Positions 1 to 64,000 of a stretch of 64,000 nucleotides of DNA are shown here, in pieces. Source of the DNA: Polaromonas sp. GTDB lineage: Bacteria; Pseudomonadota; Gammaproteobacteria; Burkholderiales; Burkholderiaceae_C. Where the stretch lies: NCBI GenBank assembly GCA_021153985.1, contig JAJKJM010000083.1, positions 1-64,000 of the forward strand. Reading direction: 5' to 3'. The notes beneath the pieces are model-generated. The model saw nothing but the letters and a program-made list of their open reading frames with translations, searched no databases and was not told the origin of the DNA. Made by a program: the position numbers and the translations under genes. Position 1 is the first letter of the stretch. Each line of letters begins with the position of its first letter.

Positions 1-114
1 CTGCGGTTCGAACTGTCAATTCGAGGTTGCACGTGGTTTGGCGCTCGGCCGCGAAACGGGAAAGTTTAAAGATACAAGGTTGCCCGCAGCGAAGCGGAGG
101 GTCGCAGCAAGTAG

Positions 115-185
115 GGTCGCCTTTTCTTTGCTTACTTTCTTTTGGCGAAGCAAAAGAAAGTGAGTTGCCGCCGGCAACCCCGGCC
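115..185. repeat. Intergenic repeat with a 14-bp hairpin
   Basis: The first 222 bases hold no convincing gene. At 131-164 a 14-base arm (cttactttcttttg) is followed by a 6-base loop and an almost exact complement, ending in a GC-rich stretch. The hairpin lies just beyond the 3' end of the leftward GST gene and may act as a terminator. The same wording (TTTCTTTGCTTACTTT...GCGAAGCAAA) is one I associate with dispersed Comamonadaceae repeats, so it may be a mobile palindromic unit instead. The repeat status is memory-based inference; only the hairpin is seen here. Confidence 0.45.
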
Positions 186-222
186 CCGGAACACAACTCA
201 ACACCAGCGTCCGAAGAGCTAC

Positions 223-831
223 TTACTTAAGCAAGCCTTCATGTTTCATCGCCGCCTGAACCGCAGGCCGAGCCGCCATCCGCTCACGAAACGCAGCCAG
301 GTTAGCCAAACCCGAAATATCAACCCCAACCCGAGGCGCCCAGTTGGTCACCGTAAAGAGATAAGGATCAGCCACGCTAAACGCATCGCCCATCAGGTAC
401 TGCTTGCCGGCCAGCTGGCCGTCCACCCACTTCAGGCGCGACAGCAGCTTGTCGATGACGATGGTTTTGTAGTCGGCCGGTGTGGCGGCGTTGAACAGCG
501 GGCTGAAGCCCTTGTGCAGCTCGGTGCCGATAAAGGTAAGCCACGATTGCATCTTGTAGCGGTCCAGCGTGCCGTTGGCCGGCGCGAGTTTTTTCTCGGG
601 CACCTGGTCGGCGATGTACTGCACGATGGCCGGGCCTTCGGCGATGCGGGTGCCGTCGTCCAGTTCCAGCAGGGGCACATAGCCCAGCGGGTTGATGGTG
701 TAGTAGTCGGTGCCGTCGTCCAGCTGGTGGGTTTTGGTGGGCGCCGCCACATGCTCGAACTTCAGGCCCGACTCATGCAGCGTGATGTGCGGGGAAAGGG
801 AGCAGGCGCCGGGGGAGTAATAAAGCTTCAT
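223..831 (-). CDS. gstA: Beta-class glutathione S-transferase
   Basis: This 202-aa cytosolic enzyme should conjugate glutathione to electrophiles or act as a mixed-disulfide reductase. The N-terminal thioredoxin fold begins MKLYYSPGACS, placing the catalytic cysteine of beta-class GSTs at position 10, as in Proteus mirabilis GST B1-1. The cis-proline and glutathione-binding segment follows as NPLGYVPLLELDDG and EGPAIVQYIAD. The C-terminal helical domain contains the conserved FSVADPYLF element. Length is normal for the family. The start at 831 gives the exact family N-terminus, although the frame remains open upstream into the neighbouring AsmA-like gene. It is transcribed divergently from that gene. 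Confidence 0.93.
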   Translation of the reverse strand: MKLYYSPGACSLSPHITLHESGLKFEHVAAPTKTHQLDDGTDYYTINPLGYVPLLELDDGTRIAEGPAIVQYIADQVPEKKLAPANGTLDRYKMQSWLTFIGTELHKGFSPLFNAATPADYKTIVIDKLLSRLKWVDGQLAGKQYLMGDAFSVADPYLFTVTNWAPRVGVDISGLANLAAFRERMAARPAVQAAMKHEGLLK

Positions 832-943
832 AGGATGTCCTTCGTTTTGTGGGTGTGGCGGGAATGTTGCACCGCCCCCGATGCTAGCCGTATCGGCGGA
901 TGTTTGCAGCGGGAGCGCGCCACGGGCACGCCACAATACCCGC

Positions 944-2293
944 ATGGCAAAAGTTTTCAAATGGGTGGTGTTTCTGGCGCTGGGCCTGATGGTGTTGCTG
1001 GCCGTGGTGGCTTTCACGCTACACCGGTGGGTCAGCACCGACGACTTCAGGCAGCGGGTGGAGCGTGAGGCGACGGCCGCGCTGGGTGTGCCGGTGGCGC
1101 TGGACCGCGTCGCGGTGGACGTCTGGCCCCTGCCGGCGGTTGCCCTCAGCGGTATTTCGGTGCAGAGCAAACCGCCCATCACGGTCGAGCGCGTGGAGGT
1201 GCGGCCGCAGTGGCAGCCGCTGCTGCAGGGGCGGCTGGTGATATCGACCTTGCTGGTGCGCCGGGCGGTGCTGCCGCAGCAGGGCATTGATGGCGTGCTG
1301 CTGCTGTTGCAAAAGAAGAAGCCGGCCGCCGCCGCAGCGCCCGAGCCAGGCCCGGCCGGCGCGCCGCCGCAAACCGCGCCGCCCGACTGGCTGCCGCGCC
1401 GCACCGTGCTGGACGAGGTGACCTGGATCAGCGCCGCGGGCGCGCGCACCACGGTGCAGGCCGACGCCCGCCTGGGTGACGACGGCCTGCCCGACAACGT
1501 GGCGCTCAAGCTGCTCAAGGGCAACCTGCAGGGCCTGGAGGCCAGCCTCAAGCGGGAAGAGGCAAAAGCCGGGGCCGCGGGGGATGAATGGGCGCTGCGC
1601 ATCGACGTGGGCGGCGGCAAGGTGGAAGGCACGTTGGGCCTGAAGAAAGTGCCTTCCGGTTCTGCCGCGCGGCCCGGCCAGGAGCTGCAGCTGCAAGGCA
1701 AGCTGCAGACACGCGATGTCGAGGTGTCGGCGCTGACGGCGCCCAGCAAGTCGCTCACCGGCAAGCTTGAAGCGGGCACCACGCTCAGTTCCCGCGCCGC
1801 CACCACGGGCGCGCTGGTCGATGCGCTGCAAAGCCAGACCACCTTCACCGTGCGCGAGGCGGTGCTTCAGGGGCTGGACCTGGCCAAGGCGGTCAAAACC
1901 ATAGGCCTGAGCCGTGGCGGGCAGACGCAGCTGGACACCCTGGCCGGCCAGGTCAGCACCCAGGGCAAGTCGGCCCAACTCACCAACCTGGTGGCGAGCT
2001 CCGGCGCCTTGAGCGCCACCGGCAATGTGGCGATTTCGCCCGCCAAGGCGCTGAGCGGCCGGGTGAGCGTGAACGTGGCGGGCGACAGCAAGCTGGGCAA
2101 CGCCATAGGCGGCGCGGTGGGTGTGCCGCTGCAGGTGGGCGGCACGCTGGACAACCCGGAAGTCACGCTGTCGCGCTCGGCCTTGCTGGGCGCGGCCATC
2201 GGTACCGCACTGATGCCGGGCGTGGGCACCGGGGCCGGCGCCAACCTGGGTGACCGCATCGGTGAGGGATTTCGCGGTTTATTTGGCAAATAA
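944..2293 (+). CDS. AsmA-family protein, envelope-associated
   Basis: The 449-aa product has one N-terminal membrane segment (residues about 7-27) and then the AsmA-type beginning: ALGVPVALDRVAVDVWPLP and a VERVEVRPQWQPLLQGRL stretch. An Ala/Pro-rich linker follows near residues 124-145. The C-terminal half resembles the AsmA_2 domain, and the protein ends in a glycine-zipper-like tail (AAIGTALMPGVGTGAGANLG). AsmA/TamB-type proteins are thought to bridge inner and outer membrane for lipid traffic. A paralogue of the same architecture lies at 26760-28061. The start ATG at 944 was chosen because the hydrophobic anchor follows at once. Its substrate is unknown. Confidence 0.8.
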   Translation: MAKVFKWVVFLALGLMVLLAVVAFTLHRWVSTDDFRQRVEREATAALGVPVALDRVAVDVWPLPAVALSGISVQSKPPITVERVEVRPQWQPLLQGRLVISTLLVRRAVLPQQGIDGVLLLLQKKKPAAAAAPEPGPAGAPPQTAPPDWLPRRTVLDEVTWISAAGARTTVQADARLGDDGLPDNVALKLLKGNLQGLEASLKREEAKAGAAGDEWALRIDVGGGKVEGTLGLKKVPSGSAARPGQELQLQGKLQTRDVEVSALTAPSKSLTGKLEAGTTLSSRAATTGALVDALQSQTTFTVREAVLQGLDLAKAVKTIGLSRGGQTQLDTLAGQVSTQGKSAQLTNLVASSGALSATGNVAISPAKALSGRVSVNVAGDSKLGNAIGGAVGVPLQVGGTLDNPEVTLSRSALLGAAIGTALMPGVGTGAGANLGDRIGEGFRGLFGK

Positions 2294-2343
2294 GGCTGCA
2301 GCCCATATAGCTATTGGACATATCGCTCCTGAAACCATAGCGC
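2294..2343. repeat. Interspersed repeat copy A (AGCCCATA...ATAGC)
   Basis: This copy has ggctgcagcccatat, then tcgctcctgaaaccatagcg. The same order of blocks (AGCCCATA, a variable core, CTCCTGAAnnnATAGC) occurs at 16903-16957 and 31481-31537 in this orientation, and inverted at 26143-26199. No coding potential is seen. The rest of the 250-base gap up to the DUF1328 gene shows nothing else clear. Confidence 0.6.
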
Positions 2344-2544
2344 TTTACCTTCACCGCGCCCTTGTCCTACAGCGGCAAGCGGGCGCTGCTGATGGGTCGC
2401 CAGCCTGGCGACTTTTAGCATCAGGCTGTCACCGCGCTACTCTGCGCCGGTGATTGAAGAACCTGTTCACGGTTTAGGGCAATGCCCCGGTCCCAGCGCC
2501 ATTTCGTGCAGCCAAATCCGGGGCCCTTTCAAACGGAGGCCAAG

Positions 2545-2724
2545 ATGCTCAAGTACGCAATTATTTTTGCGATCATTTCCCTCATTGCCGGCGCCCTGGG
2601 TTTCGGCGGTGTGGCGGCGGGTGCTGCCGGCATCGCCAAGATCCTGTTCGGCCTGTTCCTGATCCTGGCAGTCATTTTTGTGGTGCTGGCGGCCTTGGGT
2701 GTGGGCGCGGCCAAAAAGTTGTGA
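2545..2724 (+). CDS. DUF1328 (YtjA-like) small membrane protein
   Basis: A 59-aa protein made of two hydrophobic helices: residues about 4-24 ([18 protein letters not shown]) and 31-52 ([20 protein letters not shown]), with a short basic end (AAKKL). This is the DUF1328/YtjA pattern, in which MLKYAxIF and the [14 protein letters not shown] loop are typical. A clear GGAGG ribosome-binding site at 2535-2539 supports the start. Members are often stress-induced, but their function is unknown. It sits alone between a repeat and a small hypothetical gene. Confidence 0.9.
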
Positions 2725-2729
2725 AGTAA

Positions 2730-3062
2730 ATGATGGCTCGCATGGGCGCTACGCAAAAGACTGGCGCGGCACAGGCGCCGCCTGCCAGCATGGCTTCGCG
2801 GTTTCGGCAACGGCTGTTTCAGCCGTGGTCGGGGCCGCGAGCGCCGGCGGCAACGCACTTGCCGGCGCCCGTCGCACAAAAGAAGATGAGTTTTCAGGCC
2901 AGCATTGCCGAGTTTTTGCTGGTGAACCGCCTGCGCGCGCGCAAGCGCGCCGAGCCGTCTGCCGACGTGCTGGAGCGGGCGTCCCGGATTGTGTTTGTCA
3001 CTTGCAAGAACTGGTTTGCCACGCCACAGCGCGGCGGGCCGGATCACCGTACCCATCTGTGA
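2730..3062 (+). CDS. Hypothetical 110-aa basic protein
   Basis: I do not recognise a family. The frame begins five bases after the DUF1328 stop and encodes a Pro/Ala/Gln-rich N-terminal half. From residue 53 (MSFQASIAEFLLVNRLRARKR) the part looks more conserved in style, with an amphipathic helix, basic patch and an Ala/Glu helix. Codon third positions are GC-rich as in real genes here, better in the second half, so a shorter protein starting at 2886 is possible. There is no signal peptide or membrane segment. It may be co-transcribed with the DUF1328 gene. Confidence 0.45.
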   Translation: MMARMGATQKTGAAQAPPASMASRFRQRLFQPWSGPRAPAATHLPAPVAQKKMSFQASIAEFLLVNRLRARKRAEPSADVLERASRIVFVTCKNWFATPQRGGPDHRTHL

Positions 3063-3131
3063 GGGCCGGCACGCTCTTTCCGGAATTCATTTTTCTCACC
3101 GGCCCAAGCGGGCTCTCACCGGTTGTTTCCC

Positions 3132-3977
3132 ATGCACACTGCCCTGATTGAAACCCTGCTGGAATATGAGGTGAGCAGCCCGGCGCACTTCCTGTTCAAC
3201 ATCGAAACCGCTTTCCATGACGGCCACCGTGCAGTGGAAGAACGGCTGACCATCACGCCCAGCATGAAGGTGCGCCATTTTTGCGACGAGCGCAGCGGCA
3301 ACCGCTTTATCCGGCTCGATGCGCCAAAGGGCATTCTCAGCGTCAACTACCGCGCGCAGATGGAGTTGCTGCCGGTGGCCGTGCCGCTGCACCTGGAGGA
3401 AACGCCGGTGACGGGTGTGCCCGACGACGTGCTGCGTTACCTGATGCCCAGCCGCTACTGCGAGTCAGACGTGATGAGCCGCGCGGCGCAGCAGCTCTTT
3501 GGCCAGTTGCCGCCCGGCATAGGCCGTGTGCGCGCCATTGAAAGCTGGATTCATGAGTCGATTGGCTATCTGCCCGGCTTCAGCAACTCAACCACCACGG
3601 CGCAGGAAGTGTTTGTGCAGCGCGCCGGCGTCTGCCGCGACTTTGCGCACCTGGGCATCACCTTTTGCCGGGCGCTGAACATTCCGGCGCGGCTGGTGGT
3701 GGGCTATGTGCATTTTGAGGAACCGCCGCAGGACTTCCATGCCGTGTTCGAGGCCTGGCTGGAGGATCGCTGGGTGTTGTTTGACCCGACACGCATGGCG
3801 CCGATTGACCGGCTGGTGCGCGTGGGCACCGGGCGTGATGCCAAAGACGTGGCCTTTGCCACCATCTTTGGCGATGTGCGCATGACCCGCAAGGAGCTGA
3901 CCGTGGACGAGGGCGACATCACGCCGCCACCGTCCGACAGCACCGCGCCGCCCACCTTGACGGTGGTGCCGGCGTAG
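3132..3977 (+). CDS. Transglutaminase-like cysteine protein
   Basis: The 281-aa product has a beta-rich N-terminal domain followed by a transglutaminase-like core. The catalytic triad is visible as Cys in AGVCRDFAH, His in DFHAVFEAW and Asp in LFDPTRMAP. These proteins act as amidases, peptidases or cross-linking enzymes; the N-terminal domain resembles the bacterial transglutaminase-like N-terminal family often linked to DUF403/circularly permuted ATP-grasp peptide systems, which are absent here. The C-terminus is Pro/Thr rich. An ATG at 3132 is preferred over a TTG three codons earlier. It is convergent with the BASS transporter gene. Confidence 0.85.
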   Translation: MHTALIETLLEYEVSSPAHFLFNIETAFHDGHRAVEERLTITPSMKVRHFCDERSGNRFIRLDAPKGILSVNYRAQMELLPVAVPLHLEETPVTGVPDDVLRYLMPSRYCESDVMSRAAQQLFGQLPPGIGRVRAIESWIHESIGYLPGFSNSTTTAQEVFVQRAGVCRDFAHLGITFCRALNIPARLVVGYVHFEEPPQDFHAVFEAWLEDRWVLFDPTRMAPIDRLVRVGTGRDAKDVAFATIFGDVRMTRKELTVDEGDITPPPSDSTAPPTLTVVPA

Positions 3978-3989
3978 CGCTAACCGGTG

Positions 3990-4871
3990 TTAAGCGCTGG
4001 CAGTTGCCAGGGGCGCGGCTTTGCGTTTGAGCACCAGCAGCCCAAACAGCGTGGCCGTGGCATACATGCTGAATGAATAGATCGCCGCGGGCAGAGCCAG
4101 CTGGACGTTGTTCAGCACCGCCAGCGCGATAAAGATCGCCAGCGTCGCGTTGTGGATGCCGATCTCGTAGCTGATGGCGGTCGAAATCGGTTTGTCCAGC
4201 CCGGTGGCGCGCGCGACGTAATACCCCGCCAGCAAACTCACCAGATTAAAGGCCAGCACCGCAGGGCCGATGGCCGCGAAGCCGCTGCTGAGCGCCTGCC
4301 ATTCTTTGACCACCGCACCCACGGCCACCACCACCAGCACGATGATGCTGAAGATTTTGGTCGGGTTCTCGCTGCGCGCGGCCCAGCCGGGTTTGACGGT
4401 GCGCAGCCACATGCCGACGGCCACCGGCACCAGCACGATGACGATCACTTCTACCACCTTGCCGAATTGCAGCGGCACGACCTGGCCGGTTTTGGCGAAG
4501 GTGTTGATGGCCCAGTTGGCGATCACCGGCATGGTGACGATGGACAGCAGCGTGTTGATGGCGGTGAGCGAAATGTTCATCGCCACGTTGCCGCCGAAGA
4601 GGTGGCTGAACAGGTTGGCCGAAATGCCGCCGGGCGAGGCCGCCAGCAGCATCAGCCCCACCGCGAAGAGCGGCGGCACATTGAGCAGCACGATGATGGC
4701 GTAGCAGGCCACGGGCAGCACGATGACCTGCAACACCAGCGCCACCACCACGGCCTTGGGATATTTGAGCAGGCGGGTGAAGTCTTCGACCTTGAGCGTG
4801 AGGCCCAGGCCCAGCATCACCAGCGCTAGCGCGACGATCAGCAGTTGCGCAACAACCGGTGAGCCGCTCAT
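3990..4871 (-). CDS. Bile acid:sodium symporter (BASS) family transporter
   Basis: A 293-aa inner-membrane protein with about nine or ten hydrophobic helices. The motif LMLLAASPGGISANLFSHLFGGNVAMN matches the core crossover region of BASS transporters, where Na+ and substrate bind. In bacteria these proteins carry bile acids, pantoate or keto acids with sodium. The ATG overlaps the stop of the upstream class II aldolase gene by four bases, so the two are translationally coupled. This suggests import of the aldolase substrate or of a product such as a 2-keto acid. The substrate cannot be read from the sequence. Confidence 0.88.
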   Translation of the reverse strand: MSGSPVVAQLLIVALALVMLGLGLTLKVEDFTRLLKYPKAVVVALVLQVIVLPVACYAIIVLLNVPPLFAVGLMLLAASPGGISANLFSHLFGGNVAMNISLTAINTLLSIVTMPVIANWAINTFAKTGQVVPLQFGKVVEVIVIVLVPVAVGMWLRTVKPGWAARSENPTKIFSIIVLVVVAVGAVVKEWQALSSGFAAIGPAVLAFNLVSLLAGYYVARATGLDKPISTAISYEIGIHNATLAIFIALAVLNNVQLALPAAIYSFSMYATATLFGLLVLKRKAAPLATASA

Positions 4872-5638
4872 GACTTGTAGCTTTCGTCGAGTTTGTCGAG
4901 CTTGCGGATCAGCGAAGGCCAGACGAAAGCGCCGCCCATGCCGCCCGTCTGCACGCGCATGGCTTCGGCCACGCCTTTGACGATGAGCGGGTTCACCTGC
5001 GTGAGTTCGCCGCCGGCTTGGGCATCCAGCTGGATGCGGCAGGTGTTTTCAAAGGTGTACATGCTGAGGAAGGCGTCGGCAATCGTTTTGCCGACGACGA
5101 GGAGGCCGTGGTTGCGCAGCATCAAAAAGTTGGCGCTACCCAGGTCGGCCTGCAGGCGCGGCTTTTCGTCGTCGCGGAAGGCCACGCCTTCGTACTCGTG
5201 ATACGCCAGCGAGGCCAATACGAAAGTGACCTGCTGGCTGATGGGCAGCACGCCGCACTTTTGCGCGCTGACGGCCACGCCGGCACGCGTGTGGGTGTGC
5301 AGCACGCAGCCGGCGTCGGCACGCGCTTCGTGCACGGCGCTGTGGATGACAAAGCCAGCCGGGTTCACCGGGAAGGGCGAGTCAATCACCTTGTTGCACT
5401 GGCCGTCGACTTTGACGAGGCTGGAGGCCGTGATCTCGTCGAACATCAGGCCGTAGGGGTTGATGAGGAAATGGTGATTGCCCGCACCAGAGACCGACTC
5501 GGGCAGCTTGGCGCTGATGTGGGTGAAGACGAGGTCGCTCCAGCCATAGAAGGCGACGAGGCGGTAGCAGGCGGCGAGGTCGCAGCGAAGTTGCCATTCT
5601 TCAGCGCTGACAACTTCTTTGAGGGAAGGAATATGCAT
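4868..5638 (-). CDS. Class II aldolase/adducin-family protein
   Basis: The 256-aa product shows the fold's zinc site, HTHTRAGVAVS, plus the later RNHGLLVVG. It also has the N-terminal CDLAACYRLVAFYGWSDLVFTHIS stretch seen in the adducin-like subgroup rather than in true fuculose-phosphate aldolases. Such proteins act as aldolases, epimerases or decarboxylases. A strong AGGAGA site lies upstream of the ATG at 5638. It is the first gene of a two-gene operon with the BASS transporter and is divergent from a Crp/Fnr-type regulator, which probably controls it. Confidence 0.85.
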   Translation of the reverse strand: MHIPSLKEVVSAEEWQLRCDLAACYRLVAFYGWSDLVFTHISAKLPESVSGAGNHHFLINPYGLMFDEITASSLVKVDGQCNKVIDSPFPVNPAGFVIHSAVHEARADAGCVLHTHTRAGVAVSAQKCGVLPISQQVTFVLASLAYHEYEGVAFRDDEKPRLQADLGSANFLMLRNHGLLVVGKTIADAFLSMYTFENTCRIQLDAQAGGELTQVNPLIVKGVAEAMRVQTGGMGGAFVWPSLIRKLDKLDESYKS

Positions 5639-5718
5639 GGTTTGTCTCCTTTGGTTTGCATGAACAAGGTGCTCTGCGGCACGAACTACTCACGATACGT
5701 GGGTGCTTGACGGGGAAC

Positions 5719-5734
5719 TGTCAAAAATTTGACA
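5719..5734. promoter_or_regulatory. Candidate operator TGTCAAA-N2-TTTGACA
   Basis: A perfect 7-bp inverted repeat with a two-base spacer lies in the 105-base divergent gap between the aldolase gene and the Crp/Fnr-like gene, ten bases before the latter's ATG. Spacing and symmetry suit a Crp/Fnr dimer, although the half-site differs from the standard FNR (TTGAT) and CRP (TGTGA) boxes. It would allow autoregulation and control of the aldolase-BASS operon. No binding is shown. Confidence 0.5.
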
Positions 5735-5743
5735 ATTGACCGC

Positions 5744-6472
5744 ATGCCTATCGTTCCCGCGACACCTTCATCTTCACCGTCCCTGGCTCCTTCCATGATG
5801 GCCCGCATGTCGGCCAACCCGTGGTTTGGCGCACTGCCGCTGGCGGACCGGCAGGCGCTGCTGGCCTCCAGCGAGGTGCTGCGCCTGCGGCCGGGCGAGA
5901 TGCTGTTTCGCCAGGGCGATGCGCCCGGCGGGTTTTACGGGCTGCTGGGTGGCCTGCTGAAAATTTCGTCGCTGCGGGAGGACGGACGCGAGGCCATTTT
6001 GGTGGTGCTGGAGGCCGGCAACTGGATCGGCGAGATTTCATTGATGGACGGCGAGCCGCGCACGCATGACGCCACGGCGCAGTCGGCGGTGGAAGTGCTG
6101 GTAGTGCCGCAGCAGGCCTTTGCCGCGCTGATGCAGGGCGCGCCGTTTGCGCGGGCGATCGCCGGGCTGCTGGCCGCGCGCGTGCGATCGCTTTACGGCA
6201 TGGTGGAAGACGCGGCGCTGCGCTCAACCCGCGCGCGCGTGGCGCGCCGCCTGCTGCTGCTGTCGCGCGGCGACGCCACGCTGTCTCCCAAGGCGCGGCC
6301 GGTGGTGCCGGTGTCGCAGGAGGCGCTGGCCATGATGCTGGGCATCAGCCGGCAGACGCTGTCCAAGGAGCTCAAGGCGCTGGTGGCGTTAGGGGCGGTG
6401 AATCTGCGTTACCGGCGCATCGAGATCAACTCGGCGGCGCGGTTGAAGTCGATCAGCGATACGTCGGGCTGA
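5744..6472 (+). CDS. Crp/Fnr-family transcriptional regulator
   Basis: The 242-aa protein has a cyclic nucleotide-binding-like barrel (LRPGEMLFRQGDAPGGFYGLLGG through GNWIGEISLMDGEPRTHDATAQS), a dimerisation helix, and a C-terminal winged helix-turn-helix (VSQEALAMMLGISRQTLSKELKAL). There is no N-terminal cysteine cluster, so oxygen sensing of the FNR type is not expected. The ATG at 5744 is used here; a TTG at 5729 would overlap the palindrome, and an internal ATG at 5795 is also possible since no clear ribosome site marks any of them. It is divergent from the aldolase-BASS operon, its likely target. Confidence 0.85.
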   Translation: MPIVPATPSSSPSLAPSMMARMSANPWFGALPLADRQALLASSEVLRLRPGEMLFRQGDAPGGFYGLLGGLLKISSLREDGREAILVVLEAGNWIGEISLMDGEPRTHDATAQSAVEVLVVPQQAFAALMQGAPFARAIAGLLAARVRSLYGMVEDAALRSTRARVARRLLLLSRGDATLSPKARPVVPVSQEALAMMLGISRQTLSKELKALVALGAVNLRYRRIEINSAARLKSISDTSG

Positions 6473-6520
6473 AATGCGTCCGTGTCAAGACTGTCCGGTT
6501 CTCCAAATATCCACGCCCTG

Positions 6521-7390
6521 CTACCAATTGTTGGGTACGGGGTTTTCACCGCTCTCAAGAACAAGTCTTTCTTTTTCAACGCGGTAAATCGCTCGCTGAT
6601 TGATGGTCTTTGTTGGAAGTTGTTTGCCGTCAGGGTCCAAGTCAGTGCGGTGCCCCAGAAAGTTCGCGACAAGCCGGTCGCCCTGAATTTTCCAGGTGCC
6701 TTTTACGTCGAAACATGGGTGGACGGGGTCGCTGATAGCTGCAGAACCTGGGCTGGAGTCGCACTCTTCATGAGCACCAGTATTCTCGGCTGAAAGTAGT
6801 AAGTCAGGTGCATACGGTATCGCCCGATCAGGCTGCAAACTCAATAGCGCCAACCATTGACCACAGTAGCCCTGCCAGCAACTGCCCCAATTTGCCGAGA
6901 ACAAGAATCCGTTTTCCCCGAAGCGAACGATTTGGGTTTTACCTAGAGTACCTTCAAGTCCGACGGTGGTTACCGCATCCTGCCGCGCGGTCAGTCGCCA
7001 ACCGGCGGGGTAGCGGGTGAAGGAGTACGCGCCGACATATCCTGGACAGGCGTGACACGCAAGCGCCTCTCCGCTGCTGTCAACTGCGAGTGCTTGTGTG
7101 AGCATCACAGCCTGAGACTCATTCAATCTCACCACGTAGAGCGGAAGAATTTCCGATCTGGTTTTGGATCCGGTGGGTGCCTGCTTGCCGCCGCTGTTGA
7201 TGGGCAGCTCAATGGCCTGAATAGTTTTACCGTCAGATGCCTTCCAGTCCGGAAATGCGACCGCCATGAGCGCTGTCCGATCCAGAGTTGCTGCATGAGG
7301 AATTTCTTCCTCTTTGTTGCAGCTGGCTAGAGTCAACAAACCAACCATTGCAAAACAGAAAATAGTTTTTGTAAGCAGAGCTTTGACCAT
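6521..7390 (-). CDS. Putative outer-membrane lipoprotein
   Basis: A 289-aa protein whose first 24 residues form a lipoprotein signal: a Lys-containing n-region, hydrophobic core and the lipobox LASC, with Cys24 as the lipid-modified residue. Asn follows at +2, consistent with outer-membrane sorting. The mature part has several Cys (CHACPGYVG, WGSCWQGYCGQW) and ends with a beta-rich stretch. I do not recognise a family. Codon use is visibly more AT-tolerant than in neighbouring genes, which may mean later acquisition. Start 7390 was chosen because it places the signal peptide at the N-terminus. It stands alone, convergent with the regulator gene. Confidence 0.7.
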   Translation of the reverse strand: MVKALLTKTIFCFAMVGLLTLASCNKEEEIPHAATLDRTALMAVAFPDWKASDGKTIQAIELPINSGGKQAPTGSKTRSEILPLYVVRLNESQAVMLTQALAVDSSGEALACHACPGYVGAYSFTRYPAGWRLTARQDAVTTVGLEGTLGKTQIVRFGENGFLFSANWGSCWQGYCGQWLALLSLQPDRAIPYAPDLLLSAENTGAHEECDSSPGSAAISDPVHPCFDVKGTWKIQGDRLVANFLGHRTDLDPDGKQLPTKTINQRAIYRVEKERLVLESGENPVPNNW

Positions 7391-7496
7391 GGTGTCGGCG
7401 GAGTGAAGGGATTGTTGGCGAGGCATTTGCAGGCGACATCTTGGGGGTGTTTAGGGTCGCTCCCCAACAGCATCGCGGGTTTGATTGGCCCGCTCT

Positions 7497-7763
7497 TCAG
7501 CCGATGGTGGGCGGCGCAGTAGCCCGCTCGAGCTGCGTCAGCCAGGCCAACGCCGTTGAGGCATCGGCGCCGCACATCTCGGCAGACGCCATGAGTTGCC
7601 CGCACACCGCAGGCCTTTCCGGCCGGCCGAAGATTAGGCAGCGGTTAGCCTCGTCCAGCTGCACGCAGCGCACGCCGGCCGGCTTGCCGTGCGGCATGCC
7701 AGGAATGGCGGAGCTGATGGAGGGCGCGATGCAGCAGGCGCCGCAGCCGGGTCGGCAGTTCAT
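7497..7763 (-). CDS. YkgJ-family cysteine cluster protein
   Basis: This 88-aa protein begins with a CxxxCxxCC-type cluster (CRPGCGACC), followed by [12 protein letters not shown] and a [13 protein letters not shown] segment. That is the pattern of the YkgJ/UPF0153 zinc- or iron-binding family. The function of these proteins is not settled. It is short but complete, starting with MNCRPGC. An interspersed repeat lies directly upstream, and it is on the same strand as the lipoprotein gene, about 105 bases away. Confidence 0.88.
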
Positions 7764-7772
7764 GGCAATGGA

Positions 7773-7829
7773 TTGCTATTAAAAAAGTAGCTGCTCGCCC
7801 ATGCACTTATTGGGCTGGAGCCCGATTGG
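7773..7829. repeat. Interspersed repeat copy B
   Basis: The block ttgctattaaaaaagtagct is followed by gctcgcccatgcacttat and tgggctggagcccgattgg. It shares TTGCTATnnAA...AGCT and GGGCTGGAGCCC with the copy at 26143-26199. It fills the gap between the YkgJ-like gene and the receptor gene. No reading frame is seen in it. Confidence 0.6.
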
Positions 7830-7907
7830 ATGCTGAAAGACGGCGCGGGGGCCGGCGGCAGACCTGTATTGTCGCTCGCGCTGCCAACCGCCGCCTTGGT
7901 TTTGCGA

Positions 7908-8918
7908 TCAGTCCGGTTTGATTTTTGCGCGCGCCGCCACTTCCTTCCAGCGCGCCTGCTCGGTTTTGATAAAGGCACCGTACTGCGCCGGTGTGTCGCC
8001 AATCGGCAGGGCCGTGTCACCGCGCAGGCGTTCGGTCGCTTGCGGGTTGCGCATGGCTTTGTTGCAGGCTTCGGCGATGCGGTCGATGTTGGCTTGCGGC
8101 ATGTTGGACGGCGCATTGAGGCCGTACCACTGCGTCATTTCAAAACCGGGGTAGCCGCTTTCTGCCACGGTGGGCACATCGGGCAGCTGCGGCAGGCGTT
8201 CTTTGGTGCCGGTGGCAATGCAGCGCAGCTTGCCCGACTTGATATGCGCCAGGATGGCCGGCGCGCCCACGCTGGCGGCGTCCAGCCGGCCGGCCAGCAG
8301 GTCGGTGAGTTGCGGGCCGGTGCCGCGGTAGGGCACGTGCAGCACAAAGGTGTTGGTCGCCATCTTCAGATATTCAAACGCCAGGTGGCCGGCGCTGCCG
8401 TTGCCGGCCGAGCCGTAATTGAGCTGGCCGGGCTTGGCCTTGGCCAGCGCGATGAATTCCTTGAGGTTGTTGGCCGGCACGCTGGCATTGACGACGTAGA
8501 GGCTGGGCACCTTGGCCAGCAACGAGATGGGCTTGAAGTCCTTGTTGGTGTCGAAAGGCAGTTTGTCGAAGATGAAGGGGTTGACCGCCATGGTGCCGAT
8601 GTGGCCGAGGATGATGGTGTGGCCGTCGGTCGAGGCGGCGCAGTCCTGCATCGCGATGTTGCCGCTGGCGCCGGGTTTGTTTTCAACGAACACCGTCTGG
8701 CCCAGGCTTTTGGTGAGCTCGTTGGCGGTCGAGCGCGCGACGATCTCGGAGCTGCCGCCGGGCGCAAAGGGCACCAGCAGGCGTATCGGCTTGCTGGGCC
8801 AGGCAGGCTGCGCGTGGGCCGAGCTGAGCAGGCCGGGAAAGGCCGACACCGCGGCCAGTGCGCCGGTGGTTTTAAGGCCGAGTTGAAGTGCGCTGCGGCG
8901 CGAGCTTGGCTGTGTCAT
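7908..8918 (-). CDS. Bug/TctC-family tripartite tricarboxylate transporter substrate-binding protein
   Basis: The 336-aa periplasmic receptor begins with a twin-arginine-like signal (SRRSALQLGLKTTGALAAVSAF) ending near SSAHA-QPAWPSKPIRLLVPFAPGGSS. That last stretch is the hallmark start of Bug proteins. GKPGASGNI-like (ENKPGASGNIA) and VPYRGTGPQLTDLLAGRLD motifs follow. Bug receptors capture small organic acids for TctAB membrane partners, none of which is nearby, so this is an orphan receptor. GGAGA lies about seven bases before the ATG at 8918, which decides the start. Confidence 0.93.
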   Translation of the reverse strand: MTQPSSRRSALQLGLKTTGALAAVSAFPGLLSSAHAQPAWPSKPIRLLVPFAPGGSSEIVARSTANELTKSLGQTVFVENKPGASGNIAMQDCAASTDGHTIILGHIGTMAVNPFIFDKLPFDTNKDFKPISLLAKVPSLYVVNASVPANNLKEFIALAKAKPGQLNYGSAGNGSAGHLAFEYLKMATNTFVLHVPYRGTGPQLTDLLAGRLDAASVGAPAILAHIKSGKLRCIATGTKERLPQLPDVPTVAESGYPGFEMTQWYGLNAPSNMPQANIDRIAEACNKAMRNPQATERLRGDTALPIGDTPAQYGAFIKTEQARWKEVAARAKIKPD

Positions 8919-9028
8919 GTCATGTCTCCGTGTCGTTGTCGTGAAGCCCAATATAGGACGCTGGGGGCGCTGCGGAGCTACGTGATTCCGCTAACGAGGG
9001 TAAGCCCTGCGCTGGACGCAAGGCCTTG

Positions 9029-9415
9029 TTAATTGAACGATGCGTCAAAGCGCTCGCGTGCGGCCTTCAGGCTCTGGTGGTTTCGCTCGGCCCAGTTGTC
9101 CAGCGGGATCAGGGTTTCGCTCAGTGACTCGCCGAGCGTGCTGAGCCGGTATTCGACATGCGGCGGCACGGTCTGGTGGTCGGCGCGCAGCACCAGGCCG
9201 TTGCGTACCAGTTCCTTCAGTGTTTGCGTCAGCATTTTTTGCGAGATGCCTTCGATCTTGCGCATCAGTTCGTTGTTGCGCACCGGGCCCTCGGCCAATG
9301 CCGGGATGACCAGTAACGCCCATTTGCTGGCAACCAGCTCCAGCGCCTGGCGCGACGGGCAGGCCTGGCTAAACACAGTTGAGCTATCGGTGGAGGGGTC
9401 GGAGGGAATTGTCAT
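9029..9415 (-). CDS. HxlR-family winged-helix regulator
   Basis: The 128-aa protein has the HxlR pattern: a cysteine near the N-terminus (SQACPSRQALELVASKWALLVIPAL), then the winged helix (NNELMRKIEGISQKMLTQTLKELVRNGLV) and the wing with PPHVEYRLSTLGESL. HxlR proteins such as YodB use that cysteine to sense electrophiles or diamide and repress azoreductases and quinone-handling genes. Here it lies divergent from an SMR transporter and an azoreductase-like gene, which fits that role. The start is a normal ATG with nearby GGAGG. Confidence 0.9.
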   Translation of the reverse strand: MTIPSDPSTDSSTVFSQACPSRQALELVASKWALLVIPALAEGPVRNNELMRKIEGISQKMLTQTLKELVRNGLVLRADHQTVPPHVEYRLSTLGESLSETLIPLDNWAERNHQSLKAARERFDASFN

Positions 9416-9417
9416 GG

Positions 9418-9464
9418 TTACCAGAAGGTGCGTACTTGCCTATGGGTAATCGTAAACCTAAGCT
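9418..9464. promoter_or_regulatory. Divergent regulatory region of the HxlR/SMR pair
   Basis: The gap of 95 bases contains an imperfect inverted pair, TTACC at 9418 and GGTAA at 9445. It also holds a weak sigma-70-like promoter for the rightward genes (TTGCCT at 9436, 17 bases, TAAGCT at 9459). An HxlR dimer could bind here. The match is weak and is offered only as a candidate. Confidence 0.25.
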
Positions 9465-9510
9465 GTCGGCTCATCAATCCTAGAACCTATTCCCGAAAGA
9501 AAGACCCACT

Positions 9511-9834
9511 ATGGCCTGGCTCTATTTACTCGCCGCAAGCATTGTCGAAATCGCAATGGCCTTGTTCCTCAAATCCTCTGAAGGCTGGACGCGCCTGTGG
9601 CCCAGCCTGCTGGGCGTGGCCGCGGCCGGCGCCAGCATTTTCTTTTTGACGCATGCCGTGAAGACGCTGCCGGTGGGCACGGCCTACGCGATCTGGACGG
9701 GCATTGGCTCGGTCGGTGTGACTGTGATCGGCATTCTCTGGATGGGCGAGAGCGCATCGGCGCTGCGCCTGGTCTGCGTGGCGCTGGTGGTGGCCGGCAT
9801 GGTGGGCTTGCGCCTGCTGGACGGCACGGCGTGA
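9511..9834 (+). CDS. Small multidrug resistance (SMR) family transporter
   Basis: A 107-aa protein of four transmembrane helices. The first helix carries the essential membrane glutamate at position 13 (AASIVEIAMALFLKSSEGW). The GTAYAIWTGIGSVGVTVIG segment is diagnostic for SMR proteins. The sequence leans to the SugE/Gdx side rather than EmrE, so guanidinium or cationic compounds are possible substrates. It is divergent from the HxlR gene and 25 bases upstream of the azoreductase-like gene, so the two are probably one operon. Confidence 0.9.
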   Translation: MAWLYLLAASIVEIAMALFLKSSEGWTRLWPSLLGVAAAGASIFFLTHAVKTLPVGTAYAIWTGIGSVGVTVIGILWMGESASALRLVCVALVVAGMVGLRLLDGTA

Positions 9835-9859
9835 CGGCTGGCATGACAAGGAGAAACGC

Positions 9860-10486
9860 ATGACGCATCTCGTTTATATCGAAGCCTCTCCGATGCAGGC
9901 CGCATCGACGTCCATCGCTGTCGCTACGGCCTGGCTGGAGGCGTATCGCCAGGCGCACCCTGACGACACCGTGGACACGATTAATGTCTGGGACATCGAC
10001 CTGCCGCCCTTTGATGCCGACATGATTGCCGCGAAATTTGCGGTGCTGCGCGCGCAGAATGCGACCGCCCCGCAGCAGGCGCTGTGGGCGCGCGCGGTGG
10101 CGGTGTCGCAGCGCTTCAACGCGGCGGACTGTTATCTTTTCAGCCTGCCGATGTGGAATTTCGGCATCCCTTACCGGCTCAAGCATTTCATCGACGTGGT
10201 GACGCTGCCGGGGCAAAACTGGCGCTGGTCGCGGGAAGCCGGCTACCAGGCGCTGCTGCCCGGCAAGCGTGCGACGCTGGTGTATTCAAGCGCGGGGGCG
10301 TATCCGCTGCGGCCGGATGAAGACGAGTCGGATTTCCAGAAGCCGTATATGCGGCGCTGGCTGCGGTTTCTGGATATTGCGGTGACGGCCGAGATCAGCG
10401 CCTCACCGACGCTGGTGCCGCCCGAAGCGCTGGCGGCGACCAAGGCTGGGGCGATGGAGCGGGCACGGGCGCTGGCCGCAAATTAA
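9860..10486 (+). CDS. azoR: FMN-dependent NADH-azoreductase-like flavodoxin-fold protein
   Basis: The 208-aa protein has the AzoR layout: a VYIEASPMQAASTSIAVATAWLEAY phosphate-binding start, the SLPMWNFGIPYRLKHFIDVVTLPGQNW segment typical of the azoreductase/quinone reductase family, and a GKRATLVYSSAGAYP strand. It probably carries out two-electron reduction of quinones or azo compounds using NAD(P)H and FMN. A GGAG ribosome site precedes the ATG. With the upstream SMR gene and the divergent HxlR regulator it forms a likely electrophile-stress unit. The exact substrate is not known. Confidence 0.85.
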   Translation: MTHLVYIEASPMQAASTSIAVATAWLEAYRQAHPDDTVDTINVWDIDLPPFDADMIAAKFAVLRAQNATAPQQALWARAVAVSQRFNAADCYLFSLPMWNFGIPYRLKHFIDVVTLPGQNWRWSREAGYQALLPGKRATLVYSSAGAYPLRPDEDESDFQKPYMRRWLRFLDIAVTAEISASPTLVPPEALAATKAGAMERARALAAN

Positions 10487-10494
10487 CGCGGCGG

Positions 10495-11172
10495 TCACCG
10501 GGGTATCTTTGCAATCTCCAGCGTGGTCACGATCCCGTTGGCCAGCGCATCGCCCTGTTGCGGTTTTGCGCACAGCTCCTTGCGCAGTTTCGGGTCTTCG
10601 CTGCCCTGGCACAGCATCACGCCGTCGGGGCCGATGCCAGGCACTTGGGGGTGATAGAAATAGGCGAAGCCGTTGTGGCTGGACAGGTTGACCCACTGCT
10701 CTACCAGCTGGGGATTGGCTTTGCCGTCGCTGTATTTGATGATCCAGGCTTTCAGCGCCGGCATGCGCGCCTGTTGCAGGCTGCCGTCCGGCGCATAGTT
10801 GCCGTGGAAGCCCACGACCGTTCTTTCGAGCGGCTGGTCGTCGGAATAGGCGCGTGTGGCGCCGCCCAAAAACATGCGCGAACACGACGAACGGCAATAG
10901 CCCGACAGCAAAGTCGCCAGGCCTTTTTCACGGATGTATTCGCCGGTGGCATAGCCGGCCCGGGCGTCCCCGCCCGAGGAGTTTTTGAGCACCACCGTCG
11001 TGATGCCGGGGTGTTGCTCTATCGCGGCCTGCAAGACCCGCTGTTCATTGCCGGTCACCTTGCCCGACAGAAAGATATAGGGCTCCCTGATCTCCACGTC
11101 CATGGCGCAAGCGCATGACGCAAAGAAAAAAACCGCCAGGGTGCACAACCAGCGGTTCGGGCGGGCGGTCAT
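10495..11172 (-). CDS. Secreted ClpP/crotonase-fold-like protein
   Basis: A 225-aa protein with a signal peptide (hydrophobic residues about 8-22, cleavage near ACA-MDV). The mature part resembles periplasmic ClpP-like proteins: an early beta strand, VVLKNSSGGDARAGYATGEYIREKG, and then SGYCRSSCSRMFLGGATR. The serines in CRSSCS sit where the nucleophile of ClpP-like folds falls, and the neighbouring cysteines could form a disulfide. Whether it is a protease is unproven. It overlaps the upstream FMN reductase gene by four bases, indicating translational coupling. Confidence 0.75.
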   Translation of the reverse strand: MTARPNRWLCTLAVFFFASCACAMDVEIREPYIFLSGKVTGNEQRVLQAAIEQHPGITTVVLKNSSGGDARAGYATGEYIREKGLATLLSGYCRSSCSRMFLGGATRAYSDDQPLERTVVGFHGNYAPDGSLQQARMPALKAWIIKYSDGKANPQLVEQWVNLSSHNGFAYFYHPQVPGIGPDGVMLCQGSEDPKLRKELCAKPQQGDALANGIVTTLEIAKIPR

Positions 11173-11759
11173 GCGGCGAGGCGTTGCGAGGCAAACAGCA
11201 CCTGGTCGATGACAGCCTGCACATTTTTGAGATGTGCTTCATCCAGCAGGCTGCCGTCCGCGTCAAAAGCGCTCCCGGCGCGGCCCAGGGCAAATGCCTT
11301 GGGCGCGACCCAGCATTGCGCATTGAGCAAAAGCGGCACTAGGTGGCTTTGCGAACGCAGACCGCCGAGTGCGCCGGGCGAGGCGCTGAGCACGCCGACC
11401 ACTTTGCCGGTGAAAGACTTGAAGCCTTCGTGCCAGGCCGGGTCGCTCTTGACGGGGCTGGACACCCAGTCGATGGTGTTCTTCAGCAGGGCGGTGTAGC
11501 TGCCGTTGTATTCGGGCGAGCAGATGATCCAGGCCGGGTGGTCGTACATCAGCTGCTTGAGTTTCATCACGTCGGGCGGCGTGCCCCTGGCTTCAAGGTC
11601 GGCGTTGTACATGGGGATGTCAAAGTCGGCCAGCTCGATGTGAGTGACCTCGGCGCCGCTGGCGCGCGCCAGGGCGGCGGTGACGTGGGCCAGTTTGCGG
11701 TTGAAGGAGTTTTGGCGGGTGCTGCCGGCGAAGATGAGGAGTTTTTGGGGGGCGGTCAT
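11169..11759 (-). CDS. NADPH-dependent FMN reductase
   Basis: The 196-aa flavodoxin-like protein starts KLLIFAGSTRQNSFNRKLA, which contains the FMN phosphate-binding GSTRxxSxN loop. It also carries SPEYNGSYTALLKNTIDW, the second FMN-binding signature of the ChrR/SsuE-like family. These enzymes reduce quinones, chromate or free flavin with NADPH. Length is normal. It is the first gene of a pair with the secreted ClpP-like gene, overlapping it by four bases. The biological substrate is unknown. Confidence 0.9.
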   Translation of the reverse strand: MTAPQKLLIFAGSTRQNSFNRKLAHVTAALARASGAEVTHIELADFDIPMYNADLEARGTPPDVMKLKQLMYDHPAWIICSPEYNGSYTALLKNTIDWVSSPVKSDPAWHEGFKSFTGKVVGVLSASPGALGGLRSQSHLVPLLLNAQCWVAPKAFALGRAGSAFDADGSLLDEAHLKNVQAVIDQVLFASQRLAA

Positions 11760-11832
11760 GGGTTGATTTCACCACAGGGTATGGGGTGAAAAACTGCGTG
11801 CTGAGTGCCTTGCAAGCACGAACCCGCTAAAA

Positions 11833-11860
11833 TGTACAAAACACTGAAATTTGTACAAAA
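11833..11860. promoter_or_regulatory. Paired TGTACAAAA boxes at the antitoxin promoter
   Basis: Two identical 9-base boxes (11833-11841 and 11852-11860), each containing the palindrome TGTACA, lie 19 bases apart. The second ends on the first base of the antitoxin ATG. Phd/YefM antitoxins repress their own operon by binding palindromes around the start, so these are the likely operators. The ribosome site is poor, as the box replaces it. Confidence 0.5.
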
Positions 11861-12105
11861 TGCACACCATACCCCTGAGCGAGTTCCGCGCTCACGCCTC
11901 AGCCATGATTGACCTGGTCGAACAGGGCGAAACCGTCCGCATACTCCGGCACGGCAAGCCGGTGGCCGAGCTGGTGCCCCTGAAGGCCGAAGAAGACGCG
12001 GCCAAGGTACCGAGCTGGAAAACGCCCTTCGAGCCCGTCGTTTTGCCGCCCGGCGTGTCGCTGTCGCAAGCGGTGCTGGACGAGCGGAATGAATCACCAT
12101 GGTGA
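11860..12105 (+). CDS. Phd/YefM-family antitoxin
   Basis: The 81-aa antitoxin begins MHTIPLSEFRAHASAMIDLVEQGETVRILRHGKPVAELVP, the standard Phd/YefM DNA-binding domain. The C-terminal tail (PSWKTPFEPVVLPPGVSLSQAVLDERNE) is the expected disordered toxin-binding part. It overlaps the following VapC-type toxin gene by seven bases, so the pair is translated together. The ATG at 11860 was preferred over a TTG three codons upstream because it yields the usual start. It should neutralise the toxin and repress the operon. Confidence 0.88.
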   Translation: MHTIPLSEFRAHASAMIDLVEQGETVRILRHGKPVAELVPLKAEEDAAKVPSWKTPFEPVVLPPGVSLSQAVLDERNESPW

Positions 12106-12596
12106 AGCGCTTGCAGGCGGCCTATGTGGCGCAGTCCACAGGCAGCGCCACCCGCGCGGTGGCGCGCGACGGCGAAGCGCGGCTGATGTTTGACGCGTCG
12201 GCGCTGACCAAGCGCTACGCCAGCGAGGCTGGCCGCGACCGGGTACTGATGTTGTTTGAGGCGGCCAGCGAATTGCTGGTGGCTGCACATTGCAAGACCG
12301 AGGTGGCTTCGGCACTGCTCCGGCGGCGGCGCGACGGCAGCCTTCCGGCACCGGAATTTGACCGAGCCTTGGCCGCCGCGCAACGTGATGTGGCCGACAT
12401 GACGCTGGTTCCACTCGACTCACATGTCGAGCGCTTTGCGTTTGCCGCGATGGAGCAGGGCCCTTTGCGCGGCATGGACGCCCTGCATGTGGGCAGCGCG
12501 CTGGCCAGCCGGGTGGACCTGTTCGTCACGGCGGACAGGCGCCAGGCGCAGGTGGCGCGGGGCATGGGCCTGGCCACGGAATTGATCGAGAGTTAG
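12099..12596 (+). CDS. vapC: PIN-domain (VapC-type) toxin
   Basis: The PIN nuclease domain runs from about residue 29 to 163. Four acidic residues typical of Mg2+-dependent PIN RNases are visible: Asp32 in MFDASALTKRY, Glu in CKTEVASALLRRR, Asp in GMDALHVGSALA and Asp in VTADRRQAQVA. The approximately 28-residue N-terminal extension before MFDASAL is unusual for VapC proteins; a start nearer MFDAS (12187) would also overlap less with the antitoxin. VapC toxins cleave tRNA or rRNA. Cognate antitoxin is directly upstream. Confidence 0.85.
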   Translation: MVKRLQAAYVAQSTGSATRAVARDGEARLMFDASALTKRYASEAGRDRVLMLFEAASELLVAAHCKTEVASALLRRRRDGSLPAPEFDRALAAAQRDVADMTLVPLDSHVERFAFAAMEQGPLRGMDALHVGSALASRVDLFVTADRRQAQVARGMGLATELIES

Positions 12597-12633
12597 CAAG
12601 TGAGTAGTTGGTCGCAAGACCCAAAGGTTGGAT

Positions 12634-14619
12634 ATGTTTTACCCCCAAGAATTTGACGTGATCGTGGTCGGTGGCGGCCATGCCGGCACCGAAGCTGCCC
12701 TGGCTTCGGCGCGCATGGGCTGCAAGACTTTGCTGCTGTCGCACAACATCGAGACGCTCGGCCAGATGAGCTGCAACCCGTCCATCGGCGGTATCGGCAA
12801 GGGCCACCTGGTCAAAGAGGTGGATGCCCTGGGCGGCGCGATGGCGCTGGCCACCGACGAAGGCGGCATCCAGTTTCGCATCCTCAACAGCTCCAAGGGC
12901 CCGGCCGTGCGCGCCACCCGGGCGCAGGCCGACCGGATTTTGTACAAGGCGGCCATCCGCCGCAAGCTGGAGAACCAGCCTAATTTGTGGCTGTTCCAGC
13001 AGGCGGTCGATGACCTGATGGTGGAGGGCGACCGGGTGGTGGGCGCCGTCACGCAGGTCGGCATCCGTTTCCGCTCGCGCACCGTGGTGCTGACGGCCGG
13101 GACTTTTCTGGACGGCAAGATCCATGTCGGGCTCAACAACTACGCGGCCGGCAGGGCGGGCGACCCGCCGGCGGTGTCGCTCTCGGCACGGCTCAAAGAA
13201 CTCAAGCTGCCGCAGGGCCGACTCAAAACCGGCACGCCGCCGCGCATTGACGGCCGCTCGATCGACTTCAGCAAATGCACCGAACAACCCGGCGACGGCA
13301 TGCCCGGCGGTATCGAAGGGCCGGTTCCGGTGTTCAGTTTTATGGGCGGGGGCATCGCCCACCCCAGGCAAATGTCTTGCTGGATCACCCATACCAACGA
13401 GCGTACCCACGACATCATCCGCTCGGGATTTGACCGCAGCCCGATGTTCACCGGCAAGATCGACGGCATTGGCCCGCGCTATTGCCCGAGCGTGGAAGAC
13501 AAGATCAACCGCTTTGCCGACAAGGAAAGCCACCAGATTTTCCTGGAGCCCGAGGGCCTGACCACCCACGAGATCTACCCCAACGGCATCTCGACCAGCC
13601 TGCCTTTTGACATCCAGTACGAGCTGGTGCGCTCCATGGCCGGGATGGAAAACGCCCATATCCTTCGGCCCGGTTACGCCATCGAGTACGACTACTTTGA
13701 CCCGCGGGCGCTCAAATCCAGCTTTGAGACCCGGGCCATTGGGGGGCTATTCTTTGCCGGGCAGATCAACGGGACGACCGGTTATGAAGAGGCGGCCGCG
13801 CAGGGTTTGTTCGCCGGTGTTAATGCCGCGCTGCAATGCCAAGGCAAAGAGGCCTGGCTGCCAGCGCGCAATGAAGCCTACCTCGGCGTGCTGGTCGACG
13901 ACCTAATTACCAAGGGCGTGACCGAGCCCTACCGCATGTTCACCAGCCGGGCGGAGTTTCGCCTGATGCTGCGTGAGGACAACGCCGACATGCGCCTGAC
14001 CGAAAAAGGCCGGGAACTTGGGCTGGTGGACGACGCCCGCTGGGACGCCTTCAACCGAAAACGCGACACTGTTTCACGTGAAACAGCCCGGCTTCGGGCG
14101 ATTTGGGTCAACCCGAACAACCTGCCGGTGGCAGAGGCCGAGCGCGTTTTGGGCAAATCCATCGAGCGCGAGTACAACCTGCTTGACCTGCTTCGCCGCC
14201 CGGACGTGAACTACGCCGGGCTGATGTCGCTGGAAGAGGGCAAGTACGCCAACCCCGAACTCGCTGCCGAAGCGGCGGCCAGCGACGACATGGCCAAAAG
14301 CGTGATCGAACAGATCGAGATCACGGCCAAGTACGCCGGCTATATCGACCTGCAAAAGACAGAAGTCGAGCGGGCCGCGCATTACGAAAACCTGAAACTG
14401 CCGGCCGACCTGGACTACCTGCAGGTGCCGGCACTGAGTTTTGAGGCGCGCCAGACTTTGGCCAAACACCGGCCCGAAACCCTGGGGCTGGCCTCGCGCA
14501 TCTCGGGCATTACCCCGGCGACGGTGTCTTTGCTGCTGGTGCACCTGAAGAAGAACCTCTGGAAAAACACGGTTCCGCTTCAGGCTACCGACACTTCCAA
14601 CGAAAAAGCCCAAGCCTGA
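12634..14619 (+). CDS. mnmG: tRNA uridine-34 5-carboxymethylaminomethyl synthesis enzyme MnmG
   Basis: With MnmE this FAD enzyme modifies U34 of certain tRNAs. The 661-aa protein starts with the FAD-binding [23 protein letters not shown]. It has the GidA signatures [20 protein letters not shown] and [13 protein letters not shown], and the C-terminal helical domain ending in [20 protein letters not shown]. Length is normal. Its stop overlaps the rsmG start by one base, an arrangement conserved near bacterial origins. A perfect parS site lies inside the coding region at 14070-14085. The ATG at 12634 is preferred over a TTG two codons upstream. Confidence 0.98.
14070..14085. other. parS: parS centromere site, perfect 16-mer
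   Basis: The sequence TGTTTCACGTGAAACA is the exact bacterial ParB-binding consensus. It sits within mnmG, 2 kb upstream of parA. ParB from 18899-19837 should load and spread here to segregate the chromosome origin region. It does not disturb the reading frame; the codons read TVSRET. Confidence 0.95.
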
Positions 14620-15287
14620 TGCGGGCCGGTGAACAGGAATTGCGCGCCGGCCTGAAGGCGCTGCAGCTGGATTTGGGCGATGCCCAGGTCGCCCAGCTGC
14701 TGGATTACCAGGACCTGATCGGCAAATGGACCAGGGTTTACAACCTGACGGCCGTGCGCGACCCGGCTGAAATGATGACGCACCACCTGCTGGACAGCCT
14801 GGCGGCCATCCTTCCGCTGCGGCGTTATCTGGAGAAAGCCGGGCTGGGGCAGGGCGCCAGGTTGCTGGATGTGGGTTCCGGCGCCGGACTTCCGGGTGTC
14901 GTGATTGCCATCTGCTGCCCCGATGTGGCGGTGACTTGCGTGGATACGGTGGCCAAAAAAGCCGCGTTCATCAAGCAGGCGGCGCTGGCTTTGAAGCTGC
15001 CTAAGCTCTCCGGTCTGCATGCCCGGGTCGAAACCATCGCCACGCCGTTTGACGTGATCTGCTCCCGGGCCTTCGCTTCCTTGGCAGATTTCACCAACTG
15101 GTCGGCTAACGCCTTGGCGCCTCAAGGTGCCTGGATGGCGATGAAGGGCAAGCACCCGGCCGACGAAATCGCCGCCTTGCCAGCCAGCGTCGAAGTGTTT
15201 CACGTGGAACAACTGCAGGTTCCTGGGCTGGATGCCGAGCGCTGCATTGTCTGGATGAGGGCGAAACCCGCCGCCACGCCGACCTGA
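14619..15287 (+). CDS. rsmG: 16S rRNA (guanine-527-N7) methyltransferase RsmG
   Basis: The 222-aa SAM-dependent enzyme methylates G527 of 16S rRNA. The SAM-binding motif is ARLLDVGSGAGLPGVVIAI; the N-terminal KWTRVYNLTAVRDPAEMMTHHLLDSL helix region is diagnostic for RsmG. VICSRAFASLADF follows in the catalytic part. It shares one base with the mnmG stop. A near-perfect parS lies near its 3' end at 15196-15211. Loss of RsmG gives low-level streptomycin resistance in other bacteria. Confidence 0.97.
   Translation: MRAGEQELRAGLKALQLDLGDAQVAQLLDYQDLIGKWTRVYNLTAVRDPAEMMTHHLLDSLAAILPLRRYLEKAGLGQGARLLDVGSGAGLPGVVIAICCPDVAVTCVDTVAKKAAFIKQAALALKLPKLSGLHARVETIATPFDVICSRAFASLADFTNWSANALAPQGAWMAMKGKHPADEIAALPASVEVFHVEQLQVPGLDAERCIVWMRAKPAATPT
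15196..15211. other. parS: parS centromere site, one mismatch
   Basis: TGTTTCACGTGGAACA differs from the consensus only at position 12 (G instead of A). It lies inside rsmG, 1126 bases from the perfect site in mnmG. Tandem parS sites close to parAB are common in this order of bacteria. The core CACGTG is intact, so ParB binding is expected. Confidence 0.85.
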
Positions 15288-15450
15288 AAACCGGCACGGG
15301 CACAGAATCTTCGCCCGGCCCGTTGTTCGGGCACAAAAAGAAACCTCCGCAGACACCAAATCGGCCTTAACCGGGTCGGTTTGGCGTTTCAGCCGGACAC
15401 CCCTGTCGTAAACTCGGTTCCTTCTTCTCTCTACTTTCTGGAGAATCTCC

Positions 15451-16077
15451 ATGTTGGGCTCATTCGTCGGCATCGCCGACTACGGTGCTTTTGTCGTCGC
15501 CATCATTGTGTTTTTGCTGATTCCCGGCCCGGGCAACCTGGCGCTGATCACTTCGACCAGCAAGGGCGGCATCGCGGGCGGCCTGGGTGCGACTTTCGGC
15601 GTGATCGCCGGCGACCAGGTCTTGCTCTGGGCGGCAGTAGCCGGGGTGTCGGCCATCATGGCGGCGTACCCGACGGCTTTTCATATCGTCCAGTGGGCGG
15701 GCGCTATTTACCTGGCCTTTTTGGGCATCAAGATGCTGATGGCCAAGCCCGGCGATGCGCCGCTGCTTAATATCAAGCCTCGGCACTACTTTCAACAGGC
15801 CATGATGATCACCTTGCTGAACCCCAAGGCCATCGTGTTCTATATGGCCTTTTTCCCGCTGTTTGTCGATCCGGCCCAGCATCAGGGGCTGAAGACTTTC
15901 GCCGTGATGGCGGCCACGATTGCCGGGCTGACTTTCCTGTATGGCCTGACCTCGGTGATGATCACCTACCACCTGGCCGAACGCATTCGCGCCAACCCCA
16001 AAATCACCTCGGTTCTGAACAAGCTGGCGGGTGTCTTCCTGATTGGCTTTGGCTTGAAACTGGCCGTCTCCAAGTAA
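15451..16077 (+). CDS. LysE/RhtB-family amino acid exporter
   Basis: The 208-aa inner-membrane protein has about six hydrophobic helices and the family signature LLIPGPGNLALITSTSKGG near residues 22-40. IKMLMAKPGDAP and QQAMMITLLNPKAIVFYMAFFPLFV, typical of RhtB proteins, follow. It probably exports amino acids such as threonine, homoserine or leucine. A CTGGAG ribosome site precedes the start. A LysE gene between rsmG and parA is a layout I recall in Comamonadaceae. The substrate cannot be told from sequence. Confidence 0.9.
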   Translation: MLGSFVGIADYGAFVVAIIVFLLIPGPGNLALITSTSKGGIAGGLGATFGVIAGDQVLLWAAVAGVSAIMAAYPTAFHIVQWAGAIYLAFLGIKMLMAKPGDAPLLNIKPRHYFQQAMMITLLNPKAIVFYMAFFPLFVDPAQHQGLKTFAVMAATIAGLTFLYGLTSVMITYHLAERIRANPKITSVLNKLAGVFLIGFGLKLAVSK

Positions 16078-16104
16078 CTCCCTCACAACAATTAAAAGAA
16101 ACTG

Positions 16105-16875
16105 ATGGCAAAAATATTCTGCGTAGCCAACCAAAAGGGCGGGGTAGGGAAGACAACCACAACGGTCAATCTGGCGGCAGGCTTGGCCAAAGTCGGCCAG
16201 CGTGTGCTCATGATCGACCTGGATCCGCAGGGCAATGCCACCATGGGCTCGGGTGTCGACAAACGCCAGCTGGAGATGACGGTCTACGACGTGTTGCTCG
16301 AATCCGCCTCGGTGCTGGAGGCGCGTGTGCACAGTGAAAAGTGCGGCTACGACGTGCTGGGCGCGAACCGCGAACTGGCCGGCGCGGAGGTTGAACTGGT
16401 CGATGTTGAGCGCCGCGAAAAGCGCCTGAAGCTCGCGCTGGCCGAGGTCGACAGCCAATACGATTTCGTGCTGATTGATTGCCCGCCCTCGCTCAGCATG
16501 CTGACACTGAACGGCCTGTGCTGCGCGCACGGTGTGATCGTGCCCATGCAGTGCGAATACTTTGCGCTCGAGGGCCTGACGGATCTGGTCAACACCATCA
16601 AGCAGGTGCACGCCAACCTCAACAAGGATCTGCAGATCATCGGCCTGCTGCGCGTGATGTTCGACCCGCGCATCACGCTGCAGCAGCAGGTGAGCGACCA
16701 GCTCAAGGAGCACTTTGCCGACAAGGTGTTCAACACCGTGATCCCGCGCAACGTGCGCCTGGCCGAAGCGCCCAGCTATGGCCTGCCCGGCGTGGTGTTT
16801 GACCCGGCCTCCAAGGGCGCGCAGGCTTTTATTACCTTTGCTGAAGAAATGGTCGACCGCATCAAGGCGATGTGA
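16105..16875 (+). CDS. parA: Chromosome partition ATPase ParA
   Basis: The 256-aa ATPase has the deviant Walker A motif KGGVGKTTT at residues 11-19, DLDPQGNATMGSG, and DFVLIDCPPSLSMLT as Walker B. There is no N-terminal DNA-binding extension, which makes it the chromosomal (Soj-like) type. It binds nucleoid DNA in the ATP form and moves ParB-parS complexes. It stands 27 bases after lysE; parB follows 2 kb later after two hydrolase genes, so parA and parB are not adjacent. Confidence 0.97.
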   Translation: MAKIFCVANQKGGVGKTTTTVNLAAGLAKVGQRVLMIDLDPQGNATMGSGVDKRQLEMTVYDVLLESASVLEARVHSEKCGYDVLGANRELAGAEVELVDVERREKRLKLALAEVDSQYDFVLIDCPPSLSMLTLNGLCCAHGVIVPMQCEYFALEGLTDLVNTIKQVHANLNKDLQIIGLLRVMFDPRITLQQQVSDQLKEHFADKVFNTVIPRNVRLAEAPSYGLPGVVFDPASKGAQAFITFAEEMVDRIKAM

Positions 16876-16902
16876 ATCTACTCGCCTTTTTTAAGTAAAT
16901 AG

Positions 16903-16957
16903 TGCCCGTAGCCCATACGCTATATGAACTTGTCGCTATAAAAATCATAGCAAAATC
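16903..16957. repeat. Interspersed repeat copy C
   Basis: The blocks tagcccatacgctatat and gtcgctataaaaatcatagc match the order seen in copies A and E. It fills most of the gap between parA and the hydrolase gene. No hairpin or reading frame stands out. Confidence 0.55.
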
Positions 16958-16969
16958 CTTTCTGCCATC

Positions 16970-17554
16970 ATGAACCCCCGCACCGTCCTCATCCTTCCCG
17001 GCTGGAAAAGCAGTGGCCCCGGCCATTGGCAAACCCTGTGGGAAGAGGCCGACGGCTACACCCGCGTGGAACAGCACAGCTGGATGCACCCGCTGCGCGG
17101 CGACTGGACGGCGCGCCTGGAAGAGGTGCTGCTGTCCTGCGACGAACCCGCGGTGCTGGTCGCCCACAGCCTGGGCTGCATGCTGACCGTGGCCTGGGCG
17201 GCTCATTCCAGAAACGTCCATCGCGTCAAGGGTGCGCTGCTGGTCGCACCGCCCGACGTCGAACGCGACGACGTGCGCGAGATGCTGCCCAGCTGGGCGC
17301 CGATACCTTTGCAAAAACTGCCGTTTGACAGCGTGGTGTTCGCCAGCAGCGACGACCCGTTCTGCCAGGCAGGGCGGGCGCGGCAGTTCGCGGCGTCCTG
17401 GGGCTCGAGCTTTGTGGACGCCGGCCCGCGTGGCCACCTCAACGCCGACAGCGGCCTGGCCGATTGGCCCGAAGCTTACCTGCGGCTGCTTCAGCTCAAG
17501 GAGCTGACGTCCCCGGCCATTGAGCCTTCACCCAACATCACCCCCAGCCCCTAA
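16970..17554 (+). CDS. RBBP9/YdeN-family alpha/beta hydrolase
   Basis: The 194-aa protein begins RTVLILPGWKSSGPGHWQTLWEE, the exact style of the RBBP9/YdeN serine hydrolases. The nucleophile lies in VLVAHSLGCMLTV (GxSxG variant AHSLG); Asp in SSDDPFC and His in GPRGHLNADSGL complete the triad. The substrate is unknown. It is placed between parA and parB, an arrangement I recall in other Burkholderiales, and ends seven bases before the start of a second hydrolase gene. Confidence 0.88.
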   Translation: MNPRTVLILPGWKSSGPGHWQTLWEEADGYTRVEQHSWMHPLRGDWTARLEEVLLSCDEPAVLVAHSLGCMLTVAWAAHSRNVHRVKGALLVAPPDVERDDVREMLPSWAPIPLQKLPFDSVVFASSDDPFCQAGRARQFAASWGSSFVDAGPRGHLNADSGLADWPEAYLRLLQLKELTSPAIEPSPNITPSP

Positions 17555-17561
17555 CTTTGCC

Positions 17562-18869
17562 ATGGCGTCCTTTTTTGACCAACGCCCGCGCGCGCGCTGC
17601 CTGCAAATCGCCCTGATGGTGCTGGCGGCCTGGGCGAGTGCTTCCCTGCATGCCGAGCCCGATGAACAGCTGCTCGGCAAGGCGCAGGGCTACCCGCTGG
17701 GCAACAGTGGCACCTGGTACAGCAATCCTTATCGCGTCGGTTCCTGGTCGGCCATGGACAAGGTGCACGGTGTACAGGTCCGTGCTGTCGCGCGCCCGGC
17801 CGAAGCCAGCCCCCTGCCGCGCGCGGCCAGCCCGGCGTCCATTGCCTACCGCTACAAGGGCACGGGCTACGCGTTGACCGACTTCCTGGACCACCAGCGC
17901 ACCACCGGCCTGCTGGTCCTGAAAAACGGCGAGATCGTCGCCGAGCACTATCGCTACGGCCGCAAGGATGACGCACGCTTTTTGTCCTTCTCCATGGCCA
18001 AGAGCGTCACCTCGCTGCTGCTCGGCAAGGCGCTCTCGCTGGGGATGATCGCATCGCTCGACGACCCCGCCGAGAAGTACGTCAAAGAACTTGCCGGCAC
18101 CCCTTACGGTGCCACTACCGTTCGGCAGCTGCTGCGCATGAGCTCGGGCCTGACGTTCACCGAACGCTACGACGGCAAGGACGACATCGCGCGTCTGTCG
18201 CGTGCCTCCGCCGGGGCAGCAGGCGCGGGCAAGCCGGTAGATGTTCTGCGCAGCATCACTGACCGTCATTCGGCCGCCGGCGAAAAATTTGTCTATGCCA
18301 GCGCAGAGACCGACGTGCTGGGCCGCGTGCTGACAGCGGCCGCTGGCAAGAACATGGCTGAGCTCACTACCGAGTGGTTGTGGCAACCCATGGGCGCTGA
18401 ACACGATGCCTTCTGGCGCATTTCCAGCGATGGGCAGGAGCAGTCATTTGGCGGCTTCAACGCCAGCCTGCGCGATTGGGCCCGGCTGGGCCAGTTACTG
18501 GCCAATGACGGCCGCGCCATCGACAAAGCTACCGGCAAACCCGGCGCAACGCAAGTCCTGCCGCTCGACTACCTGCTCGATGCCACCGACCCGGCACGCC
18601 AGCCGCCGGCATTCAAGCCGCGCAAGGCCACACCGTATTTCGGCTATGGCTACCAGTTCTGGCTGATGCCTTTGCGCGAGCGCACTTTCGCCATGCAGGG
18701 CATCCACGGCCAGACCGTGTATGTGCAGCCCTCCACCGGCATCGTGATGGTCATGACGTCGGTCTGGGAACAGGCCAGCGGCAAACAGGACGTACAACCT
18801 TATGAAGAGCGCGACGCCCTCTGGCGCGGCGTGCTGCAGTCGCTGGGCGGCAATCTCACGCCCCCCTGA
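17562..18869 (+). CDS. Secreted serine hydrolase of the class C beta-lactamase/esterase family
   Basis: The 435-aa product has a signal peptide (residues about 13-31, ASLHA-EP). The active-site SxxK motif is SMAK at residues 144-147, preceded by GRKDDARFLSFS. A Tyr-Ala-Ser motif (YASAETDVLG) provides the second catalytic element. LRMSSGLTFTERYDG and YGYGYQFWLMP are typical of the 6-aminohexanoate-oligomer hydrolase (NylB)-like branch. It probably hydrolyses an ester or amide in the periplasm. The ATG at 17562 was chosen over a TTG at 17520 because it gives a clean signal peptide. It separates parA from parB. Confidence 0.87.
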   Translation: MASFFDQRPRARCLQIALMVLAAWASASLHAEPDEQLLGKAQGYPLGNSGTWYSNPYRVGSWSAMDKVHGVQVRAVARPAEASPLPRAASPASIAYRYKGTGYALTDFLDHQRTTGLLVLKNGEIVAEHYRYGRKDDARFLSFSMAKSVTSLLLGKALSLGMIASLDDPAEKYVKELAGTPYGATTVRQLLRMSSGLTFTERYDGKDDIARLSRASAGAAGAGKPVDVLRSITDRHSAAGEKFVYASAETDVLGRVLTAAAGKNMAELTTEWLWQPMGAEHDAFWRISSDGQEQSFGGFNASLRDWARLGQLLANDGRAIDKATGKPGATQVLPLDYLLDATDPARQPPAFKPRKATPYFGYGYQFWLMPLRERTFAMQGIHGQTVYVQPSTGIVMVMTSVWEQASGKQDVQPYEERDALWRGVLQSLGGNLTPP

Positions 18870-18898
18870 ACAATGACATATTGAAAGAAAAGAAAACC

Positions 18899-19837
18899 AT
18901 GGTCACCAAAAAACCCAAGGGCCTGGGCCGCGGACTCGAAGCATTGCTCGGTCCCAAGGTCAGCGAGACCGCGACCGATGCAGAGAACGCCAGCAGCACG
19001 GCCAACAGCCCCGGTTTGCCGGCTTCGCTGCGTCTTAGCGACATGGTCGCCGGCCAGTACCAGCCGCGTACACGCATGGACGAAGGCGCGCTCTACGAGC
19101 TGGCCGAATCCATCAAGGTGCAGGGCATCATGCAGCCCATCCTGGTTCGCCGGCTGACGTCGGGCGCCAACGACGGCAAGTACGAAATCATCGCCGGCGA
19201 GCGGCGCTTCCGTGCCGCCAAACTCGCCGGCCTGGACAGCGTGCCGGTGCTGGTGCGCGACGTGCCCGACGAATCCGCCGCCGCGATGTCGCTGATTGAA
19301 AACATCCAGCGCGAAGACCTCAACCCGCTCGAAGAAGCGCACGGCCTGCAGCGCCTGGTCAAGGAGTTTGGCCTGACGCACGAGCTGGCCGCGCAGGCCG
19401 TGGGCCGCTCGCGCAGCGCCGCCTCCAACCTGCTGCGTTTGCTGAACCTGGCCGAGCCGGTGCAGACCATGCTGATGGCCGGCGACCTGGACATGGGCCA
19501 TGCACGCGCCTTGCTGGGCCTGGACCGCGCGACGCAAATCACCGCCGCCAACCAGATCTCCGCCAAAAAAATGTCGGTGCGCGAAGCCGAAAGCCTGGTC
19601 AAAAAACTCAGCGCCGAGTTTTCGCTCAAGCCCCAGAAGGCCACCAAGGAGAAATCACGCGACACCCGCCGCGTTGAAGAAGAACTGGCCGACCTGCTGA
19701 TGGCCGACGTGGAAGTGCGCGTCAAAAAGCAGGTCAAGCGCAACGGCAAGCGCGAAGACATGGGCGAGGTGGCGATCCAGTTCTCGTCGATGGACGAACT
19801 GAACGGCCTGATCGAGCGCCTGCGCGGCGGCAAATAG
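18899..19837 (+). CDS. parB: Chromosome partition protein ParB
   Basis: The 312-aa CTP-dependent clamp protein starts KKPKGLGRGLEALLG. It then shows the ParB nuclease-like domain with QYQPRTRMDEG, IIAGERRFRAAKLAG and the arginine-box segment SLIENIQREDLNPLEEA. The helix-turn-helix around LTHELAAQAVGRSRSAASNLLRLLNL reads parS, and the C-terminal part dimerises. Start is ATG 18899 rather than an upstream TTG. Cognate parS sites are at 14070 and 15196. It is 29 bases after the serine hydrolase gene. Confidence 0.97.
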   Translation: MVTKKPKGLGRGLEALLGPKVSETATDAENASSTANSPGLPASLRLSDMVAGQYQPRTRMDEGALYELAESIKVQGIMQPILVRRLTSGANDGKYEIIAGERRFRAAKLAGLDSVPVLVRDVPDESAAAMSLIENIQREDLNPLEEAHGLQRLVKEFGLTHELAAQAVGRSRSAASNLLRLLNLAEPVQTMLMAGDLDMGHARALLGLDRATQITAANQISAKKMSVREAESLVKKLSAEFSLKPQKATKEKSRDTRRVEEELADLLMADVEVRVKKQVKRNGKREDMGEVAIQFSSMDELNGLIERLRGGK

Positions 19838-19865
19838 CCGCGAGCAGCCGCGCGCGAGAGGATCA

Positions 19866-19903
19866 CCCAAGGGGGGATGGGTGTTTCCCCTAGCCTTTTT
19901 TCT
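19866..19903 (+). terminator. Probable rho-independent terminator after parB
   Basis: An aggggg arm (19870-19875) can pair with cccct (19887-19891), followed by agccttttttctc. The loop is long, so confidence is moderate. The region beyond (19910-19970) is AT-rich and includes fragments that resemble the interspersed repeat (TTAATAGCTTC, AAAAAGTAGC). Confidence 0.45.
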
Positions 19904-20024
19904 CAGGAGTGAGATGCTCCAATAGTGTTAATAGCTTCAAAATACCAAATAAAAAGTAGCATCTTGTGATGATTGAGTGGCGGCGCTTCAGCGCGGCTCG
20001 CGCCGGTCACGCCAGAGAAAGGCA

Positions 20025-21902
20025 ATGGTCCCCGCCATACGCACGTTGAATTCAAGTCGCATCAGGGCGAAAACTGTATGGGTCGCCGCCGGCTTGTCGA
20101 TGCTCGTGGGCCTTGTTGCCCTTTTGGGCTGGGCGCTGCAGGTGGACATCCTGAAAAGCCTGATCCCCGGCGCCGTGCAGATGAAGCCCAACACGGCGGT
20201 CGGCTTGTACCTGTCTGCTGCGGCGCTTCTCGCCGGTTTGCGCCGCCGCGACAAAAAGATGCGCTACTGGAGTTATGGCCTGGCCGCCGCGGTCAGCATC
20301 ATCGGCGCGGCCACACTGTCTGAGTACCTTTTTGCGACTGACCTGCGCATCGACGAAGCGCTCTTTCGGGACACCGCCACGGCTTACAACGCGACCCCGG
20401 GCCGTATGTCGCCCTTCAGCGCCTGGATCTTCTTCACGCTGGGCATAGGACTGGGTTTTGTGCGGTGCCGCCACGCCGGTTGGCTGGCCTATGTGTGCGG
20501 TGGACAGGTCGCGGCCATCGGTGCTGTGAGCTTGCTGGGCTACCTCTGGCGTGCGGCCGAACTGGTCACGGATGTCTGGCTGCCTCCGGTTGCTGTCAAC
20601 ACCGCACTGGCCTTTATGGCGCTGGGGCTGGGCGTGATCGCCGCGCAGCTGCGCGAGATCCCGGCCGGCAGTATCGAAGCCAGCATCTCGCCGCTTGAGC
20701 TCAAGGTCATGGCGGCCATGGCCGGCACGCTCGTGGTGCTGGTGGCTTCGGCGGGCTATACCTACAGCTCCGTCGTCGCATTCACCCAGGATGCGGACCG
20801 CCTGGCAGCCCATCAGCAACAGCGCATCCTGGCACTGAATGCGTCGCTGGCCGGCATGCGGCAGGCCACGGCCGATGCAACGGCGGCTTCGGCGGGTGGC
20901 ATGCCATTGGAGAGTCCCACCGCAACAGGCACAGCTTTCGCGGCGACCCCGGAAATCTCGCAACTGGGGCGGGAGATTGAAGGCGCAAAACAACTGCCGC
21001 ATCGTGAACAGGCCGGTGCGCTGGAAAAAGGCCGCTCCACCATGCTGGTATCGCTCATCGTCACCATCGGGCTGGCGGTCGCGGTGTTTGTCGTGCTGGT
21101 GGCGTCCGTGCGGCGGGAGATGAGCCGGAACACGCTTGCCCGCGCGGAAATCACCGAGCTGAACAATCACCTGGAGCAGCGCGTGCATGAGCGCACGCTC
21201 GAACTCAATGCGGCCAATGACCGTCAGAACACCTTCATGAGCCTGTTGGCCCACGACCTGCGGCAGCCTCTGATCTCGGTGGGCAACTTCGGGGAATTGC
21301 TGGATCGCCGGCTCGCCGACGCAGGTGACGCGCAAGGCCGCAAATTCATCCACCGCATTACACGCGCGATGAAGCAGGTCGATGCATGCGCAGATGCCTT
21401 GCTGGAGCTCGGGCGGGTGTCCAGCCGAAGCCTGTGGGTCCAGACGGTGGACGTCACAGCGCTGGTCGAGGCGTTGGTGAAACAGTTGCGCGCGCAAGAG
21501 CCGAGCCGCCAGGTCAGGCTCTTTGCCAGGCCCACGCGCCTGGTGCAAGCCGACCGCAGCCTGTTGGCGGTGGTGGTGTGGCACCTCATCAGCAATGCCT
21601 GGAAGTTCAGCGCCACACGCGAGACAGCGGAGATAGAGATCGGCTCAGGCTGCGACGAGTTCGGCGTGCCGATGTGGTGGATCAGGGACAACGGTGTGGG
21701 CTTTGACATGGCATATGTCGACAAGCTTTTCACACCGTTTCAGCGCCTGCATGCGGTGGACGACTTCCCGGGCCTGGGGACCGGACTGGCCATCGTCCAT
21801 GCGGTGGTGGCGCGGCACAAGGGGCGTGTCTGGGCGCATTCGGAAGCGGGGCGTGGCGCAACCTTCTTTTTTACCCTCTCGGCGCCAGCGGTGTCTGCCT
21901 AG
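20025..21902 (+). CDS. Membrane sensor histidine kinase
   Basis: The 625-aa protein starts with a block of several membrane helices (about residues 15-210), a periplasmic stretch containing FTQDADRLAAHQQQRI, another membrane helix (SLIVTIGLAVAVFVVLVASV), and a coiled-coil linker (EITELNNHLEQRVHERTLELNAANDRQ). The dimerisation domain has the phospho-acceptor His in SLLAHDLRQPLISVGNF. The ATP domain has the N box HLISNAWKFS, DNGVGFD and GLGTGLAIVHAVVARH. The relaxed HDLRQPL style is close to phytochrome-type kinases, but there is no chromophore domain. No response regulator is adjacent, so it is an orphan. The signal is unknown. Confidence 0.85.
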   Translation: MVPAIRTLNSSRIRAKTVWVAAGLSMLVGLVALLGWALQVDILKSLIPGAVQMKPNTAVGLYLSAAALLAGLRRRDKKMRYWSYGLAAAVSIIGAATLSEYLFATDLRIDEALFRDTATAYNATPGRMSPFSAWIFFTLGIGLGFVRCRHAGWLAYVCGGQVAAIGAVSLLGYLWRAAELVTDVWLPPVAVNTALAFMALGLGVIAAQLREIPAGSIEASISPLELKVMAAMAGTLVVLVASAGYTYSSVVAFTQDADRLAAHQQQRILALNASLAGMRQATADATAASAGGMPLESPTATGTAFAATPEISQLGREIEGAKQLPHREQAGALEKGRSTMLVSLIVTIGLAVAVFVVLVASVRREMSRNTLARAEITELNNHLEQRVHERTLELNAANDRQNTFMSLLAHDLRQPLISVGNFGELLDRRLADAGDAQGRKFIHRITRAMKQVDACADALLELGRVSSRSLWVQTVDVTALVEALVKQLRAQEPSRQVRLFARPTRLVQADRSLLAVVVWHLISNAWKFSATRETAEIEIGSGCDEFGVPMWWIRDNGVGFDMAYVDKLFTPFQRLHAVDDFPGLGTGLAIVHAVVARHKGRVWAHSEAGRGATFFFTLSAPAVSA

Positions 21903-22021
21903 CTCGGAGCACGCGGGTATCGAACGCGTCCTACGGGGGGTCGGGGCCGTGACCCGGCAGTGGGGCAAGTGATGCGGCTCAACAATCACCACGCAACACC
22001 TTCTGCAGCCCAGCCCGACGC

Positions 22022-22270
22022 ATGGACTTTCTCAATCTTCTTCAATGGCCCGCTATGGCAGTCACGGTCACGGCCGCCTGGCTGGTGGCGTCCAACAGCA
22101 AACGCAAACGCCATTGGGGTTTTTGGATCTACCTGCTCAGCAACCTGTTGTGGGTGGCCTGGGGCTTGCACGCCCAGGCCTATGCACTGATCGCGCTGCA
22201 GTTCTGCCTGGCCGTGATGAACATACGCGGCGCCCGCAAGACCGATGCGGGCGGGAAAGAAACTCCGTAA
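22022..22270 (+). CDS. Small 82-aa membrane protein
   Basis: Three hydrophobic segments are visible: residues about 4-24, 33-48 and 52-70. The layout HWGFWIYLLSNLLWVAWGLHAQAYALIALQFCLAVMNIRG resembles half-size SWEET/PnuC-like small membrane proteins. The function is unknown. It lies after the histidine kinase gene and six bases from the convergent oxidase gene, so the two 3' ends almost touch. Confidence 0.75.
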   Translation: MDFLNLLQWPAMAVTVTAAWLVASNSKRKRHWGFWIYLLSNLLWVAWGLHAQAYALIALQFCLAVMNIRGARKTDAGGKETP

Positions 22271-22275
22271 GAACT

Positions 22276-23700
22276 TCAGGACAGCGAGAAGATCTTCCCG
22301 GGGTTCATGATGTTCTTCGGGTCGAGCGCGCGTTTGATGGTGCGCATCATGTTGACCGCACCGTCGCCGGTTTCGGTGACCAGGAAATCCATCTTGTGCA
22401 GGCCCACGCCGTGCTCGCCGGTGCAGGTGCCTTCCAGCGCCAGTGCTCGGCTCACCAGCTTGTGGTTCAGTGCTTCGGCCACTTCACGCTCTTTCGGAAT
22501 CGTCGGGTCGATCAAATAACCGAAGTGGAAGTTGCCGTCGCCGACATGGCCGACGAGGAAGTACGGAATACCGCTGGCATCGACTTCGGCCACTGATTCG
22601 AGCAGGCAATCGGCCAGGCGCGAAATCGGCACGCAGGTGTCGGTTGAAATCGCGCGGCAGCCGGGCCGCGACTGGATGGCGGCGAAGTAGGCGTTGTGCC
22701 GCGCCGTCCAGAGCCGTGTGCGCTCTTCGGGCGTGCTGGCCCATTCAAACGCGTTGCCGCCGTGGCCGCTGGCCAGTTCCTGCACCAGCTCGGCCTGCTC
22801 TTTCACGCTGCTGGGGGAGCCGTGAAACTCCATCAGCAGCATGGGTTCTTCGCGCAGCGTGAGCTTGGAGTGCGCGTTCACCATGCGTACGGTGTTGTGG
22901 TCGATGAGTTCCACGCGCGCGATCGGAACGCCCAGCTGGATGATCTCAATCGTGGTGCGCACGGCCGCTTCGATGCTCGGGAATGAGCACACCGCGGCCG
23001 AGATGGCTTCGGGCAGCGGGTAGAGCCTGACGGTGACTTCGGTGATCACGCCCAGTGTGCCTTCGCTGCCCACCATGAGGCGCGTGAGGTCGTAACCGGC
23101 GGATGATTTTTTGGCGCGCGTGCCGGTGCGGATGACGTTGCCGTCGGCGGTGACGACTTCCAGCGCCAGCACGTTCTCGCGCATGGTGCCGTAGCGCACG
23201 GCATTCGTACCGCTGGCGCGCGTGGCACTCATGCCGCCCAGGGTCGCGTCGGCGCCCGGGTCTATCGGAAAGAAGAGGCCGGTGCTTTTGACTTCTTCAT
23301 TGAGCTGCTTGCGCGTCACGCCCGGCTGCACGGTGACGGTCAGGTCTTCCGCGTTGATAGCCAGCACCTTGTTCATGCGGCTGACGTCGACACTGATGCC
23401 GCCCTGCACGGCCAGCAAATGGCCTTCCAGCGAAGTGCCCACACCAAAGGGAATGACGGGCACGTTGTACTGGCTGGCCAGTTTGATGGCGTCGGCCACG
23501 TCCTGCGTGCTTTCGGCAAACACCACGGCCGATGGCGGCGGCGCGGCGAACGAAGATTCGTCGCGGCCATGCTGTTCGCGCACCACCAAAGCCGTCGAGC
23601 AGCGGTCGGTAAAGCGGGCTTTCAGCGCGTCGATCAGCGCGGCGGGTGTCTCACGTTGCTGGATTTCAGGGAGCAGGTGCTGGGGAAGGGGGGCGTTCAT
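22276..23700 (-). CDS. dld: FAD-binding D-lactate/2-hydroxy acid dehydrogenase
   Basis: The 474-aa flavoprotein belongs to the FAD-binding type 4 (PCMH/VAO-like) family. The first half has VPVIPFGVGTSLEGHLLAVQGGISVDVSRMNKVL and GADATLGGMSATRASGTNAVRYGTM, which bind FAD; the second half has GHVGDGNFHFGYLIDP, the substrate and metal-binding motif. It ends GEHGVGLHKMDFL...ALDPKNIMNPGKIF. It most likely oxidises D-lactate or a related 2-hydroxy acid and passes electrons to cytochrome c or quinone. Glycolate oxidase subunit GlcD is an alternative, but no GlcE/F partners are nearby. Confidence 0.9.
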   Translation of the reverse strand: MNAPLPQHLLPEIQQRETPAALIDALKARFTDRCSTALVVREQHGRDESSFAAPPPSAVVFAESTQDVADAIKLASQYNVPVIPFGVGTSLEGHLLAVQGGISVDVSRMNKVLAINAEDLTVTVQPGVTRKQLNEEVKSTGLFFPIDPGADATLGGMSATRASGTNAVRYGTMRENVLALEVVTADGNVIRTGTRAKKSSAGYDLTRLMVGSEGTLGVITEVTVRLYPLPEAISAAVCSFPSIEAAVRTTIEIIQLGVPIARVELIDHNTVRMVNAHSKLTLREEPMLLMEFHGSPSSVKEQAELVQELASGHGGNAFEWASTPEERTRLWTARHNAYFAAIQSRPGCRAISTDTCVPISRLADCLLESVAEVDASGIPYFLVGHVGDGNFHFGYLIDPTIPKEREVAEALNHKLVSRALALEGTCTGEHGVGLHKMDFLVTETGDGAVNMMRTIKRALDPKNIMNPGKIFSLS

Positions 23701-23810
23701 GGTTGTCTCCGGGTCGGTGGCACAGTTTACGACGTGTACATAGTTTCTGCCACTGAAAGCGCCGGAGCCCGCGGCCGGGGCCGCGAGGGTTGCGTGAATG
23801 CGTGAAAGTG

Positions 23811-23836
23811 AAAAGCGGGGCGGTATTCGCCCCGCG
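23811..23836 (-). terminator. Terminator of the EF-hand gene
   Basis: An 8-bp perfect stem (gcggggcg at 23815, cgccccgc at 23828, loop gtatt) is followed on the minus strand by TTTTCACTTTC. It lies eight bases beyond the stop of the leftward EF-hand gene. Confidence 0.8.
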
Positions 23837-23843
23837 CGGCTCG

Positions 23844-24257
23844 TCAGGAGCCCATGGCGGCCTTGGTGAGTTCGGCCAGCGAGATAAAGGAGTCGTGGTT
23901 GGTGTCGATCTGGTCAAAACGCAGTGCCACGGCCGGCAGGTGCTCGGCTTCCTGGCGGTCCAGCTTGCCGTCCTTGTTGGCGTCAGCGCGGCCGAAGGCT
24001 GCCTCAACGTCCTTGGAGGTGGTGCGGTTTTGCGGAACAGCGCCTGTGCTGCCGGGAGTGCCTGAAGTGCCCGAGGGCGCCATCTGCGATGGCGGGCTGG
24101 TGGGGCTTGCGGCGGAGGGCGGGGCTGTCTGGGCCCGCGCGGCGCCTGCGGCGCCTGCGGCCAATGCGGCGACCAGGAGCACGCTGCGCAACTCGAAGCC
24201 GGGAATACTGGGCATAGAATGTTTTGGATGTTGTGTTGCTGTCGTGTGCACGGTCAT
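23844..24257 (-). CDS. Secreted EF-hand protein
   Basis: The 137-aa product contains two EF-hand loops near the C-terminus, DANKDGKLDRQE and DTNHDSFISLAE, each with Asp at positions 1, 3 and 5 and an acidic residue at 12. Before them is a Pro/Ser/Thr/Gly-rich linker and a hydrophobic signal-like segment (SVLLVAALAAGAAGAARA-Q). The ATG at 24257 puts 25 residues ahead of the signal; ATG 24215 gives a more usual signal peptide and may be the true start. It probably binds calcium in the periplasm. Partners are unknown. Confidence 0.8.
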   Translation of the reverse strand: MTVHTTATQHPKHSMPSIPGFELRSVLLVAALAAGAAGAARAQTAPPSAASPTSPPSQMAPSGTSGTPGSTGAVPQNRTTSKDVEAAFGRADANKDGKLDRQEAEHLPAVALRFDQIDTNHDSFISLAELTKAAMGS

Positions 24258-24447
24258 GCGAGGAATCCTTCAAAAGTTGACAAGCGGCCATTGCAACCCA
24301 GCCTGCCGCTCACGGCCAGCAGTTTTGCAGGGTGTTTCCTCACTCACATGAGGGCGTACGACGACACATTTCCTTGCCCGGCGTAACGCCTGAGGCTTGA
24401 CGCACATTCACCGTCCTCATTAACCGCGCCTCATCGCGCTTCGCACC

Positions 24448-25014
24448 ATGGCCAACAGACTTTCACAGATCGCAACGCGCACCGGCGACAACGGCACCAC
24501 GGGCCTGGGCGACAACACGCGTGTGTCCAAAGACAGCCTGCGTGTGCATGCCATGGGGGATGTCGATGAATTGAACTCGCACATCGGTGTGCTGCTGTGT
24601 GAAGAGTTGCCACCGGGTGTGCGTGAGCTGCTGGTGGAGGTACAGCACCAGCTCTTCAACCTGGGTGGCGAACTCTCCATCCCCGGCTTCGAGCTGCTCA
24701 AGCCCGAGGCCGTCGCGCTGCTGGATGACGCACTGGCTGAACACAACGAGAAGCTGCCACGCCTGGCCGAGTTCATCTTGCCGGCGGGCTCGCGTGCGGC
24801 GTCGCTCGCGCATGTGTGCCGCACCGTGGCGCGCCGCGCCGAACGCGCCGTGGTCGCGCTGGGCGCGGCCGAGCCGCTGAAAGAGTCGCCGCGCCAATAC
24901 CTCAACCGCCTGAGCGATTTGCTGTTTGTGCTGTCGCGCGTACTGAACCGCATGAACGGCGGCGACGATGTGTACTGGAAGAGTGAGCGCATGGCGCGCG
25001 CCGCGACCGAGTAA
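24448..25014 (+). CDS. PduO-type cob(I)alamin adenosyltransferase
   Basis: The 188-aa enzyme transfers adenosyl from ATP to cob(I)alamin to give adenosylcobalamin. The ATP-binding signature TRTGDNGTTGLGD is at residues 10-22. The helical bundle includes GDVDELNSHIGVLL and the family signature RQYLNRLSDLLFVLSRVLNR. Length is usual. It is not near other cobalamin genes in this window; it may serve methylmalonyl-CoA mutase or another B12 enzyme elsewhere. It is convergent with the LysR/CysB gene, twelve bases away. Confidence 0.95.
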   Translation: MANRLSQIATRTGDNGTTGLGDNTRVSKDSLRVHAMGDVDELNSHIGVLLCEELPPGVRELLVEVQHQLFNLGGELSIPGFELLKPEAVALLDDALAEHNEKLPRLAEFILPAGSRAASLAHVCRTVARRAERAVVALGAAEPLKESPRQYLNRLSDLLFVLSRVLNRMNGGDDVYWKSERMARAATE

Positions 25015-25026
25015 CGAGTAGCGGAG

Positions 25027-25971
25027 CTAGATGTCGTAGCTTTCAGCGCCCGGCGTATCGCTCAAGGTCTTCTCCACCAGCGCACGGTTCAGCATGGGCG
25101 CGAAGGACTCGATAAACGCAAACACATAGCCGCGCAAATAGCTGCCGCGCCGCACCGCCAGTTTGGTCCAGTTGATGCCGAAAAGGCTTCCGGCGTCCAG
25201 CGCACGCAAGTCAGTGTCGCGCTCGGCCTCATACGCAATCGACGCCACGATGCCCACGCCCATGTTGAGTTGGACATAGGTCTTGATCACGTCGGCATCC
25301 ATCGCCGTCAGCACGATGTTGGGCGCCAGGCCCCGCTGCGTGAAGGCGCCGTCGATATGCGTGCGGCCGGTCAGGCCGGTGTCGTAGGTGATCAGCGGAA
25401 ACCGCGCCAGGCTCTCCAGCGTGAGCGGGCTGTCCAGCAGCGGGTGGCCCGGCGGCACGATCACCGAATGCGTCCAGCGAAAGCAGGGCAGGGCGACCAG
25501 CTCCGGGTAGTCGCCCAGCGCTTCGGTGGCGATGCCCACATCGGCCTCGCCCGAAATCAGCATGTCGGCGATCTGCTTGGGCGAGCCCTGGTGCAAGTGC
25601 AGTTTCACGTCGGGAAACTGTGCGCGGAATTCCTGTACGGCCGTGGGCATGGCATAGCGCGCCTGCGAGTGTGTGGCAGCGATCGACAGCAGCCCGTTTT
25701 CGCGCCCCACGAATTCCTGGCCGGCTTTTTTGAGGTTGCTGCTTTCAAGCAGCAGGCGCTCAACAATCGGCAGCACATGGGCACCGGGCTCGGTCAGGCC
25801 GGTCAGGCGTTTACCGGCGCGCACAAACAGCTCGATGCCAAGTTCCTCTTCCAGTTCGCGGATTTGCCGGCTGACCCCGGGCTGCGAGGTGTGCAGGGCG
25901 TTGGCGACGTCCGTCAGGTTGAAATTGCACCGCACGGCCTCGCGCATGGAACGCAGTTGCTGAAAGTTCAT
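25027..25971 (-). CDS. cysB: CysB-like LysR-family regulator
   Basis: The 314-aa protein starts MNFQQLRSMREAVRCNFNLTDVANALHTSQPGVSRQIRELEEELGIELF, the CysB-type helix-turn-helix. The ligand-binding part has IAATHSQARYAMPTAVQEF and HQGSPKQIADMLISGEADVGIATEAL, close to CysB and Cbl, which respond to N-acetylserine or adenosine phosphosulfate. It probably activates sulfur assimilation genes, which are not present in this window. Start 25971 was chosen over 26031, which would add 20 non-conserved residues. Confidence 0.9.
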   Translation of the reverse strand: MNFQQLRSMREAVRCNFNLTDVANALHTSQPGVSRQIRELEEELGIELFVRAGKRLTGLTEPGAHVLPIVERLLLESSNLKKAGQEFVGRENGLLSIAATHSQARYAMPTAVQEFRAQFPDVKLHLHQGSPKQIADMLISGEADVGIATEALGDYPELVALPCFRWTHSVIVPPGHPLLDSPLTLESLARFPLITYDTGLTGRTHIDGAFTQRGLAPNIVLTAMDADVIKTYVQLNMGVGIVASIAYEAERDTDLRALDAGSLFGINWTKLAVRRGSYLRGYVFAFIESFAPMLNRALVEKTLSDTPGAESYDI

Positions 25972-26142
25972 GGTGGCGAGGGTGCGGGCGCTGGGTGCGG
26001 GTGTTCGAAGAGGAACACGGATTGTGGGCAAGCCGCCTTATTTATAGAACAACTGATTTGTTCCTTCTAAATCACCAAAACATCCGAAGAGGGTGAAATG
26101 CCCAGATGTCGATGAGCGCTTCGGCGCACTGCGCTAGTCGAC

Positions 26143-26199
26143 TTTGCTATCAATTCAGGAGCTTATGGCCAAGACCAGATATGGGCTGGAGCCCTGAAA
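26143..26199. repeat. Interspersed repeat copy D
   Basis: The blocks tttgctatcaattcaggagc and atatgggctggagccctgaaa form the inverted orientation of copies A, C and E. Its complement reads gggctccagcccatat...gctcctgaattgatagc, which matches copy E (31481-31537) especially well. It fills the gap downstream of the thioesterase gene. Confidence 0.65.
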
Positions 26200-26208
26200 G
26201 ACCATTAA

Positions 26209-26667
26209 TTATCTTGGCAGCAGCATGGCCATGGTGATGCGCGACACACAGGTCAGTTCGCCCGCGTCATTGGTCATCTCGATTTGCCACACCTGGGTGC
26301 TGCGGCCTATGTGCACCGGGCGTGCCGTGCCGGTGACCCAGCCGCTGGTCGTGCCCCTGAGGTGGTTGGCGTTGATGTCCAGCCCGACGGCGCGATGCCC
26401 TTCGGGCGCCGCAAACGCAGCACCGCAGGAGCCCAGGGTTTCAGCCAGCGTCACCGACACCCCGCCGTGCAACAGGCCGTAAGGCTGCACGGTGCGGCGG
26501 TCCACGGGAACGCGGGCGCGGATGAAGTCGTCGCCGACCTCCAGGAATTCGATGCCCAGGTGCGTGATGGCGGTATCGGCGCCGGCGGCGGTGAGCAGTT
26601 CAACGGAGATGGGTTGTTGCCAGATGCGCATGATCGTTCCAGGGATGGGTGGTTGTTCAGCGTTCAC
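26209..26667 (-). CDS. PaaI-type hotdog-fold acyl-CoA thioesterase
   Basis: The 152-aa protein contains the hotdog-fold motif LLHGGVSVTLAETLGSCGAAF at residues about 66-86, which holds the catalytic acidic residue on the central helix, and GLDINANHLRGTTSGWVTGTARP. This pattern resembles the YdiI/EntH subgroup, hydrolases of aroyl- or acyl-CoA. An alternative start is ATG 26631, giving MRIWQQP. It stands alone. The physiological thioester is unknown. Confidence 0.88.
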   Translation of the reverse strand: MNAEQPPIPGTIMRIWQQPISVELLTAAGADTAITHLGIEFLEVGDDFIRARVPVDRRTVQPYGLLHGGVSVTLAETLGSCGAAFAAPEGHRAVGLDINANHLRGTTSGWVTGTARPVHIGRSTQVWQIEMTNDAGELTCVSRITMAMLLPR

Positions 26668-26759
26668 TATAAGGTTGCCGCCTACAAAGGGTGAGGCCCT
26701 TGTCGCGTCGGCTACACGGGCACGGCCCTTTAAGCTGAAGTGATGAAGGACACGCTTCG

Positions 26760-28061
26760 ATGAAACGCGGGCACAAATGGCTGGTGGGGCTGGGCCTTGT
26801 GCTGCTTCTGATCGTTGCCGCCTGGGTAGCGGCCTTGCGGTATCTGCCGTCCGATGAGGAGCTGGCCCAGCGCGCTTCGGTGGAGCTGGAAGCGGCGCTT
26901 GGCGTCAAGGTCCGCGTGGGCGCGCTGCATTGGCGCCTTTTTCCTTCGCCCGCCGTGGTGATGGAAGACGCCGCCACCGAGCAGCCCCAGCCCATCGTGG
27001 TCAAAAAACTCACGGCCTATCCCGACCTCTTTGCGCTGTTGCAGCGCCGCATCAAGATAGACCGGGCCGACCTGGAGGGCGCCACCGTGCCCCAGTTGTC
27101 TTTGCGGGGCCTGGGGAAGGGCCGCGAAACGCCGGAGGCAGGCGGCGAGGAACTGCCGCTGGCGCGCTTTGTGTTTCGCGACCTGACCTGGGTTTCGCGC
27201 CGCGGCATCCCCGTTGTGTATGACGGCGAAGTGGATTTCGACCCCGGCTGGCGGCCGCGCACGGCCGAGCTGCGGCGGCCGGGCGCAAAAGACGCCACGA
27301 CGCTCACCCTAAGCCGAAACGGCCAGGACGACCAATGGGAAGCACGCATCCACGTGGGTGGCGGCACTTTGCACGGAGACGTCCGCCTGGACACCCGCGC
27401 AGGCGGCCGGCTGCACCTGGAAGGCAAGCTGCAGCCCAGGGACATCGAGGTCGAGAGCATGATGGCGGCCTTTAACCGCCGCTCCGTCATCGGGGGCCGG
27501 GCCTCAGGGGACACCACGCTCACGGCCAACGGCGACACGGTGGGCGAGCTGGCGCGATCGCTGCACACCCAGACGATTTTCACCATGGGCAAGTCCACCT
27601 TGCTGCGCTTTGACCTGGACAAAGCCATCCGCACCGCCGGCAAAGAGCACGACGGGCAGACGCCGCTGGACAGCGTCAGCGGCCGGCTGGACACGCAAAA
27701 CACACCGCAGGGCATGGTGGTGACCTATACCGGGCTCAAGGCCGCTTCGGGGTCGCTCACTGCGTCGGGCGAGGCCAAAATCGCCAACCGGCGCATCGAG
27801 GCCGAATTTGCCGTCGACCTGGTGGACGGCGTTGTCGGCGTCCCGCTGACGGTCAGCGGCCCGCTGGAAGACGTCAAATTCTCCGTGCCCGGCGGCGCCA
27901 TTGCCGGCGCCGTGGTCGGCACGGCGGTACTGCCCGGCGTGGGCACGGCGATAGGCGCGCGCGTGGGGGCAACTTTGGGCAAGATCTTCAGCCCGGGGCC
28001 TTCGGCGCCGGCCTCCGCGCCCCGCCCGGCCAAGCCGGCCCCGCCCGCCAAAACGCGCTGA
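26760..28061 (+). CDS. AsmA-family protein, paralogue of the gene at 944
   Basis: The 433-aa protein has one N-terminal membrane helix (residues about 8-29), then LPSDEELAQRASVELEAALGVKVRVGALHWRLFPSP, the same AsmA-type opening as the gene at 944. Both share the KLQPRDIEVES/KLQTRDVEVSA element, the LDKAIRTAGKEHDGQTPLDSVSG stretch and a glycine-rich tail (GAVVGTAVLPGVGTAIGARVG). The C-terminus ends in a Pro/Ala/Lys-rich segment. AsmA-like proteins are thought to act in phospholipid transport between membranes. It stands alone. Confidence 0.78.
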   Translation: MKRGHKWLVGLGLVLLLIVAAWVAALRYLPSDEELAQRASVELEAALGVKVRVGALHWRLFPSPAVVMEDAATEQPQPIVVKKLTAYPDLFALLQRRIKIDRADLEGATVPQLSLRGLGKGRETPEAGGEELPLARFVFRDLTWVSRRGIPVVYDGEVDFDPGWRPRTAELRRPGAKDATTLTLSRNGQDDQWEARIHVGGGTLHGDVRLDTRAGGRLHLEGKLQPRDIEVESMMAAFNRRSVIGGRASGDTTLTANGDTVGELARSLHTQTIFTMGKSTLLRFDLDKAIRTAGKEHDGQTPLDSVSGRLDTQNTPQGMVVTYTGLKAASGSLTASGEAKIANRRIEAEFAVDLVDGVVGVPLTVSGPLEDVKFSVPGGAIAGAVVGTAVLPGVGTAIGARVGATLGKIFSPGPSAPASAPRPAKPAPPAKTR

Positions 28062-28248
28062 ACAGCTGCAGCCAGGCCATGCGGATACCCCGTTATCGGG
28101 CCCAGTCTTTACAAGCCCCGGCGCGCGGCCAGCGGGTAAAATCACCAGCGCGTTTGCTGTTCGCTGTTTGTAAGCCCTTGCTTTTGCATCAAGCCGCTTA
28201 CGGCACTTACGGCAGCCACCTTGCTTCCATTCACTAAGGCCTACTGAC

Positions 28249-28602
28249 ATGTCCCAGCAGCCACCTGCCGTTCCCGCCCCTTCTGATGCCACCCCGCTCG
28301 AACGCGCGCTCGGGCAGAACGAAGCCGTGAAAGACACGGTGGAGCAATCAGCCGCGGAACTGCTGATCATCAACACCGTACTCAAGCAGGAAGTCCCGCC
28401 GCATGTCCAGACCGGCGAGGTGGCGCAAGCATTGCAAAAGACCGACGAACTGGAAACCCGCATCCAGGAGTCGGCTGAAGACCTCGCGCAGGTCAACCAG
28501 GCCCTGGAGCAGGAAATCGGCGAGCGCGCCGACCTTGAGCGCGAACTCGCCCACACCAAAGCGGCTCTCGCCAAGGCCACCGGCCAGGCTCAAGCCAGGT
28601 AA
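28249..28602 (+). CDS. Short coiled-coil protein
   Basis: I do not recognise a family beyond a long predicted coiled coil. The 117-aa acidic protein has a Pro-rich N-terminus (residues 4-15) and then heptad-like Leu/Ile/Val and Ala positions from about residue 25 to 110 (VEQSAAELLIINTVLKQEV, ALEQEIGERADLERELAHTKAALAK). There is no membrane segment or signal peptide. Similar small coiled-coil proteins occur in related bacteria, with unknown function. It has its own 180-base upstream gap and a hairpin after it. Confidence 0.7.
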   Translation: MSQQPPAVPAPSDATPLERALGQNEAVKDTVEQSAAELLIINTVLKQEVPPHVQTGEVAQALQKTDELETRIQESAEDLAQVNQALEQEIGERADLERELAHTKAALAKATGQAQAR

Positions 28603-28613
28603 ACCGGCAGCGC

Positions 28614-28630
28614 GCCGGGCCATGCCCGGC
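28614..28630 (+). terminator. Hairpin after the coiled-coil gene
   Basis: gccgggc (28614) and gcccggc (28624) form a perfect 7-bp stem with a three-base loop, twelve bases after the stop codon. No T run follows, so a terminator role is tentative. Confidence 0.35.
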
Positions 28631-28696
28631 CATCGCGCACCGTCACGCGGCCGTCATTGCCGCGTCATCAATTCGTCAGGGTTTCTACCTAGACTC

Positions 28697-28710
28697 GTTT
28701 AGAGTTAAAC
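28697..28710. promoter_or_regulatory. Shared upstream element GTTTAGAGTTAAAC, first copy
   Basis: GTTTA and TAAAC form a 5-bp inverted repeat with a four-base spacer. The same wording, GTTTAGACTTAAAG, occurs before the second receptor gene at 30157-30170. It lies 117 bases before the first ATG. An operator or AT-rich promoter part common to the duplicated genes is likely. Confidence 0.4.
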
Positions 28711-28826
28711 GATTCCCCTGCTGGTTTGGCGCGTCATCGCACCGGTCAGCGGGCGGGTCTGTCCCGCAAGGCCGCACGCCTTGTCCTTTTGGCCTTCACG
28801 GCCGCCCCCTTTGGAGATTCTTCGCG

Positions 28827-29978
28827 ATGTTTCGCCGCCGCTTCCTTTCGCTTGCCCCTCAAATCGCCGCTTTTGCCGCCGCCCCCGCTTTTATCCGCAA
28901 CGCCTATGCCCAGGACGGCCTGACGGCCAAGGCCATCACCATCGGCAGCACGGGCGCGACCAGCGGCCCGCTGGCCGGCGTGGGCGCCGAGCTCAAGCTG
29001 GGCGTGGATGCGGCTATGGGCCAGATCAACGCCAAGGGCGGCGTCAACGGCCGCGTGCTGCAGTTCCAGATGCTGGACGACGGCTATGTGCCGCAGCGCA
29101 GCGCTGACAACGTGAAGAAGATGATCGGCGACGGCAGCATTTTTGCGCTGATGTCCTGCGTCGGCACGCCGAACAACACCGCCATCGTGCCGTTGATTGA
29201 AGAGTCCAACCTGCCTTACGTCGGGCCGCGCTCGGGTGCTTCGTCGCTGCGCAAGCCCGGCATGCGCAACGTGTTCCATGTGCGCGCCAGCTTCACCGAC
29301 GAAACCCAGCGCCTGGTGCAGCGCATCGTGAGCATGGGCATCAAGGACCTGGCCGTTGTGTATCTGGACAACGACTACGGCAAGGAAGTGCTGGCCGACG
29401 TCAACCGCGCACTGCAGACGCAGGGCGCCAAGCCGGCAGCGCAAGCGGCACTGGCCGTTGACGGCAAGAACCTCAATGACGTGGTGGGCCAGATCATCGC
29501 CGGCAAACCCGGTGCGGTGCTGCTGGGCACGGCAGGCTCGGCTTCGGTCGGCCTGATTGCCGCGCTGAAGAAAGCATCGCCCATGCTGCCGATTGCCGGC
29601 CTCAGCGTCACGCTGGCCGGCGACGGCATCAAGGCACTGGGCGCGGCCGGCACCGGCCTGGCGCTGACGATGGTGTTCCCGGACCCGTACCGCGCCAAGC
29701 TGCAAGTGGTGCGCGACTACCAGGCCGCCATGCGCGCCATCGGCCAGCAGGAGTTCTCGCTCGGCAGCCTGGAGAGCTACATCAACACCCACGTCATGGC
29801 CGAAGGCCTGGAGCGCGCCGGCCGCGATGTGACGCGCGCCAAGCTGCGCACTGCGCTGGCCGGTTTGCAGAAGTTTGACCTCGGTGGTTTCAGCGTCGAC
29901 TACGCCGCGCCGCCTTTCGCAGGTTCGAAATACGTGGACCTGGGCGTGCTGGGCTCTGGCGGCCGTTTTATCGGCTAA
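28827..29978 (+). CDS. Branched-chain amino acid-type ABC substrate-binding protein, first copy
   Basis: The 383-aa periplasmic receptor has a Tat-like signal (FRRRFLSLAPQIAAFAAAPAF, cleavage near NAYA-QDGL). It then shows the Liv-type type I periplasmic binding fold: KAITIGSTGATSGPLAGVGAELKLG, NAKGGVNGRVLQFQMLDDGY, and the LESYINTHVMAEGLERAGRDV end. It should bind amino acids or related small organic molecules. It is one of two tandem, highly similar genes. No permease or ATPase gene is adjacent, so it is an orphan receptor that may serve a transporter elsewhere. Confidence 0.9.
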   Translation: MFRRRFLSLAPQIAAFAAAPAFIRNAYAQDGLTAKAITIGSTGATSGPLAGVGAELKLGVDAAMGQINAKGGVNGRVLQFQMLDDGYVPQRSADNVKKMIGDGSIFALMSCVGTPNNTAIVPLIEESNLPYVGPRSGASSLRKPGMRNVFHVRASFTDETQRLVQRIVSMGIKDLAVVYLDNDYGKEVLADVNRALQTQGAKPAAQAALAVDGKNLNDVVGQIIAGKPGAVLLGTAGSASVGLIAALKKASPMLPIAGLSVTLAGDGIKALGAAGTGLALTMVFPDPYRAKLQVVRDYQAAMRAIGQQEFSLGSLESYINTHVMAEGLERAGRDVTRAKLRTALAGLQKFDLGGFSVDYAAPPFAGSKYVDLGVLGSGGRFIG

Positions 29979-30003
29979 GCGAACAGGCGATCAAGCTTGA
30001 ACA

Positions 30004-30039
30004 AAAGCCCCGGCCAGTCGATGCACCGGCCGGGGCTTT
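30004..30039 (+). terminator. Terminator after the first receptor gene
   Basis: A 12-bp stem is formed by aaagccccggcc (30004) and ggccggggcttt (30028) around a 12-base loop. The tail is short in T. The stem and loop wording (agtcgatg) is repeated after the second gene copy. Confidence 0.75.
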
Positions 30040-30156
30040 GCCGTTTCGCCCTTCAAAGGCGCGGGCCTGCCACCGGCCAAAGCCCCGTGGAACATCACGC
30101 CGGCAGACCAGCGGCGCCTTGGCGTCGCCGAGCGGACAGGCCCGCGGCGGGTAATA

Positions 30157-30170
30157 GTTTAGACTTAAAG
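30157..30170. promoter_or_regulatory. Shared upstream element GTTTAGACTTAAAG, second copy
   Basis: This is the counterpart of the element at 28697-28710, with the same GTTTAGA and TTAAA blocks, 95 bases before the second ATG. It shows that the duplication carried the promoter region along. Confidence 0.4.
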
Positions 30171-30264
30171 TATTCGGCCGCTTCGCGGCCGGTGTCCCCT
30201 GCAGGGTCCTCACGGCCTTGTTCTTTTGGCCTGTTTGGCCACCCCCCGTTTCGGAGACTTCGCG

Positions 30265-31419
30265 ATGTTTCGCCGCCGCTTTCTTTCGCTCGCCCCCCAA
30301 TTGGCCGCTCTTGCCGCAGCCCCCGCATTCATCCGCAATGCCTACGCCCAGGAAGGTCTGAGCGCCAAGGCCGTGACCATCGGCTCTTCGGGCGCACTCA
30401 GCGGCCCGCTGGCCGGCTTCGGCGCCGACCTCAAGCTCGGCGTGGAAGCGGCCATGGGCCAGATCAATGCCAAAGGCGGCGTCAACGGCCGCACGCTGCA
30501 GTTCCAGATGATGGACGACGCCTATGTGCCGCAGCGCACCTCGGACAACGTCAAGAAGATGATCGGCGACGGCAGCGTTTTTGCGCTGATGTCCTGCATC
30601 GGCACGCCCAACAACGCCGCCATCGTGCCGCTGATTGAAGAGTCGAATCTGCCGTATGTGGCGCCGCTGACCGGCGCGTCCTCGCTGCGCAAGCCCGGCA
30701 TGCGCAACGTGTTCCACGTGCGCGCCAGCTACACCGACGAAACCCAGCGCCTGGTGCAAAAACTGGTAGGCATGGGCATCAAAGACCTGGCCATCGTCTA
30801 CCTGGACAACGGCTTCGGCAAGGAAGTGCTGGCCGACGCCGTGCAGGCGCTGCAAGCGCAGGGCGTGAAGGCTGTCGCACAGGTGGCGCTCGCGACCGAC
30901 GGCAAAAACCTCAATGAGGTTGTGAGCCAGGTCAGCGCCGCCAAGCCCGGCGCCGTGCTGTTGGGCACAGCCGGCGCCGCTTCGGTGGGCGTGATCGCCG
31001 CGCTCAAGAAAGCTTCCCCCATGTTGCCAGTGGCGGGCCTGAGCGTGACGCTCACCGCTGACGGCCTCAAGAGCCTGGGCGCTGCAGGCTCGGGCCTGGC
31101 GCTGACCATGGTGTTCCCCGACCCCTACCGTGCCAAGACCCAGGTGGTGCGCGACTACCAGGCCGCGATGCGCGCCATCGGCCAGCAGGAGTTTTCGCTC
31201 GGCAGCCTGGAGAGCTATGTCAACACCCGCGTGCTGGCCGAAGGCCTGGAACGCGCCGGCCGCGACGTGACACGCGCCAAGCTGCGCACTGCGCTGGCCA
31301 GCGTGCAGAAGTTCGACCTGGGTGGTTTCAGCGTGGACTACGCCGCCGCATCGCCGTTTGTGGGCTCCAAATTTGTGGACCTGGGCGTGCTGGGGGCCGG
31401 TGGCCGCTTTATCGGTTAA
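30265..31419 (+). CDS. Branched-chain amino acid-type ABC substrate-binding protein, second copy
   Basis: The 384-aa protein mirrors the gene at 28827: signal FRRRFLSLAPQLAALAAAPAF, then KAVTIGSSGALSGPLAGFGADLKLG, and the same LESYVNTRVLAEGLERAGRDV end. Most differences are conservative, with a few around the pocket (VGPRSG versus VAPLTG near residue 131), so the ligands may differ. The ATG at 30265 is equivalent to the first copy's start; an upstream in-frame start at 30226 lacks support. No permease or ATPase genes are adjacent. Confidence 0.9.
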   Translation: MFRRRFLSLAPQLAALAAAPAFIRNAYAQEGLSAKAVTIGSSGALSGPLAGFGADLKLGVEAAMGQINAKGGVNGRTLQFQMMDDAYVPQRTSDNVKKMIGDGSVFALMSCIGTPNNAAIVPLIEESNLPYVAPLTGASSLRKPGMRNVFHVRASYTDETQRLVQKLVGMGIKDLAIVYLDNGFGKEVLADAVQALQAQGVKAVAQVALATDGKNLNEVVSQVSAAKPGAVLLGTAGAASVGVIAALKKASPMLPVAGLSVTLTADGLKSLGAAGSGLALTMVFPDPYRAKTQVVRDYQAAMRAIGQQEFSLGSLESYVNTRVLAEGLERAGRDVTRAKLRTALASVQKFDLGGFSVDYAAASPFVGSKFVDLGVLGAGGRFIG

Positions 31420-31442
31420 GCCTCAAGGATTGAACAAAAAAG

Positions 31443-31475
31443 CCCCGGCCAGTCGATGAACTGGCCGGGGATTTT
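31443..31475 (+). terminator. Terminator after the second receptor gene
   Basis: A perfect 11-bp stem (ccccggccagt at 31443, actggccgggg at 31460, six-base loop) is followed by atttttatat. It is a strong intrinsic terminator. Confidence 0.9.
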
Positions 31476-31480
31476 TATAT

Positions 31481-31537
31481 CAAATTGGCCTCTAGCCCAT
31501 ATGCTGCATAGGCTAGTAGCTCCTGAATTAATAGCAA
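31481..31537. repeat. Interspersed repeat copy E
   Basis: This copy has caaattggcctctagcccat, atgctgcata and then agtagctcctgaattaatag. It is the fullest copy in the direct orientation and lies between the receptor terminator and the convergent permease gene. Confidence 0.65.
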
Positions 31538-31548
31538 CGCGGAACGGA

Positions 31549-32835
31549 TCAGCGTTTGCGGTTCAGCAGCGCGTACAGCAGGATGGCGCCAAAGGTGGCG
31601 GTGCCGATGCCGCCCAAAGCAAACTGGCCGAAGCGCAGCGTGAAGTCGCCTGTGCCCAGCACCAGCGTGATGGCCGCGACGATCAGGTTTTTGTTGTCTG
31701 AAAAATCCACCTTGTTGTCGACCCAGATCTTGGCGCCGGCCACCGCGATCAGGCCGAAGACCACAATGCTCACGCCGCCCATCACCGGCAGCGGGATCGC
31801 CTGGATCAGCGCGCCGAACTTGGGGCTGAAGCCCAGCAGCACGGCGATCAGCGCCGCCACCACGAAGACGGCCGTCGAATAAATCTTGGTCGCGGCCATC
31901 ACGCCGATGTTCTCTGCATACGTCGTCACGCCGGTGCCACCGGCGCCGCCCGAGACGATGGTCGCCACGCCGTCGCCGATGAAGGCACGGCCCATGTACT
32001 GGTCCAGGTTCTTGCCCGTCATGGCTGTCACTGCCTTGATGTGGCCCAGGTTTTCCGCCACCAGGATGATGGCGACCGGCGCGATCAGCAGCATGGCGTT
32101 GAACTCAAACACCGGCGCCGTGAAGCCCGGCATGCCCACCCACGCGGCGCTGGCGATGCCCGACAAATCCATGGGCTTGCCCAGGCCCAGCCCGTTGGTC
32201 AGCACCGAATAAATCACGCTGGCCACAATCAGCCCGACCAGGATCAGCAGGCGCTGCACCATGCCGCGCGTCATTACCGCCACCAGCGCCACGCTGACAA
32301 AGGTCACCACCTGCATCCACGAATCGAAATTGCTGGACGCCATGTTCTTGATGGGAATGGCGGCCAGGTTCAGGCCGATGACGGCCACCACCGCGCCGGT
32401 GACCACCGGCGGCATGAAGCGTTCTATCCAGCCGGTGCCCACTGACTGCACGATGACGCCGATCAGGGTGTAGAGCACGCCGCAGGCGATGATGCCGCCC
32501 AAGGCCACGCCGAGGTTGGTGTTGGGGCCTTTGCCGGCGTAGGCTGTGGCGGCGATCACCACGCCGATAAAGGCAAAGCTTGAGCCGAGGTAGCTCGGCA
32601 CCTTGCCACCGGTGATGGCAAAGAAGATCAGCGTGCCGATGCCGCTCATCAGGATGGCGATGTTGGGGTCAAACCCCATCAAAATCGGCGCCAGCACCGT
32701 GGCGCCGAACATGGCAATCACGTGCTGCACGCCCATGACCGCGGTTTGCGGCCAGGGCAGGCGCTCGTCGGGTGCGATCACGCCGCCTTGCTGCAAGACC
32801 GCGCTGCTTTTTTCTGTCCAGCTGAACATTCCCAT
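31549..32835 (-). CDS. NCS2-family nucleobase permease (uracil/xanthine type)
   Basis: The 428-aa membrane protein has about 12-14 hydrophobic segments. The N-terminal PQTAVMGVQHVIAMFGATVLAPILMGFDPNIAILMSGIGTLIFF and the helix-10 signature VAENLGHIKAVTAMTGKNLD place it in NCS2, close to UraA/RutG pyrimidine transporters. It should import uracil or related bases with protons. The start at 32835 is set by a GGAGGG site and the family-like MGMFSW; the upstream in-frame region encodes only repeat-derived sequence. The ligand is inferred, so I give no symbol. Confidence 0.9.
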   Translation of the reverse strand: MGMFSWTEKSSAVLQQGGVIAPDERLPWPQTAVMGVQHVIAMFGATVLAPILMGFDPNIAILMSGIGTLIFFAITGGKVPSYLGSSFAFIGVVIAATAYAGKGPNTNLGVALGGIIACGVLYTLIGVIVQSVGTGWIERFMPPVVTGAVVAVIGLNLAAIPIKNMASSNFDSWMQVVTFVSVALVAVMTRGMVQRLLILVGLIVASVIYSVLTNGLGLGKPMDLSGIASAAWVGMPGFTAPVFEFNAMLLIAPVAIILVAENLGHIKAVTAMTGKNLDQYMGRAFIGDGVATIVSGGAGGTGVTTYAENIGVMAATKIYSTAVFVVAALIAVLLGFSPKFGALIQAIPLPVMGGVSIVVFGLIAVAGAKIWVDNKVDFSDNKNLIVAAITLVLGTGDFTLRFGQFALGGIGTATFGAILLYALLNRKR

Positions 32836-32929
32836 GGCATTCCCTCCAGTTGTTAAGTGAGGCAATGCTAGGGGCAATGGCGCCTGTGCACAAGGTTGCC
32901 CCCTTCGTCTCTCTTCCCTCTTCCTCTTA

Positions 32930-33050
32930 ATTCCCTCTCCCCCTGGGAGAGGGTCAGGGTGAGGGCCAGCGGCCTTCAATCAAGCAAACAGAGGCACCAA
33001 CGCCGCAAGCCCTCATCCCCGCCTTCTCCCAGAGGGAGAAGGAGCAAGCC
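32930..33050. repeat. Palindromic CCCTCTCCC...GGGAGAAGG repeat
   Basis: The stretch contains ctctccccctgggagaggg (about 32935), tgagggccagcgg, then ccctcatccccgccttctcc and cagagggagaagg. The wording 'PDPLPGGEG' in translation is a known signature of an interspersed palindromic repeat in many proteobacterial genomes. It can fold into a long hairpin and probably separates the permease and hydrolase transcripts. Confidence 0.6.
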
Positions 33051-33053
33051 CGC

Positions 33054-33938
33054 TCAGGCCAGGAACGCAGCAACCTCCCGCAGCACCGCATCGTCCTTGA
33101 GGATCTTGCGGTGGCCCAGGCCTTCCGTGGCCACCAGCCGCGCGCCGGCAATCGCTTCGGTGTAGGCCACGCCGTCGGCAAAACGGTTGATGCTGTCCTG
33201 CCGGTCGTGCACCACCAGTGTGGGCAGCGTGATGCGCGGGCCGACCGCGGCGGGTTCGAACTGCGGCATCAAGATGCCTTCGCGCGCCTCGATGCGCCGC
33301 TGCATCGCAGCCCGCGTCGACTCGGCCAGGCCAAACACATGGGCAAAGAGCCGCGTGTATTCCAGCGGCGAAGCGGGCGGCGCCAGCAAGACCAGCCGCC
33401 CGGCGGCCAGGCCCCGGCTTGCCGCATACGCACCGGCATTGGCAGCCAGCGAATGCGCCACCACCGCGCGCAGTGTGTGGCCCTGCTGCAGCAGCCGGGC
33501 TGTCACGTACTCGAGCACGCGGGCAAACTGCGGCAGGTTGCTGACAGATCCGCGGCTACGGCCGTGCGCCGGCATCTCAACGATCACGGGCCTCAGGCCC
33601 TGTGCACTTAATTGGTCAGCCAGCGCCAGCATCTGGCCGGCATGCCCGCCCCAGCCGTGTACCAGCAAGACCACCGGCCCGGGCGGTGCTACCGGGCGCG
33701 AGTACAGCGTGATGCCGGTATCCTCGAAAGGCCACTGCTCGATGTGCCACTCGGGACTCCATGCACGGCGGCGGCTGATCCACTTGGGCGGCAACGGCGT
33801 GCCGAACAGCCGATAAGCCGCGCGCACGGCCAGTGCGGGCCAGAGTTGCTGCGAAGCGCCCAGCCCCCAGCGGAAAATCCGCGTCAGGGGGCTGGCGTTG
33901 TAGAAGGCCGAGGTGGCCTGCAGGGATGTGCGTGTCAT
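33054..33938 (-). CDS. Alpha/beta hydrolase under TetR control
   Basis: The 294-aa protein has the fold's oxyanion-hole segment VVLLVHGWGGHAGQMLALADQLSAQG and a nucleophile elbow AVVAHSLAANAGAYAA (AHSLA instead of GxSxG). An Asp (VVHDRQDSINRF) and a late His (TEGLGHRKILKD) complete a likely triad. An AGGACACC site precedes the ATG at 33938. It lies 26 bases after a 37-aa peptide gene and downstream of a TetR gene, all leftward, so it is likely the effector of that regulon. The substrate is unknown; lipase or thioesterase activity is possible. Confidence 0.85.
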   Translation of the reverse strand: MTRTSLQATSAFYNASPLTRIFRWGLGASQQLWPALAVRAAYRLFGTPLPPKWISRRRAWSPEWHIEQWPFEDTGITLYSRPVAPPGPVVLLVHGWGGHAGQMLALADQLSAQGLRPVIVEMPAHGRSRGSVSNLPQFARVLEYVTARLLQQGHTLRAVVAHSLAANAGAYAASRGLAAGRLVLLAPPASPLEYTRLFAHVFGLAESTRAAMQRRIEAREGILMPQFEPAAVGPRITLPTLVVHDRQDSINRFADGVAYTEAIAGARLVATEGLGHRKILKDDAVLREVAAFLA

Positions 33939-33964
33939 GGCGGTGTCCTCTTTTTTAATCAATC

Positions 33965-34078
33965 TCAGTACCAGATCCAGTCTTCGTTGCTGCGCGGCAA
34001 ACTGCGCAGCGAAGCCAGCACCGCCGTCCCGGCGCGAACGCCAAGAAACACGCCGAAAGCAATGAACAGAATCAACAT
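33965..34078 (-). CDS. 37-aa single-pass membrane peptide
   Basis: This short frame is not covered by usual length cut-offs. It starts ATG at 34078 with a GAGGAAAT site just upstream and encodes one hydrophobic helix (LILFIAFGVFLGV...AVLASL, residues 2-24) followed by a charged/aromatic tail, LRSLPRSNEDWIWY. A TetR operator palindrome sits 15 bases before the start codon, and the hydrolase gene begins 26 bases after its stop. It likely is an inner-membrane accessory peptide. I recall comparable small proteins with an RSNDD-type tail in related bacteria, but the function is unknown. Confidence 0.7.
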   Translation of the reverse strand: MLILFIAFGVFLGVRAGTAVLASLRSLPRSNEDWIWY

Positions 34079-34092
34079 GATTTCCTCATTTC

Positions 34093-34110
34093 TTCGCACA
34101 GTCGTGCGAA
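34093..34110. promoter_or_regulatory. TetR operator, TTCGCAC-N4-GTGCGAA
   Basis: A perfect 7-bp inverted repeat with four-base spacer lies between the tetR stop and the small membrane peptide start. An almost identical site (TTAGCAC-GATT-GTGCGAA) sits upstream of tetR at 34802-34819. This implies a second, repressible promoter for the peptide-hydrolase pair. The match in spacing and half-sites is strong evidence of shared regulation. Confidence 0.75.
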
Positions 34111-34170
34111 ATTAAAAGTTACCCAAACACTGAAAAGGGCACCGCTGCCCCTTTCGCCTTGTCTCGTTTC

Positions 34171-34791
34171 TTATGGGTTGGTGACTGCCTTGGTCTGGTA
34201 GCTCTTTATCAGGCGCTCCCAGGATGCCTGAGCCCGTTCAGCCGCGCGGGGGTCGCGCAGAAAACGGGCATCGTGCAGCATCCCCATGGCGATGCTGCTG
34301 ATTTCCATAACCAATTGCTCGGCGTCGGTGTCGGCCCTCAGGTGGCCGGCCTCCATGGCCTGCAGCACGGTGCGCCGCAACGCGGCGCGCCAACGGGTGA
34401 CCTCGCTGAACAGCGCATCGCGCAGTTCACCTTCGCGGTCGTCCAGCTCAAAGGCGCCTGCGGTGTAAATACAGCCCGACTTGGCCTCGACATCGCGCGT
34501 GCGCACAATCCAGCGCTGCACGATCATCTCCAGCCGCGGCAAGCCCTTGGGCTGCTGCATGGCGGGCACAAACACGTCGGCAATAAAGCGCCGGCCAAAC
34601 TCTTCAATCACGGCTTTTTGCAAAGCCTCGCGCGAGCCGATGCGCGAAAACACGCCGCTCTTGGAAAGACCGATGCGGTCCGCCACCGCCTGCAAGGTGA
34701 TGGCCTCCAGGCCGTCCGCCGCGGCCAGGTCAACGCCTGCGCCGACGATGGCGGCACGGGTCATTTCGCTTTTCTGGGTTTTGGCGTCCAT
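34171..34791 (-). CDS. TetR-family transcriptional regulator
   Basis: The 206-aa repressor starts MDAKTQKSEMTRAAIVGAGVDLAAADGLEAITLQAVADRIGLSKSGVFSRIGSREAL, the TetR helix-turn-helix. The ligand domain has the WRAALRRTVLQAMEAGHLRADTDAEQLVMEI segment of the TetR_C type. It should bind the two palindromes at 34802 (autoregulation) and 34093 (peptide-hydrolase promoter). The inducer is unknown but may be a lipophilic ester or acid related to the hydrolase substrate. Confidence 0.9.
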   Translation of the reverse strand: MDAKTQKSEMTRAAIVGAGVDLAAADGLEAITLQAVADRIGLSKSGVFSRIGSREALQKAVIEEFGRRFIADVFVPAMQQPKGLPRLEMIVQRWIVRTRDVEAKSGCIYTAGAFELDDREGELRDALFSEVTRWRAALRRTVLQAMEAGHLRADTDAEQLVMEISSIAMGMLHDARFLRDPRAAERAQASWERLIKSYQTKAVTNP

Positions 34792-34801
34792 GCGGCGGAT
34801 A

Positions 34802-34819
34802 TTAGCACGATTGTGCGAA
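34802..34819. promoter_or_regulatory. TetR operator, TTAGCAC-N4-GTGCGAA
   Basis: This 18-base palindrome, with one mismatch between arms, lies eleven bases upstream of the tetR start. It matches the site at 34093 in half-site sequence and spacing, supporting autoregulation by the same protein. Confidence 0.72.
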
Positions 34820-34862
34820 AGTGCAATTCCTTGCCTGCGCCGCGGTTTTGGGCGTTGCAGGT

Positions 34863-35306
34863 TTAGCGCCGGCGCTTCCCCGCAGGCGACTGGCCTTTAG
34901 GCGCCAGCCCCACGGCGGCCCTGGCCAGCGCATCCGCTTCCAGGTTGCGGTGGCGCGGTATCCACCTCAGTTGCACCGATTCGAAAGATCGCAACTCGGC
35001 GCGGACATCGTCAAACAGCGGAGCCAGGCGCAGGAAGGGCTCCGTGGCGGTTTCGGCCAGTTGCTGCACCACCACGCTGTTGTCGCAGTGAATCAGCAAT
35101 TCAGCAGCACCGTGCTGCCTGGCGTATTGCATGGCCGCCATCAGCGCGCGCAGCTCCGCTTCGTTATTGCAACCCCGGCTTTCTGCGGTGATGGACAGCG
35201 GGTGGCGGCTGCCGTCCGGCGCAGTGACGACGGCGCCCAGGCCCATGCGGCCGGGGTTGGGCACGGCGCTGCCGTCGCAGTAGATGACCCAGAGTTCAGC
35301 TTTCAC
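34863..35306 (-). CDS. RNase H-fold protein (RNase HI-like)
   Basis: The 147-aa protein has the RNase H core: YCDGSAVPNPG (Asp11), NNEAELRALMAAM (Glu49), HCDNSVVV (Asp75) and LEADALARAA (Asp125), the four acidic metal ligands. It should cleave the RNA strand of RNA-DNA hybrids. It is shorter and more divergent than the main RnhA and lacks its typical basic handle, so it may be an accessory enzyme. The C-terminus is Lys/Arg-rich. Its start is nine bases after the stop of the LysR gene, so the two are probably co-transcribed. Confidence 0.85.
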   Translation of the reverse strand: MKAELWVIYCDGSAVPNPGRMGLGAVVTAPDGSRHPLSITAESRGCNNEAELRALMAAMQYARQHGAAELLIHCDNSVVVQQLAETATEPFLRLAPLFDDVRAELRSFESVQLRWIPRHRNLEADALARAAVGLAPKGQSPAGKRRR

Positions 35307-35315
35307 CAGGTACTT

Positions 35316-36245
35316 TCACGCGGCATCGCGCGCCTCTTGCACCAGCGACACCACAAAGTCCAGGAAGGCGCGCGTCTTGGCGGGCGGGTGGTGGCGCGAC
35401 GGGTGCAGCGCGTAGAGCGGAAAGTGCTCGTCAGGCCAATCGGGAAACAGCTCGACCAGCTTGCCGCTGGCCAGCAGGGCCTCGGAACCCAGCGTCATGA
35501 TCTGCGCAATGCCGTAGCCCGCCAGGCAGGCGCTCAGCAGCGTGCCCGCATCGTTGACGGTCAGGCGCGCGCCGGGCCAGATCTCGACTTTCTTTCGCTT
35601 GCGGTGAAACTCCCAGCTGAAGGGCTTGCCCGTCTCGGGGTTGCGGAAGTCGATGCAGACGTGCGCGCCGCTGCGGTCCAGCTCATGCGGTGTCACCGGC
35701 CGGCCGTACTTCTTGAGGTAGGCGGGGCTGGCCACGGTCGCCATGCGTGAATCCAGCAAGCGGCGATAGACCAGCGTGGACGATGCAGGGTTGCCAAAGC
35801 GCACCGCCAGGTCAAAGCCGTCCGCCACCATGTCGCCGAGCTGGTCCTTGGTCACGAGGTCCAACTGCAGTTCCGGGTAACGCGACATGAAAGACCCCAG
35901 CCGCGGGCCCAGGACCAGCCGCGAGAAAAACGGATCGACATTGACGCGAAGGCGCCCGCGCACCGCTGTCGCGCCGCTGGCTGCCGTGGCCGCAGCCTCT
36001 TCCAGGCCAGCCATCAGCGGCATGACCTGTTCGTAAAAACGGCGACCTTCGTCGGTCAAGGAAATGGCGCGCGTCGTCCGGTCAAAAAGCCGTATGCCCA
36101 GCCGCGCTTCCAGGCGGGCCACGGCCCGGCTCACCCCGGGCTGCGACATCTCAAGCTGCTCGCCCGCGGCCGCAAACGTGCCGGCATCGACGATGGCCGC
36201 AAACACGCCCATGCCGTTGAGCATCCGTTCGTCAAATCCGGTCAT
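35316..36245 (-). CDS. LysR-family transcriptional regulator
   Basis: The 309-aa protein contains the LysR winged helix (MGVFAAIVDAGTFAAAGEQLEMSQPGVSRAVARLEARLGIRLF) and a ligand domain with RLRVNVDPFFSRLVLGPRL, FDLAVRFGNPASSTLVYRRL and YGIAQIMTLGSEALL. This is the subgroup that often controls a divergent oxidoreductase. It faces the NmrA-like gene at 36349 and shares with it a gap holding an inverted repeat. The start ATG at 36245 is used; ATG 36254 three codons upstream is possible. Confidence 0.9.
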   Translation of the reverse strand: MTGFDERMLNGMGVFAAIVDAGTFAAAGEQLEMSQPGVSRAVARLEARLGIRLFDRTTRAISLTDEGRRFYEQVMPLMAGLEEAAATAASGATAVRGRLRVNVDPFFSRLVLGPRLGSFMSRYPELQLDLVTKDQLGDMVADGFDLAVRFGNPASSTLVYRRLLDSRMATVASPAYLKKYGRPVTPHELDRSGAHVCIDFRNPETGKPFSWEFHRKRKKVEIWPGARLTVNDAGTLLSACLAGYGIAQIMTLGSEALLASGKLVELFPDWPDEHFPLYALHPSRHHPPAKTRAFLDFVVSLVQEARDAA

Positions 36246-36260
36246 ACATGCCAATCAGTC

Positions 36261-36280
36261 ATGAATCAAATGCCATTCAT
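36261..36280. promoter_or_regulatory. Candidate LysR operator ATGAAT-N8-ATTCAT
   Basis: A perfect 6-bp inverted repeat lies in the divergent gap between the LysR gene and the NmrA-like gene, 16 bases from the LysR start and 68 from the other start. It fits a LysR dimer site that would control both genes. Confidence 0.45.
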
Positions 36281-36348
36281 GTTATCGCCAAATGAATGCG
36301 CTGTGCCCAGAATTCCTTCCTTCGCGGCGCTTGCCGTAACAACCAGGA

Positions 36349-37200
36349 ATGAATATGTATGCGATCACAGGAATTACCGGCAAGGTGGGCGGCGTTGTCG
36401 CGCAGTCTTTGCTGCAGGCAGGCCAGCCGGTGCGGGCCGTTGTGCGCGACCCGGCCAAGGGACAGGCGTGGGCAAGCCGGGGCTGCGAAGTCGCGCTGGC
36501 GGACATGAACGACGTGCCGGCGCTTACGCAAGCCTTCATGGGTGCGGAGGCGGTGTTTGTATTGCTGCCGCCTCACTTTGACCCCTCGCCAGGCTTTACC
36601 GAAACCCACCACCTTGTTGCGTCGTTGCGCAGCGTCTTGCTGGCCGCGCGGCCACAGCGTGTGGTGTGCATCTCGACCGTGGGCGCGCAGGCTCAACAGC
36701 AAAACCTGCTCAGCCAGCTGGGCCTGCTGGAGCAGGGCCTTGGCGATTTGCCGTTGGCAGTCACCTTCTTGCGGCCGGCCTGGTTCATGGAAAACGCCGC
36801 ATGGGACGTGGCGCCCGCGCGCGAAAGTGGCGTTATCCCCAGCTTCCTGCAGCCGCTGGACCGCGCGATTCCAATGGTCGCGACCGCCGACGTGGGTCGC
36901 ACGGCCGCAGAGCTGTTGCAGACTTCGTGGACAGGTCACCGCGTTGTGGAGCTTGAAGGGCCTCAGCGCTATTCACCCAATGACATCGCCGCCTGCCTGG
37001 CCCGCTTGCTCCGCACCGGTGTGCGCGCCGAGGCCGTGCCGCGCCAGACCTGGCAGGCTTGCTTCAGCGCGCAGGGCATGAAGAACCCGGAGCCGCGCAT
37101 GCGCATGCTTGATGGCTTTAATGAAGGCTGGCTTTGCTTTGAGCACACGGCGCGCAAGGGCACGGTGGAACTCGAGGCCGTGCTGCAGTCCCTGATGTAA
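36349..37200 (+). CDS. NmrA/SDR-like NAD(P)-binding protein
   Basis: The 283-aa protein begins MYAITGITGKVGGVVAQSLLQAG, an atypical-SDR nucleotide-binding GxTGxxG motif. VVCISTVGAQ, LRPAWFMENAAWD and the DVGRTAAELL segment follow, typical of NmrA and quinone oxidoreductase 2-like proteins. It may be an NADPH-dependent reductase or a redox sensor. The catalytic Tyr-x3-Lys of classical SDRs is not obvious. It is divergent from the LysR gene and probably regulated by it. Confidence 0.87.
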   Translation: MNMYAITGITGKVGGVVAQSLLQAGQPVRAVVRDPAKGQAWASRGCEVALADMNDVPALTQAFMGAEAVFVLLPPHFDPSPGFTETHHLVASLRSVLLAARPQRVVCISTVGAQAQQQNLLSQLGLLEQGLGDLPLAVTFLRPAWFMENAAWDVAPARESGVIPSFLQPLDRAIPMVATADVGRTAAELLQTSWTGHRVVELEGPQRYSPNDIAACLARLLRTGVRAEAVPRQTWQACFSAQGMKNPEPRMRMLDGFNEGWLCFEHTARKGTVELEAVLQSLM

Positions 37201-37267
37201 GAAGCTGTTCGTGGTGCAGGGGGAATCCCCAACGCGTCCAAAAGCCGGTGCGGAGTAAGCTTGTTGC

Positions 37268-39325
37268 ATGACGCTTGCACCCGCCCGGCCCTCGACGACG
37301 ACGCCTTTGCCCGTACCGCAGATCCGCCACTACCAAAACTGGCTCAAAGCCACACGCGGCCTGACTTTCGACAACTACGACGCGCTGTGGCGCTGGTCGG
37401 TGACCGATCTCGACGCTTTCTGGCAAAGCATCTGGGACTATTTTGAGATCCAGTCGCCCACCGCGCATACGGCCGTGCTGGGCCGGCGCAGTATGCCGGG
37501 GGCTGAATGGTTTCCTGGCGCGCGGGGCAACTATGCGCAGCAGGTGTTTCGCCATGTCGCGGCGGCAGAAGCGGCCGGCGTGCCCGCGCTTGTCAGCCAC
37601 GGCGAGGCCAGCCTGGCCCGTGGCGAAGCACCGCGCGAACTGGGTTGGGCCGAGATGCGCCGCCAGTCGGCCTCGCTGGCCCTGCACCTGAAGGCGCAGG
37701 GTGTGCAGCCTGGTGATCGCGTTGCCGCCTACTTGCCCAACACGCTCGAGACCATGGTGGCCTTTCTCGCGGTGGTGAGCATTGGCGCCGTGTGGAGCGT
37801 GTGCGCGCCCGACATGGGTACGCCCGCCGTGCTGGACCGCTTTGCGCAGATCAAACCCAAGGTGCTGATCGCCTGCAACGGCGTGCGCTACGGCGGCAAG
37901 GATATCGACCGCCGGGAGGCGGTGGCCGAGCTGGTGGCCGCGCTGCCCAGCGTCACGCATGTGATCGGCCACAGCATACTGTCCGCTACGAATTCGATAG
38001 CGGGAAGCACAGATTACACCTTGGCTACAGCCCGAAATGATGCTCAAACTTCAGCGTTTGAACCGTTCTGGCTGCCGTTCGACCATCCGCTATGGATCGT
38101 CTACTCCAGCGGCACCACCGGCCTGCCCAAGCCCATCGTGCATGGCCATGGCGGCGTGGCGTTGGTAGGGCTGGCCCTGCTGCGCCTGCACAACGACCTG
38201 GCGCCCAGCTATGCCGACGCGACCAACCCCGAGCGCTTTCACTGGTACAGCTCCACCGGCTGGATCATGTGGAACGTGCAGGCCGCCAGCCTGCTCAACG
38301 GCACCACCTGCTGCATTTACGACGGCAACCCGGCGGGCAGCAGCAAAGACGCGCCTGACTGGACGACGCTCTGGCGTTTTGCGGCCAACACGCGTGCAAC
38401 TTTCTTTGGTGCGGGTGCCGCGTTCTTTGCGAACTGCATGAAGGCAGGGATTGATATTGCGCAGTGCGGAGACTTGAGCCGGCTTCGAACGCTGGGGACC
38501 ACCGGATCGCCGCTGAGCGAGGACACGCAGCGGTGGGGCACGGCGCAATTCGCAAAGATCGGGAATTCCAATATCTGGTGGTGCAACATTTCTGGGGGGA
38601 CGGACTTTGCTGGTGCTTTCATCGGTGGCAATCGCGAGCTCCCCGTCGTCCCCGGCGAGATGCAATGCCGCATCCTCGGCTGCGCCGTCGAAGCCTGGAA
38701 CGACAAGGGCGAGTCCGTTGTCGATGAAGTCGGCGAACTGGTCTGCACACAGCCGCTGCCGTCGATGCCGCTCTACTTTGTCGGCGACGAAGGCAACCAG
38801 CGTTACCTGGCCAGCTACTTCGACACCTACCCCGGCGTATGGCGCCACGGCGACTGGCTCAAGGTCACGCCCTCGGGCAGTTGCATCATCTATGGCCGCA
38901 GCGACGCCACCATCAACCGCCACGGCCTGCGCATGGGAACCAGCGAGCTTTACAGCGCGATCGAAGCTTTGCCCGAGGTGCTCGATTCGATGGTGGTCGA
39001 CCTGGAATACCTGGGCCGCGAAAGCTATATGCCGCTGTTCGTCGTGCTGCGGCCCGGCCATGTGCTTGACGATGCCATGAAGGCGCGCCTGAACCAGGCC
39101 GTCAAGACAGCGCTGTCGCCGCGCTTTGTGCCCAACGACATCTTCGCTGTGCCAGAAATCCCGCGCACGCTCTCGGGCAAGAAGCAGGAGCTGCCGATCA
39201 AAAAGCTGCTGCTGGGCCAGCCGCTGGAGAAAGTGGTGAACCGCGATGCGATGGCCAACCCCGGCTGCCTGGACTGGTATGTAGCTTTCGCACGTCAACG
39301 CGCCGGCGCCAACGCCCCCAGGTAA
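37268..39325 (+). CDS. Acetoacetyl-CoA synthetase with a repeat-derived internal stretch
   Basis: The 685-aa adenylate-forming enzyme activates acetoacetate to acetoacetyl-CoA with ATP. The N-terminal WRWSVTDLDAFWQSIWDYF and the VYSSGTTGLPKPIVHGHGG P-loop-like motif, YGRSDATINRHGLRMGTSELY and PRTLSGKKQELPIKKLL are the classic ACS/AACS elements. Residues about 239-261 are encoded by DNA that matches the interspersed repeat (37984-38048), placed in frame just before FEPFW. The rest of the length is usual. The 3' end overlaps the convergent ATPase gene by 31 bases. Role: use of ketone bodies or polyhydroxybutyrate breakdown products. Confidence 0.93.
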   Translation: MTLAPARPSTTTPLPVPQIRHYQNWLKATRGLTFDNYDALWRWSVTDLDAFWQSIWDYFEIQSPTAHTAVLGRRSMPGAEWFPGARGNYAQQVFRHVAAAEAAGVPALVSHGEASLARGEAPRELGWAEMRRQSASLALHLKAQGVQPGDRVAAYLPNTLETMVAFLAVVSIGAVWSVCAPDMGTPAVLDRFAQIKPKVLIACNGVRYGGKDIDRREAVAELVAALPSVTHVIGHSILSATNSIAGSTDYTLATARNDAQTSAFEPFWLPFDHPLWIVYSSGTTGLPKPIVHGHGGVALVGLALLRLHNDLAPSYADATNPERFHWYSSTGWIMWNVQAASLLNGTTCCIYDGNPAGSSKDAPDWTTLWRFAANTRATFFGAGAAFFANCMKAGIDIAQCGDLSRLRTLGTTGSPLSEDTQRWGTAQFAKIGNSNIWWCNISGGTDFAGAFIGGNRELPVVPGEMQCRILGCAVEAWNDKGESVVDEVGELVCTQPLPSMPLYFVGDEGNQRYLASYFDTYPGVWRHGDWLKVTPSGSCIIYGRSDATINRHGLRMGTSELYSAIEALPEVLDSMVVDLEYLGRESYMPLFVVLRPGHVLDDAMKARLNQAVKTALSPRFVPNDIFAVPEIPRTLSGKKQELPIKKLLLGQPLEKVVNRDAMANPGCLDWYVAFARQRAGANAPR
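37984..38048. repeat. Interspersed repeat copy F, inside a coding region
   Basis: The segment cgctacgaattcgatagc ... agattacaccttggctacag ... cccgaaatgatgctcaaa has the block order of copies B and D: GCTAnnAATTC, AGC, a core, GGCTnnAGCCC and GAAA. It is translated within acetoacetyl-CoA synthetase as a Ser/Thr/Ala-rich stretch without frameshift. Confidence 0.55.
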
Positions 39326-39924
39326 GCCCGCACGTTGTCGTTACGCGCCAGGGTATCGAAGTCCGGCGCTTCGCTGACGGCGCCTTTTTGCACAAAGATA
39401 AAGCGCTCGCAGCATTGCCGCAGGATGTCCACGTGATAGGGCTCGTTCGGATGCAGGCATAAAAACACCAGCCGGCCGTTGGCCTTGAGCTTGGCGAAGA
39501 AATCCAGCATGAAGCCGATGTAGCCGTCCTGCGTGTTGAACTGCGGCTCGTCAAACAGATGCACCAGCGGTGAATCGCTCTGCGCGTGTTCCAGCATGAA
39601 GTCGGGCTTGGTCTTCTGGAAAGACCGCACCTGATAGGACTGGTGGTAGTGGATGGCGAGGCGGTCGCGCTCTTTGGTGCGCACCTGGTGAATGTCCTGG
39701 CCGTTCACCAGCACGCGGCCCGCGCTCGGCAGGTTGCTGCCGGTGATCAGCTCAAACAGCGTGGTCTTGCCGGACCCGTTGGGGCCCATGACGCCGACCA
39801 CACAAGGCTTGTGCACTTCGAAGTCGGCATTCAAAGAAAAGGTGGTCGTCTTTTTGAAGACGCCGCGCTGGTATTGCTTGGCGACGTTCTCGACGCGTAA
39901 CAGCGGATGGAGTGGATGGCTCAT
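39295..39924 (-). CDS. Atypical short ABC-type ATPase lacking the signature motif
   Basis: The 209-aa protein starts like an ABC ATPase with Walker A GPNGSGKTT at residues 47-55, a Q-loop-like HYHQ at 92-95 and a Walker B LVHLFDEP at 120-127 with the catalytic Glu126. A possible H-loop His is in LCLHPNEPYH. Only about 30 residues separate Q95 from Walker B, so the helical subdomain with the LSGGQ signature is missing. It is the last gene of the livM-livG-livF operon, six bases after livF. It may be a regulatory or heterodimeric partner ATPase. Its 3' end overlaps acetoacetyl-CoA synthetase by 31 bases. Confidence 0.75.
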   Translation of the reverse strand: MSHPLHPLLRVENVAKQYQRGVFKKTTTFSLNADFEVHKPCVVGVMGPNGSGKTTLFELITGSNLPSAGRVLVNGQDIHQVRTKERDRLAIHYHQSYQVRSFQKTKPDFMLEHAQSDSPLVHLFDEPQFNTQDGYIGFMLDFFAKLKANGRLVFLCLHPNEPYHVDILRQCCERFIFVQKGAVSEAPDFDTLARNDNVRAYLGALAPAR

Positions 39925-39930
39925 GCTGGT

Positions 39931-40677
39931 TCAGACCCCCAAAAGCTGCCGGCACAGGGCGGCATCGTTGCGTAATTCGGCCGCGGGGCCCTCGTGGACG
40001 ATCACGCCCTGGTTCATCACATAGGCGCGGTCGGCCACCTGCAGCGCGCTTTGCACGTTCTGCTCGACCACCAGCACCGCAATGCCTTCGGCTTTGAGCC
40101 GGCTGATGGTTTTCATCACGTCTTGCACCACCTTGGGCGCCAGGCCCTGGCTGGGCTCGTCGAAGAGCACCAGGCCAGGTGAGCCCAGCAGCGCGCGCGA
40201 GATGGCCACCATCTGCATCTCGCCGCCCGAGAGGTTTTCACATTCGCGATGCATCAGGTACTCGAGTGCGCTGAAGATTTCAAAACACTCTTTCTCATTC
40301 CACTTGCGAAAACGCGTGTCTTTGCGCGCGATCGCCAGGTTGCGCGCCACCGTCAAAGTCGGGAAGATGCGGCGGTCATCCGGCACCCAGCCCATGCCCG
40401 CCTTGGCAATCTCATGCGTGGGCATGCGCGTGATGTCACGCGAATCAAAGGCGACGCTGCCTTTGCGCGGCGGCGTCAGGCCCAGCACAGAGCGCAGCAG
40501 CGTGGTTTTGCCAGCGCCGTTGGGGCCCAGCAACGCCACCACTTCGCCTGCGCCCACTTTCAGCGACACGTCGAACAGCACCTGCGTTTCGCCATAGAAG
40601 GTGTCGATGTGGTCCACCGCCAGCATGCCGGCTTGCGGTGAAACGGTGGGGATGACGGATTTCAGCACCGCGCTCAT
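39931..40677 (-). CDS. livF: Branched-chain-type ABC transporter ATPase LivF
   Basis: The 248-aa protein has Walker A GPNGAGKTTL, Q-loop and signature NLSGGEMQMVAISRALLGSP, Walker B LVLFDEPSQGLAP and the H-loop. The DRRIFPTLTVARNLAIA segment is typical of LivF. Its ATG overlaps the stop of livG by four bases. With LivG it powers the membrane pair LivM and LivH (the latter encoded at 47878 on the other strand). The start 40677 was chosen over an upstream in-frame ATG at 40710. Confidence 0.93.
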   Translation of the reverse strand: MSAVLKSVIPTVSPQAGMLAVDHIDTFYGETQVLFDVSLKVGAGEVVALLGPNGAGKTTLLRSVLGLTPPRKGSVAFDSRDITRMPTHEIAKAGMGWVPDDRRIFPTLTVARNLAIARKDTRFRKWNEKECFEIFSALEYLMHRECENLSGGEMQMVAISRALLGSPGLVLFDEPSQGLAPKVVQDVMKTISRLKAEGIAVLVVEQNVQSALQVADRAYVMNQGVIVHEGPAAELRNDAALCRQLLGV

Positions 40678-41417
40678 GCCAACGCTCCCAGGTTGGAGCG
40701 GCGAACCCATTCGTTTTCGCGCAACTGGTCGGGCGTGCCCTGGGTGATGACCTGGCCCCAGTGAATGACGGAGATCTGGTCGGCGAGTTTGAAGAGGAAA
40801 TTCATGTCGTGTTCAATGATCACAATGGTGAGCTGGCGTTTGAGTTCTTTCACCAGTTCCATCAGGCGCGCCGTGCCTTCAGCGCCCAGGCCGGCGGTCG
40901 GTTCGTCCAGGAAGAGCATGCGCGGCTCGGCCGCCAGCGCCACGCCGATCTCCAGCGCGCGGCGCTCGCCGTATGAGAGGCTGCTGGCCAGCACGTTTTC
41001 CTTGCCCTTGAGGCCCACGCGCTCCAGCACGGCAGCGGCCAGCTGCTGCGCTGTGCTGTCGGCGCCCAGGTCGCGCCAGGGGTTGAAGCCCTGCTGGCGC
41101 ACATGCGGCGTCGCCACCAGCACGTTGTCCAGTGCGGTGTAGCTGTCGAACAGATTCATGATCTGGAAGGAGCGCGACACGCCCTTGCGCGCGATCTCTC
41201 GCGGCGAGAGGCCGGTGATGTCTTCACCCGCAAACGTCACGCGGCCGCGGTCGGGTTTGTAGCGGCCCGTCAGCACATTGAAGCAGGTGGTTTTGCCTGC
41301 GCCGTTGGGGCCCATGATGCCGTTGAGTTCGCCTTCCTTGAAGCTGAGTGTGATGTCTTGCAGCACCACCTGGGCGCCGAAACGTTTGGACAGGCCGCTG
41401 GCCTCGAAGAGCGTCAC
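40674..41417 (-). CDS. livG: Branched-chain-type ABC transporter ATPase LivG
   Basis: The 247-aa protein starts with GTG at 41417, overlapping the livM stop by four bases with a GGAGGTGCAC ribosome site ahead. It has Walker A GPNGAGKTTCFNVLTG, the Liv-type VSRSFQIMNLFDSYTALDNVLVA, a signature ASSLSYGERRALEIGVALA (LSYGE) and Walker B MLFLDEPTAGLGAEG. The LSYGE signature and the DxxN loop are standard for LivG. It is part of the livM-livG-livF transporter operon. Confidence 0.94.
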   Translation of the reverse strand: MTLFEASGLSKRFGAQVVLQDITLSFKEGELNGIMGPNGAGKTTCFNVLTGRYKPDRGRVTFAGEDITGLSPREIARKGVSRSFQIMNLFDSYTALDNVLVATPHVRQQGFNPWRDLGADSTAQQLAAAVLERVGLKGKENVLASSLSYGERRALEIGVALAAEPRMLFLDEPTAGLGAEGTARLMELVKELKRQLTIVIIEHDMNFLFKLADQISVIHWGQVITQGTPDQLRENEWVRRSNLGALA

Positions 41418-42433
41418 AGTGCACCTCCAGCGGGTGCGGCGGCTGGCTTGGCTGCCACGACACGCTTTGGTCGTGCCTTCCAGGCCTGCCAGGCGCCGGC
41501 AATGCCTTCGGGCCTGAACAGCACCATGGCCATGAAGACGAGGCCATACCAGAGCAGCCAGGTCTCGGTGTAGGCGCCCAGCAGGTCGCGCGCGAGGATA
41601 AAGAAGGTGGCGCCGATGACAGGGCCCCAGAAGCTCACAAGGCCGCCGCCGATCAGCACCATCATCACGACGAAGCCGGAGTTGTGCAGGCTCATGACAT
41701 TCGGGTAGGCCGATTGCTGCGCCATGGCAAACAGCGCGCCGGCCAGCCCCGCGACGGCGGTAGACAGCGTGAACGCCAGCCACTTGTAGAGCCAGACGTT
41801 GTAGCCCACGAAGGCCGCGCGTGTTTCGTTTTGCTTGATGGCGCTGAAGATGCGCCCCAGCGGCGAATGGATCAGCCGCCACAGCGCCAGCAATACCAGT
41901 GCGAACAACACCAGGGAAAAGAAGAAGAGCGCGTTGTTGCCGGAGAGGTTGAAAGACACAAAACCGAAGTCGGCCGGCAGGCGCCTGATGTTCAGCAGCC
42001 CGTCTTCACCCCCTGTGACGGTGTGCCATTTGTTGGCAATGAACCAGAACACCTGGCCGAATGCGATGGTGAGCAGCGCGTAATAAATGCCGCGCCGGTG
42101 GGAGATGAACAGCGCCACCAGCGCGCCCAGCGCCGCCGTGACCAGCACCGCGCCCGCCAGGTCAAACCACAGGTTGGGCCAAACCTTGAGCTGCAGCAAC
42201 CCGAAAGCGTAGGCGCCTGTGCCGAAGAAGGCGCCGTGGCCGAAGGAGGGCAGGCCGGTAAAACCCAGCAGCAGGTTGTAGCCCATTGCAAACAACACCC
42301 AGATCATGATTTCCAGGGCCAGGTATTGGTACAGCCCGACGCGGCCCACCCATAGCGGGGTAGAGAGCAGCACCAGCAGGGTGACGAGCATCGGTAAGGG
42401 AATGAGCGGCGCGCGGCCGGAGGCGAGTTGCAT
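41414..42433 (-). CDS. livM: Branched-chain-type ABC transporter permease LivM
   Basis: The 339-aa inner-membrane protein has about nine hydrophobic helices and the LivM signature GYNLLLGFTGLPSFGHGAFFGTGAYAFGLL, along with SIYYALLTIAFGQ-like RRGIYYALLTIAFGQVFWF and SLHNSGFVVMMVLIGGGLVSFWGPVIGATFF. The C-terminus is Ala/Pro/Lys-rich. It opens the leftward operon with livG, livF and the short ATPase. The companion permease LivH and the substrate-binding protein are encoded on the opposite strand 5 kb away. Promoter region shared with the RpiR gene. Confidence 0.93.
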   Translation of the reverse strand: MQLASGRAPLIPLPMLVTLLVLLSTPLWVGRVGLYQYLALEIMIWVLFAMGYNLLLGFTGLPSFGHGAFFGTGAYAFGLLQLKVWPNLWFDLAGAVLVTAALGALVALFISHRRGIYYALLTIAFGQVFWFIANKWHTVTGGEDGLLNIRRLPADFGFVSFNLSGNNALFFFSLVLFALVLLALWRLIHSPLGRIFSAIKQNETRAAFVGYNVWLYKWLAFTLSTAVAGLAGALFAMAQQSAYPNVMSLHNSGFVVMMVLIGGGLVSFWGPVIGATFFILARDLLGAYTETWLLWYGLVFMAMVLFRPEGIAGAWQAWKARPKRVVAAKPAAAPAGGAL

Positions 42434-42460
42434 GGGAATCTTGTCTCTTCGGTTTTTCTG

Positions 42461-42506
42461 GGTGAATGGGTAAATGAATGAACCGTGAATGCGTGAATGA
42501 ATAAAG
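42461..42506. repeat. Degenerate TGAATG repeats upstream of livM
   Basis: Several near-copies of TGAATG or TGAATGA occur in 46 bases, such as gtgaatgcgtgaatgaataa. They lie in the livM-rpiR intergenic region. A similar gcgtgaatgcgtgaa occurs at about 23790. Their role is unknown; they could be simple-sequence slippage. Confidence 0.35.
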
Positions 42507-42542
42507 CCTTGAAATAAAAACCTGGAATGGGCTGGACAAAAC

Positions 42543-42586
42543 AGAATGTACGTTCTATTATTTAAATACGCAAGAACATTTATTCT
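42543..42586. promoter_or_regulatory. Two AGAA-N6-TTCT operators for the RpiR regulator
   Basis: AGAA-TGTACG-TTCT (42543-42556) and AGAA-CATTTA-TTCT (42573-42586) lie exactly 30 bases apart in the livM-rpiR divergent gap. From memory, RpiR-type IolR regulators of inositol genes in rhizobia bind GGAA-N6-TTCC, a close relative. The double site would let one RpiR protein control both operons. The location, just upstream of rpiR, also fits autoregulation. Confidence 0.65.
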
Positions 42587-42644
42587 AATTTGATGCGGTC
42601 AAGGCCCACCCGGTCCATCGCATTCCTGAGGCAGCAAACGACAT

Positions 42645-43538
42645 ATGGACTCTGCAACGACTTACGAAGAACTCAAGGCGCTGATTGGCCGGACTTACCC
42701 GGACATGTCCAAGCAGCTGCAGCGCATCGCGCGCTTCGCCCTTGAGCAACCCAACGACCTGGCCCTTGGCACGGTGGCAACGGTGGCCGAGGCCACCGAG
42801 GTGCAGCCTTCGGCCATGATCCGCTTTGCCAATGCCTTGGGCTATGGCGGGTTTTCTGAAATGCAGCAGGTGTTTCGCGGCCACTTGCTGGAGCGTTCCG
42901 ACAGCTACCGTGAGCGCATTGACCAGATGCGCCGCAAGCAGCTCAATGGCGAGCGCGCTCCCGCCGGCGTGCTGCACCAGCTGGTGGGTGAATCAGTGGC
43001 TGAACTCGGCCATCTGGAAGAAAGCATCGCACAGGCGGACCTGAAGGCCGCGGTCAAACTCATGGCCTCCGCGCCTCGCATCCATGTACTGGCCCAGCGC
43101 CGCGCCTTTCCGGTGGCGGGTTACCTCGCTTACGCCCTGAGCCAGCTTGAACTGCGTACCCATCTGCTTGACGGCACGGGTGGCATGCTGCGCGAAAGCC
43201 TTCGCTCCATCGCGCCCGGCGATGTCTTGATCGCTGCCAGCTTTCGCAGCTATTCACCTGAAGTCATCGAAGCCGCCGCCGTCGCCGCCAAGATGGGCGC
43301 CTCGGTGATCGCCATCACCGACGGTCCGCTCTCGCCGCTCAAGGCGCATGCCAAGGTTTGCCTGGAGTTGGCCGACGATTCGTCCAAACCCTTCCGCTCA
43401 TTGGTTGCGCCGCTGTGCCTGGCGCAGGCGCTGGTAGTGAGCACCGGCCACCAGCTGGCCGAGCAGGGCGCGGCGAAGGCCAAAGGAAAAACAGCAGGCA
43501 AGGCTACAACCAAGCCCGCGCGAAAAGGGGCCGTATGA
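42645..43538 (+). CDS. MurR/RpiR-family transcriptional regulator
   Basis: The 297-aa protein has an N-terminal RpiR helix-turn-helix (LKALIGRTYPDMSKQLQRIARFALEQPNDLALGTVATVAEATEVQPSAMIRFANALGYGGFSEMQ) and a C-terminal SIS sugar-phosphate-binding domain (RIHVLAQRRAFPVAGYLAYALSQL, GDVLIAASFRSYSPEVIEAAAVAAKMGASVIAITDGPLSPL). The tail is Lys/Ala-rich. Such regulators sense sugar phosphates and control sugar or inositol catabolism. Its stop overlaps the start of the IolC-type kinase by four bases. It probably binds the AGAA-N6-TTCT pair. Confidence 0.92.
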   Translation: MDSATTYEELKALIGRTYPDMSKQLQRIARFALEQPNDLALGTVATVAEATEVQPSAMIRFANALGYGGFSEMQQVFRGHLLERSDSYRERIDQMRRKQLNGERAPAGVLHQLVGESVAELGHLEESIAQADLKAAVKLMASAPRIHVLAQRRAFPVAGYLAYALSQLELRTHLLDGTGGMLRESLRSIAPGDVLIAASFRSYSPEVIEAAAVAAKMGASVIAITDGPLSPLKAHAKVCLELADDSSKPFRSLVAPLCLAQALVVSTGHQLAEQGAAKAKGKTAGKATTKPARKGAV

Positions 43539-45478
43539 GCCGGCCGCTGGATCTCATCTGCGTGGGCCGTGCCGCCGTCGACTTGTATGGTGAGCAGATC
43601 GGTGGCCGTCTTGAGGACATGCAGAGCTTTACCAAGTATCTTGGTGGCTCACCGGCCAACACGGCGGTGGGCGTGGCGCGCCTGGGCCTGAAGCCGGCGA
43701 TGTTGACCCGCGTGGGCGACGAGCACAACGGCCGTTTTGTGCGCGAAACACTCGCCGCAGAAGGCGTCGATGTCAGCCATGTCGCCACCGACCCCAAGCG
43801 CCTGACGGCGCTGGTGTTTCTGGGCATCCAGGACCGCGACACTTTTCCGCTGGTGTTCTACCGCGACAACTGCGCCGACATGGCGATCAGCCCGGACGAT
43901 TTTGACGCGGCCTTCATCGCCTCGGCCAAGGCGCTGCTGATTTCGGGCACGCATTTGTCGCAAGCGCTCACCTACGAAAGCTGCACCTGCGCTATGGCGC
44001 TGGCCAAAGCCGCGGGCACCCGCGTGGTGCTCGACATCGACTACCGCCCCGTACTTTGGGGCCTGACCAGCCCTGGCATGGGCGAGCAGCGCTTTGTGCC
44101 TTCGGGCGAAGTCAGCGCGCACCTGCAGACTATCGTCTGCCACTGCGACCTCATCGTCGGCACGGAAGAAGAAGTCCACATCGCCGGCGGCAGCACCGAC
44201 ACGCTGGCTGCCTTGCGCCGTTTGCGCGAACTGACGGCGGCCACGCTGGTCGTCAAGCGCGGGCCCATGGGTTGTGTCGTGTTCGACGGTGCGATTCCCG
44301 ACTCGCTTGAAAAGGGCTTGCAGGGGCCCGGCTTTCCGGTAGATGTCTACAACGTGCTGGGCGCCGGCGACGCTTTCATGTCGGGCTTCCTGCGCGGCTG
44401 GATTCCGGGCGAGCCGCTCGCGCGCTGCTGCGCCTATGCCAACGCCTGCGGTGCGCTGGTGGTGTCGCGCCACGGCTGCGCACCGGCCATGGCCAGCTGG
44501 GAAGAGCTGCAGTTCTTTCTGGTGCATGGTTCCTCCACCCGGCGCCTGCGCGAAGACGCGCGGCTCGAGCACCTGCACCGCGTCAGCACGCGTACGCGGC
44601 GCTGGGAAGAGCTGGTCATTCTTGCGTTCGACCACCGCATGCAGCTGGAAGAAGTAGCAGCGCGCCACGGTGCGGGTAACGAACGCATCCCCCTCTTCAA
44701 ATCCCTGATCGCCGAAGGGGCGCGGCTCGGAGCCGGCCAACGCGGCGGCGTGGGCGTGATCGTGGACGGCCGCTTTGGCGAAGAGGTGCTCCCCACAGTG
44801 ACCGGCAAAGGCTGGTGGGTCGCAAGACCGGTCGAGCTGCCGGGTTCACGCCCGCTGCAGTTTGAGGCCGGGGCAGGCCTGGGTGCCGCGATGCGGACCT
44901 GGCCTGGCGAGCATGTCGCCAAATGCCTGGTGTATTACCACCCGCATGACAAGCCGGCGCTGCGCGAAACCCAGCTGGCCAGGCTGGCCGACCTGCAGCG
45001 CGCCAGTGTCGACAGCTTTCATGAATTTCTCATCGAGGTGATTCCGCCGAAGGGCATACCGGCGGACGACGACACCGTGCCGGAGGCGCTTGCGCAAATC
45101 TATTGTGCCGGCATCTTCCCCGACTGGTGGAAACTGCCGCCGGCAAGCAGTGCCGCCGCCTGGGAAAAGATCGCGGCCGTGGTGGCGCAGCACGATCCGC
45201 ACTGCCGCGGCGTGCTGGTGCTGGGGCTGGAGGCCAGCGAGGAAAAACTCGACCAGAGTTTTCGCATCGCAGCCCCGCACGCCATCTGCCGCGGCTTTGC
45301 GGTGGGGCGCTCGATCTTTGCCGACGCCGCAGCCGGCTGGTTCGCTGGCGCGATGGACGACGCGGCCGTGGTCAAGGACATTGCCGAGCGCTACGCGCGG
45401 CTGATCACGCTGTGGGACCACGCCAGGACAGGCAAAGGTTCCGGCGTTGCAGCTGCTGCCGCCGAGGCCGTGAACTGA
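43535..45478 (+). CDS. iolC: IolC-type 5-dehydro-2-deoxygluconokinase fused to a DUF2090 aldolase-like domain
   Basis: The 647-aa protein has an N-terminal PfkB kinase domain (residues about 1-325) with LGGSPANTAVGVARLGLKPAMLTRVGDEHNGRFV and the ATP-binding VYNVLGAGDAFMSGFLRGW. A linker leads to the DUF2090 domain (about 340-630) with LVILAFDHRMQLEE and VLVLGLEASEEKL. In inositol catabolism IolC phosphorylates 5-dehydro-2-deoxygluconate, and the DUF2090 part is believed to be the IolJ-like aldolase cleaving the product to malonate semialdehyde and dihydroxyacetone phosphate. The fused form is known in proteobacteria. No other iol genes are in this window. Confidence 0.88.
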   Translation: MSRPLDLICVGRAAVDLYGEQIGGRLEDMQSFTKYLGGSPANTAVGVARLGLKPAMLTRVGDEHNGRFVRETLAAEGVDVSHVATDPKRLTALVFLGIQDRDTFPLVFYRDNCADMAISPDDFDAAFIASAKALLISGTHLSQALTYESCTCAMALAKAAGTRVVLDIDYRPVLWGLTSPGMGEQRFVPSGEVSAHLQTIVCHCDLIVGTEEEVHIAGGSTDTLAALRRLRELTAATLVVKRGPMGCVVFDGAIPDSLEKGLQGPGFPVDVYNVLGAGDAFMSGFLRGWIPGEPLARCCAYANACGALVVSRHGCAPAMASWEELQFFLVHGSSTRRLREDARLEHLHRVSTRTRRWEELVILAFDHRMQLEEVAARHGAGNERIPLFKSLIAEGARLGAGQRGGVGVIVDGRFGEEVLPTVTGKGWWVARPVELPGSRPLQFEAGAGLGAAMRTWPGEHVAKCLVYYHPHDKPALRETQLARLADLQRASVDSFHEFLIEVIPPKGIPADDDTVPEALAQIYCAGIFPDWWKLPPASSAAAWEKIAAVVAQHDPHCRGVLVLGLEASEEKLDQSFRIAAPHAICRGFAVGRSIFADAAAGWFAGAMDDAAVVKDIAERYARLITLWDHARTGKGSGVAAAAAEAVN

Positions 45479-45480
45479 GC

Positions 45481-45533
45481 CACAGAAACAAAAACACAGA
45501 ACACAGAGCACACAAAACACAACGAGAAAGAAG
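45481..45533. repeat. AC-rich ACACAGA-type intergenic repeat
   Basis: The gap after the kinase gene is built of cacaga/acacagaacacagagcacac units. This ACACAGA-rich wording is common between genes of beta- and gammaproteobacteria, from memory. It is not protein-coding. Confidence 0.4.
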
Positions 45534-45545
45534 ACGGAGACAAGC

Positions 45546-46448
45546 ATGACACCCAAAATCGGATTCATCGGCATCGGCATGATGGGCCACGGCATGGCCA
45601 AAAACCTGCTGGCCAAGGGCTTCGGCCTGACCTTCAAGATCAACCGCAACCGCGACAACCTGGCGGACCTGATCGCCGCCGGCGCCAAAGAGGCCAAGAC
45701 CAACGCGGAATGCGCCCAGGGCAGCGACATCCTCTTCATTTGCGTGACAGGATCACCGCAGGTCGAAGACATCGTCTATGGCAAGGACGGCTTGCTGGAC
45801 AGCGGCCGCAAAGGCCTGATCGTGGTGGACACCTCCACGGCCGAGCCGGCATCGAGCACGCGCATCCGCAACGACCTTGCCGCCAAAGGCATCAAGCTGG
45901 TCGATGCGCCGCTGGCGCGAACGCCCAAGGAGGCCGAAGAAGGGCGGCTCAACACCATGGTGGGCGCAGAGCCCGAAGACTTCAAGACGCTGGAGCCGGT
46001 GCTCAAGGCCTTCTGCGAAAACATCTTCCACGTCGGCCCGCCCGGCCACGGCCATGTTCTCAAGCTGGTCAACAACATGATGGCCATGAGCTTTGCAGCC
46101 TCGATTGCCGAAGCCTTCGCCGTCGCGGCCAAAAGCGGGCTGGACCTCAACCGCCTGTATGACGTGATCTCGGCCGGCGGTGTGAACTGCGGCATCTTCC
46201 AGATGATGGCGACCAAGACGCTGAAGGAAGGCGATGTGACCGGCTTCAAGTTCGGCATCGCCAATGCGCAGAAAGATTTGCGCTACTACACCCACTTGGC
46301 CGAGATGCTGCCCGTCACCAGTTTCATGGGCGAGGCCACGCACCAGAGCCTGATCCAGGCCAGCAACGCCGGCCTCGGCGACAAGCTGATCGCCTCCCTT
46401 TTCGAAGCACAGGAAAAACTCAACGACGTCAAGATCGTTCCCCGTTAA
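45546..46448 (+). CDS. 3-hydroxyisobutyrate dehydrogenase-family (beta-hydroxyacid) dehydrogenase
   Basis: The 300-aa protein starts IGFIGIGMMGHGMAKNLLAKGF, the NAD(P)-binding motif of beta-hydroxyacid dehydrogenases. It has DAPLARTPKEAEEGRLNTMVG (substrate region) and the catalytic Lys in GHVLKLVNNMMAMSF. Members oxidise 3-hydroxyisobutyrate, tartronate semialdehyde, or similar compounds. Position in the operon between the IolC-like kinase and the ABC receptor suggests a step in the same pathway, perhaps handling malonate-semialdehyde-like or sugar-acid products. Exact substrate unknown. Confidence 0.9.
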   Translation: MTPKIGFIGIGMMGHGMAKNLLAKGFGLTFKINRNRDNLADLIAAGAKEAKTNAECAQGSDILFICVTGSPQVEDIVYGKDGLLDSGRKGLIVVDTSTAEPASSTRIRNDLAAKGIKLVDAPLARTPKEAEEGRLNTMVGAEPEDFKTLEPVLKAFCENIFHVGPPGHGHVLKLVNNMMAMSFAASIAEAFAVAAKSGLDLNRLYDVISAGGVNCGIFQMMATKTLKEGDVTGFKFGIANAQKDLRYYTHLAEMLPVTSFMGEATHQSLIQASNAGLGDKLIASLFEAQEKLNDVKIVPR

Positions 46449-46486
46449 GCCAGGCCTTTACTTAACCACAAGCAGGAGACAAAACC

Positions 46487-47851
46487 ATGAGCGATATCAA
46501 CAACAACGACACTGGCCCTCAATTCCCCGCCAACGAAAAGCTCGATGCGGCCGCCACTTCACGGCGCGCGCTGCTCAAGCATTCCAGCCTGGCGCTGGTG
46601 GGCGCAGGCCTGTACGGTGCGGCGCCCTTCATGGGACCATGGAAGCACAACCACGCCTGGGCGCAGACCGGCCAGAAGAAGCCATTGACCGTTGGCCTCA
46701 CCATGGATGCCTCGGGCCTCTACGCGGCTTCCGGCGCTGAAGAGCGCCTGGGCGCCATGATGGCCATCAAGGAGTTCAACGACAAGGGCGGCGTGCTGGG
46801 CCGGCGCATTGAGGCCATCCATATCGATACGGAAACCACGCCGGCCACCGGCTCGCGCGTGGCTGAACGCATGATCACGCGCAACGAAGCTTCCTTCCTG
46901 ATCGGTGCGGTGCACTCGGGCGTGTCTAACGCTATCTCTCAGGTCGCGCAGAAGTACGGCACGGTCTTTTTGAACACCAATTCCAGCAGCCCGACCGAGG
47001 CCGGCAAGGACTGCCACCGCACCAAGTTCGTGTGGGACGGCAACGGCACCAACTTTTCCAACGCCATCGTCAAGAACGCCATCAAGGCCAGCGGCAAGAA
47101 CTGGGTGCTGCTGACCAACGACTATGTGTGGGGCCACACCACCTCCAAGGCAACGCGCGCCATCGTTGAAGCCAATGGAGGCAAGATCGTGGAAGAACTG
47201 CTGGTGCCGCAAAACACCCGCGACTTCTCGTCCTACCTGCTCAAGCTGCAACAACTCAAACCCAACGTGGTGGCCACGGCGGTGGGCGGTGACGACATCA
47301 AGGCCTTGCGCCAGCAGGTGGTGCAGCTCAAGATGAACCAGTCCATGGCCTGGATCAACAACCAGCAGGACTGGCCCGATGTGTACGGCCTGGGCCCCGA
47401 GGCGATCTTCGGCGTCTTCGGCACCACCTGGTACTGGCGCCTGGGCCTGCCCGGCGTGAAAGAGTTTGTGGCGGCGTACCAGAAGCAGTTCCCGGGCATG
47501 GCCATTCGCGTGCCGGGCAACGTTTATCACAACGGCTATATGGCCACGCGCGAACTGCTGCGCTGTGTGGAAGAAGCCGGCACCACCAACAACATTGCCG
47601 TCATCAAAAAACTCGAAGGCCGCAAGATGAGCGCCGCCGATCGCCTGCAGCACTACGACGCCTGGATGGACCCGGTCACCCACCAGTGCCAGCAGACGAT
47701 TTACATGGCGACCTACAACGACCAGCCTGCGGAGAAAGACGACATCTTCAAGATCCTCACGCAGGCCGACCCGAAGGACGTGATGGACAAGGACGCCACG
47801 GGCGCCTGCAAGCTCGAGAGCTACGACGCAACGCCCAGCTACGAAGTCTGA
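46487..47851 (+). CDS. Liv-type ABC transporter substrate-binding protein
   Basis: The 454-aa receptor starts with an unusually long n-region and a Tat-type signal (TSRRALLKHSSLALVGAGLYGAAPF, cleavage after AWA near residue 59). It has the periplasmic-binding fold with GLTMDASGLYAASGAEERLGAMMAIKEFNDKGGVLGRRIEAI. It is longer than amino-acid receptors and contains WINNQQDWPDVYGLGPEAIFG and CRRQ-like Cys near the end (GACKLE). It is followed 27 bases later by livH, so it feeds the split LivHMGF transporter. The ligand is unknown, likely a polyol or sugar-like compound. Confidence 0.9.
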   Translation: MSDINNNDTGPQFPANEKLDAAATSRRALLKHSSLALVGAGLYGAAPFMGPWKHNHAWAQTGQKKPLTVGLTMDASGLYAASGAEERLGAMMAIKEFNDKGGVLGRRIEAIHIDTETTPATGSRVAERMITRNEASFLIGAVHSGVSNAISQVAQKYGTVFLNTNSSSPTEAGKDCHRTKFVWDGNGTNFSNAIVKNAIKASGKNWVLLTNDYVWGHTTSKATRAIVEANGGKIVEELLVPQNTRDFSSYLLKLQQLKPNVVATAVGGDDIKALRQQVVQLKMNQSMAWINNQQDWPDVYGLGPEAIFGVFGTTWYWRLGLPGVKEFVAAYQKQFPGMAIRVPGNVYHNGYMATRELLRCVEEAGTTNNIAVIKKLEGRKMSAADRLQHYDAWMDPVTHQCQQTIYMATYNDQPAEKDDIFKILTQADPKDVMDKDATGACKLESYDATPSYEV

Positions 47852-47877
47852 GTCTGCCGTCATCTTCAAAGACCGAC

Positions 47878-48807
47878 ATGGATTTTTTGCTTCAGCTTAT
47901 CCCGCACCTCGTCAACGGCGTCTCGCTGGGCCTGTTGTTCGCGCTCATCGCGCTGGGCTTCATGCTCATCGTGGGGGTGATGGAAACGATCAACCTGGCG
48001 CACGGCTCGCTGTTTGCGCTGGGCATGTACTTCGCGCTTTTCCTGATCGCGCCGCAATTGGGCGTGTTTCCGAATCTGCAGGCCTGGTACATGAGCTTGC
48101 CGCTCGGGACGCGTTACCTGGTGGCGCTGATTCTTGCACCCATCCTCGTCGGCATTTTCGGCATGCTGCTGGAGCTGTGCATGCGGCGCACCTACGGCCG
48201 CGACCCGCTCTACGGCCTGCTATTGACCTTCGGTGCGGCGCTGGTGATTGAAGAGGTCATACGCCTGGTGTGGGGCTCGTCGGAAAAGCAGCTGATGTTG
48301 CCCGAGGTCATCTCTGGCGCCTTCCTGATGGGTGACCTGGTGTATTCAAAGTACCGCTTCTTCGCCAGCGGATTCGCCATCCTGATGATTGTGCTGCTGT
48401 GGGTGTTTTTGCAGAAGACGCCCTACGGCGCCATCATCAAGGCCGGCGCGCACGAAAGCGAAATGGTGCGTGCGCTGGGCATCAACCTCTCGCGCCTGCG
48501 CCTCTTCGTGTTTGGCCTCGGCGTGGCGCTGGCGGCGATTGCGGGCGTGGTCATGGCGCCAATCTGGGGCATACGGCCGCATGTGGGCGTCGATGCGGTG
48601 GTGCCGGCTTTTCTGATCATTGTGCTGGGCGGTGTCGGTTCGCTGTGGGGTGCGGTGATTGCCGGGTTGATGGTGGGCATGGTGGTGGGCTTGACGGGCT
48701 CCTACGCATCCGAGTGGTCGTTGATGTCGATGTACCTGTTGTTCATTGCCGTGGTGACGTTCCGATCACGCGGCCTCTTCGGGAAAAAGAGCGTGCTGGA
48801 TCAATGA
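47878..48807 (+). CDS. livH: Branched-chain-type ABC transporter permease LivH
   Basis: The 309-aa membrane protein has about eight hydrophobic helices. The LivH signature is LIPHLVNGVSLGLLFALIALGFMLIVGVMETINLAHGSLFALGMYFA, plus IKAGAHESEMVRALGINLSRLRLFVFGLGVALAAIAGV. It is the missing partner of LivM (41414). An ABC transporter with its permease genes on opposite strands is uncommon. It is in the operon of the receptor and dehydrogenase genes. Confidence 0.92.
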   Translation: MDFLLQLIPHLVNGVSLGLLFALIALGFMLIVGVMETINLAHGSLFALGMYFALFLIAPQLGVFPNLQAWYMSLPLGTRYLVALILAPILVGIFGMLLELCMRRTYGRDPLYGLLLTFGAALVIEEVIRLVWGSSEKQLMLPEVISGAFLMGDLVYSKYRFFASGFAILMIVLLWVFLQKTPYGAIIKAGAHESEMVRALGINLSRLRLFVFGLGVALAAIAGVVMAPIWGIRPHVGVDAVVPAFLIIVLGGVGSLWGAVIAGLMVGMVVGLTGSYASEWSLMSMYLLFIAVVTFRSRGLFGKKSVLDQ

Positions 48808-48834
48808 GACCCCCTGTCTCGGCTCACTTCGTGT

Positions 48835-48895
48835 AGCCGGAACCCCCCAAGGGGCAACACCAGCGGCCCGGCAAAGCCGGTTCCGCGGTGTTTCT
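48835..48895. repeat. GC-rich dispersed palindromic repeat
   Basis: The stretch aaccccccaaggggcaacac...cggcccggcaaagccggttccgcggtg contains several small palindromes (CCCCaaGGGG, CGGCaaaGCCG). From memory, this wording recurs between genes in many Comamonadaceae. It lies between livH and the SDR gene and holds no coding frame. Confidence 0.5.
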
Positions 48896-48931
48896 TGTGC
48901 AGAAAGTTCTTTAATGTATGAAGGCTAATTG

Positions 48932-49675
48932 ATGAAACCGCTTGAAAGTAAAGTCGCGCTGGTCACTGGCGCGGCGGGCACCATGGGCCTGGCCGTCGTC
49001 AAGGCCCTGCTGGAAGACGGCTGCAAGGTCGCGATGGTGGATGTGAGCCATGAGCGCAACCGCGCGCTGGCGCATGAACTGGGCCCGCGCGCCTTGCCGT
49101 TCTCGTTTGACATCAGCGACCCCAATGCGGTGAGTGACGGCCACGCGCTCATCGTCAAGGCCTTCGGCCCGGTCGACATCCTCGTCAACAACGCCGGAAT
49201 CCTGTCGAACAACAAGATTGAGGCCACCGAAGCAGGTGAATGGCGCCGCGTGATGGGCGCCAACCTCGACGGTGCTTTCTACCTCGCGCAGCAGGTGGTG
49301 CCGGCGATGAAGGCACGGCGCTTCGGCCGCATCATCAACACCAGTTCTTTAGCTGCCAAGACCGGCGGGCTGACGGCGGGGACGGCGTATTCGGTGTCCA
49401 AGGGCGCGATGAGTGCACTGACTTTTTCCCTGGCGCGAGAGCTCGCGTCTTTTGGCGTCACGGCCAACGCCGTCGCGCCGGCTTATGTGAAGACACCCAT
49501 GATCACTGAGCAACTGACGCAAGAGCAGCGGCAGAAGCTGCTGAAAGACATTCCGGTCGGGCGTTTCTGCGAGCCCGAGGAGTTCGCCCACGTGGTGCGT
49601 TTCCTCGCCTCGCCGCTGTCGGGCTTCATCACCGGCGAGATCATTGACCTCAACGGTGGCCTGCTGATGGACTAG
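48932..49675 (+). CDS. SDR-family dehydrogenase (FabG-like)
   Basis: The 247-aa classical short-chain dehydrogenase has the GAAGTMGLA nucleotide site at residues 14-22, NNAGI (about 87-91), the Ser of NTSSLAAKTG and the catalytic Tyr-x3-Lys in YSVSKGA. The TGEIIDLNGGLLMD end is typical. It likely oxidises a hydroxyl on a sugar- or hydroxyacid-type substrate. Start is ATG 48932 rather than a TTG directly before it. Part of the rightward gene series after livH, separated by a repeat. Confidence 0.93.
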   Translation: MKPLESKVALVTGAAGTMGLAVVKALLEDGCKVAMVDVSHERNRALAHELGPRALPFSFDISDPNAVSDGHALIVKAFGPVDILVNNAGILSNNKIEATEAGEWRRVMGANLDGAFYLAQQVVPAMKARRFGRIINTSSLAAKTGGLTAGTAYSVSKGAMSALTFSLARELASFGVTANAVAPAYVKTPMITEQLTQEQRQKLLKDIPVGRFCEPEEFAHVVRFLASPLSGFITGEIIDLNGGLLMD

Positions 49676-49740
49676 GACAGCCCCAGGCAGGGAAAGCCCT
49701 TTCGCCGCCAGCCTGCTTTGCGCCCACAATTTCCTTATCC

Positions 49741-50550
49741 ATGAGCATCACACCCAAGATTGATTTCACCGCCGCGTTGTCAGGCCTTTTTGACCTGCGC
49801 GGCAAAACCGCTTATGTGCCCGGTGGCTATGGCGGCATTGGCGAAGCCATTGCCTGGGGCCTGGCGATGGCGGGCGCGCGGGTGGCGGTATCGGGCCGCG
49901 ATGAAGCCAGGGCCGAGGCAGTGGCCGCGGCGCTGCGCGCGGCGGGACACGAAGCCATGGGCCTGGCCATGGACGCGCATTCGGTGCCGCAGATGCAGGC
50001 TTCCGTCGACGCGGTGGCGGGGCAATGGGGCGGCCTCGACATTTTGATGAACTGCGTCGGCATGCAGCGCGAGCAGGGCTTGCTGGAGGTGACCGAAGAA
50101 GCATTTGACGAAGTGCTGCAGGTCAACCTCAAGGCCGCCATGTTCCTTGCGCAGGCTGTGGCTAAAAAACAGATTGAAGGCGGCAGGGGCGGGGCGCAGG
50201 TGCATCTGCTCTCGGTGCGTGCGCAACTGGGCTTGCGCGGCCGCGGCTACTCGGCCTACAGCAGCAGCAAGGGTGGGCTGGTCATGTTGATCCGCCAGCA
50301 TGCGAGTGAACTGGCGCCACATGGCATCACCGTCAACGGCATTGCACCCACGGTGGTGCAGACCGAGATGGCGCGCCACTGGCTGGAGAACCCCGAGACG
50401 CGCAAACAGGTGCTGGAGCGCATTCCGCTGGGCCGTGTGGCCGACCCGCAGGACGTGGCCGGTGCGGCGGTGTTTTTTGCGGCGCCCGCGTCGCGCTTCG
50501 TCACCGGGCAAGTGCTATACCTCGACGGCGGAATTACCGCGACCCAGTAA
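49741..50550 (+). CDS. SDR-family dehydrogenase, second copy
   Basis: The 269-aa protein has the classical layout but a PGGYGGIGEAIAWGLAMAG nucleotide motif (GGYGGIG instead of TGxxxGIG). It keeps the NCVG segment, Ser in LLSVRAQLG and catalytic Tyr-x3-Lys in YSAYSSSKGG. It resembles gluconate 5-dehydrogenase and related sugar-acid reductases. Its last 17 bases overlap the 3' end of the convergent aminotransferase gene. It may work in the same pathway as the SDR at 48932. Confidence 0.9.
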   Translation: MSITPKIDFTAALSGLFDLRGKTAYVPGGYGGIGEAIAWGLAMAGARVAVSGRDEARAEAVAAALRAAGHEAMGLAMDAHSVPQMQASVDAVAGQWGGLDILMNCVGMQREQGLLEVTEEAFDEVLQVNLKAAMFLAQAVAKKQIEGGRGGAQVHLLSVRAQLGLRGRGYSAYSSSKGGLVMLIRQHASELAPHGITVNGIAPTVVQTEMARHWLENPETRKQVLERIPLGRVADPQDVAGAAVFFAAPASRFVTGQVLYLDGGITATQ

Positions 50551-51739
50551 CCCCGCTCGCCAGTGCCGCGACGGCATGTTGCACGCCGCCGCTGCCTATG
50601 GGAATGCCCTGCACCCGCAGGGCGGCTTCCACGCCGGCCAGGCAGCCCAGGATCATCGCCGGGTTCATGTCGCCCAGATGGCCGATGCGGAAGGTTCTTC
50701 CCGCCAACGGGCCCAGTCCGCCTGCAATCGCCACCTGAAATTGTTCGCGCGCAACCGTGCGCAAGGCTTCGGGGTCAATGCCGGCGCCGACGGACACCGT
50801 CGTGACCGAAACCGATCGCGCCGCCGGCTCACGCACAAAAAGCGACAGCGCACCGCCTTCACTCCAGGCGTCAACAGCGGCGTGCACCGCACTGGCGATC
50901 AACTGGTGGCGTGCGATGACCTCTTCGACGCCCTCATGAAAAATCAGTCCCAGCGCGGCCTCCAGGCCGAAGAGCAGGCTTTGCGGCGGCGTGCCGCAGA
51001 ACTTGCGGTAGCAAAGCGGGCTTTGCCGCCTCGCCCAGTCCCAATAAAACCGGGGTGAAGGATTGGCGGCGGCTACTTTCATCGCGGTGGCGTCCGCAGC
51101 CACAAAGGCCAGGCCCGGCGGCACCATCAGGCCTTTTTGCGACGCGCCCAGCACCACGTTGGCGCCCAGGCCGTCCATGGCAAACGGCGCCGCGCCCAAT
51201 GAGGCCACCACGTCCACCACCAGCAATGCAGGGTGTGCCGTGGCATCGAGCACCTGCCTGATTCGGGCTGGGTCGCTGGTCATGCCGCTGGCGGTGTCGG
51301 TGTGCACCACAAACACGGCCACGATGGCGTGTGCGGTGTCAGCGCGCAGCGCGGCTTCCAGGGCCGGCACGTCAATCGGGTAGCCTTCGCGCCAGGCCGT
51401 GCGGATGACGGCTGCGCCCATGGCCTCGGCCTGTATAGCCCAGGATTCGGAGAAGTGCCCCGTGCCCGCGATCAGCACCTGCTGCCCGGGCGCCAGCAGG
51501 TTGGCGATCACCGCCTCCCACGCGCCGTGGCCGTTGCAGGCGTACATGAAGACATCGGCCCTGGCCGTTTGCAGCAGTGCTTTAAGGCCGTTCTCGCAGG
51601 ACTGGATCACGCTATCGAGCCGGGGATCGGCCAGGTCCATGGGTTGGCGCCGCATCGCGTCCATGACCTCGTCAGGTACCCGCGTCGGCCCAGGTGAGTG
51701 AAGGAAGCGATGGCCGGGGATGCGTTTGTGGGGCGTCAT
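50534..51739 (-). CDS. Class V aminotransferase (alanine/serine-glyoxylate type)
   Basis: The 401-aa PLP enzyme starts FLHSPGPTRVPDEVMDAM, the fold-type I class V start. The internal-aldimine lysine lies in VLGASQKGLMVPPG. GHGAWEAVIANLLAPG and the FRIGHLGDMNPAMILGCLAGVEAAL end match alanine-glyoxylate and serine-glyoxylate aminotransferases. It probably transfers an amino group to glyoxylate or a similar 2-oxo acid. It is upstream-coupled to nothing and starts ten bases before the stop of the DMT gene region (51749). The 3' end overlaps the SDR gene by 17 bases. Confidence 0.9.
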   Translation of the reverse strand: MTPHKRIPGHRFLHSPGPTRVPDEVMDAMRRQPMDLADPRLDSVIQSCENGLKALLQTARADVFMYACNGHGAWEAVIANLLAPGQQVLIAGTGHFSESWAIQAEAMGAAVIRTAWREGYPIDVPALEAALRADTAHAIVAVFVVHTDTASGMTSDPARIRQVLDATAHPALLVVDVVASLGAAPFAMDGLGANVVLGASQKGLMVPPGLAFVAADATAMKVAAANPSPRFYWDWARRQSPLCYRKFCGTPPQSLLFGLEAALGLIFHEGVEEVIARHQLIASAVHAAVDAWSEGGALSLFVREPAARSVSVTTVSVGAGIDPEALRTVAREQFQVAIAGGLGPLAGRTFRIGHLGDMNPAMILGCLAGVEAALRVQGIPIGSGGVQHAVAALASGVTGSR

Positions 51740-51748
51740 GCTGAAAAA

Positions 51749-52648
51749 TTATGCGCTTGCCGGCTTGCGGTTGACCAGCACAATGCCAGCCGCCACCGTG
51801 GCCAACGCCACCAGCAAGCCGGTGGTGACGCTTTCCTTGAGCCACAGCGCGCCGAAGAGCAGCGCAAACAGCGGGGTGAAAAACACGAAGACCGAAATCT
51901 TCGTTGCAGGATAGCGCCCCAGCATCCACATCCAGAGCAGGTAGCTTGCAAAGGCGCCTATGACAGTCTGCAGCAGCAGGGAGGTGACGGCAAAGGGGCT
52001 GAAGTGCCACGACCACTGCTCGCCCAGGTACAGAGACAAGAACGGGAAAACGGCGGCGCTGACGGCCAGTTGGTAGAAGAGCAACTTCTCTGCGGAAATG
52101 CTGACCAGTCTGGTCGCCCGGATCACCACCGTGGTCAAGCCCCACAACATGCCGGCGGCCAGTGCCAGCAGGTCACCGCGCGCTGTTGACGCGTGGTCTC
52201 CGGTGAAGCCTTCGCGCAAGGCAAACACCACGGCGGCAAAAGCGCACAGCAGGCCCACCCATTGCAGCCCGCGCAGCCGTTCGGACTTGACCCACAGCGG
52301 CACCAGCAGCGCGACCCAGAAGGGCGAGGTGTACAAAAACACGGTGAGGCGCGAGGCGCTGGTGTACTGCAGCCCCACATAAATGCAGGCAAACTCTGCG
52401 CCGAAAAGAGCGCCTGCCAGCAGGCCGGCCTTGAGCGACCCATCACCGCGGAACAGCGGAATTTTTCGCCACAGGCACCAGAGCCACAGCAGGAACGTGG
52501 CGCCTACCAGCCGCAGCGAAGCCTGGAACATGGGCGGAATCTCGCTGATGGTGGCTTTGATCAACACCTGCTGCAGGCCCCAGAACAGGCAGCAGCCCAG
52601 CAGCAGTGTCATGGCGAGGGTGTCGAGATGGGTCTTGCGTGAAGTCAT
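51749..52648 (-). CDS. EamA/DMT-family transporter
   Basis: The 299-aa membrane protein has ten predicted hydrophobic helices in two EamA repeats: LLLGCCLFWGLQQVLIKATISEIPPMFQASLRLVGATFLLW and LLALAAGMLWGLTTVVIRATR. It is a drug/metabolite exporter of unknown substrate. It stands ten bases upstream of the aminotransferase gene on the same strand, so the two probably form an operon, which hints at export of an amino acid or related product. Divergent from a LysR gene. Confidence 0.9.
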   Translation of the reverse strand: MTSRKTHLDTLAMTLLLGCCLFWGLQQVLIKATISEIPPMFQASLRLVGATFLLWLWCLWRKIPLFRGDGSLKAGLLAGALFGAEFACIYVGLQYTSASRLTVFLYTSPFWVALLVPLWVKSERLRGLQWVGLLCAFAAVVFALREGFTGDHASTARGDLLALAAGMLWGLTTVVIRATRLVSISAEKLLFYQLAVSAAVFPFLSLYLGEQWSWHFSPFAVTSLLLQTVIGAFASYLLWMWMLGRYPATKISVFVFFTPLFALLFGALWLKESVTTGLLVALATVAAGIVLVNRKPASA

Positions 52649-52724
52649 TGAGAGTGATGGTAACGAGGTCGGGCGCAGGCTGCAGGCGATACCATCGCAT
52701 CATTTCCCCGAACGAGGTGCTGCC

Positions 52725-53618
52725 GTGGACCACAAATGGCTGGAAGACTTCATTGCCCTGGCTCGTGAGCGCAGCTTTTCGCGCGCGGCGGAGCTCCGTC
52801 ATGTGACGCAGCCGCAGTTTTCGCGCCGTGTGCGGGCGCTGGAGTTGTGGGCGGGCGCTGACCTGGTCAACCGGGCAGTGGTGCCGCTGGCGCTCACCGC
52901 TGCGGGGGAAGAACTGTTGCCTGTGGCGCGCCGCGCCGTGGCCGGCCTGAACGACGTGCGCGCCCGCATCCGCCATGCGCAGGGTGGCCTCGACTGGGTC
53001 ACGCTGGCCACCGGCCGCACGCTGTCGCGCACCACCGTGCCCACATGGCTGGCGCGCGTCAAGCGCGGCGCCGGCGAATTCCGCCTGCGCATCCTGACGG
53101 GCTCCATCCATGAAGGCGCCACGGCGCTGGAGCAGGGGGCGGCCGACTTCCTGTTGTCTTTCACGCATCCGCGCCTGCCTATGCTGCTGGACGACCAGAC
53201 CTTTGAGGGACTGACGCTGGGCACTGACGAACTGGTCGCCGTGAGCGCCCCACGCCCCGACGGGCAGGCGCTGCACGCCTTGCCCGGTACAGCGCGCGAG
53301 CCGGTGTGTGTGCTGGGCTATGCGCCTACGCTGGCGCTCAGCCAGATCCTGCAAGACGGGCTGAGCCGCGACTCGCGTGAGCTGTTCCTGCACACGGTGA
53401 CCGAGTCGGACTTCGCCGAATCCCTGCATGAGCAGGCCTTGCAAGGCGTGGGCCTGGCGTGGTTGCCGCGGGGGCTTGTGGGTGACGACCTGCGCAGCGG
53501 CCGGCTGGTGGCGGCCGACCCGCAGGCAGGCGCCGTGCGCTTTGAGATCCGCCTCTACCGTAACCGCAGCCCGCGTAGCGAACTGATGCAGCGCATCTGG
53601 GCTGCCAGCAGCGCCTGA
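52725..53618 (+). CDS. LysR-family transcriptional regulator
   Basis: The 297-aa protein begins VDHKWLEDFIALARERSFSRAAELRHVTQPQFSRRVRALELWAGADLVNR, a LysR winged helix, with ligand domain motifs WLARVKRGAGEFRLRILTGSIHEG and GVGLAWLPRGLVGDDL. The start is GTG 52725, supported by GAGG (52715-52718) upstream and by the normal N-terminus; the open frame upstream lacks a start nearby. It lies between a divergent EamA gene and a downstream TTT receptor, either of which may be its target. The inducer is unknown. Confidence 0.9.
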   Translation: MDHKWLEDFIALARERSFSRAAELRHVTQPQFSRRVRALELWAGADLVNRAVVPLALTAAGEELLPVARRAVAGLNDVRARIRHAQGGLDWVTLATGRTLSRTTVPTWLARVKRGAGEFRLRILTGSIHEGATALEQGAADFLLSFTHPRLPMLLDDQTFEGLTLGTDELVAVSAPRPDGQALHALPGTAREPVCVLGYAPTLALSQILQDGLSRDSRELFLHTVTESDFAESLHEQALQGVGLAWLPRGLVGDDLRSGRLVAADPQAGAVRFEIRLYRNRSPRSELMQRIWAASSA

Positions 53619-53624
53619 GCGAAC

Positions 53625-53656
53625 ATGCGCATGCGCCCATGCGTGATGCGCATGCG
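53625..53656. promoter_or_regulatory. Two ATGCGCATGCG boxes with 21-bp period
   Basis: Two identical 11-base boxes (53625-53635 and 53646-53656) lie in the gap between the LysR stop and the receptor start, 21 bases apart, about two helical turns. The outer parts can also fold as a 9-bp hairpin (53628-53636 with 53648-53656). Operator or terminator, not decided. Confidence 0.4.
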
Positions 53657-53704
53657 GCCTGCGGGATCGATTCATAGACTGGCTCCACCCACAAGGAGAC
53701 TGTC

Positions 53705-54721
53705 ATGCCCGCTCAATTTTCATCCTGCTACACCCGCCTCGGCCGCGCCGCGCGCGCAGCCGCAACCACCTTCCTGGCGCTGTTGGCCCTGTCAACCGCG
53801 CAGGCCCAGAGCTGGCCTTCGGCCAGGCCGATCTCGCTGGTGGTGGGCTATCCCGCCGGCGGCAGCGTCGACCTGGTGGCACGCATCATCGCCGAGCCGC
53901 TGGCCAAGCGCCTGGGCACGCCGGTGGTTGTTGAAAATGTCGGCGGCGCCGGCGGCACCATAGGCGCCCAGAAAGTGGTGAGTGCCAACCCCGACGGGTA
54001 CACGCTGCTGCTGGGTTCGGGCAGCGAAATCTCGATTGCCAAACTGTTCAATGCCGCGGTCAAATACAACGGTGAAACCGACCTGAGCCCGGTCGGGCTG
54101 ATAGGCGTCACGCCCATGGTGTTTGTGACCAACGCCAAGACCGGCGTCAAAACCATTGAAGAGGCCATTGCGAAATCCAAACGCGAACGCAACCAGCTGA
54201 GCTTTGCTTCCTCGGGCATAGGCACGCCGCTGCATGTGTCGGGCGAGCTGATCAACCTGATGGCCGGCACGACCTTTCGCCATGTGCCGTATCGCGGCGC
54301 AGGGCAGCAGTTGCAGGACTTGCTGGGCGGCAATATCGAGTTCAGCGTTTCGGTGCTGTCCTCCGCACTGCCCCACATCGAATCCGGCAAGATGATTCCG
54401 CTGGGCGTCACCACGCCCACACGTTCGCGCGCCGCGCCGCAAATCCCGGCACTTGGCGAGAACCCCAGGCTCAAGGGTTACGACATGAACGTCTGGTTCG
54501 GTCTCTTTGGTCCCGCCAAGCTGCCGGCGCCTATGGTCGCGCGCCTGAACAAGGAGCTCAACGAAATCCTGCGCGAAGAAGCCACATGGCAAAAGCTGCA
54601 GAAAGCCGGCATCTCCAATGACGGCGGCACGCCACAGGCGCTCACGGCCTTTATCCGGGCTGAGACCCAGCGCGTGCGCAACGTGGTCAACAAGGCAGTG
54701 AGCACCGGGGCGGCCAGCTGA
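53705..54721 (+). CDS. Bug/TctC-family substrate-binding protein
   Basis: The 338-aa periplasmic receptor has a signal peptide (FLALLALSTAQA-QSWPSARPISLVVGYPAGGSVD), followed by the Bug motifs VENVGGAGGTIGAQKV and VPYRGAGQQLQDLLGGNIE. It should bind a carboxylate or N-acyl compound. Its stop overlaps the start of the deacylase-like gene by one base, so the two are co-translated. No TctA/TctB genes are nearby. Confidence 0.93.
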   Translation: MPAQFSSCYTRLGRAARAAATTFLALLALSTAQAQSWPSARPISLVVGYPAGGSVDLVARIIAEPLAKRLGTPVVVENVGGAGGTIGAQKVVSANPDGYTLLLGSGSEISIAKLFNAAVKYNGETDLSPVGLIGVTPMVFVTNAKTGVKTIEEAIAKSKRERNQLSFASSGIGTPLHVSGELINLMAGTTFRHVPYRGAGQQLQDLLGGNIEFSVSVLSSALPHIESGKMIPLGVTTPTRSRAAPQIPALGENPRLKGYDMNVWFGLFGPAKLPAPMVARLNKELNEILREEATWQKLQKAGISNDGGTPQALTAFIRAETQRVRNVVNKAVSTGAAS

Positions 54722-55665
54722 TGCACCATCCGGTCAATACCCTGCCTCCCAATCTGGCGGGCTGGTCAAGTTCGTCAACGGGCGTGGACCATGTGCATGA
54801 GCGAGTTGGCGTAGCCGCTGGCCCTGAGATTCTGGTAACGGCCTTGGTGCACGGCAACGAGTATTCGGGCGCGATCGCGCTGGCCGAGTTGCTCGCCAGC
54901 GGCTGGGCGCCGGCCTGCGGCAGGGTCACCCTGGCGTTTTGCAACGTGGCCGCGTTTGAGCGCTTCAATCCTGCCCAGCCAGATGCTTCCCGCTTTATCG
55001 ACGAAGACTTCAACCGGCTTTGGGCGGCCGAGGTGCTTGACGGTCCGCGCCGCAGCGCCGAACTGGACCGCGCGCGGCAGCTGCGGCCTTTTGTCGACCG
55101 TGCGTCGCACTTGCTGGACCTGCATTCCATGCATGAGCCTTGCATGCCTTTGCTGGTGACCGGCACATTGGCGCGCAATATCGCGTTTGCCCAGGCGCTG
55201 GGGACCGCGTCGCAGGTGGTGGTGGACGGGGGCCATGCCGATGGTGTCCGGATGCGCGACTATGGCGAGTTTGCGGAGGCTGCGGGGAGCCGTATTGCGC
55301 TGCTGCTGGAAGCCGGCCAGCACTGGGACCCGCACGCCGTCGGTGCGGCACGCGATACGCTCATGCGCTTTCTCGTGCTCGCCGGGGCATTGGCCCGCAG
55401 CCAGGTTCCTGGCGGCTGGCTGCTGCCGGACCGGCAGCCTCCCGCGCCGATTGTGGTGACCGATCGTGTGGTGGCAGCCTCCACGGATTTCCGGTTTGTT
55501 GATCACTTCACCGGCGGAGAAACCATTGCCAGGGCGGGAACCGTGATTGCCACGGACGCGGGCCGGGAGATCACCACGCCTTATGACGACTGTGTACTGG
55601 TCATGCCCTCGGTGCGGCAACTGCGCCCAGGCGTCACCACGGTGCGGCTGGGCCGGCGGGCTTGA
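54721..55665 (+). CDS. Succinylglutamate desuccinylase/aspartoacylase-family zinc hydrolase
   Basis: The 314-aa protein has the Zn-binding VHGNEYSGAIALAEL (H-x-x-E) and the second part DLHSMHEP, as in aspartoacylase/AstE proteins. FIDEDFNRLW and LLLEAGQHWDPHAV are also characteristic. It probably removes an acyl group from an N-acyl amino acid. It is coupled to the TTT receptor, suggesting uptake and deacylation of the same compound. The rest of the C-terminal domain is beta-rich. Confidence 0.88.
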   Translation: MHHPVNTLPPNLAGWSSSSTGVDHVHERVGVAAGPEILVTALVHGNEYSGAIALAELLASGWAPACGRVTLAFCNVAAFERFNPAQPDASRFIDEDFNRLWAAEVLDGPRRSAELDRARQLRPFVDRASHLLDLHSMHEPCMPLLVTGTLARNIAFAQALGTASQVVVDGGHADGVRMRDYGEFAEAAGSRIALLLEAGQHWDPHAVGAARDTLMRFLVLAGALARSQVPGGWLLPDRQPPAPIVVTDRVVAASTDFRFVDHFTGGETIARAGTVIATDAGREITTPYDDCVLVMPSVRQLRPGVTTVRLGRRA

Positions 55666-55689
55666 ACACGGCCCGCTTCGGGGGCGTCG

Positions 55690-56208
55690 TTACAGCGGAT
55701 GCTCGGTATAAAACTTGCCGCCATGGAACAGCAGCGGCGCCGCGCCGGTACGGTGGGTGCAGCGCTCTACCTCGCCCACAAAAATCACATGGTCGCCCTC
55801 TTCGTAGCGGCTGCGGTTGAAGCATTCAAAGCTGGCAGCCGCGCCGTCGAGCAGCGGTGCGCCGCTCGCGCCCTCGGTATAGGACACACCCTCCCAGCGG
55901 TCTGCGCGGCCGCTGGCAAAACGCTCCGCCAGGTCTTTCTGGTCGGCCGCGAGAATGTTGATCGCATAGTGTGAGCCGGTGCTGAGCGCGGGCATCGAGC
56001 CCGCGGCCTGCGCCAGGCTCCAGAGCACCAGGGGCGGCTGCAGCGATACCGAATTGAAGGAATTGGCGGTCAGCCCGACCAGCACGCCTGCGGGTGTGCG
56101 CGCGGTGACGATGGTGACCCCGGTGGCGAACATCGCCAGCGACGCCCGGAATTCCCGCTGTGAAAAGCTGGGGCGGCTCGCTTGGCGAGGGATGGCAGGG
56201 GTCGGCAT
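55690..56208 (-). CDS. Flavin reductase-domain protein
   Basis: The 172-aa protein has the flavin reductase-like fold: FRASLAMFATGVTIVTARTPAGVLVGLTANSFNSVSLQPPLVLWSLA and NILAADQKDLAERFASGRADRWEGVSYTEGASGAPLLDGAAASFEC, and the closing EEGDHVIFVGEVERC. It supplies reduced flavin (FMNH2 or FADH2) to a monooxygenase, none of which is adjacent. The length is usual. It is convergent with the deacylase gene. Confidence 0.93.
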   Translation of the reverse strand: MPTPAIPRQASRPSFSQREFRASLAMFATGVTIVTARTPAGVLVGLTANSFNSVSLQPPLVLWSLAQAAGSMPALSTGSHYAINILAADQKDLAERFASGRADRWEGVSYTEGASGAPLLDGAAASFECFNRSRYEEGDHVIFVGEVERCTHRTGAAPLLFHGGKFYTEHPL

Positions 56209-56274
56209 AGAAGGCTAATTTAACTGAAGCGGTCCCGGCCCACCCGCGGCAGGGTCTAGGCCGTTCTCTTTGCC

Positions 56275-57168
56275 ATGGCGGTTAAACTCGCGGGCATGCC
56301 GCTGCCTCGCTCCGTCCACGGATTATTTGCTATCTATTTAATAGCTACTAACGCTTATGCCAATTCGCCTTGCGCCGAATATGCCGCAAAACTTCCGAAT
56401 GTGAAGCGGGACCTGTGCGAAGCGGCCCAGCTGCAACCGGCGGGGCCGCGTTCGGTCAACGGGCAGGCGCTTTGGGTGCGCGACATCAAACCGGAAAACG
56501 CCACGTTGCGCGTGCTGGTGGTGGGTGCGATCCACGGTGACGAGTTGTCCTCCGGCGCGGTGGCGCTGCACTGGATCCAGTTCGCGGCGCAGCCTCCGCT
56601 GGATGCGCCCCAGGTAATTCACTGGCGCTTTGTGCCGGTGCTTAACCCCGACGGTGTTCTCGCCCGGCCGCCGCGCCGCGTCAACGCGCGTGGCGTCGAT
56701 TTGAACCGCAACTTTCCCACGCCCAACTGGGAGCGCGATGCCAAGGTCTATTGGGAAAAACGCACCGGCAAAGACCCGCGCCGTTTTCCCGGACCCAAGC
56801 CGCTGTCCGAACCCGAATCGCGCTTTTTGCATGAGCAGATGCAAAGCTTCAAGCCCCAGCTCATCGTCAGCATCCATGCGCCGTATGGCGTGCTCGACTT
56901 TGACGGGCCGTCTGTTCCGCCCTCCAGGCTGGGGCGCCTGTATCTTGACCAGGTAGGCATCTTCCCGGGCTCACTGGGCAATTACGGCGGCATCCACAAA
57001 GGGGTGCCGGTCGTGACCATCGAGTTGCCCAACTCCACCCGCACGCCGCTGGACGCCGAGATGCGCCAGATGTGGCTGGATCTTTTGCGCTGGGTGAACG
57101 AGAAGGTGGCGGTGCAGGGCGGCGTTGCCCCAGGCGTGCCGGCGGCAACATCGCATCGCGCGCCCTGA
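56275..57168 (+). CDS. M14-family zinc peptidase (MpaA-like) with repeat-derived signal peptide
   Basis: The 297-aa protein has an M14-type catalytic domain: GAIHGDELSSG (His and Glu zinc ligands), DGVLARPPRRVNARGVDLNRNFPTPNW, SIHAP (third ligand) and VVTIELPNSTR (catalytic Glu). It is closest to murein peptide amidase A-like enzymes that act on cell-wall peptides. The signal-peptide core GLFAIYLIATNAYAN (residues 16-30) is encoded by a fragment of the interspersed repeat. An ATG at 56296 is an alternative start. It is an isolated gene. Confidence 0.88.
   Translation: MAVKLAGMPLPRSVHGLFAIYLIATNAYANSPCAEYAAKLPNVKRDLCEAAQLQPAGPRSVNGQALWVRDIKPENATLRVLVVGAIHGDELSSGAVALHWIQFAAQPPLDAPQVIHWRFVPVLNPDGVLARPPRRVNARGVDLNRNFPTPNWERDAKVYWEKRTGKDPRRFPGPKPLSEPESRFLHEQMQSFKPQLIVSIHAPYGVLDFDGPSVPPSRLGRLYLDQVGIFPGSLGNYGGIHKGVPVVTIELPNSTRTPLDAEMRQMWLDLLRWVNEKVAVQGGVAPGVPAATSHRAP
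56326..56371. repeat. Interspersed repeat fragment G, coding for a signal-peptide core
   Basis: The segment tttgctatctatttaatagctactaacgcttatgcc matches the first half of the repeat, with its TTGCTATnnnnTTAATAGCT order and TAGCGC/TAACGC core. It lies inside the M14-type gene. The match to copies B and D covers only the first half of the element. Confidence 0.5.
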
Positions 57169-57203
57169 CCTGCGGCCAAGCCGGGCCGGAGCGTTAGCGC
57201 TCT

Positions 57204-57506
57204 TTAGAGTTTTTTGTAGGCGCGGTCCATCTCCACGCTTTTGCTGGTGTCTTTCACGCCGCGCTTCACATCCTGGCCTGCTTGCTCAACAACGGGGTTG
57301 GGCTTGCTGTTGGTCATGTCGACGGCCTGGTCGCGATCATGCGGCAATTCCAGGCTGGCTTCGACGGCACCGTCCTTCATCGTGTCCTGCTGCCCTGGCC
57401 GGGAGCGCTGCACGCGCGGTTCTTTGGCCGGCATGCCTTTGCCGGCTGGAGGGGAGGCCGCTTGCGTGGTGTTGTTCAGGGATGTGTTTTTCCGGGTCAT
57501 GCGCAC
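57204..57506 (-). CDS. Small hydrophilic hypothetical protein
   Basis: I do not recognise a named family. The 100-aa basic protein starts MRMTRKNTSLNNTTQAASPPAGKG and ends DVKRGVKDTSKSVEMDRAYKKL. The C-terminal DVKRGxKDTxxxxxMDxAYKKL pattern is one I recall in other Burkholderiales as a short conserved hypothetical protein. It has no signal or membrane helix and is likely disordered in the first half. An ATG two codons in (57500) is also possible. Confidence 0.7.
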   Translation of the reverse strand: MRMTRKNTSLNNTTQAASPPAGKGMPAKEPRVQRSRPGQQDTMKDGAVEASLELPHDRDQAVDMTNSKPNPVVEQAGQDVKRGVKDTSKSVEMDRAYKKL

Positions 57507-57566
57507 ACTCTGCGCTTGCTGCCGGCGGGCCCCTGTCAGCCCGTCAACGCAGGGCCTGTAGGAAAT

Positions 57567-58748
57567 TCACCTGCCTTGCGGCGCGGGCGCTTGCCGCCAC
57601 GAAGCGGCCGCGCCCATGAGCAGCAGGGCAGGGCCCAGCCAAAGCCCGGCGTTCAGAGAACCGGTGTGGTCGGTGATCCAGCCGGCCAGCAGCGGCCCGA
57701 TCGATTGGCCCAGTGAAAAGCTGGCCGTCAGCAAGGCCAGGCCCCAGGTGAGCGACGAGGCAGACAGCAGGCGCTGGGCCACCACGCTTACGGCAGCCGG
57801 CCCAGCCATGAAGCTGGCACCAAAGATCAGCGCAGAGACGATGACCGCCCAAGGCTCGGGCCAAATCAGCGCGGGCACTGTGCCCACGGCCACCATGAGG
57901 CAAACCAGTGCGAAGCCACGCCCTGTTTTCAGGCGGCTCAGCAGCCGCCCCCACAGCGGGCTGGCCAGCAGCGACGCGCCGCCAATCAGCGCAAAGAAAG
58001 CCATGGTCAACCCGGCGCCAAAACCCAGACGCTGCAGCAGCGCAATCATGAAGGTCATGTAGCCGACATAGCCCGCGCCGTAAAACAGGTTGGCCAGCAG
58101 GCTGGGGCCGATGGCCCGGCCCACCGGCGTGGCGGTTGCTGTGGGGCGGCCAGGCGACTGCCTGATGCACTGGCGCGCCGCCAGCCATGCCAGCGCGGAG
58201 GCCGCGGGAGAGCCCAAGCCCATTAACAACCAGGCCAGCCGCCAACTGGGCCCTGCGCCGTCCGCATGGGCCAGCGGAATGAGGGTTCCGGCCAGGACCA
58301 CGCCCAGGCCTGAGCCCGCAAAGTAAATTGACAACGCGGTGGCCGCGCGGCCTGGCATGGCGCTGGCTGCCAGCGCGCTGCCCAGCACGAACGCCACGGC
58401 CGTCGCGAGCCCCCCGATAGCGCGCACGCTCAGCAACAACGCAAAGCTCGAAGGCCATGCGGTAGCCATCAACGCGAGTGCGCTGGCCACCATGGCCGCC
58501 GTAAAGACTTTAAGCCGGCCGAAACGCGCGCCCAGCCAGGCGGCCAGCAATGCGCCGGCAAGGTAGCCGATGGCATTGCTGGTGTTGAGTGCGCCGGCTT
58601 CAGCAAAGCTCCAGTTGAATTCAGCCTGCATGGGCGGCAGCAGCAGGGCGTAGGCAAAGCGCGTAAAGCCGAGCGCCACCAGTGGCGAGAGCGCCAGGCC
58701 CAGCGCCGCGCCCAGGCCCGGCCAGCGGCGGGGAGCATCTGCAGGCAT
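57567..58748 (-). CDS. YbfB/YjiJ-family MFS transporter
   Basis: The 393-aa inner-membrane protein has about twelve hydrophobic helices. The family start is PLVALGFTRFAYALLLPPMQAEFNWSFAEAGALNTSNAIGYLAGALLAAWLGARFGR, a strong YbfB/YjiJ signature. The ATG at 58748 gives MPADAPRRWPG and is seven bases after the gntR stop, so the two form an operon. The transported compound is unknown; control by a GntR regulator suggests a carbon or nitrogen source, perhaps related to the racemase cluster on the other strand. Confidence 0.9.
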   Translation of the reverse strand: MPADAPRRWPGLGAALGLALSPLVALGFTRFAYALLLPPMQAEFNWSFAEAGALNTSNAIGYLAGALLAAWLGARFGRLKVFTAAMVASALALMATAWPSSFALLLSVRAIGGLATAVAFVLGSALAASAMPGRAATALSIYFAGSGLGVVLAGTLIPLAHADGAGPSWRLAWLLMGLGSPAASALAWLAARQCIRQSPGRPTATATPVGRAIGPSLLANLFYGAGYVGYMTFMIALLQRLGFGAGLTMAFFALIGGASLLASPLWGRLLSRLKTGRGFALVCLMVAVGTVPALIWPEPWAVIVSALIFGASFMAGPAAVSVVAQRLLSASSLTWGLALLTASFSLGQSIGPLLAGWITDHTGSLNAGLWLGPALLLMGAAASWRQAPAPQGR

Positions 58749-58755
58749 GGAAAAC

Positions 58756-59496
58756 TCAGGCGGGCCGCGTAAACAGCGCGACGAGGTCGATCTCGGGCGC
58801 GTTGGTGTCGCGTTGCAGCTTGACCTCGGCGCCGTGCAGGTGCGCACTCATCAGCGTGCAGGCGCGTTCGCTGTCGCCGGTTTCAAGCGCGGTGAGGATG
58901 TCGTTGTGCTCGTCGAAGGAGCACACGTTGTGGCCCAGCGAGTCATACAGCGCAATCATCAGGGTGGTTCGCGCGATCAGGCTGCGCAGGATGTCTTCGA
59001 GCTCGGTGTTGCCCAGCAGGCGCGCCACCTGCAGGTGGTATTCGCCCGACAGGCGCACCCACTTGGACCACTCGCCGGCGCTGTAGGCCGCGTGTTCCTG
59101 CTCGACCAGCTTGCGCACGGCCGCCAGTGATTCCGGCGAGGCCTTCTTGCCGAGGGCGCGAATGATGCCGTTCTCGATTAGCTGGCGGGCCTCGAAAACC
59201 TGGCGCATTTCTTCCGGGCCGGGCTGCGCAATGATCGCGCCCTTGTTGTGCTGCAGCTCGATGACCTTGTCGCCCGCCAGGCGCACGAACACGCGGCGCA
59301 GCAGCGAGCGGTTGACGCCGAAGGCCTCGCACAGACGCGTCTCCACCAGCCGCGTGCCCGGCGGCAGGCGGTGCGACAGCACGGCCTCCACGATGGCGTG
59401 GCGCACGCGGTTTTCCTCGGCCAGCTCATTGAGCGAGGCTTCGGAAGGGGCGTCCTGGGGAGGGGCAGCGGTTGGATTTTTTCGGGGTCGGGCCAT
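58756..59496 (-). CDS. GntR-family regulator (FCD/FadR subgroup)
   Basis: The 246-aa protein has the GntR helix-turn-helix (NRVRHAIVEAVLSHRLPPGTRLVETRLCEAFGVNRSLLRRVFVRLAGDKVIEL) and a FCD-type ligand domain with EARQLIENGIIRALGKK and EHNDILTALETGDSERACTLMSAHL. These regulators bind small carboxylates, often via a metal. Two identical palindromes in the gap to the racemase gene (59564 and 59664) are its likely sites. It is divergent from the racemase-peptide transporter operon. Confidence 0.92.
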   Translation of the reverse strand: MARPRKNPTAAPPQDAPSEASLNELAEENRVRHAIVEAVLSHRLPPGTRLVETRLCEAFGVNRSLLRRVFVRLAGDKVIELQHNKGAIIAQPGPEEMRQVFEARQLIENGIIRALGKKASPESLAAVRKLVEQEHAAYSAGEWSKWVRLSGEYHLQVARLLGNTELEDILRSLIARTTLMIALYDSLGHNVCSFDEHNDILTALETGDSERACTLMSAHLHGAEVKLQRDTNAPEIDLVALFTRPA

Positions 59497-59563
59497 GGCA
59501 ATTTATGAAAACCAGGCTAGATGGTGCCACAAAATTTTCTTGACGGTCACCATTTATTCAATT

Positions 59564-59574
59564 ATTGTGACAAT
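59564..59574. promoter_or_regulatory. GntR operator, first copy, ATTGTGACAAT
   Basis: The 11-base palindrome lies in the gap between the divergent gntR and racemase genes, 68 bases from the GntR start. An identical copy is exactly 100 bases downstream. FadR-subgroup regulators bind short palindromes of TTGTnnACAA type. Confidence 0.6.
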
Positions 59575-59663
59575 CATTAAATTAAATGTAGCAATAAATC
59601 TCAAGCCAAATCCCTGAAACAACCTGAGATCCCTCTAATGGTGCAGAGATAAAGGGGAGGCAA

Positions 59664-59674
59664 ATTGTGACAAT
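59664..59674. promoter_or_regulatory. GntR operator, second copy, overlapping the racemase start
   Basis: Identical ATTGTGACAAT; its GTG at positions 4-6 is the start codon of the racemase gene. Binding here could block initiation or transcription in the 5' part. The spacing of exactly 100 bases from the first copy allows looping. Confidence 0.6.
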
Positions 59675-60422
59675 CCGAGAAAAAATGCGAATCCAGCTGA
59701 TCAATCCCAACACCACAACCGCCATGACCGAGAAGATGGCGGTGGCCGCCCGTGAGGTCGCAGCTGCCGGAACGCACATCCTGGCCGTACAGTCCGCCAC
59801 CGGCCCGGCGTCCATTGAAAGCGCCACCGACGAAGCCATGGCCTTGCCCGGCCTGCTGGCGCAAATCCGCGCCGGCGAGGCGGCCGGGGTGGACGCCCAT
59901 GTGATCGCCTGCTTCGGCGACCCGGGCTTGCGCGCCGCGCGCGAAACGGCCAACGCGCCGGTGATCGGCATTGCCGAAGCCGCCATGCAGATGGCCTGCC
60001 TGGTGTCCGCCTCTTTCAGCGTGGTCACCACGCTGGCGCGCACTGTGCCCACCGCGCACCGCCTGCTTGAGGACTACGGCATGAAGTCGCGCTGCCGCCG
60101 GGTGCGTGCCACCGGCATCGCCGTGCTGGAGCTGGAGGCGCAGACCAGCGATTTGCTGCGGCAAAAAATCGGCGACGAATGCCGGCGCGCCCTGGCCGAA
60201 GACGGCGTGGGCGCCATCGTGCTGGGCTGCGCCGGCATGGCCGACCTGTGCACTGAACTGACGGAACAGCTGGGCGTGCCTGTCATTGACGGCGTGACCG
60301 CGGCCGTGAAGCTGGCTGAAGCACTCGCCGCACTCCAGATACGCACCAGCAAGCGCGGCGACTACGCGTTGCCTTCCATCAAACCCTATGCCGGCGTGAT
60401 GGCGCAATTTGCGCCGGCCTGA
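59667..60422 (+). CDS. Asp/Glu/hydantoin racemase-family protein
   Basis: The 251-aa protein has MRIQLINPNTTTAMTEKM and the racemase pair of Cys (VIACFGDPG and VLGCAGMADL), one on each half, as in allantoin/hydantoin racemases. GGGAGG at 59655-59660 lies six bases before GTG 59667, so I take GTG as the start; ATG 59685 is the alternative but has no clear site. The GTG codon is within a GntR palindrome. It heads the operon with the peptide-type ABC transporter and may racemise or rearrange the imported compound. Confidence 0.85.
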   Translation: MTIREKMRIQLINPNTTTAMTEKMAVAAREVAAAGTHILAVQSATGPASIESATDEAMALPGLLAQIRAGEAAGVDAHVIACFGDPGLRAARETANAPVIGIAEAAMQMACLVSASFSVVTTLARTVPTAHRLLEDYGMKSRCRRVRATGIAVLELEAQTSDLLRQKIGDECRRALAEDGVGAIVLGCAGMADLCTELTEQLGVPVIDGVTAAVKLAEALAALQIRTSKRGDYALPSIKPYAGVMAQFAPA

Positions 60423-60496
60423 GTTTTCTTTACCTTCCGTTCCCTTCCGTTCAACAGCACTTCCTTACTTCAACACCAACCCAGAAGGACTCCGCG

Positions 60497-62083
60497 ATGA
60501 AGCTCTCCTCACTCAAACGCACGGCCATGGGCCTTGCCGCCTGCGCGCTCATGTCGGCCGCGGGCGCCGCGACCTTCACCTGGTCTTCCAACCTGGATGC
60601 GCTGTCCATGGACCCGCATTCGACCAATAACAGCTTTACCAACGCGTTTGTCAGCAACATCTATGAATCGCTGGTGCGCTTTAACGACAAGCTGCAGATA
60701 GAGCCCGCGCTGGCCACCTCCTGGAAGGTCGTCAGCCCCACCGTCTGGCGCTACACCCTGCGCCAGGGCGTGAAGTTCCACAACGGCGAGACTTTTGACG
60801 CCGACGACGTGGTGTTCTCCTGGCAGCGCGTCAATACGCCGGGCTCGCTGGTCAAGGGCAACCTCAGCGACCTGAAAGACGTGCGCAAGGTCGACGCCTA
60901 CACGGTCGATGTGGAAACCCACTCGCCGCTGCCCACGCTGAACAACGAAATGGTGCAGCTGCTGATCATGGACAAAGGCTGGTCCGAACAGAACCGCGCT
61001 ACAGAGGCCAGCGACCTGGGCCGGCAAAAAGAAAACTTCGCCAACCGCAACGCCAACGGCACCGGCCCCTTCAAGCTGGTAGGGCGCGAAGTTGACACCC
61101 GCACCACGCTGGCGGCCAACACCGGCTGGTGGGACAAGCCCAAACACAACCTGACCGAGGTGTTGTTCACGCCCATCAAATCGGACGCGACCCGCACGTC
61201 GTCGTTGATCAGCGGCGGCATCGACGCCTCCATCAGCGTGCCGCTGCAGGATGTGCCGCGCCTCAAGTCCATCTCCACGCTGGAGGTGGTGCAGGGCCCC
61301 GAGCTGCGCACCATCTTCATGGGTATGGACCAGAGCCGCGACGAGCTGCTGTACAGCGATGTCAAAGGCAAGAACCCCTTCAAGGACCTGCGCGTTCGCC
61401 AGGCGCTCTACCAGGCCATCGACGTGGAGGCGCTCAAGCGCTCTGTCATGCGCGGTGCCTCCTGGCCGGCCGGCAACCTGTTGTCGCCCTACCTCAACGG
61501 CTCGCCCGTGAGCCTCAACAAACGCCTGCTGCCTTTCAACCCCGAGGCCTCCAAAGCGCTGCTCAAGGAAGCTGGCTACCCCAATGGTTTCACCGTGGGC
61601 ATGCAGTGCCCCAATGACCGCTATGTCTACGACGAGGCCCTGTGCCTGGCGATGTCGTCCATGCTCGCCAAGGTCGGCATCAAGACCAATCTGATGATCG
61701 AGCCCACCGTCAAGTGGAGCGTGCGCCTGAACTCGAACGACGTGTCGCTCTACATGGTCGGCCATGCCGGCTTGCCCATGGCCGACGTCTACGGCCTGCT
61801 CAAGGATGTGGTCGCGACGCGCACGGGCAAGGAAGGCTCACTCAACGCAGGCAAATACTCCAACCCGAAATTCGACGCCTACCTGCCGCAGATCGCCAGC
61901 GAGATCGACCCGGCCAAACGGGCCAAACTGATTGAAGAGGCCGTCACCATTGAGCGCAACGACGTCTCCCACATCCCGCTGCACCAGCAGCCCGTGACCT
62001 GGGCCGCGCGCAAAGGCATCTCGCTGTCGCAGGCGCCTGACAACCAGATGCGCCTGTGGCTGGTGCAGGTGCACGGCAAGTGA
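60497..62083 (+). CDS. Peptide/nickel-type ABC substrate-binding protein (family 5)
   Basis: The 528-aa periplasmic receptor has a signal peptide (KRTAMGLAACALMSAAGA-ATFTW). It shows the SBP family 5 pattern: SLVRFNDKLQIEPALATSWKVVSPTVWRYTLRQGVKFHNGETFDADDVVFSWQRV, and the later FNPEASKALLKEAGYPNGF and GYPNG segments. Typical for dipeptide (DppA) and related binding proteins. It is 74 bases after the racemase gene and 58 bases before the DppB-like gene. The ligand may be a hydantoin, dipeptide or related amide. Confidence 0.93.
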   Translation: MKLSSLKRTAMGLAACALMSAAGAATFTWSSNLDALSMDPHSTNNSFTNAFVSNIYESLVRFNDKLQIEPALATSWKVVSPTVWRYTLRQGVKFHNGETFDADDVVFSWQRVNTPGSLVKGNLSDLKDVRKVDAYTVDVETHSPLPTLNNEMVQLLIMDKGWSEQNRATEASDLGRQKENFANRNANGTGPFKLVGREVDTRTTLAANTGWWDKPKHNLTEVLFTPIKSDATRTSSLISGGIDASISVPLQDVPRLKSISTLEVVQGPELRTIFMGMDQSRDELLYSDVKGKNPFKDLRVRQALYQAIDVEALKRSVMRGASWPAGNLLSPYLNGSPVSLNKRLLPFNPEASKALLKEAGYPNGFTVGMQCPNDRYVYDEALCLAMSSMLAKVGIKTNLMIEPTVKWSVRLNSNDVSLYMVGHAGLPMADVYGLLKDVVATRTGKEGSLNAGKYSNPKFDAYLPQIASEIDPAKRAKLIEEAVTIERNDVSHIPLHQQPVTWAARKGISLSQAPDNQMRLWLVQVHGK

Positions 62084-62141
62084 TGCGGCAGGGCGGTGTG
62101 ATGTCAAACCAGATGCATGCCGCCCGCCCACTGGAGCAATC

Positions 62142-63113
62142 ATGATGCTGCGCTTTCTTTTGGGACGCCTGGCCAATGCGGCCGTGGTCATGGTGCTGGT
62201 GTCCATGCTGTCGTTTTCCCTCTTCAACTTCATCGGTGACCCTGTGAGCAACCTGGTCGGGGAAAACGCGACGGTGAATGAGCGTGACGCCATGCGCCAC
62301 GCGCTGGGGCTGGACCAGCCGCTGCCGCTGCAATACCTCAAGTTCGTCGGCCGCGCGGTGCAGGGCGAGTTCGGCGTGTCCTACCGCAACATCGAGCCAG
62401 TGTCGCGCGTGATCGCCAGCCGGCTGCCCGCCACGCTGGAGCTCAGCCTGGTCGCAGCCGTGCTGGCCCTGGGCGTGGGCATCCCGATGGGGGTGTATGC
62501 GGGACTCAAACCGCGCTCCTTGCTGACGCGTGGCCTCCAGGTGCTCTCGCTGGTCGGCATCTCGGTGCCGTCCTTTGTCACCGGCATCATCCTGATCCTG
62601 ATCTTTTCGATCTACCTGAACTGGCTGCCATCTTTCGGCCGCGGCGACACCGTCATGCTGGGCGCGTGGAGCACCGGCTTCCTGTCGGCCAGCGGCTGGA
62701 AGTCCTTGCTGATGCCGGCCGTTACGCTGGCGCTGTTCCAGCTCACGCTCTTCATGCGCCTGACGCGCACACAGATGATGGAAGTGCTGCGCAGCGAGTA
62801 CATCAAGTTTGCGCGGGCCCGCGGCCTGCGTGAGCGCTCTATCAACTACCGCCATGCGCTGCGCAACACGCTGATCCCCATCATCACCGTCGCGGGCCTG
62901 CAGCTGGGCTCGATGATCGCGTTTTCCATCATCACCGAGACCGTGTTCCAGTGGCCCGGCCTGGGCCTGCTGATCATCCAGGCGATCAGCTTCGGCGACG
63001 TGCCGGTGATTGCCGCCTACCTGTTGCTGATCGCCTTGCTCTTCGTGGTGATCAACACGGTGGTCGATCTTCTGTATTTCGCGGTAGACCCGCGCCTGCG
63101 CGCACAGCGCTAA
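62142..63113 (+). CDS. dppB: ABC transporter permease, DppB type
   Basis: The 323-aa inner-membrane protein has about six hydrophobic helices and the permease motif EYIKFARARGLRERSINYRHALRNTLIPIITVAG (EAA loop). The N-terminal LGLDQPLPLQYLKFVGRAVQGEFGVSYRNIEPVSRVI is typical of DppB/OppB. It pairs with the next gene. GGAG precedes the ATG at 62142. It should form the pore with the DppC-type permease for import by the receptor at 60497. Confidence 0.95.
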   Translation: MMLRFLLGRLANAAVVMVLVSMLSFSLFNFIGDPVSNLVGENATVNERDAMRHALGLDQPLPLQYLKFVGRAVQGEFGVSYRNIEPVSRVIASRLPATLELSLVAAVLALGVGIPMGVYAGLKPRSLLTRGLQVLSLVGISVPSFVTGIILILIFSIYLNWLPSFGRGDTVMLGAWSTGFLSASGWKSLLMPAVTLALFQLTLFMRLTRTQMMEVLRSEYIKFARARGLRERSINYRHALRNTLIPIITVAGLQLGSMIAFSIITETVFQWPGLGLLIIQAISFGDVPVIAAYLLLIALLFVVINTVVDLLYFAVDPRLRAQR

Positions 63114-63122
63114 GGAACCGGC

Positions 63123-64000
63123 ATGAAAACCCTGATGCTGACCGCGCGCCGCTGGCGCCATTCCGACCTGGCCTGGAGCCTGGGCCGCTCGCCTGAGGCC
63201 TGGATCTCCGCGCTGGTGCTGCTGGCCTATCTGGGCATGGCTGTGCTCGCCCCGCTGCTGGCGCCGCAAAATCCCTTCGACCTCGCGGCGCTGGACCTCA
63301 TGGATGCGCGCATGCCCCCGGCCTGGGTGGACGGCGGCCAGCTCAAATACCTGTTCGGCACCGACGGCCAGGGGCGCGACATGGTATCCGTCATGCTCTA
63401 CGGCTTGCGCATGTCGCTGCTGGTGGGCGTGGCCTCCACGCTGCTTTCGCTGGTGGTCGGCGTCACACTGGGGCTGGTGGCCGGCTACGTGGGCGGGCGC
63501 ATCGACAACGTCATCATGCGCGCGGCCGATGTGCAGCTGAGTTTTCCAGCCATCCTGGTGGCGCTGCTGATCGATGGGCTGTCGCGCACCGTGTTGCCGC
63601 GTGCCGTGCATGAGCAGCTTTCGCTGCTGATCGTGATCGTGGCGATCGCGCTGGCCAACTGGGTGCAGTACGCGCGTACGGTGCGCGGCGTCACCATGAT
63701 CGAAAAAGACAAGGACTACGTGAATGCGGTGCGCCTGATCGGCATGGGCCGCGCGCGCATCCTGTTTCGCCACGTGCTGCCCAATATCCTGAGCCCGGTG
63801 CTGGTCATCGCCACGCTGTCTATCGGGCTGGCCGTGCTGACCGAGGCAACCCTGAGCTTCCTGGGCCTGGGCGTGCCGGCCACTTCGCCTTCGCTGGGTA
63901 CCTTGATACGCCTGGGCAATGAGGTGCTGTTTTCGGGCGAGTGGTGGATCACGGTGCTGCCGGGCCTGCTGCTGGTCGGCCTGGTGCTCAGCGTCAACCT
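63123..64000 (+). CDS. dppC: ABC transporter permease, DppC type (truncated by window end)
   Basis: The partial frame of 292 codons begins ATG 63123 with AAGGAA upstream and stays open to the last base. It has the DppC start (SLGRSPEAWISALVLLAYLGMAVLAPLLAPQNPF), FGTDGQGRDMVSVMLYGLRMSLLVG and the EAA-loop region DYVNAVRLIGMGRARILFRHVLPNILSPVL. The C-terminus is missing because the window ends. ATPase genes are expected further right. It is the second membrane subunit of the dipeptide-type transporter. Confidence 0.93.
   Translation, partial: MKTLMLTARRWRHSDLAWSLGRSPEAWISALVLLAYLGMAVLAPLLAPQNPFDLAALDLMDARMPPAWVDGGQLKYLFGTDGQGRDMVSVMLYGLRMSLLVGVASTLLSLVVGVTLGLVAGYVGGRIDNVIMRAADVQLSFPAILVALLIDGLSRTVLPRAVHEQLSLLIVIVAIALANWVQYARTVRGVTMIEKDKDYVNAVRLIGMGRARILFRHVLPNILSPVLVIATLSIGLAVLTEATLSFLGLGVPATSPSLGTLIRLGNEVLFSGEWWITVLPGLLLVGLVLSVN

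Follow-up and report, generated by a model that had tools for sequence, protein, structure and literature searches.

A 63-bp interspersed repeat of Comamonadaceae lies in frame within the acetoacetyl-CoA synthetase gene without adding length

Background

How does a copy of an interspersed DNA repeat come to lie within the coding region of an otherwise normal metabolic enzyme? The question is raised by the acetoacetyl-CoA synthetase (AACS) gene in a stretch of 64,000 nucleotides of a Polaromonas genome (hereafter the window), in which a first-pass annotation recognised the block order of an intergenic repeat and proposed a domesticated, frame-preserving insertion that gave the enzyme an additional linker loop. 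Repeats inside bacterial genes are already known and, in the passages of the papers considered here, are described as insertions that decorate proteins (PMC10969869, PMC3733652, PMC2759123). Rickettsia palindromic elements (RPE) of about 150 bp are described there as integrating and giving in-frame fusions (PMC10969869, citing Ogata et al. 2000), the enterobacterial RU-1/2/3 elements of 103-168 bp as fusions or intragenic insertions (PMC2759123), and two Xanthomonas species have REPs at roughly corresponding positions of recB (PMC3733652). Here we follow the AACS copy across the bacterial family; L and G numbers denote loci and genomes.

Results and discussion

The ORF at 37268-39325 encodes a normal AACS, with scores above both curated family cut-offs over its length (NCBIfam PRK03584, 946 bits, cut-off 639; TIGR01217, 677 bits, cut-off 521), and its nearest solved relative by sequence is PDB 4WD1 (E 5.8e-188). 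The features of the window are as follows, with bit scores from the covariance model R1 described below.

37268-39325, + strand: acetoacetyl-CoA synthetase (acetoacetate--CoA ligase) gene, ORF of 685 aa (PRK03584, TIGR01217, PDB 4WD1)
37984-38046, + strand: in-frame interspersed-repeat copy in AACS, 63 positions = 21 codons, residues 240-260, ATNSIAGSTDYTLATARNDAQ
2271-2345, - strand: repeat copy overlapping an ORF end, 65.5 bits, training set
7771-7845, + strand: repeat copy near the start of the ORF at 7830, 67.8 bits, training set
16881-16955, - strand: intergenic repeat copy, 65.8 bits, training set
26142-26216, + strand: intergenic repeat copy, 71.2 bits, training set
31465-31539, - strand: intergenic repeat copy between convergent ORFs, 81.2 bits, training set
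56325-56399, + strand: weak, possibly decayed repeat copy, 23.3 bits, E 0.0014

R1 was built from an alignment of five window copies (2271, 7771, 16881, 26142 and 31465), the AACS stretch being left out, and matched the gene at 37981-38055 with 24.9 bits (E 0.00053), ungapped over model positions 1-75 of 75. A PSSM from AACS-masked copies gave the same site 37.1 bits, against 16.1 for the best of 1000 synonymous resamplings, and GC3 is 0.39 in the repeat stretch vs 0.81 in the whole gene. At 37985-38001, GCTACGAATTCGATAGC fits the pattern GCTANNAATTNNNTAGC with 0 mismatches, and the end block GGCTACAGCCCGAAATGATGC, present at 38023-38043, is weak evidence because the pattern was partly shaped on the same site. 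The reading frame is kept through the stretch with zero stop codons. Hence both the repeat match and the in-frame, stop-free course claimed in the first-pass annotation were borne out; allowing up to 2 mismatches, GCTANNAATTNNNTAGC has 12 matches in the 64-kb window where 1.41 are expected by chance. The copies in the window have 37-51% GC, and the one at 31465-31539 forms an inverted-repeat pair with 26144-26194. A first pass of R1 through the own genome, a 4.5-Mb draft in 230 contigs, returned 1063 candidates; all 150 that were scored, the AACS site not among them, were significant (down to 36.9 bits), which puts the repeat at no fewer than 150 copies. Across 53 genomes, R1 found repeat matches in 34, although the counts per genome are too low for distant dialects, since R1 was trained on the own genome, the filters were stricter and at most 91 candidates were scored. 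The whole 64-kb window had 0 matches to Rfam families reaching the gathering score.

Subsequently, we derived a family profile of 63 positions by iterated nhmmer. The input comprised the window, loci of its own genome, loci and other stretches from additional genomes of the family, and the DNA flanking 80 named AACS loci, with orthologous AACS genes masked. Its consensus is TGCTATTAATTTAATAGCTGCTTGCGCATGTAGCACATGGGCTGGAGGCCGATTTGACTTAAA, to which the window AACS copy is identical at 38/63 positions, and its 188 hits include the 5 window copies entered twice and other overlapping stretches. Two AACS genes of a distant second type, in L211 and L232, stayed unmasked; the single hit touching them overlaps the last 16 bases of that in L211, far from the site, so that they have no effect on the site profile. 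The AACS-like loci (L001-L030, L061-L089 and L090-L169) number 139, of which 116 were scored once 7 duplicates, identified by contigs of equal length, and 16 loci without the exact anchor pattern had been left out; further duplicates may remain, and the same 7 were left out of the length, GC3-edge, pairing and score analyses. The ungapped scores were bimodal: 49 genes scored above 0 (+1.7 to +61 bits; 43 above 20), 61 scored below -40, eight of them distant AACS relatives, and 6 fell between -40 and 0. The best match lay at the identical codon position in 48 of the 49 positive genes, the remaining one (L007) being offset by 12 nt, with four extra residues in its protein there. Positive genes came from Polaromonas (7/7, omitting two records set aside as duplicates, L137 with +46 and L111 with -19), Rhodoferax (5/6), Acidovorax (3/3), Comamonas (1/1), Paenacidovorax (1/1), Paracidovorax (1/2) and Curvibacter (1/3). 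Among the scored genes the motif was absent from Ramlibacter (0/7), Hydrogenophaga (0/9) and Limnohabitans (0/2), and all those of the first two genera were below -40. The peptide encoded by the repeat in AACS reads A-x-N-S-I-A-...-A-T-A-R-N-D-A, parts of which (TAR[ND]DA) are kept in repeat-free relatives.

To compare the DNA match with the constraint imposed by the protein, 23 codons of each gene were redrawn 1000 times at random according to the codon usage of that gene, the encoded protein being left unchanged. In 52 of 53 AACS genes (four of them duplicates) the observed score was above all 1000 draws, and in the remaining gene it was reached once; GC3 in this test was 0.34 in the stretch vs 0.83 in the AACS genes. 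The dip in GC3 starts and stops at the repeat edges: in 42 motif genes GC3 fell from 0.69 at codon -2 to 0.12 at -1 and 0.02 at 0, stayed mostly low through codon 20 with codons 7, 12 and 15 high, and recovered to 0.50-0.67 over codons 21-24 and then to 0.79 (codon 25). No such dip was present in 61 AACS genes without the motif. These comparisons strongly support a likeness to the repeat that goes beyond what the protein sequence demands, and they likewise give strong support to codons 240-260 of the window AACS being a member of an interspersed repeat family of Comamonadaceae with copies of about 63 bp.

The expectation that relatives have a shorter loop, to which an insertion would have added a linker, was contradicted by the lengths of the proteins. 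Two conserved anchors were 54-65 residues apart in the 50 genes that carry the motif (median 54) and 54-66 residues apart in 69 genes without it (median 58), where unscored genes (including L148, with an R1 match at the AACS site) and six intermediates were classed as without motif; in 12 outgroup proteins the distance was 50-59 residues. None of the 131 measured orthologues and outgroups (50-66 aa) has a loop longer by 21 residues, and the aligned AACS proteins have zero gaps corresponding to the repeat stretch, contrary to the predicted gap at residues 239-261 in most relatives. Against 4WD1, the gaps between the flanking conserved blocks are of 1-2 residues, 5 in total; an AlphaFold2 model of AACS (nine rows) had a mean pLDDT of 62 and was too poor for use. 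Because repeat-bearing and repeat-free orthologues share the same length range, we rejected the insertion of a linker loop. Additional sequence does occur elsewhere in the enzyme: near residue 431, L013, L019, L021, L023, L024 and L026 have 27-39 residues, compared with about six in the window protein. In blastn, five of these six inserts had similar DNA elsewhere, including far from AACS (e.g. L220, L222, L224, L206 and L246), and the other matches fell in AACS of relatives. Thus AACS does take in insertions of other repeats, and the 63-bp repeat is not among these.

Copies also lie within other genes, and in some of these the length is preserved. Of the 347 copies collected from 12 genomes, 65 fall within long ORFs whose GC3 exceeds 0.6 to either side of the copy, some of these reading frames surely being spurious. 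All ten plausible repeat-bearing proteins matched a Pfam family, with the repeat inside the best-matched stretch in 8/10 (not in L193, and at its edge in L219). TrpF against 1LBM and Cca against 4WBY align ungapped across the repeat. Length neutrality is not absolute, because Maf has 4 extra residues at the repeat compared with 4OO0 and 8 compared with 4P0E, and RsmA has 7-8 compared with 3UZU and 7AFO. By eye, the repeat occupies corresponding sites in two genera in an APH-like kinase (L280/L200) and likewise in a FemAB-like protein (L173/L219).

The state of the AACS site follows that of the genome. Among 46 genomes with both kinds of data, in which L077, L081 and L086, lacking the exact anchor pattern, were scored separately for this comparison, the AACS score was above 0 in 27 of 32 with repeat matches (G004 being counted positive at merely 1.7 bits) and in 0 of 14 without (Fisher, 4.8e-8). 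Within the genus of the window, G032 has an AACS protein that is 89% identical, 0 genome repeat matches and a site score of -100. In five of the 32 genomes with repeat matches the AACS score is not above 0 (G025, -71; G029, -19; G131, -17; G035, -0.4; G015, -0.1), an observation that counts against replacement of the tract. On the AACS tree, the genome repeats and the AACS motif change 11 and 14 times, respectively, with frequent switching, and the motif state is patchy (14 changes vs a shuffled mean of 14.8). In seven independent, well-supported pairs differing in genome repeats, AACS differed in the same direction in 4-6 and in the opposite direction in 0 (median p 0.031, range 0.031-0.125).

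The repeat family falls into dialects: with profiles of five groups, 287 of 311 non-AACS copies, left out of the profile when scored, were placed in the group they came from. Of six AACS copies from genomes with a profile, five fit the dialect of their own genome best (L001, 3.4 bits; L061, 7.9; L066, 9.8; L072, 22.4; L084, 2.3), although part of this fit could come from shared descent; for the sixth, L070, a closely similar foreign dialect was slightly better (-0.6 vs -3.2 for its own). We further compared ten pairs of genes, six of which entered a comparison with flanking fourfold sites and five of those the significance tests (L065-L067 was excluded, its upstream flank being unaligned). Pairs differing in motif state diverged more in the tract than at fourfold sites: 37/63 vs 32/121 for L061 (G159, motif) and L002 (G032, no motif; p 2.6e-5), 29/63 vs 26/126 for L062 and L064 (p 0.0006), and 36/63 vs 41/119 for L001 and L002 (p 0.004), a pair that shares L002 with the first and so is not independent. 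Two motif/motif pairs showed no such excess (12/63 vs 30/125; 6/63 vs 25/127), and the sixth fourfold pair, L004-L005, outside the significance tests, had 15/63 vs 24/129. A tract that diverges above near-neutral sites when its state changes is consistent with replacement as a block. Motif/motif pairs also differ more in the tract than in whole flanks (e.g. 0.21 vs 0.08 and 0.07), and since the stretch is variable even between them, strong directional change would fit as well; rapid turnover once selection is relaxed could look like replacement.

Taken with the homology, the same codon position across genera, the unchanged length, the sharp edges, the co-occurrence and the dialect fit, the data suggest, with a probability that we put at roughly 0.5, that the AACS tract has replaced a variable stretch without changing its length, is kept matched to the repeat population of its genome, and is not an insertion. 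Other genomic copies would overwrite the tract as one block, probably through conversion or template switching, wherever the encoded peptide is tolerated, and the tract would be renewed as dialects turn over. Once the repeat population is lost, it would go unrenewed and be replaced or return quickly to ordinary GC-rich codons. Conversion between dispersed 63-bp copies is what we infer here and not an event directly observed. More generally, and as a tentative, somewhat doubtful extension, the family might spread and be renewed in coding sequence by base-for-base overwriting, with copies in AACS, TrpF, Cca and others concerted with the dialect and vanishing with the repeat population.

Either conversion or selection at the DNA level might thus maintain the tract. 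According to the latter, which is the main alternative and in our estimate rather unlikely, the repeat would be recognised by a host factor (a nucleoid, RNA-processing or replication protein) and AACS would be one useful address of many, maintained through point mutation and selection, with joint decay upon loss of the factor. This would account for the way in which the AACS motif and the genome repeats are lost together, for synonymous sites held to the motif in many genera and for dialects that shift in step. It agrees less well with the tract of close relatives of differing state, which diverges beyond fourfold sites and above plain relaxation, or with two further results on structure and on candidate factors. 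The pairing of AACS copies equals its position-specific synonymous null (stem I, 3.90 vs 3.91 of 5 pairs; stem II, 4.31 vs 4.23 of 9 pairs), and a conserved RNA hairpin in AACS was rejected accordingly. Among the 347 copies, only stem II pairs 26-40 (0.50 vs 0.39) and 28-38 (0.66 vs 0.43) are clearly above expectation, the rest being about as expected; pairs 24-42, 25-41 and 26-40 reach 0.92-0.97 in G000 and G145 and 0.04-0.06 in G091, and because pairing depends on the dialect, stem II is not a firm family feature. The candidate factors do not separate the groups either. PF01797 (Y1 transposase/RAYT) occurs in 33 of 37 genomes, namely in 22/23 with repeat matches and 11/14 without, and is missing from the repeat-rich G201; PF00078 (reverse transcriptase) occurs in 12/22 genomes with matches and 6/12 without. 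Both were set aside as mobilising or renewing enzymes, since in the genomes compared neither distinguishes those with repeat matches from those without.

A single ancient insertion into the AACS of early Comamonadaceae, with about 20 native residues lost nearby and later erosion in repeat-free lineages, is unlikely. In its favour, repeated loss would yield the patchy state on the AACS tree, the TAR[ND]DA parts of the peptide are common to repeat-free relatives, and some intergenic copies resemble 64-89 bp of added DNA, which would mean insertion. At one intergenic locus, repeat-free relatives are 64-89 bp shorter in 7/15 for the L092 copy and in 6/14 for the L090 copy, the difference in the remaining relatives running from a deficit of 59 bp to an excess of about 300 bp. 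The copies in L114, L152 and L153, which can be aligned with these same relatives, show other length differences. For the window copy at 16881-16955, 4/6 repeat-free relatives are 67-74 bp shorter, and for the L094 copy, aligned to relatives of the window 16891 locus, 0/8 are shorter by that amount. Among the compared loci, no close pair offered a clean empty site, and the alignments thus give a mixed picture of intergenic copies as insertions. Against the ancient insertion stand the 131 measured proteins, none of which retains the longer loop, as well as TrpF and Cca, which would require the same exact compensation; such an insertion would also leave unexplained why AACS copies fit the dialect of their genome.

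A very improbable alternative reverses the direction, so that the repeat family descended from the AACS stretch and is still fed by it: AACS is the locus found with the repeat at an orthologous site in many genera, but other genes hold copies too, some at corresponding sites (the APH-like and FemAB-like genes above), and dialects vary by genome, with AACS following them instead of one fixed form. Finally, chance or protein-driven similarity, which could appeal to the modest match of the window copy by itself (R1 E-value in 64 kb, consensus identity), is effectively ruled out by the bimodal scores over 116 genes, with 48/49 positives at one position, and by the 52/53 resampling outcome.

A review cites the Polaromonas JS666 genome paper for MITEs. 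Among the literature matches listed, mostly read as titles and starts of abstracts, in which sequence is not searchable, none was seen to describe the AT-rich AACS repeat, and the passages of PMC2755013 concern CRISPR only. As far as the cited passages go, the AACS repeat differs from the described RPEs, intragenic REPs and RU elements, which are there insertions or fusions. Like RPEs, which are short in-frame repeats within unrelated metabolic protein genes (PMC10969869), the AACS copy is placed in frame; unlike them, as far as those passages describe them, it is about 63 bp long, adds no residues, occupies one orthologous site across genera and follows the genome dialect. Similarly to the GTAG/CGTC REPs, which are palindromic, the repeat has a high copy number and is mostly intergenic with some copies entirely within ORFs (in the passages of PMC3733652), but its consensus TGCTATTAATTTAATAGCTGCTTGCGC... 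is without a conserved GTAG or CGTC end tag and the presence of the tyrosine transposase does not follow the repeat in the genomes compared; the main text of PMC3733652 has 0 mentions of Acidovorax, Polaromonas, Rhodoferax, Delftia or Burkholderiales. The Beta-proteobacterial repeat element (BRE) is listed for Polaromonas, Rhodoferax, Acidovorax and Delftia, and as here some of its copies lie wholly within coding sequences; in contrast to the 63-position profile and the 37-51% GC of our copies, the Bordetella BRE has 75-91 bp and 69% GC (passages of PMC3110155). By description rather than sequence, BRE may instead correspond to the GC-rich insert that some AACS relatives have near residue 431. 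The RU-1/2/3 elements, which are MITE-like, resemble the present family as intergenic repeats that also encode peptides within genes and differ in taxon and size (PMC2759123).

Conclusions

The term domesticated, applied to the AACS copy in the first-pass annotation, is doubtful, because a copy that tracks the dialect of its genome and is missing in the 14 tested genomes lacking repeat matches looks like a continuing member of the repeat population and not like a fossil adopted by the protein. Compared with the intragenic repeats in the passages cited, what differs here is the zero added length, the overridden codon usage and the adherence to the dialect. Since the repeat occupies the same 21 codons across genera, follows the dialect and is absent in the tested genomes that lack repeat matches, AACS would serve as a built-in reporter, one alignable orthologous locus that would allow the renewal, drift and loss of a repeat population to be followed quantitatively throughout a bacterial family. 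There is a warning in this as well, as protein alignments of Comamonadaceae can contain repeat-derived stretches, and the locus could be used to ask whether conversion, instead of transposition, spreads short repeats in bacteria.

Further insertions in acetoacetyl-CoA synthetase

In acetoacetyl-CoA synthetase (AACS) of six loci from relatives (L013, L019, L021, L023, L024 and L026), we observed 27-39 in-frame residues after residue ~431 of the window protein, which itself has about six there. For five of these six stretches, blastn against the other sequences collected returned similar DNA, with 9-26 matches each, part of them in the AACS genes of relatives and part far away from AACS. Two types occur among these five, one GC-rich (GGGCCGCCCC...GGGGGCAGC) and the other an inverted repeat (TTCGCCCTGAGCCTGTCGAAGG, in L021). 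Another in-frame insertion, Gly/Pro-rich (GHGRKPGGG...), was found near residue 523 (window protein numbering) in L023 and L024 and is shorter in L008, L009, L010 and L025.

Possibly duplicated reading frames and a weak repeat copy in the window

A 300-nt block occurs in both of two neighbouring window ORFs (85% identity). Downstream of each ORF lies a GC-rich hairpin, and the two hairpins are nearly the same (92%):

28805-29104 and 30243-30542, block copies
30003-30039 and 31438-31474, hairpins

Together, the block and the hairpins suggest a tandem duplication that included a terminator-like hairpin. A weak copy of the interspersed repeat (56325-56399; 23.3 bits with covariance model R1) lies in the start region of an ORF and is possibly decaying.

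Repeat copies inside other genes

The repeat family found in AACS also occurs inside further genes, in other Comamonadaceae:

L255 8648-9403 (-), TrpF
L209 15346-16677 (-), Cca
L242 16103-16819 (+), Maf
L259 9732-10547 (-), RsmA
L246 13001-13849 (+), FtsJ-like methyltransferase
L193 619-2076 (+), KdtA

Compared with solved relatives, protein length is unchanged in TrpF and Cca, whereas Maf and RsmA are slightly longer. The repeat is also in frame in one protein of two genomes (L097 16911-16960; L148 5880-5933), which contains ...CGPINDxGQ...LGEHTDEVL... and is presumably CoA-transferase-like; in the comparison made at this site, relatives that lack the repeat were shorter by 0-12 bp. Two further proteins carry the repeat in two genera each, at sites matching by eye:

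L280 4648-5754 (-) and L200 9580-10671 (+), APH-like kinase
L173 1206-2666 (-) and L219 7784-9097 (-), FemAB-like protein

Both pairs are candidates for additional orthologous intragenic copies.
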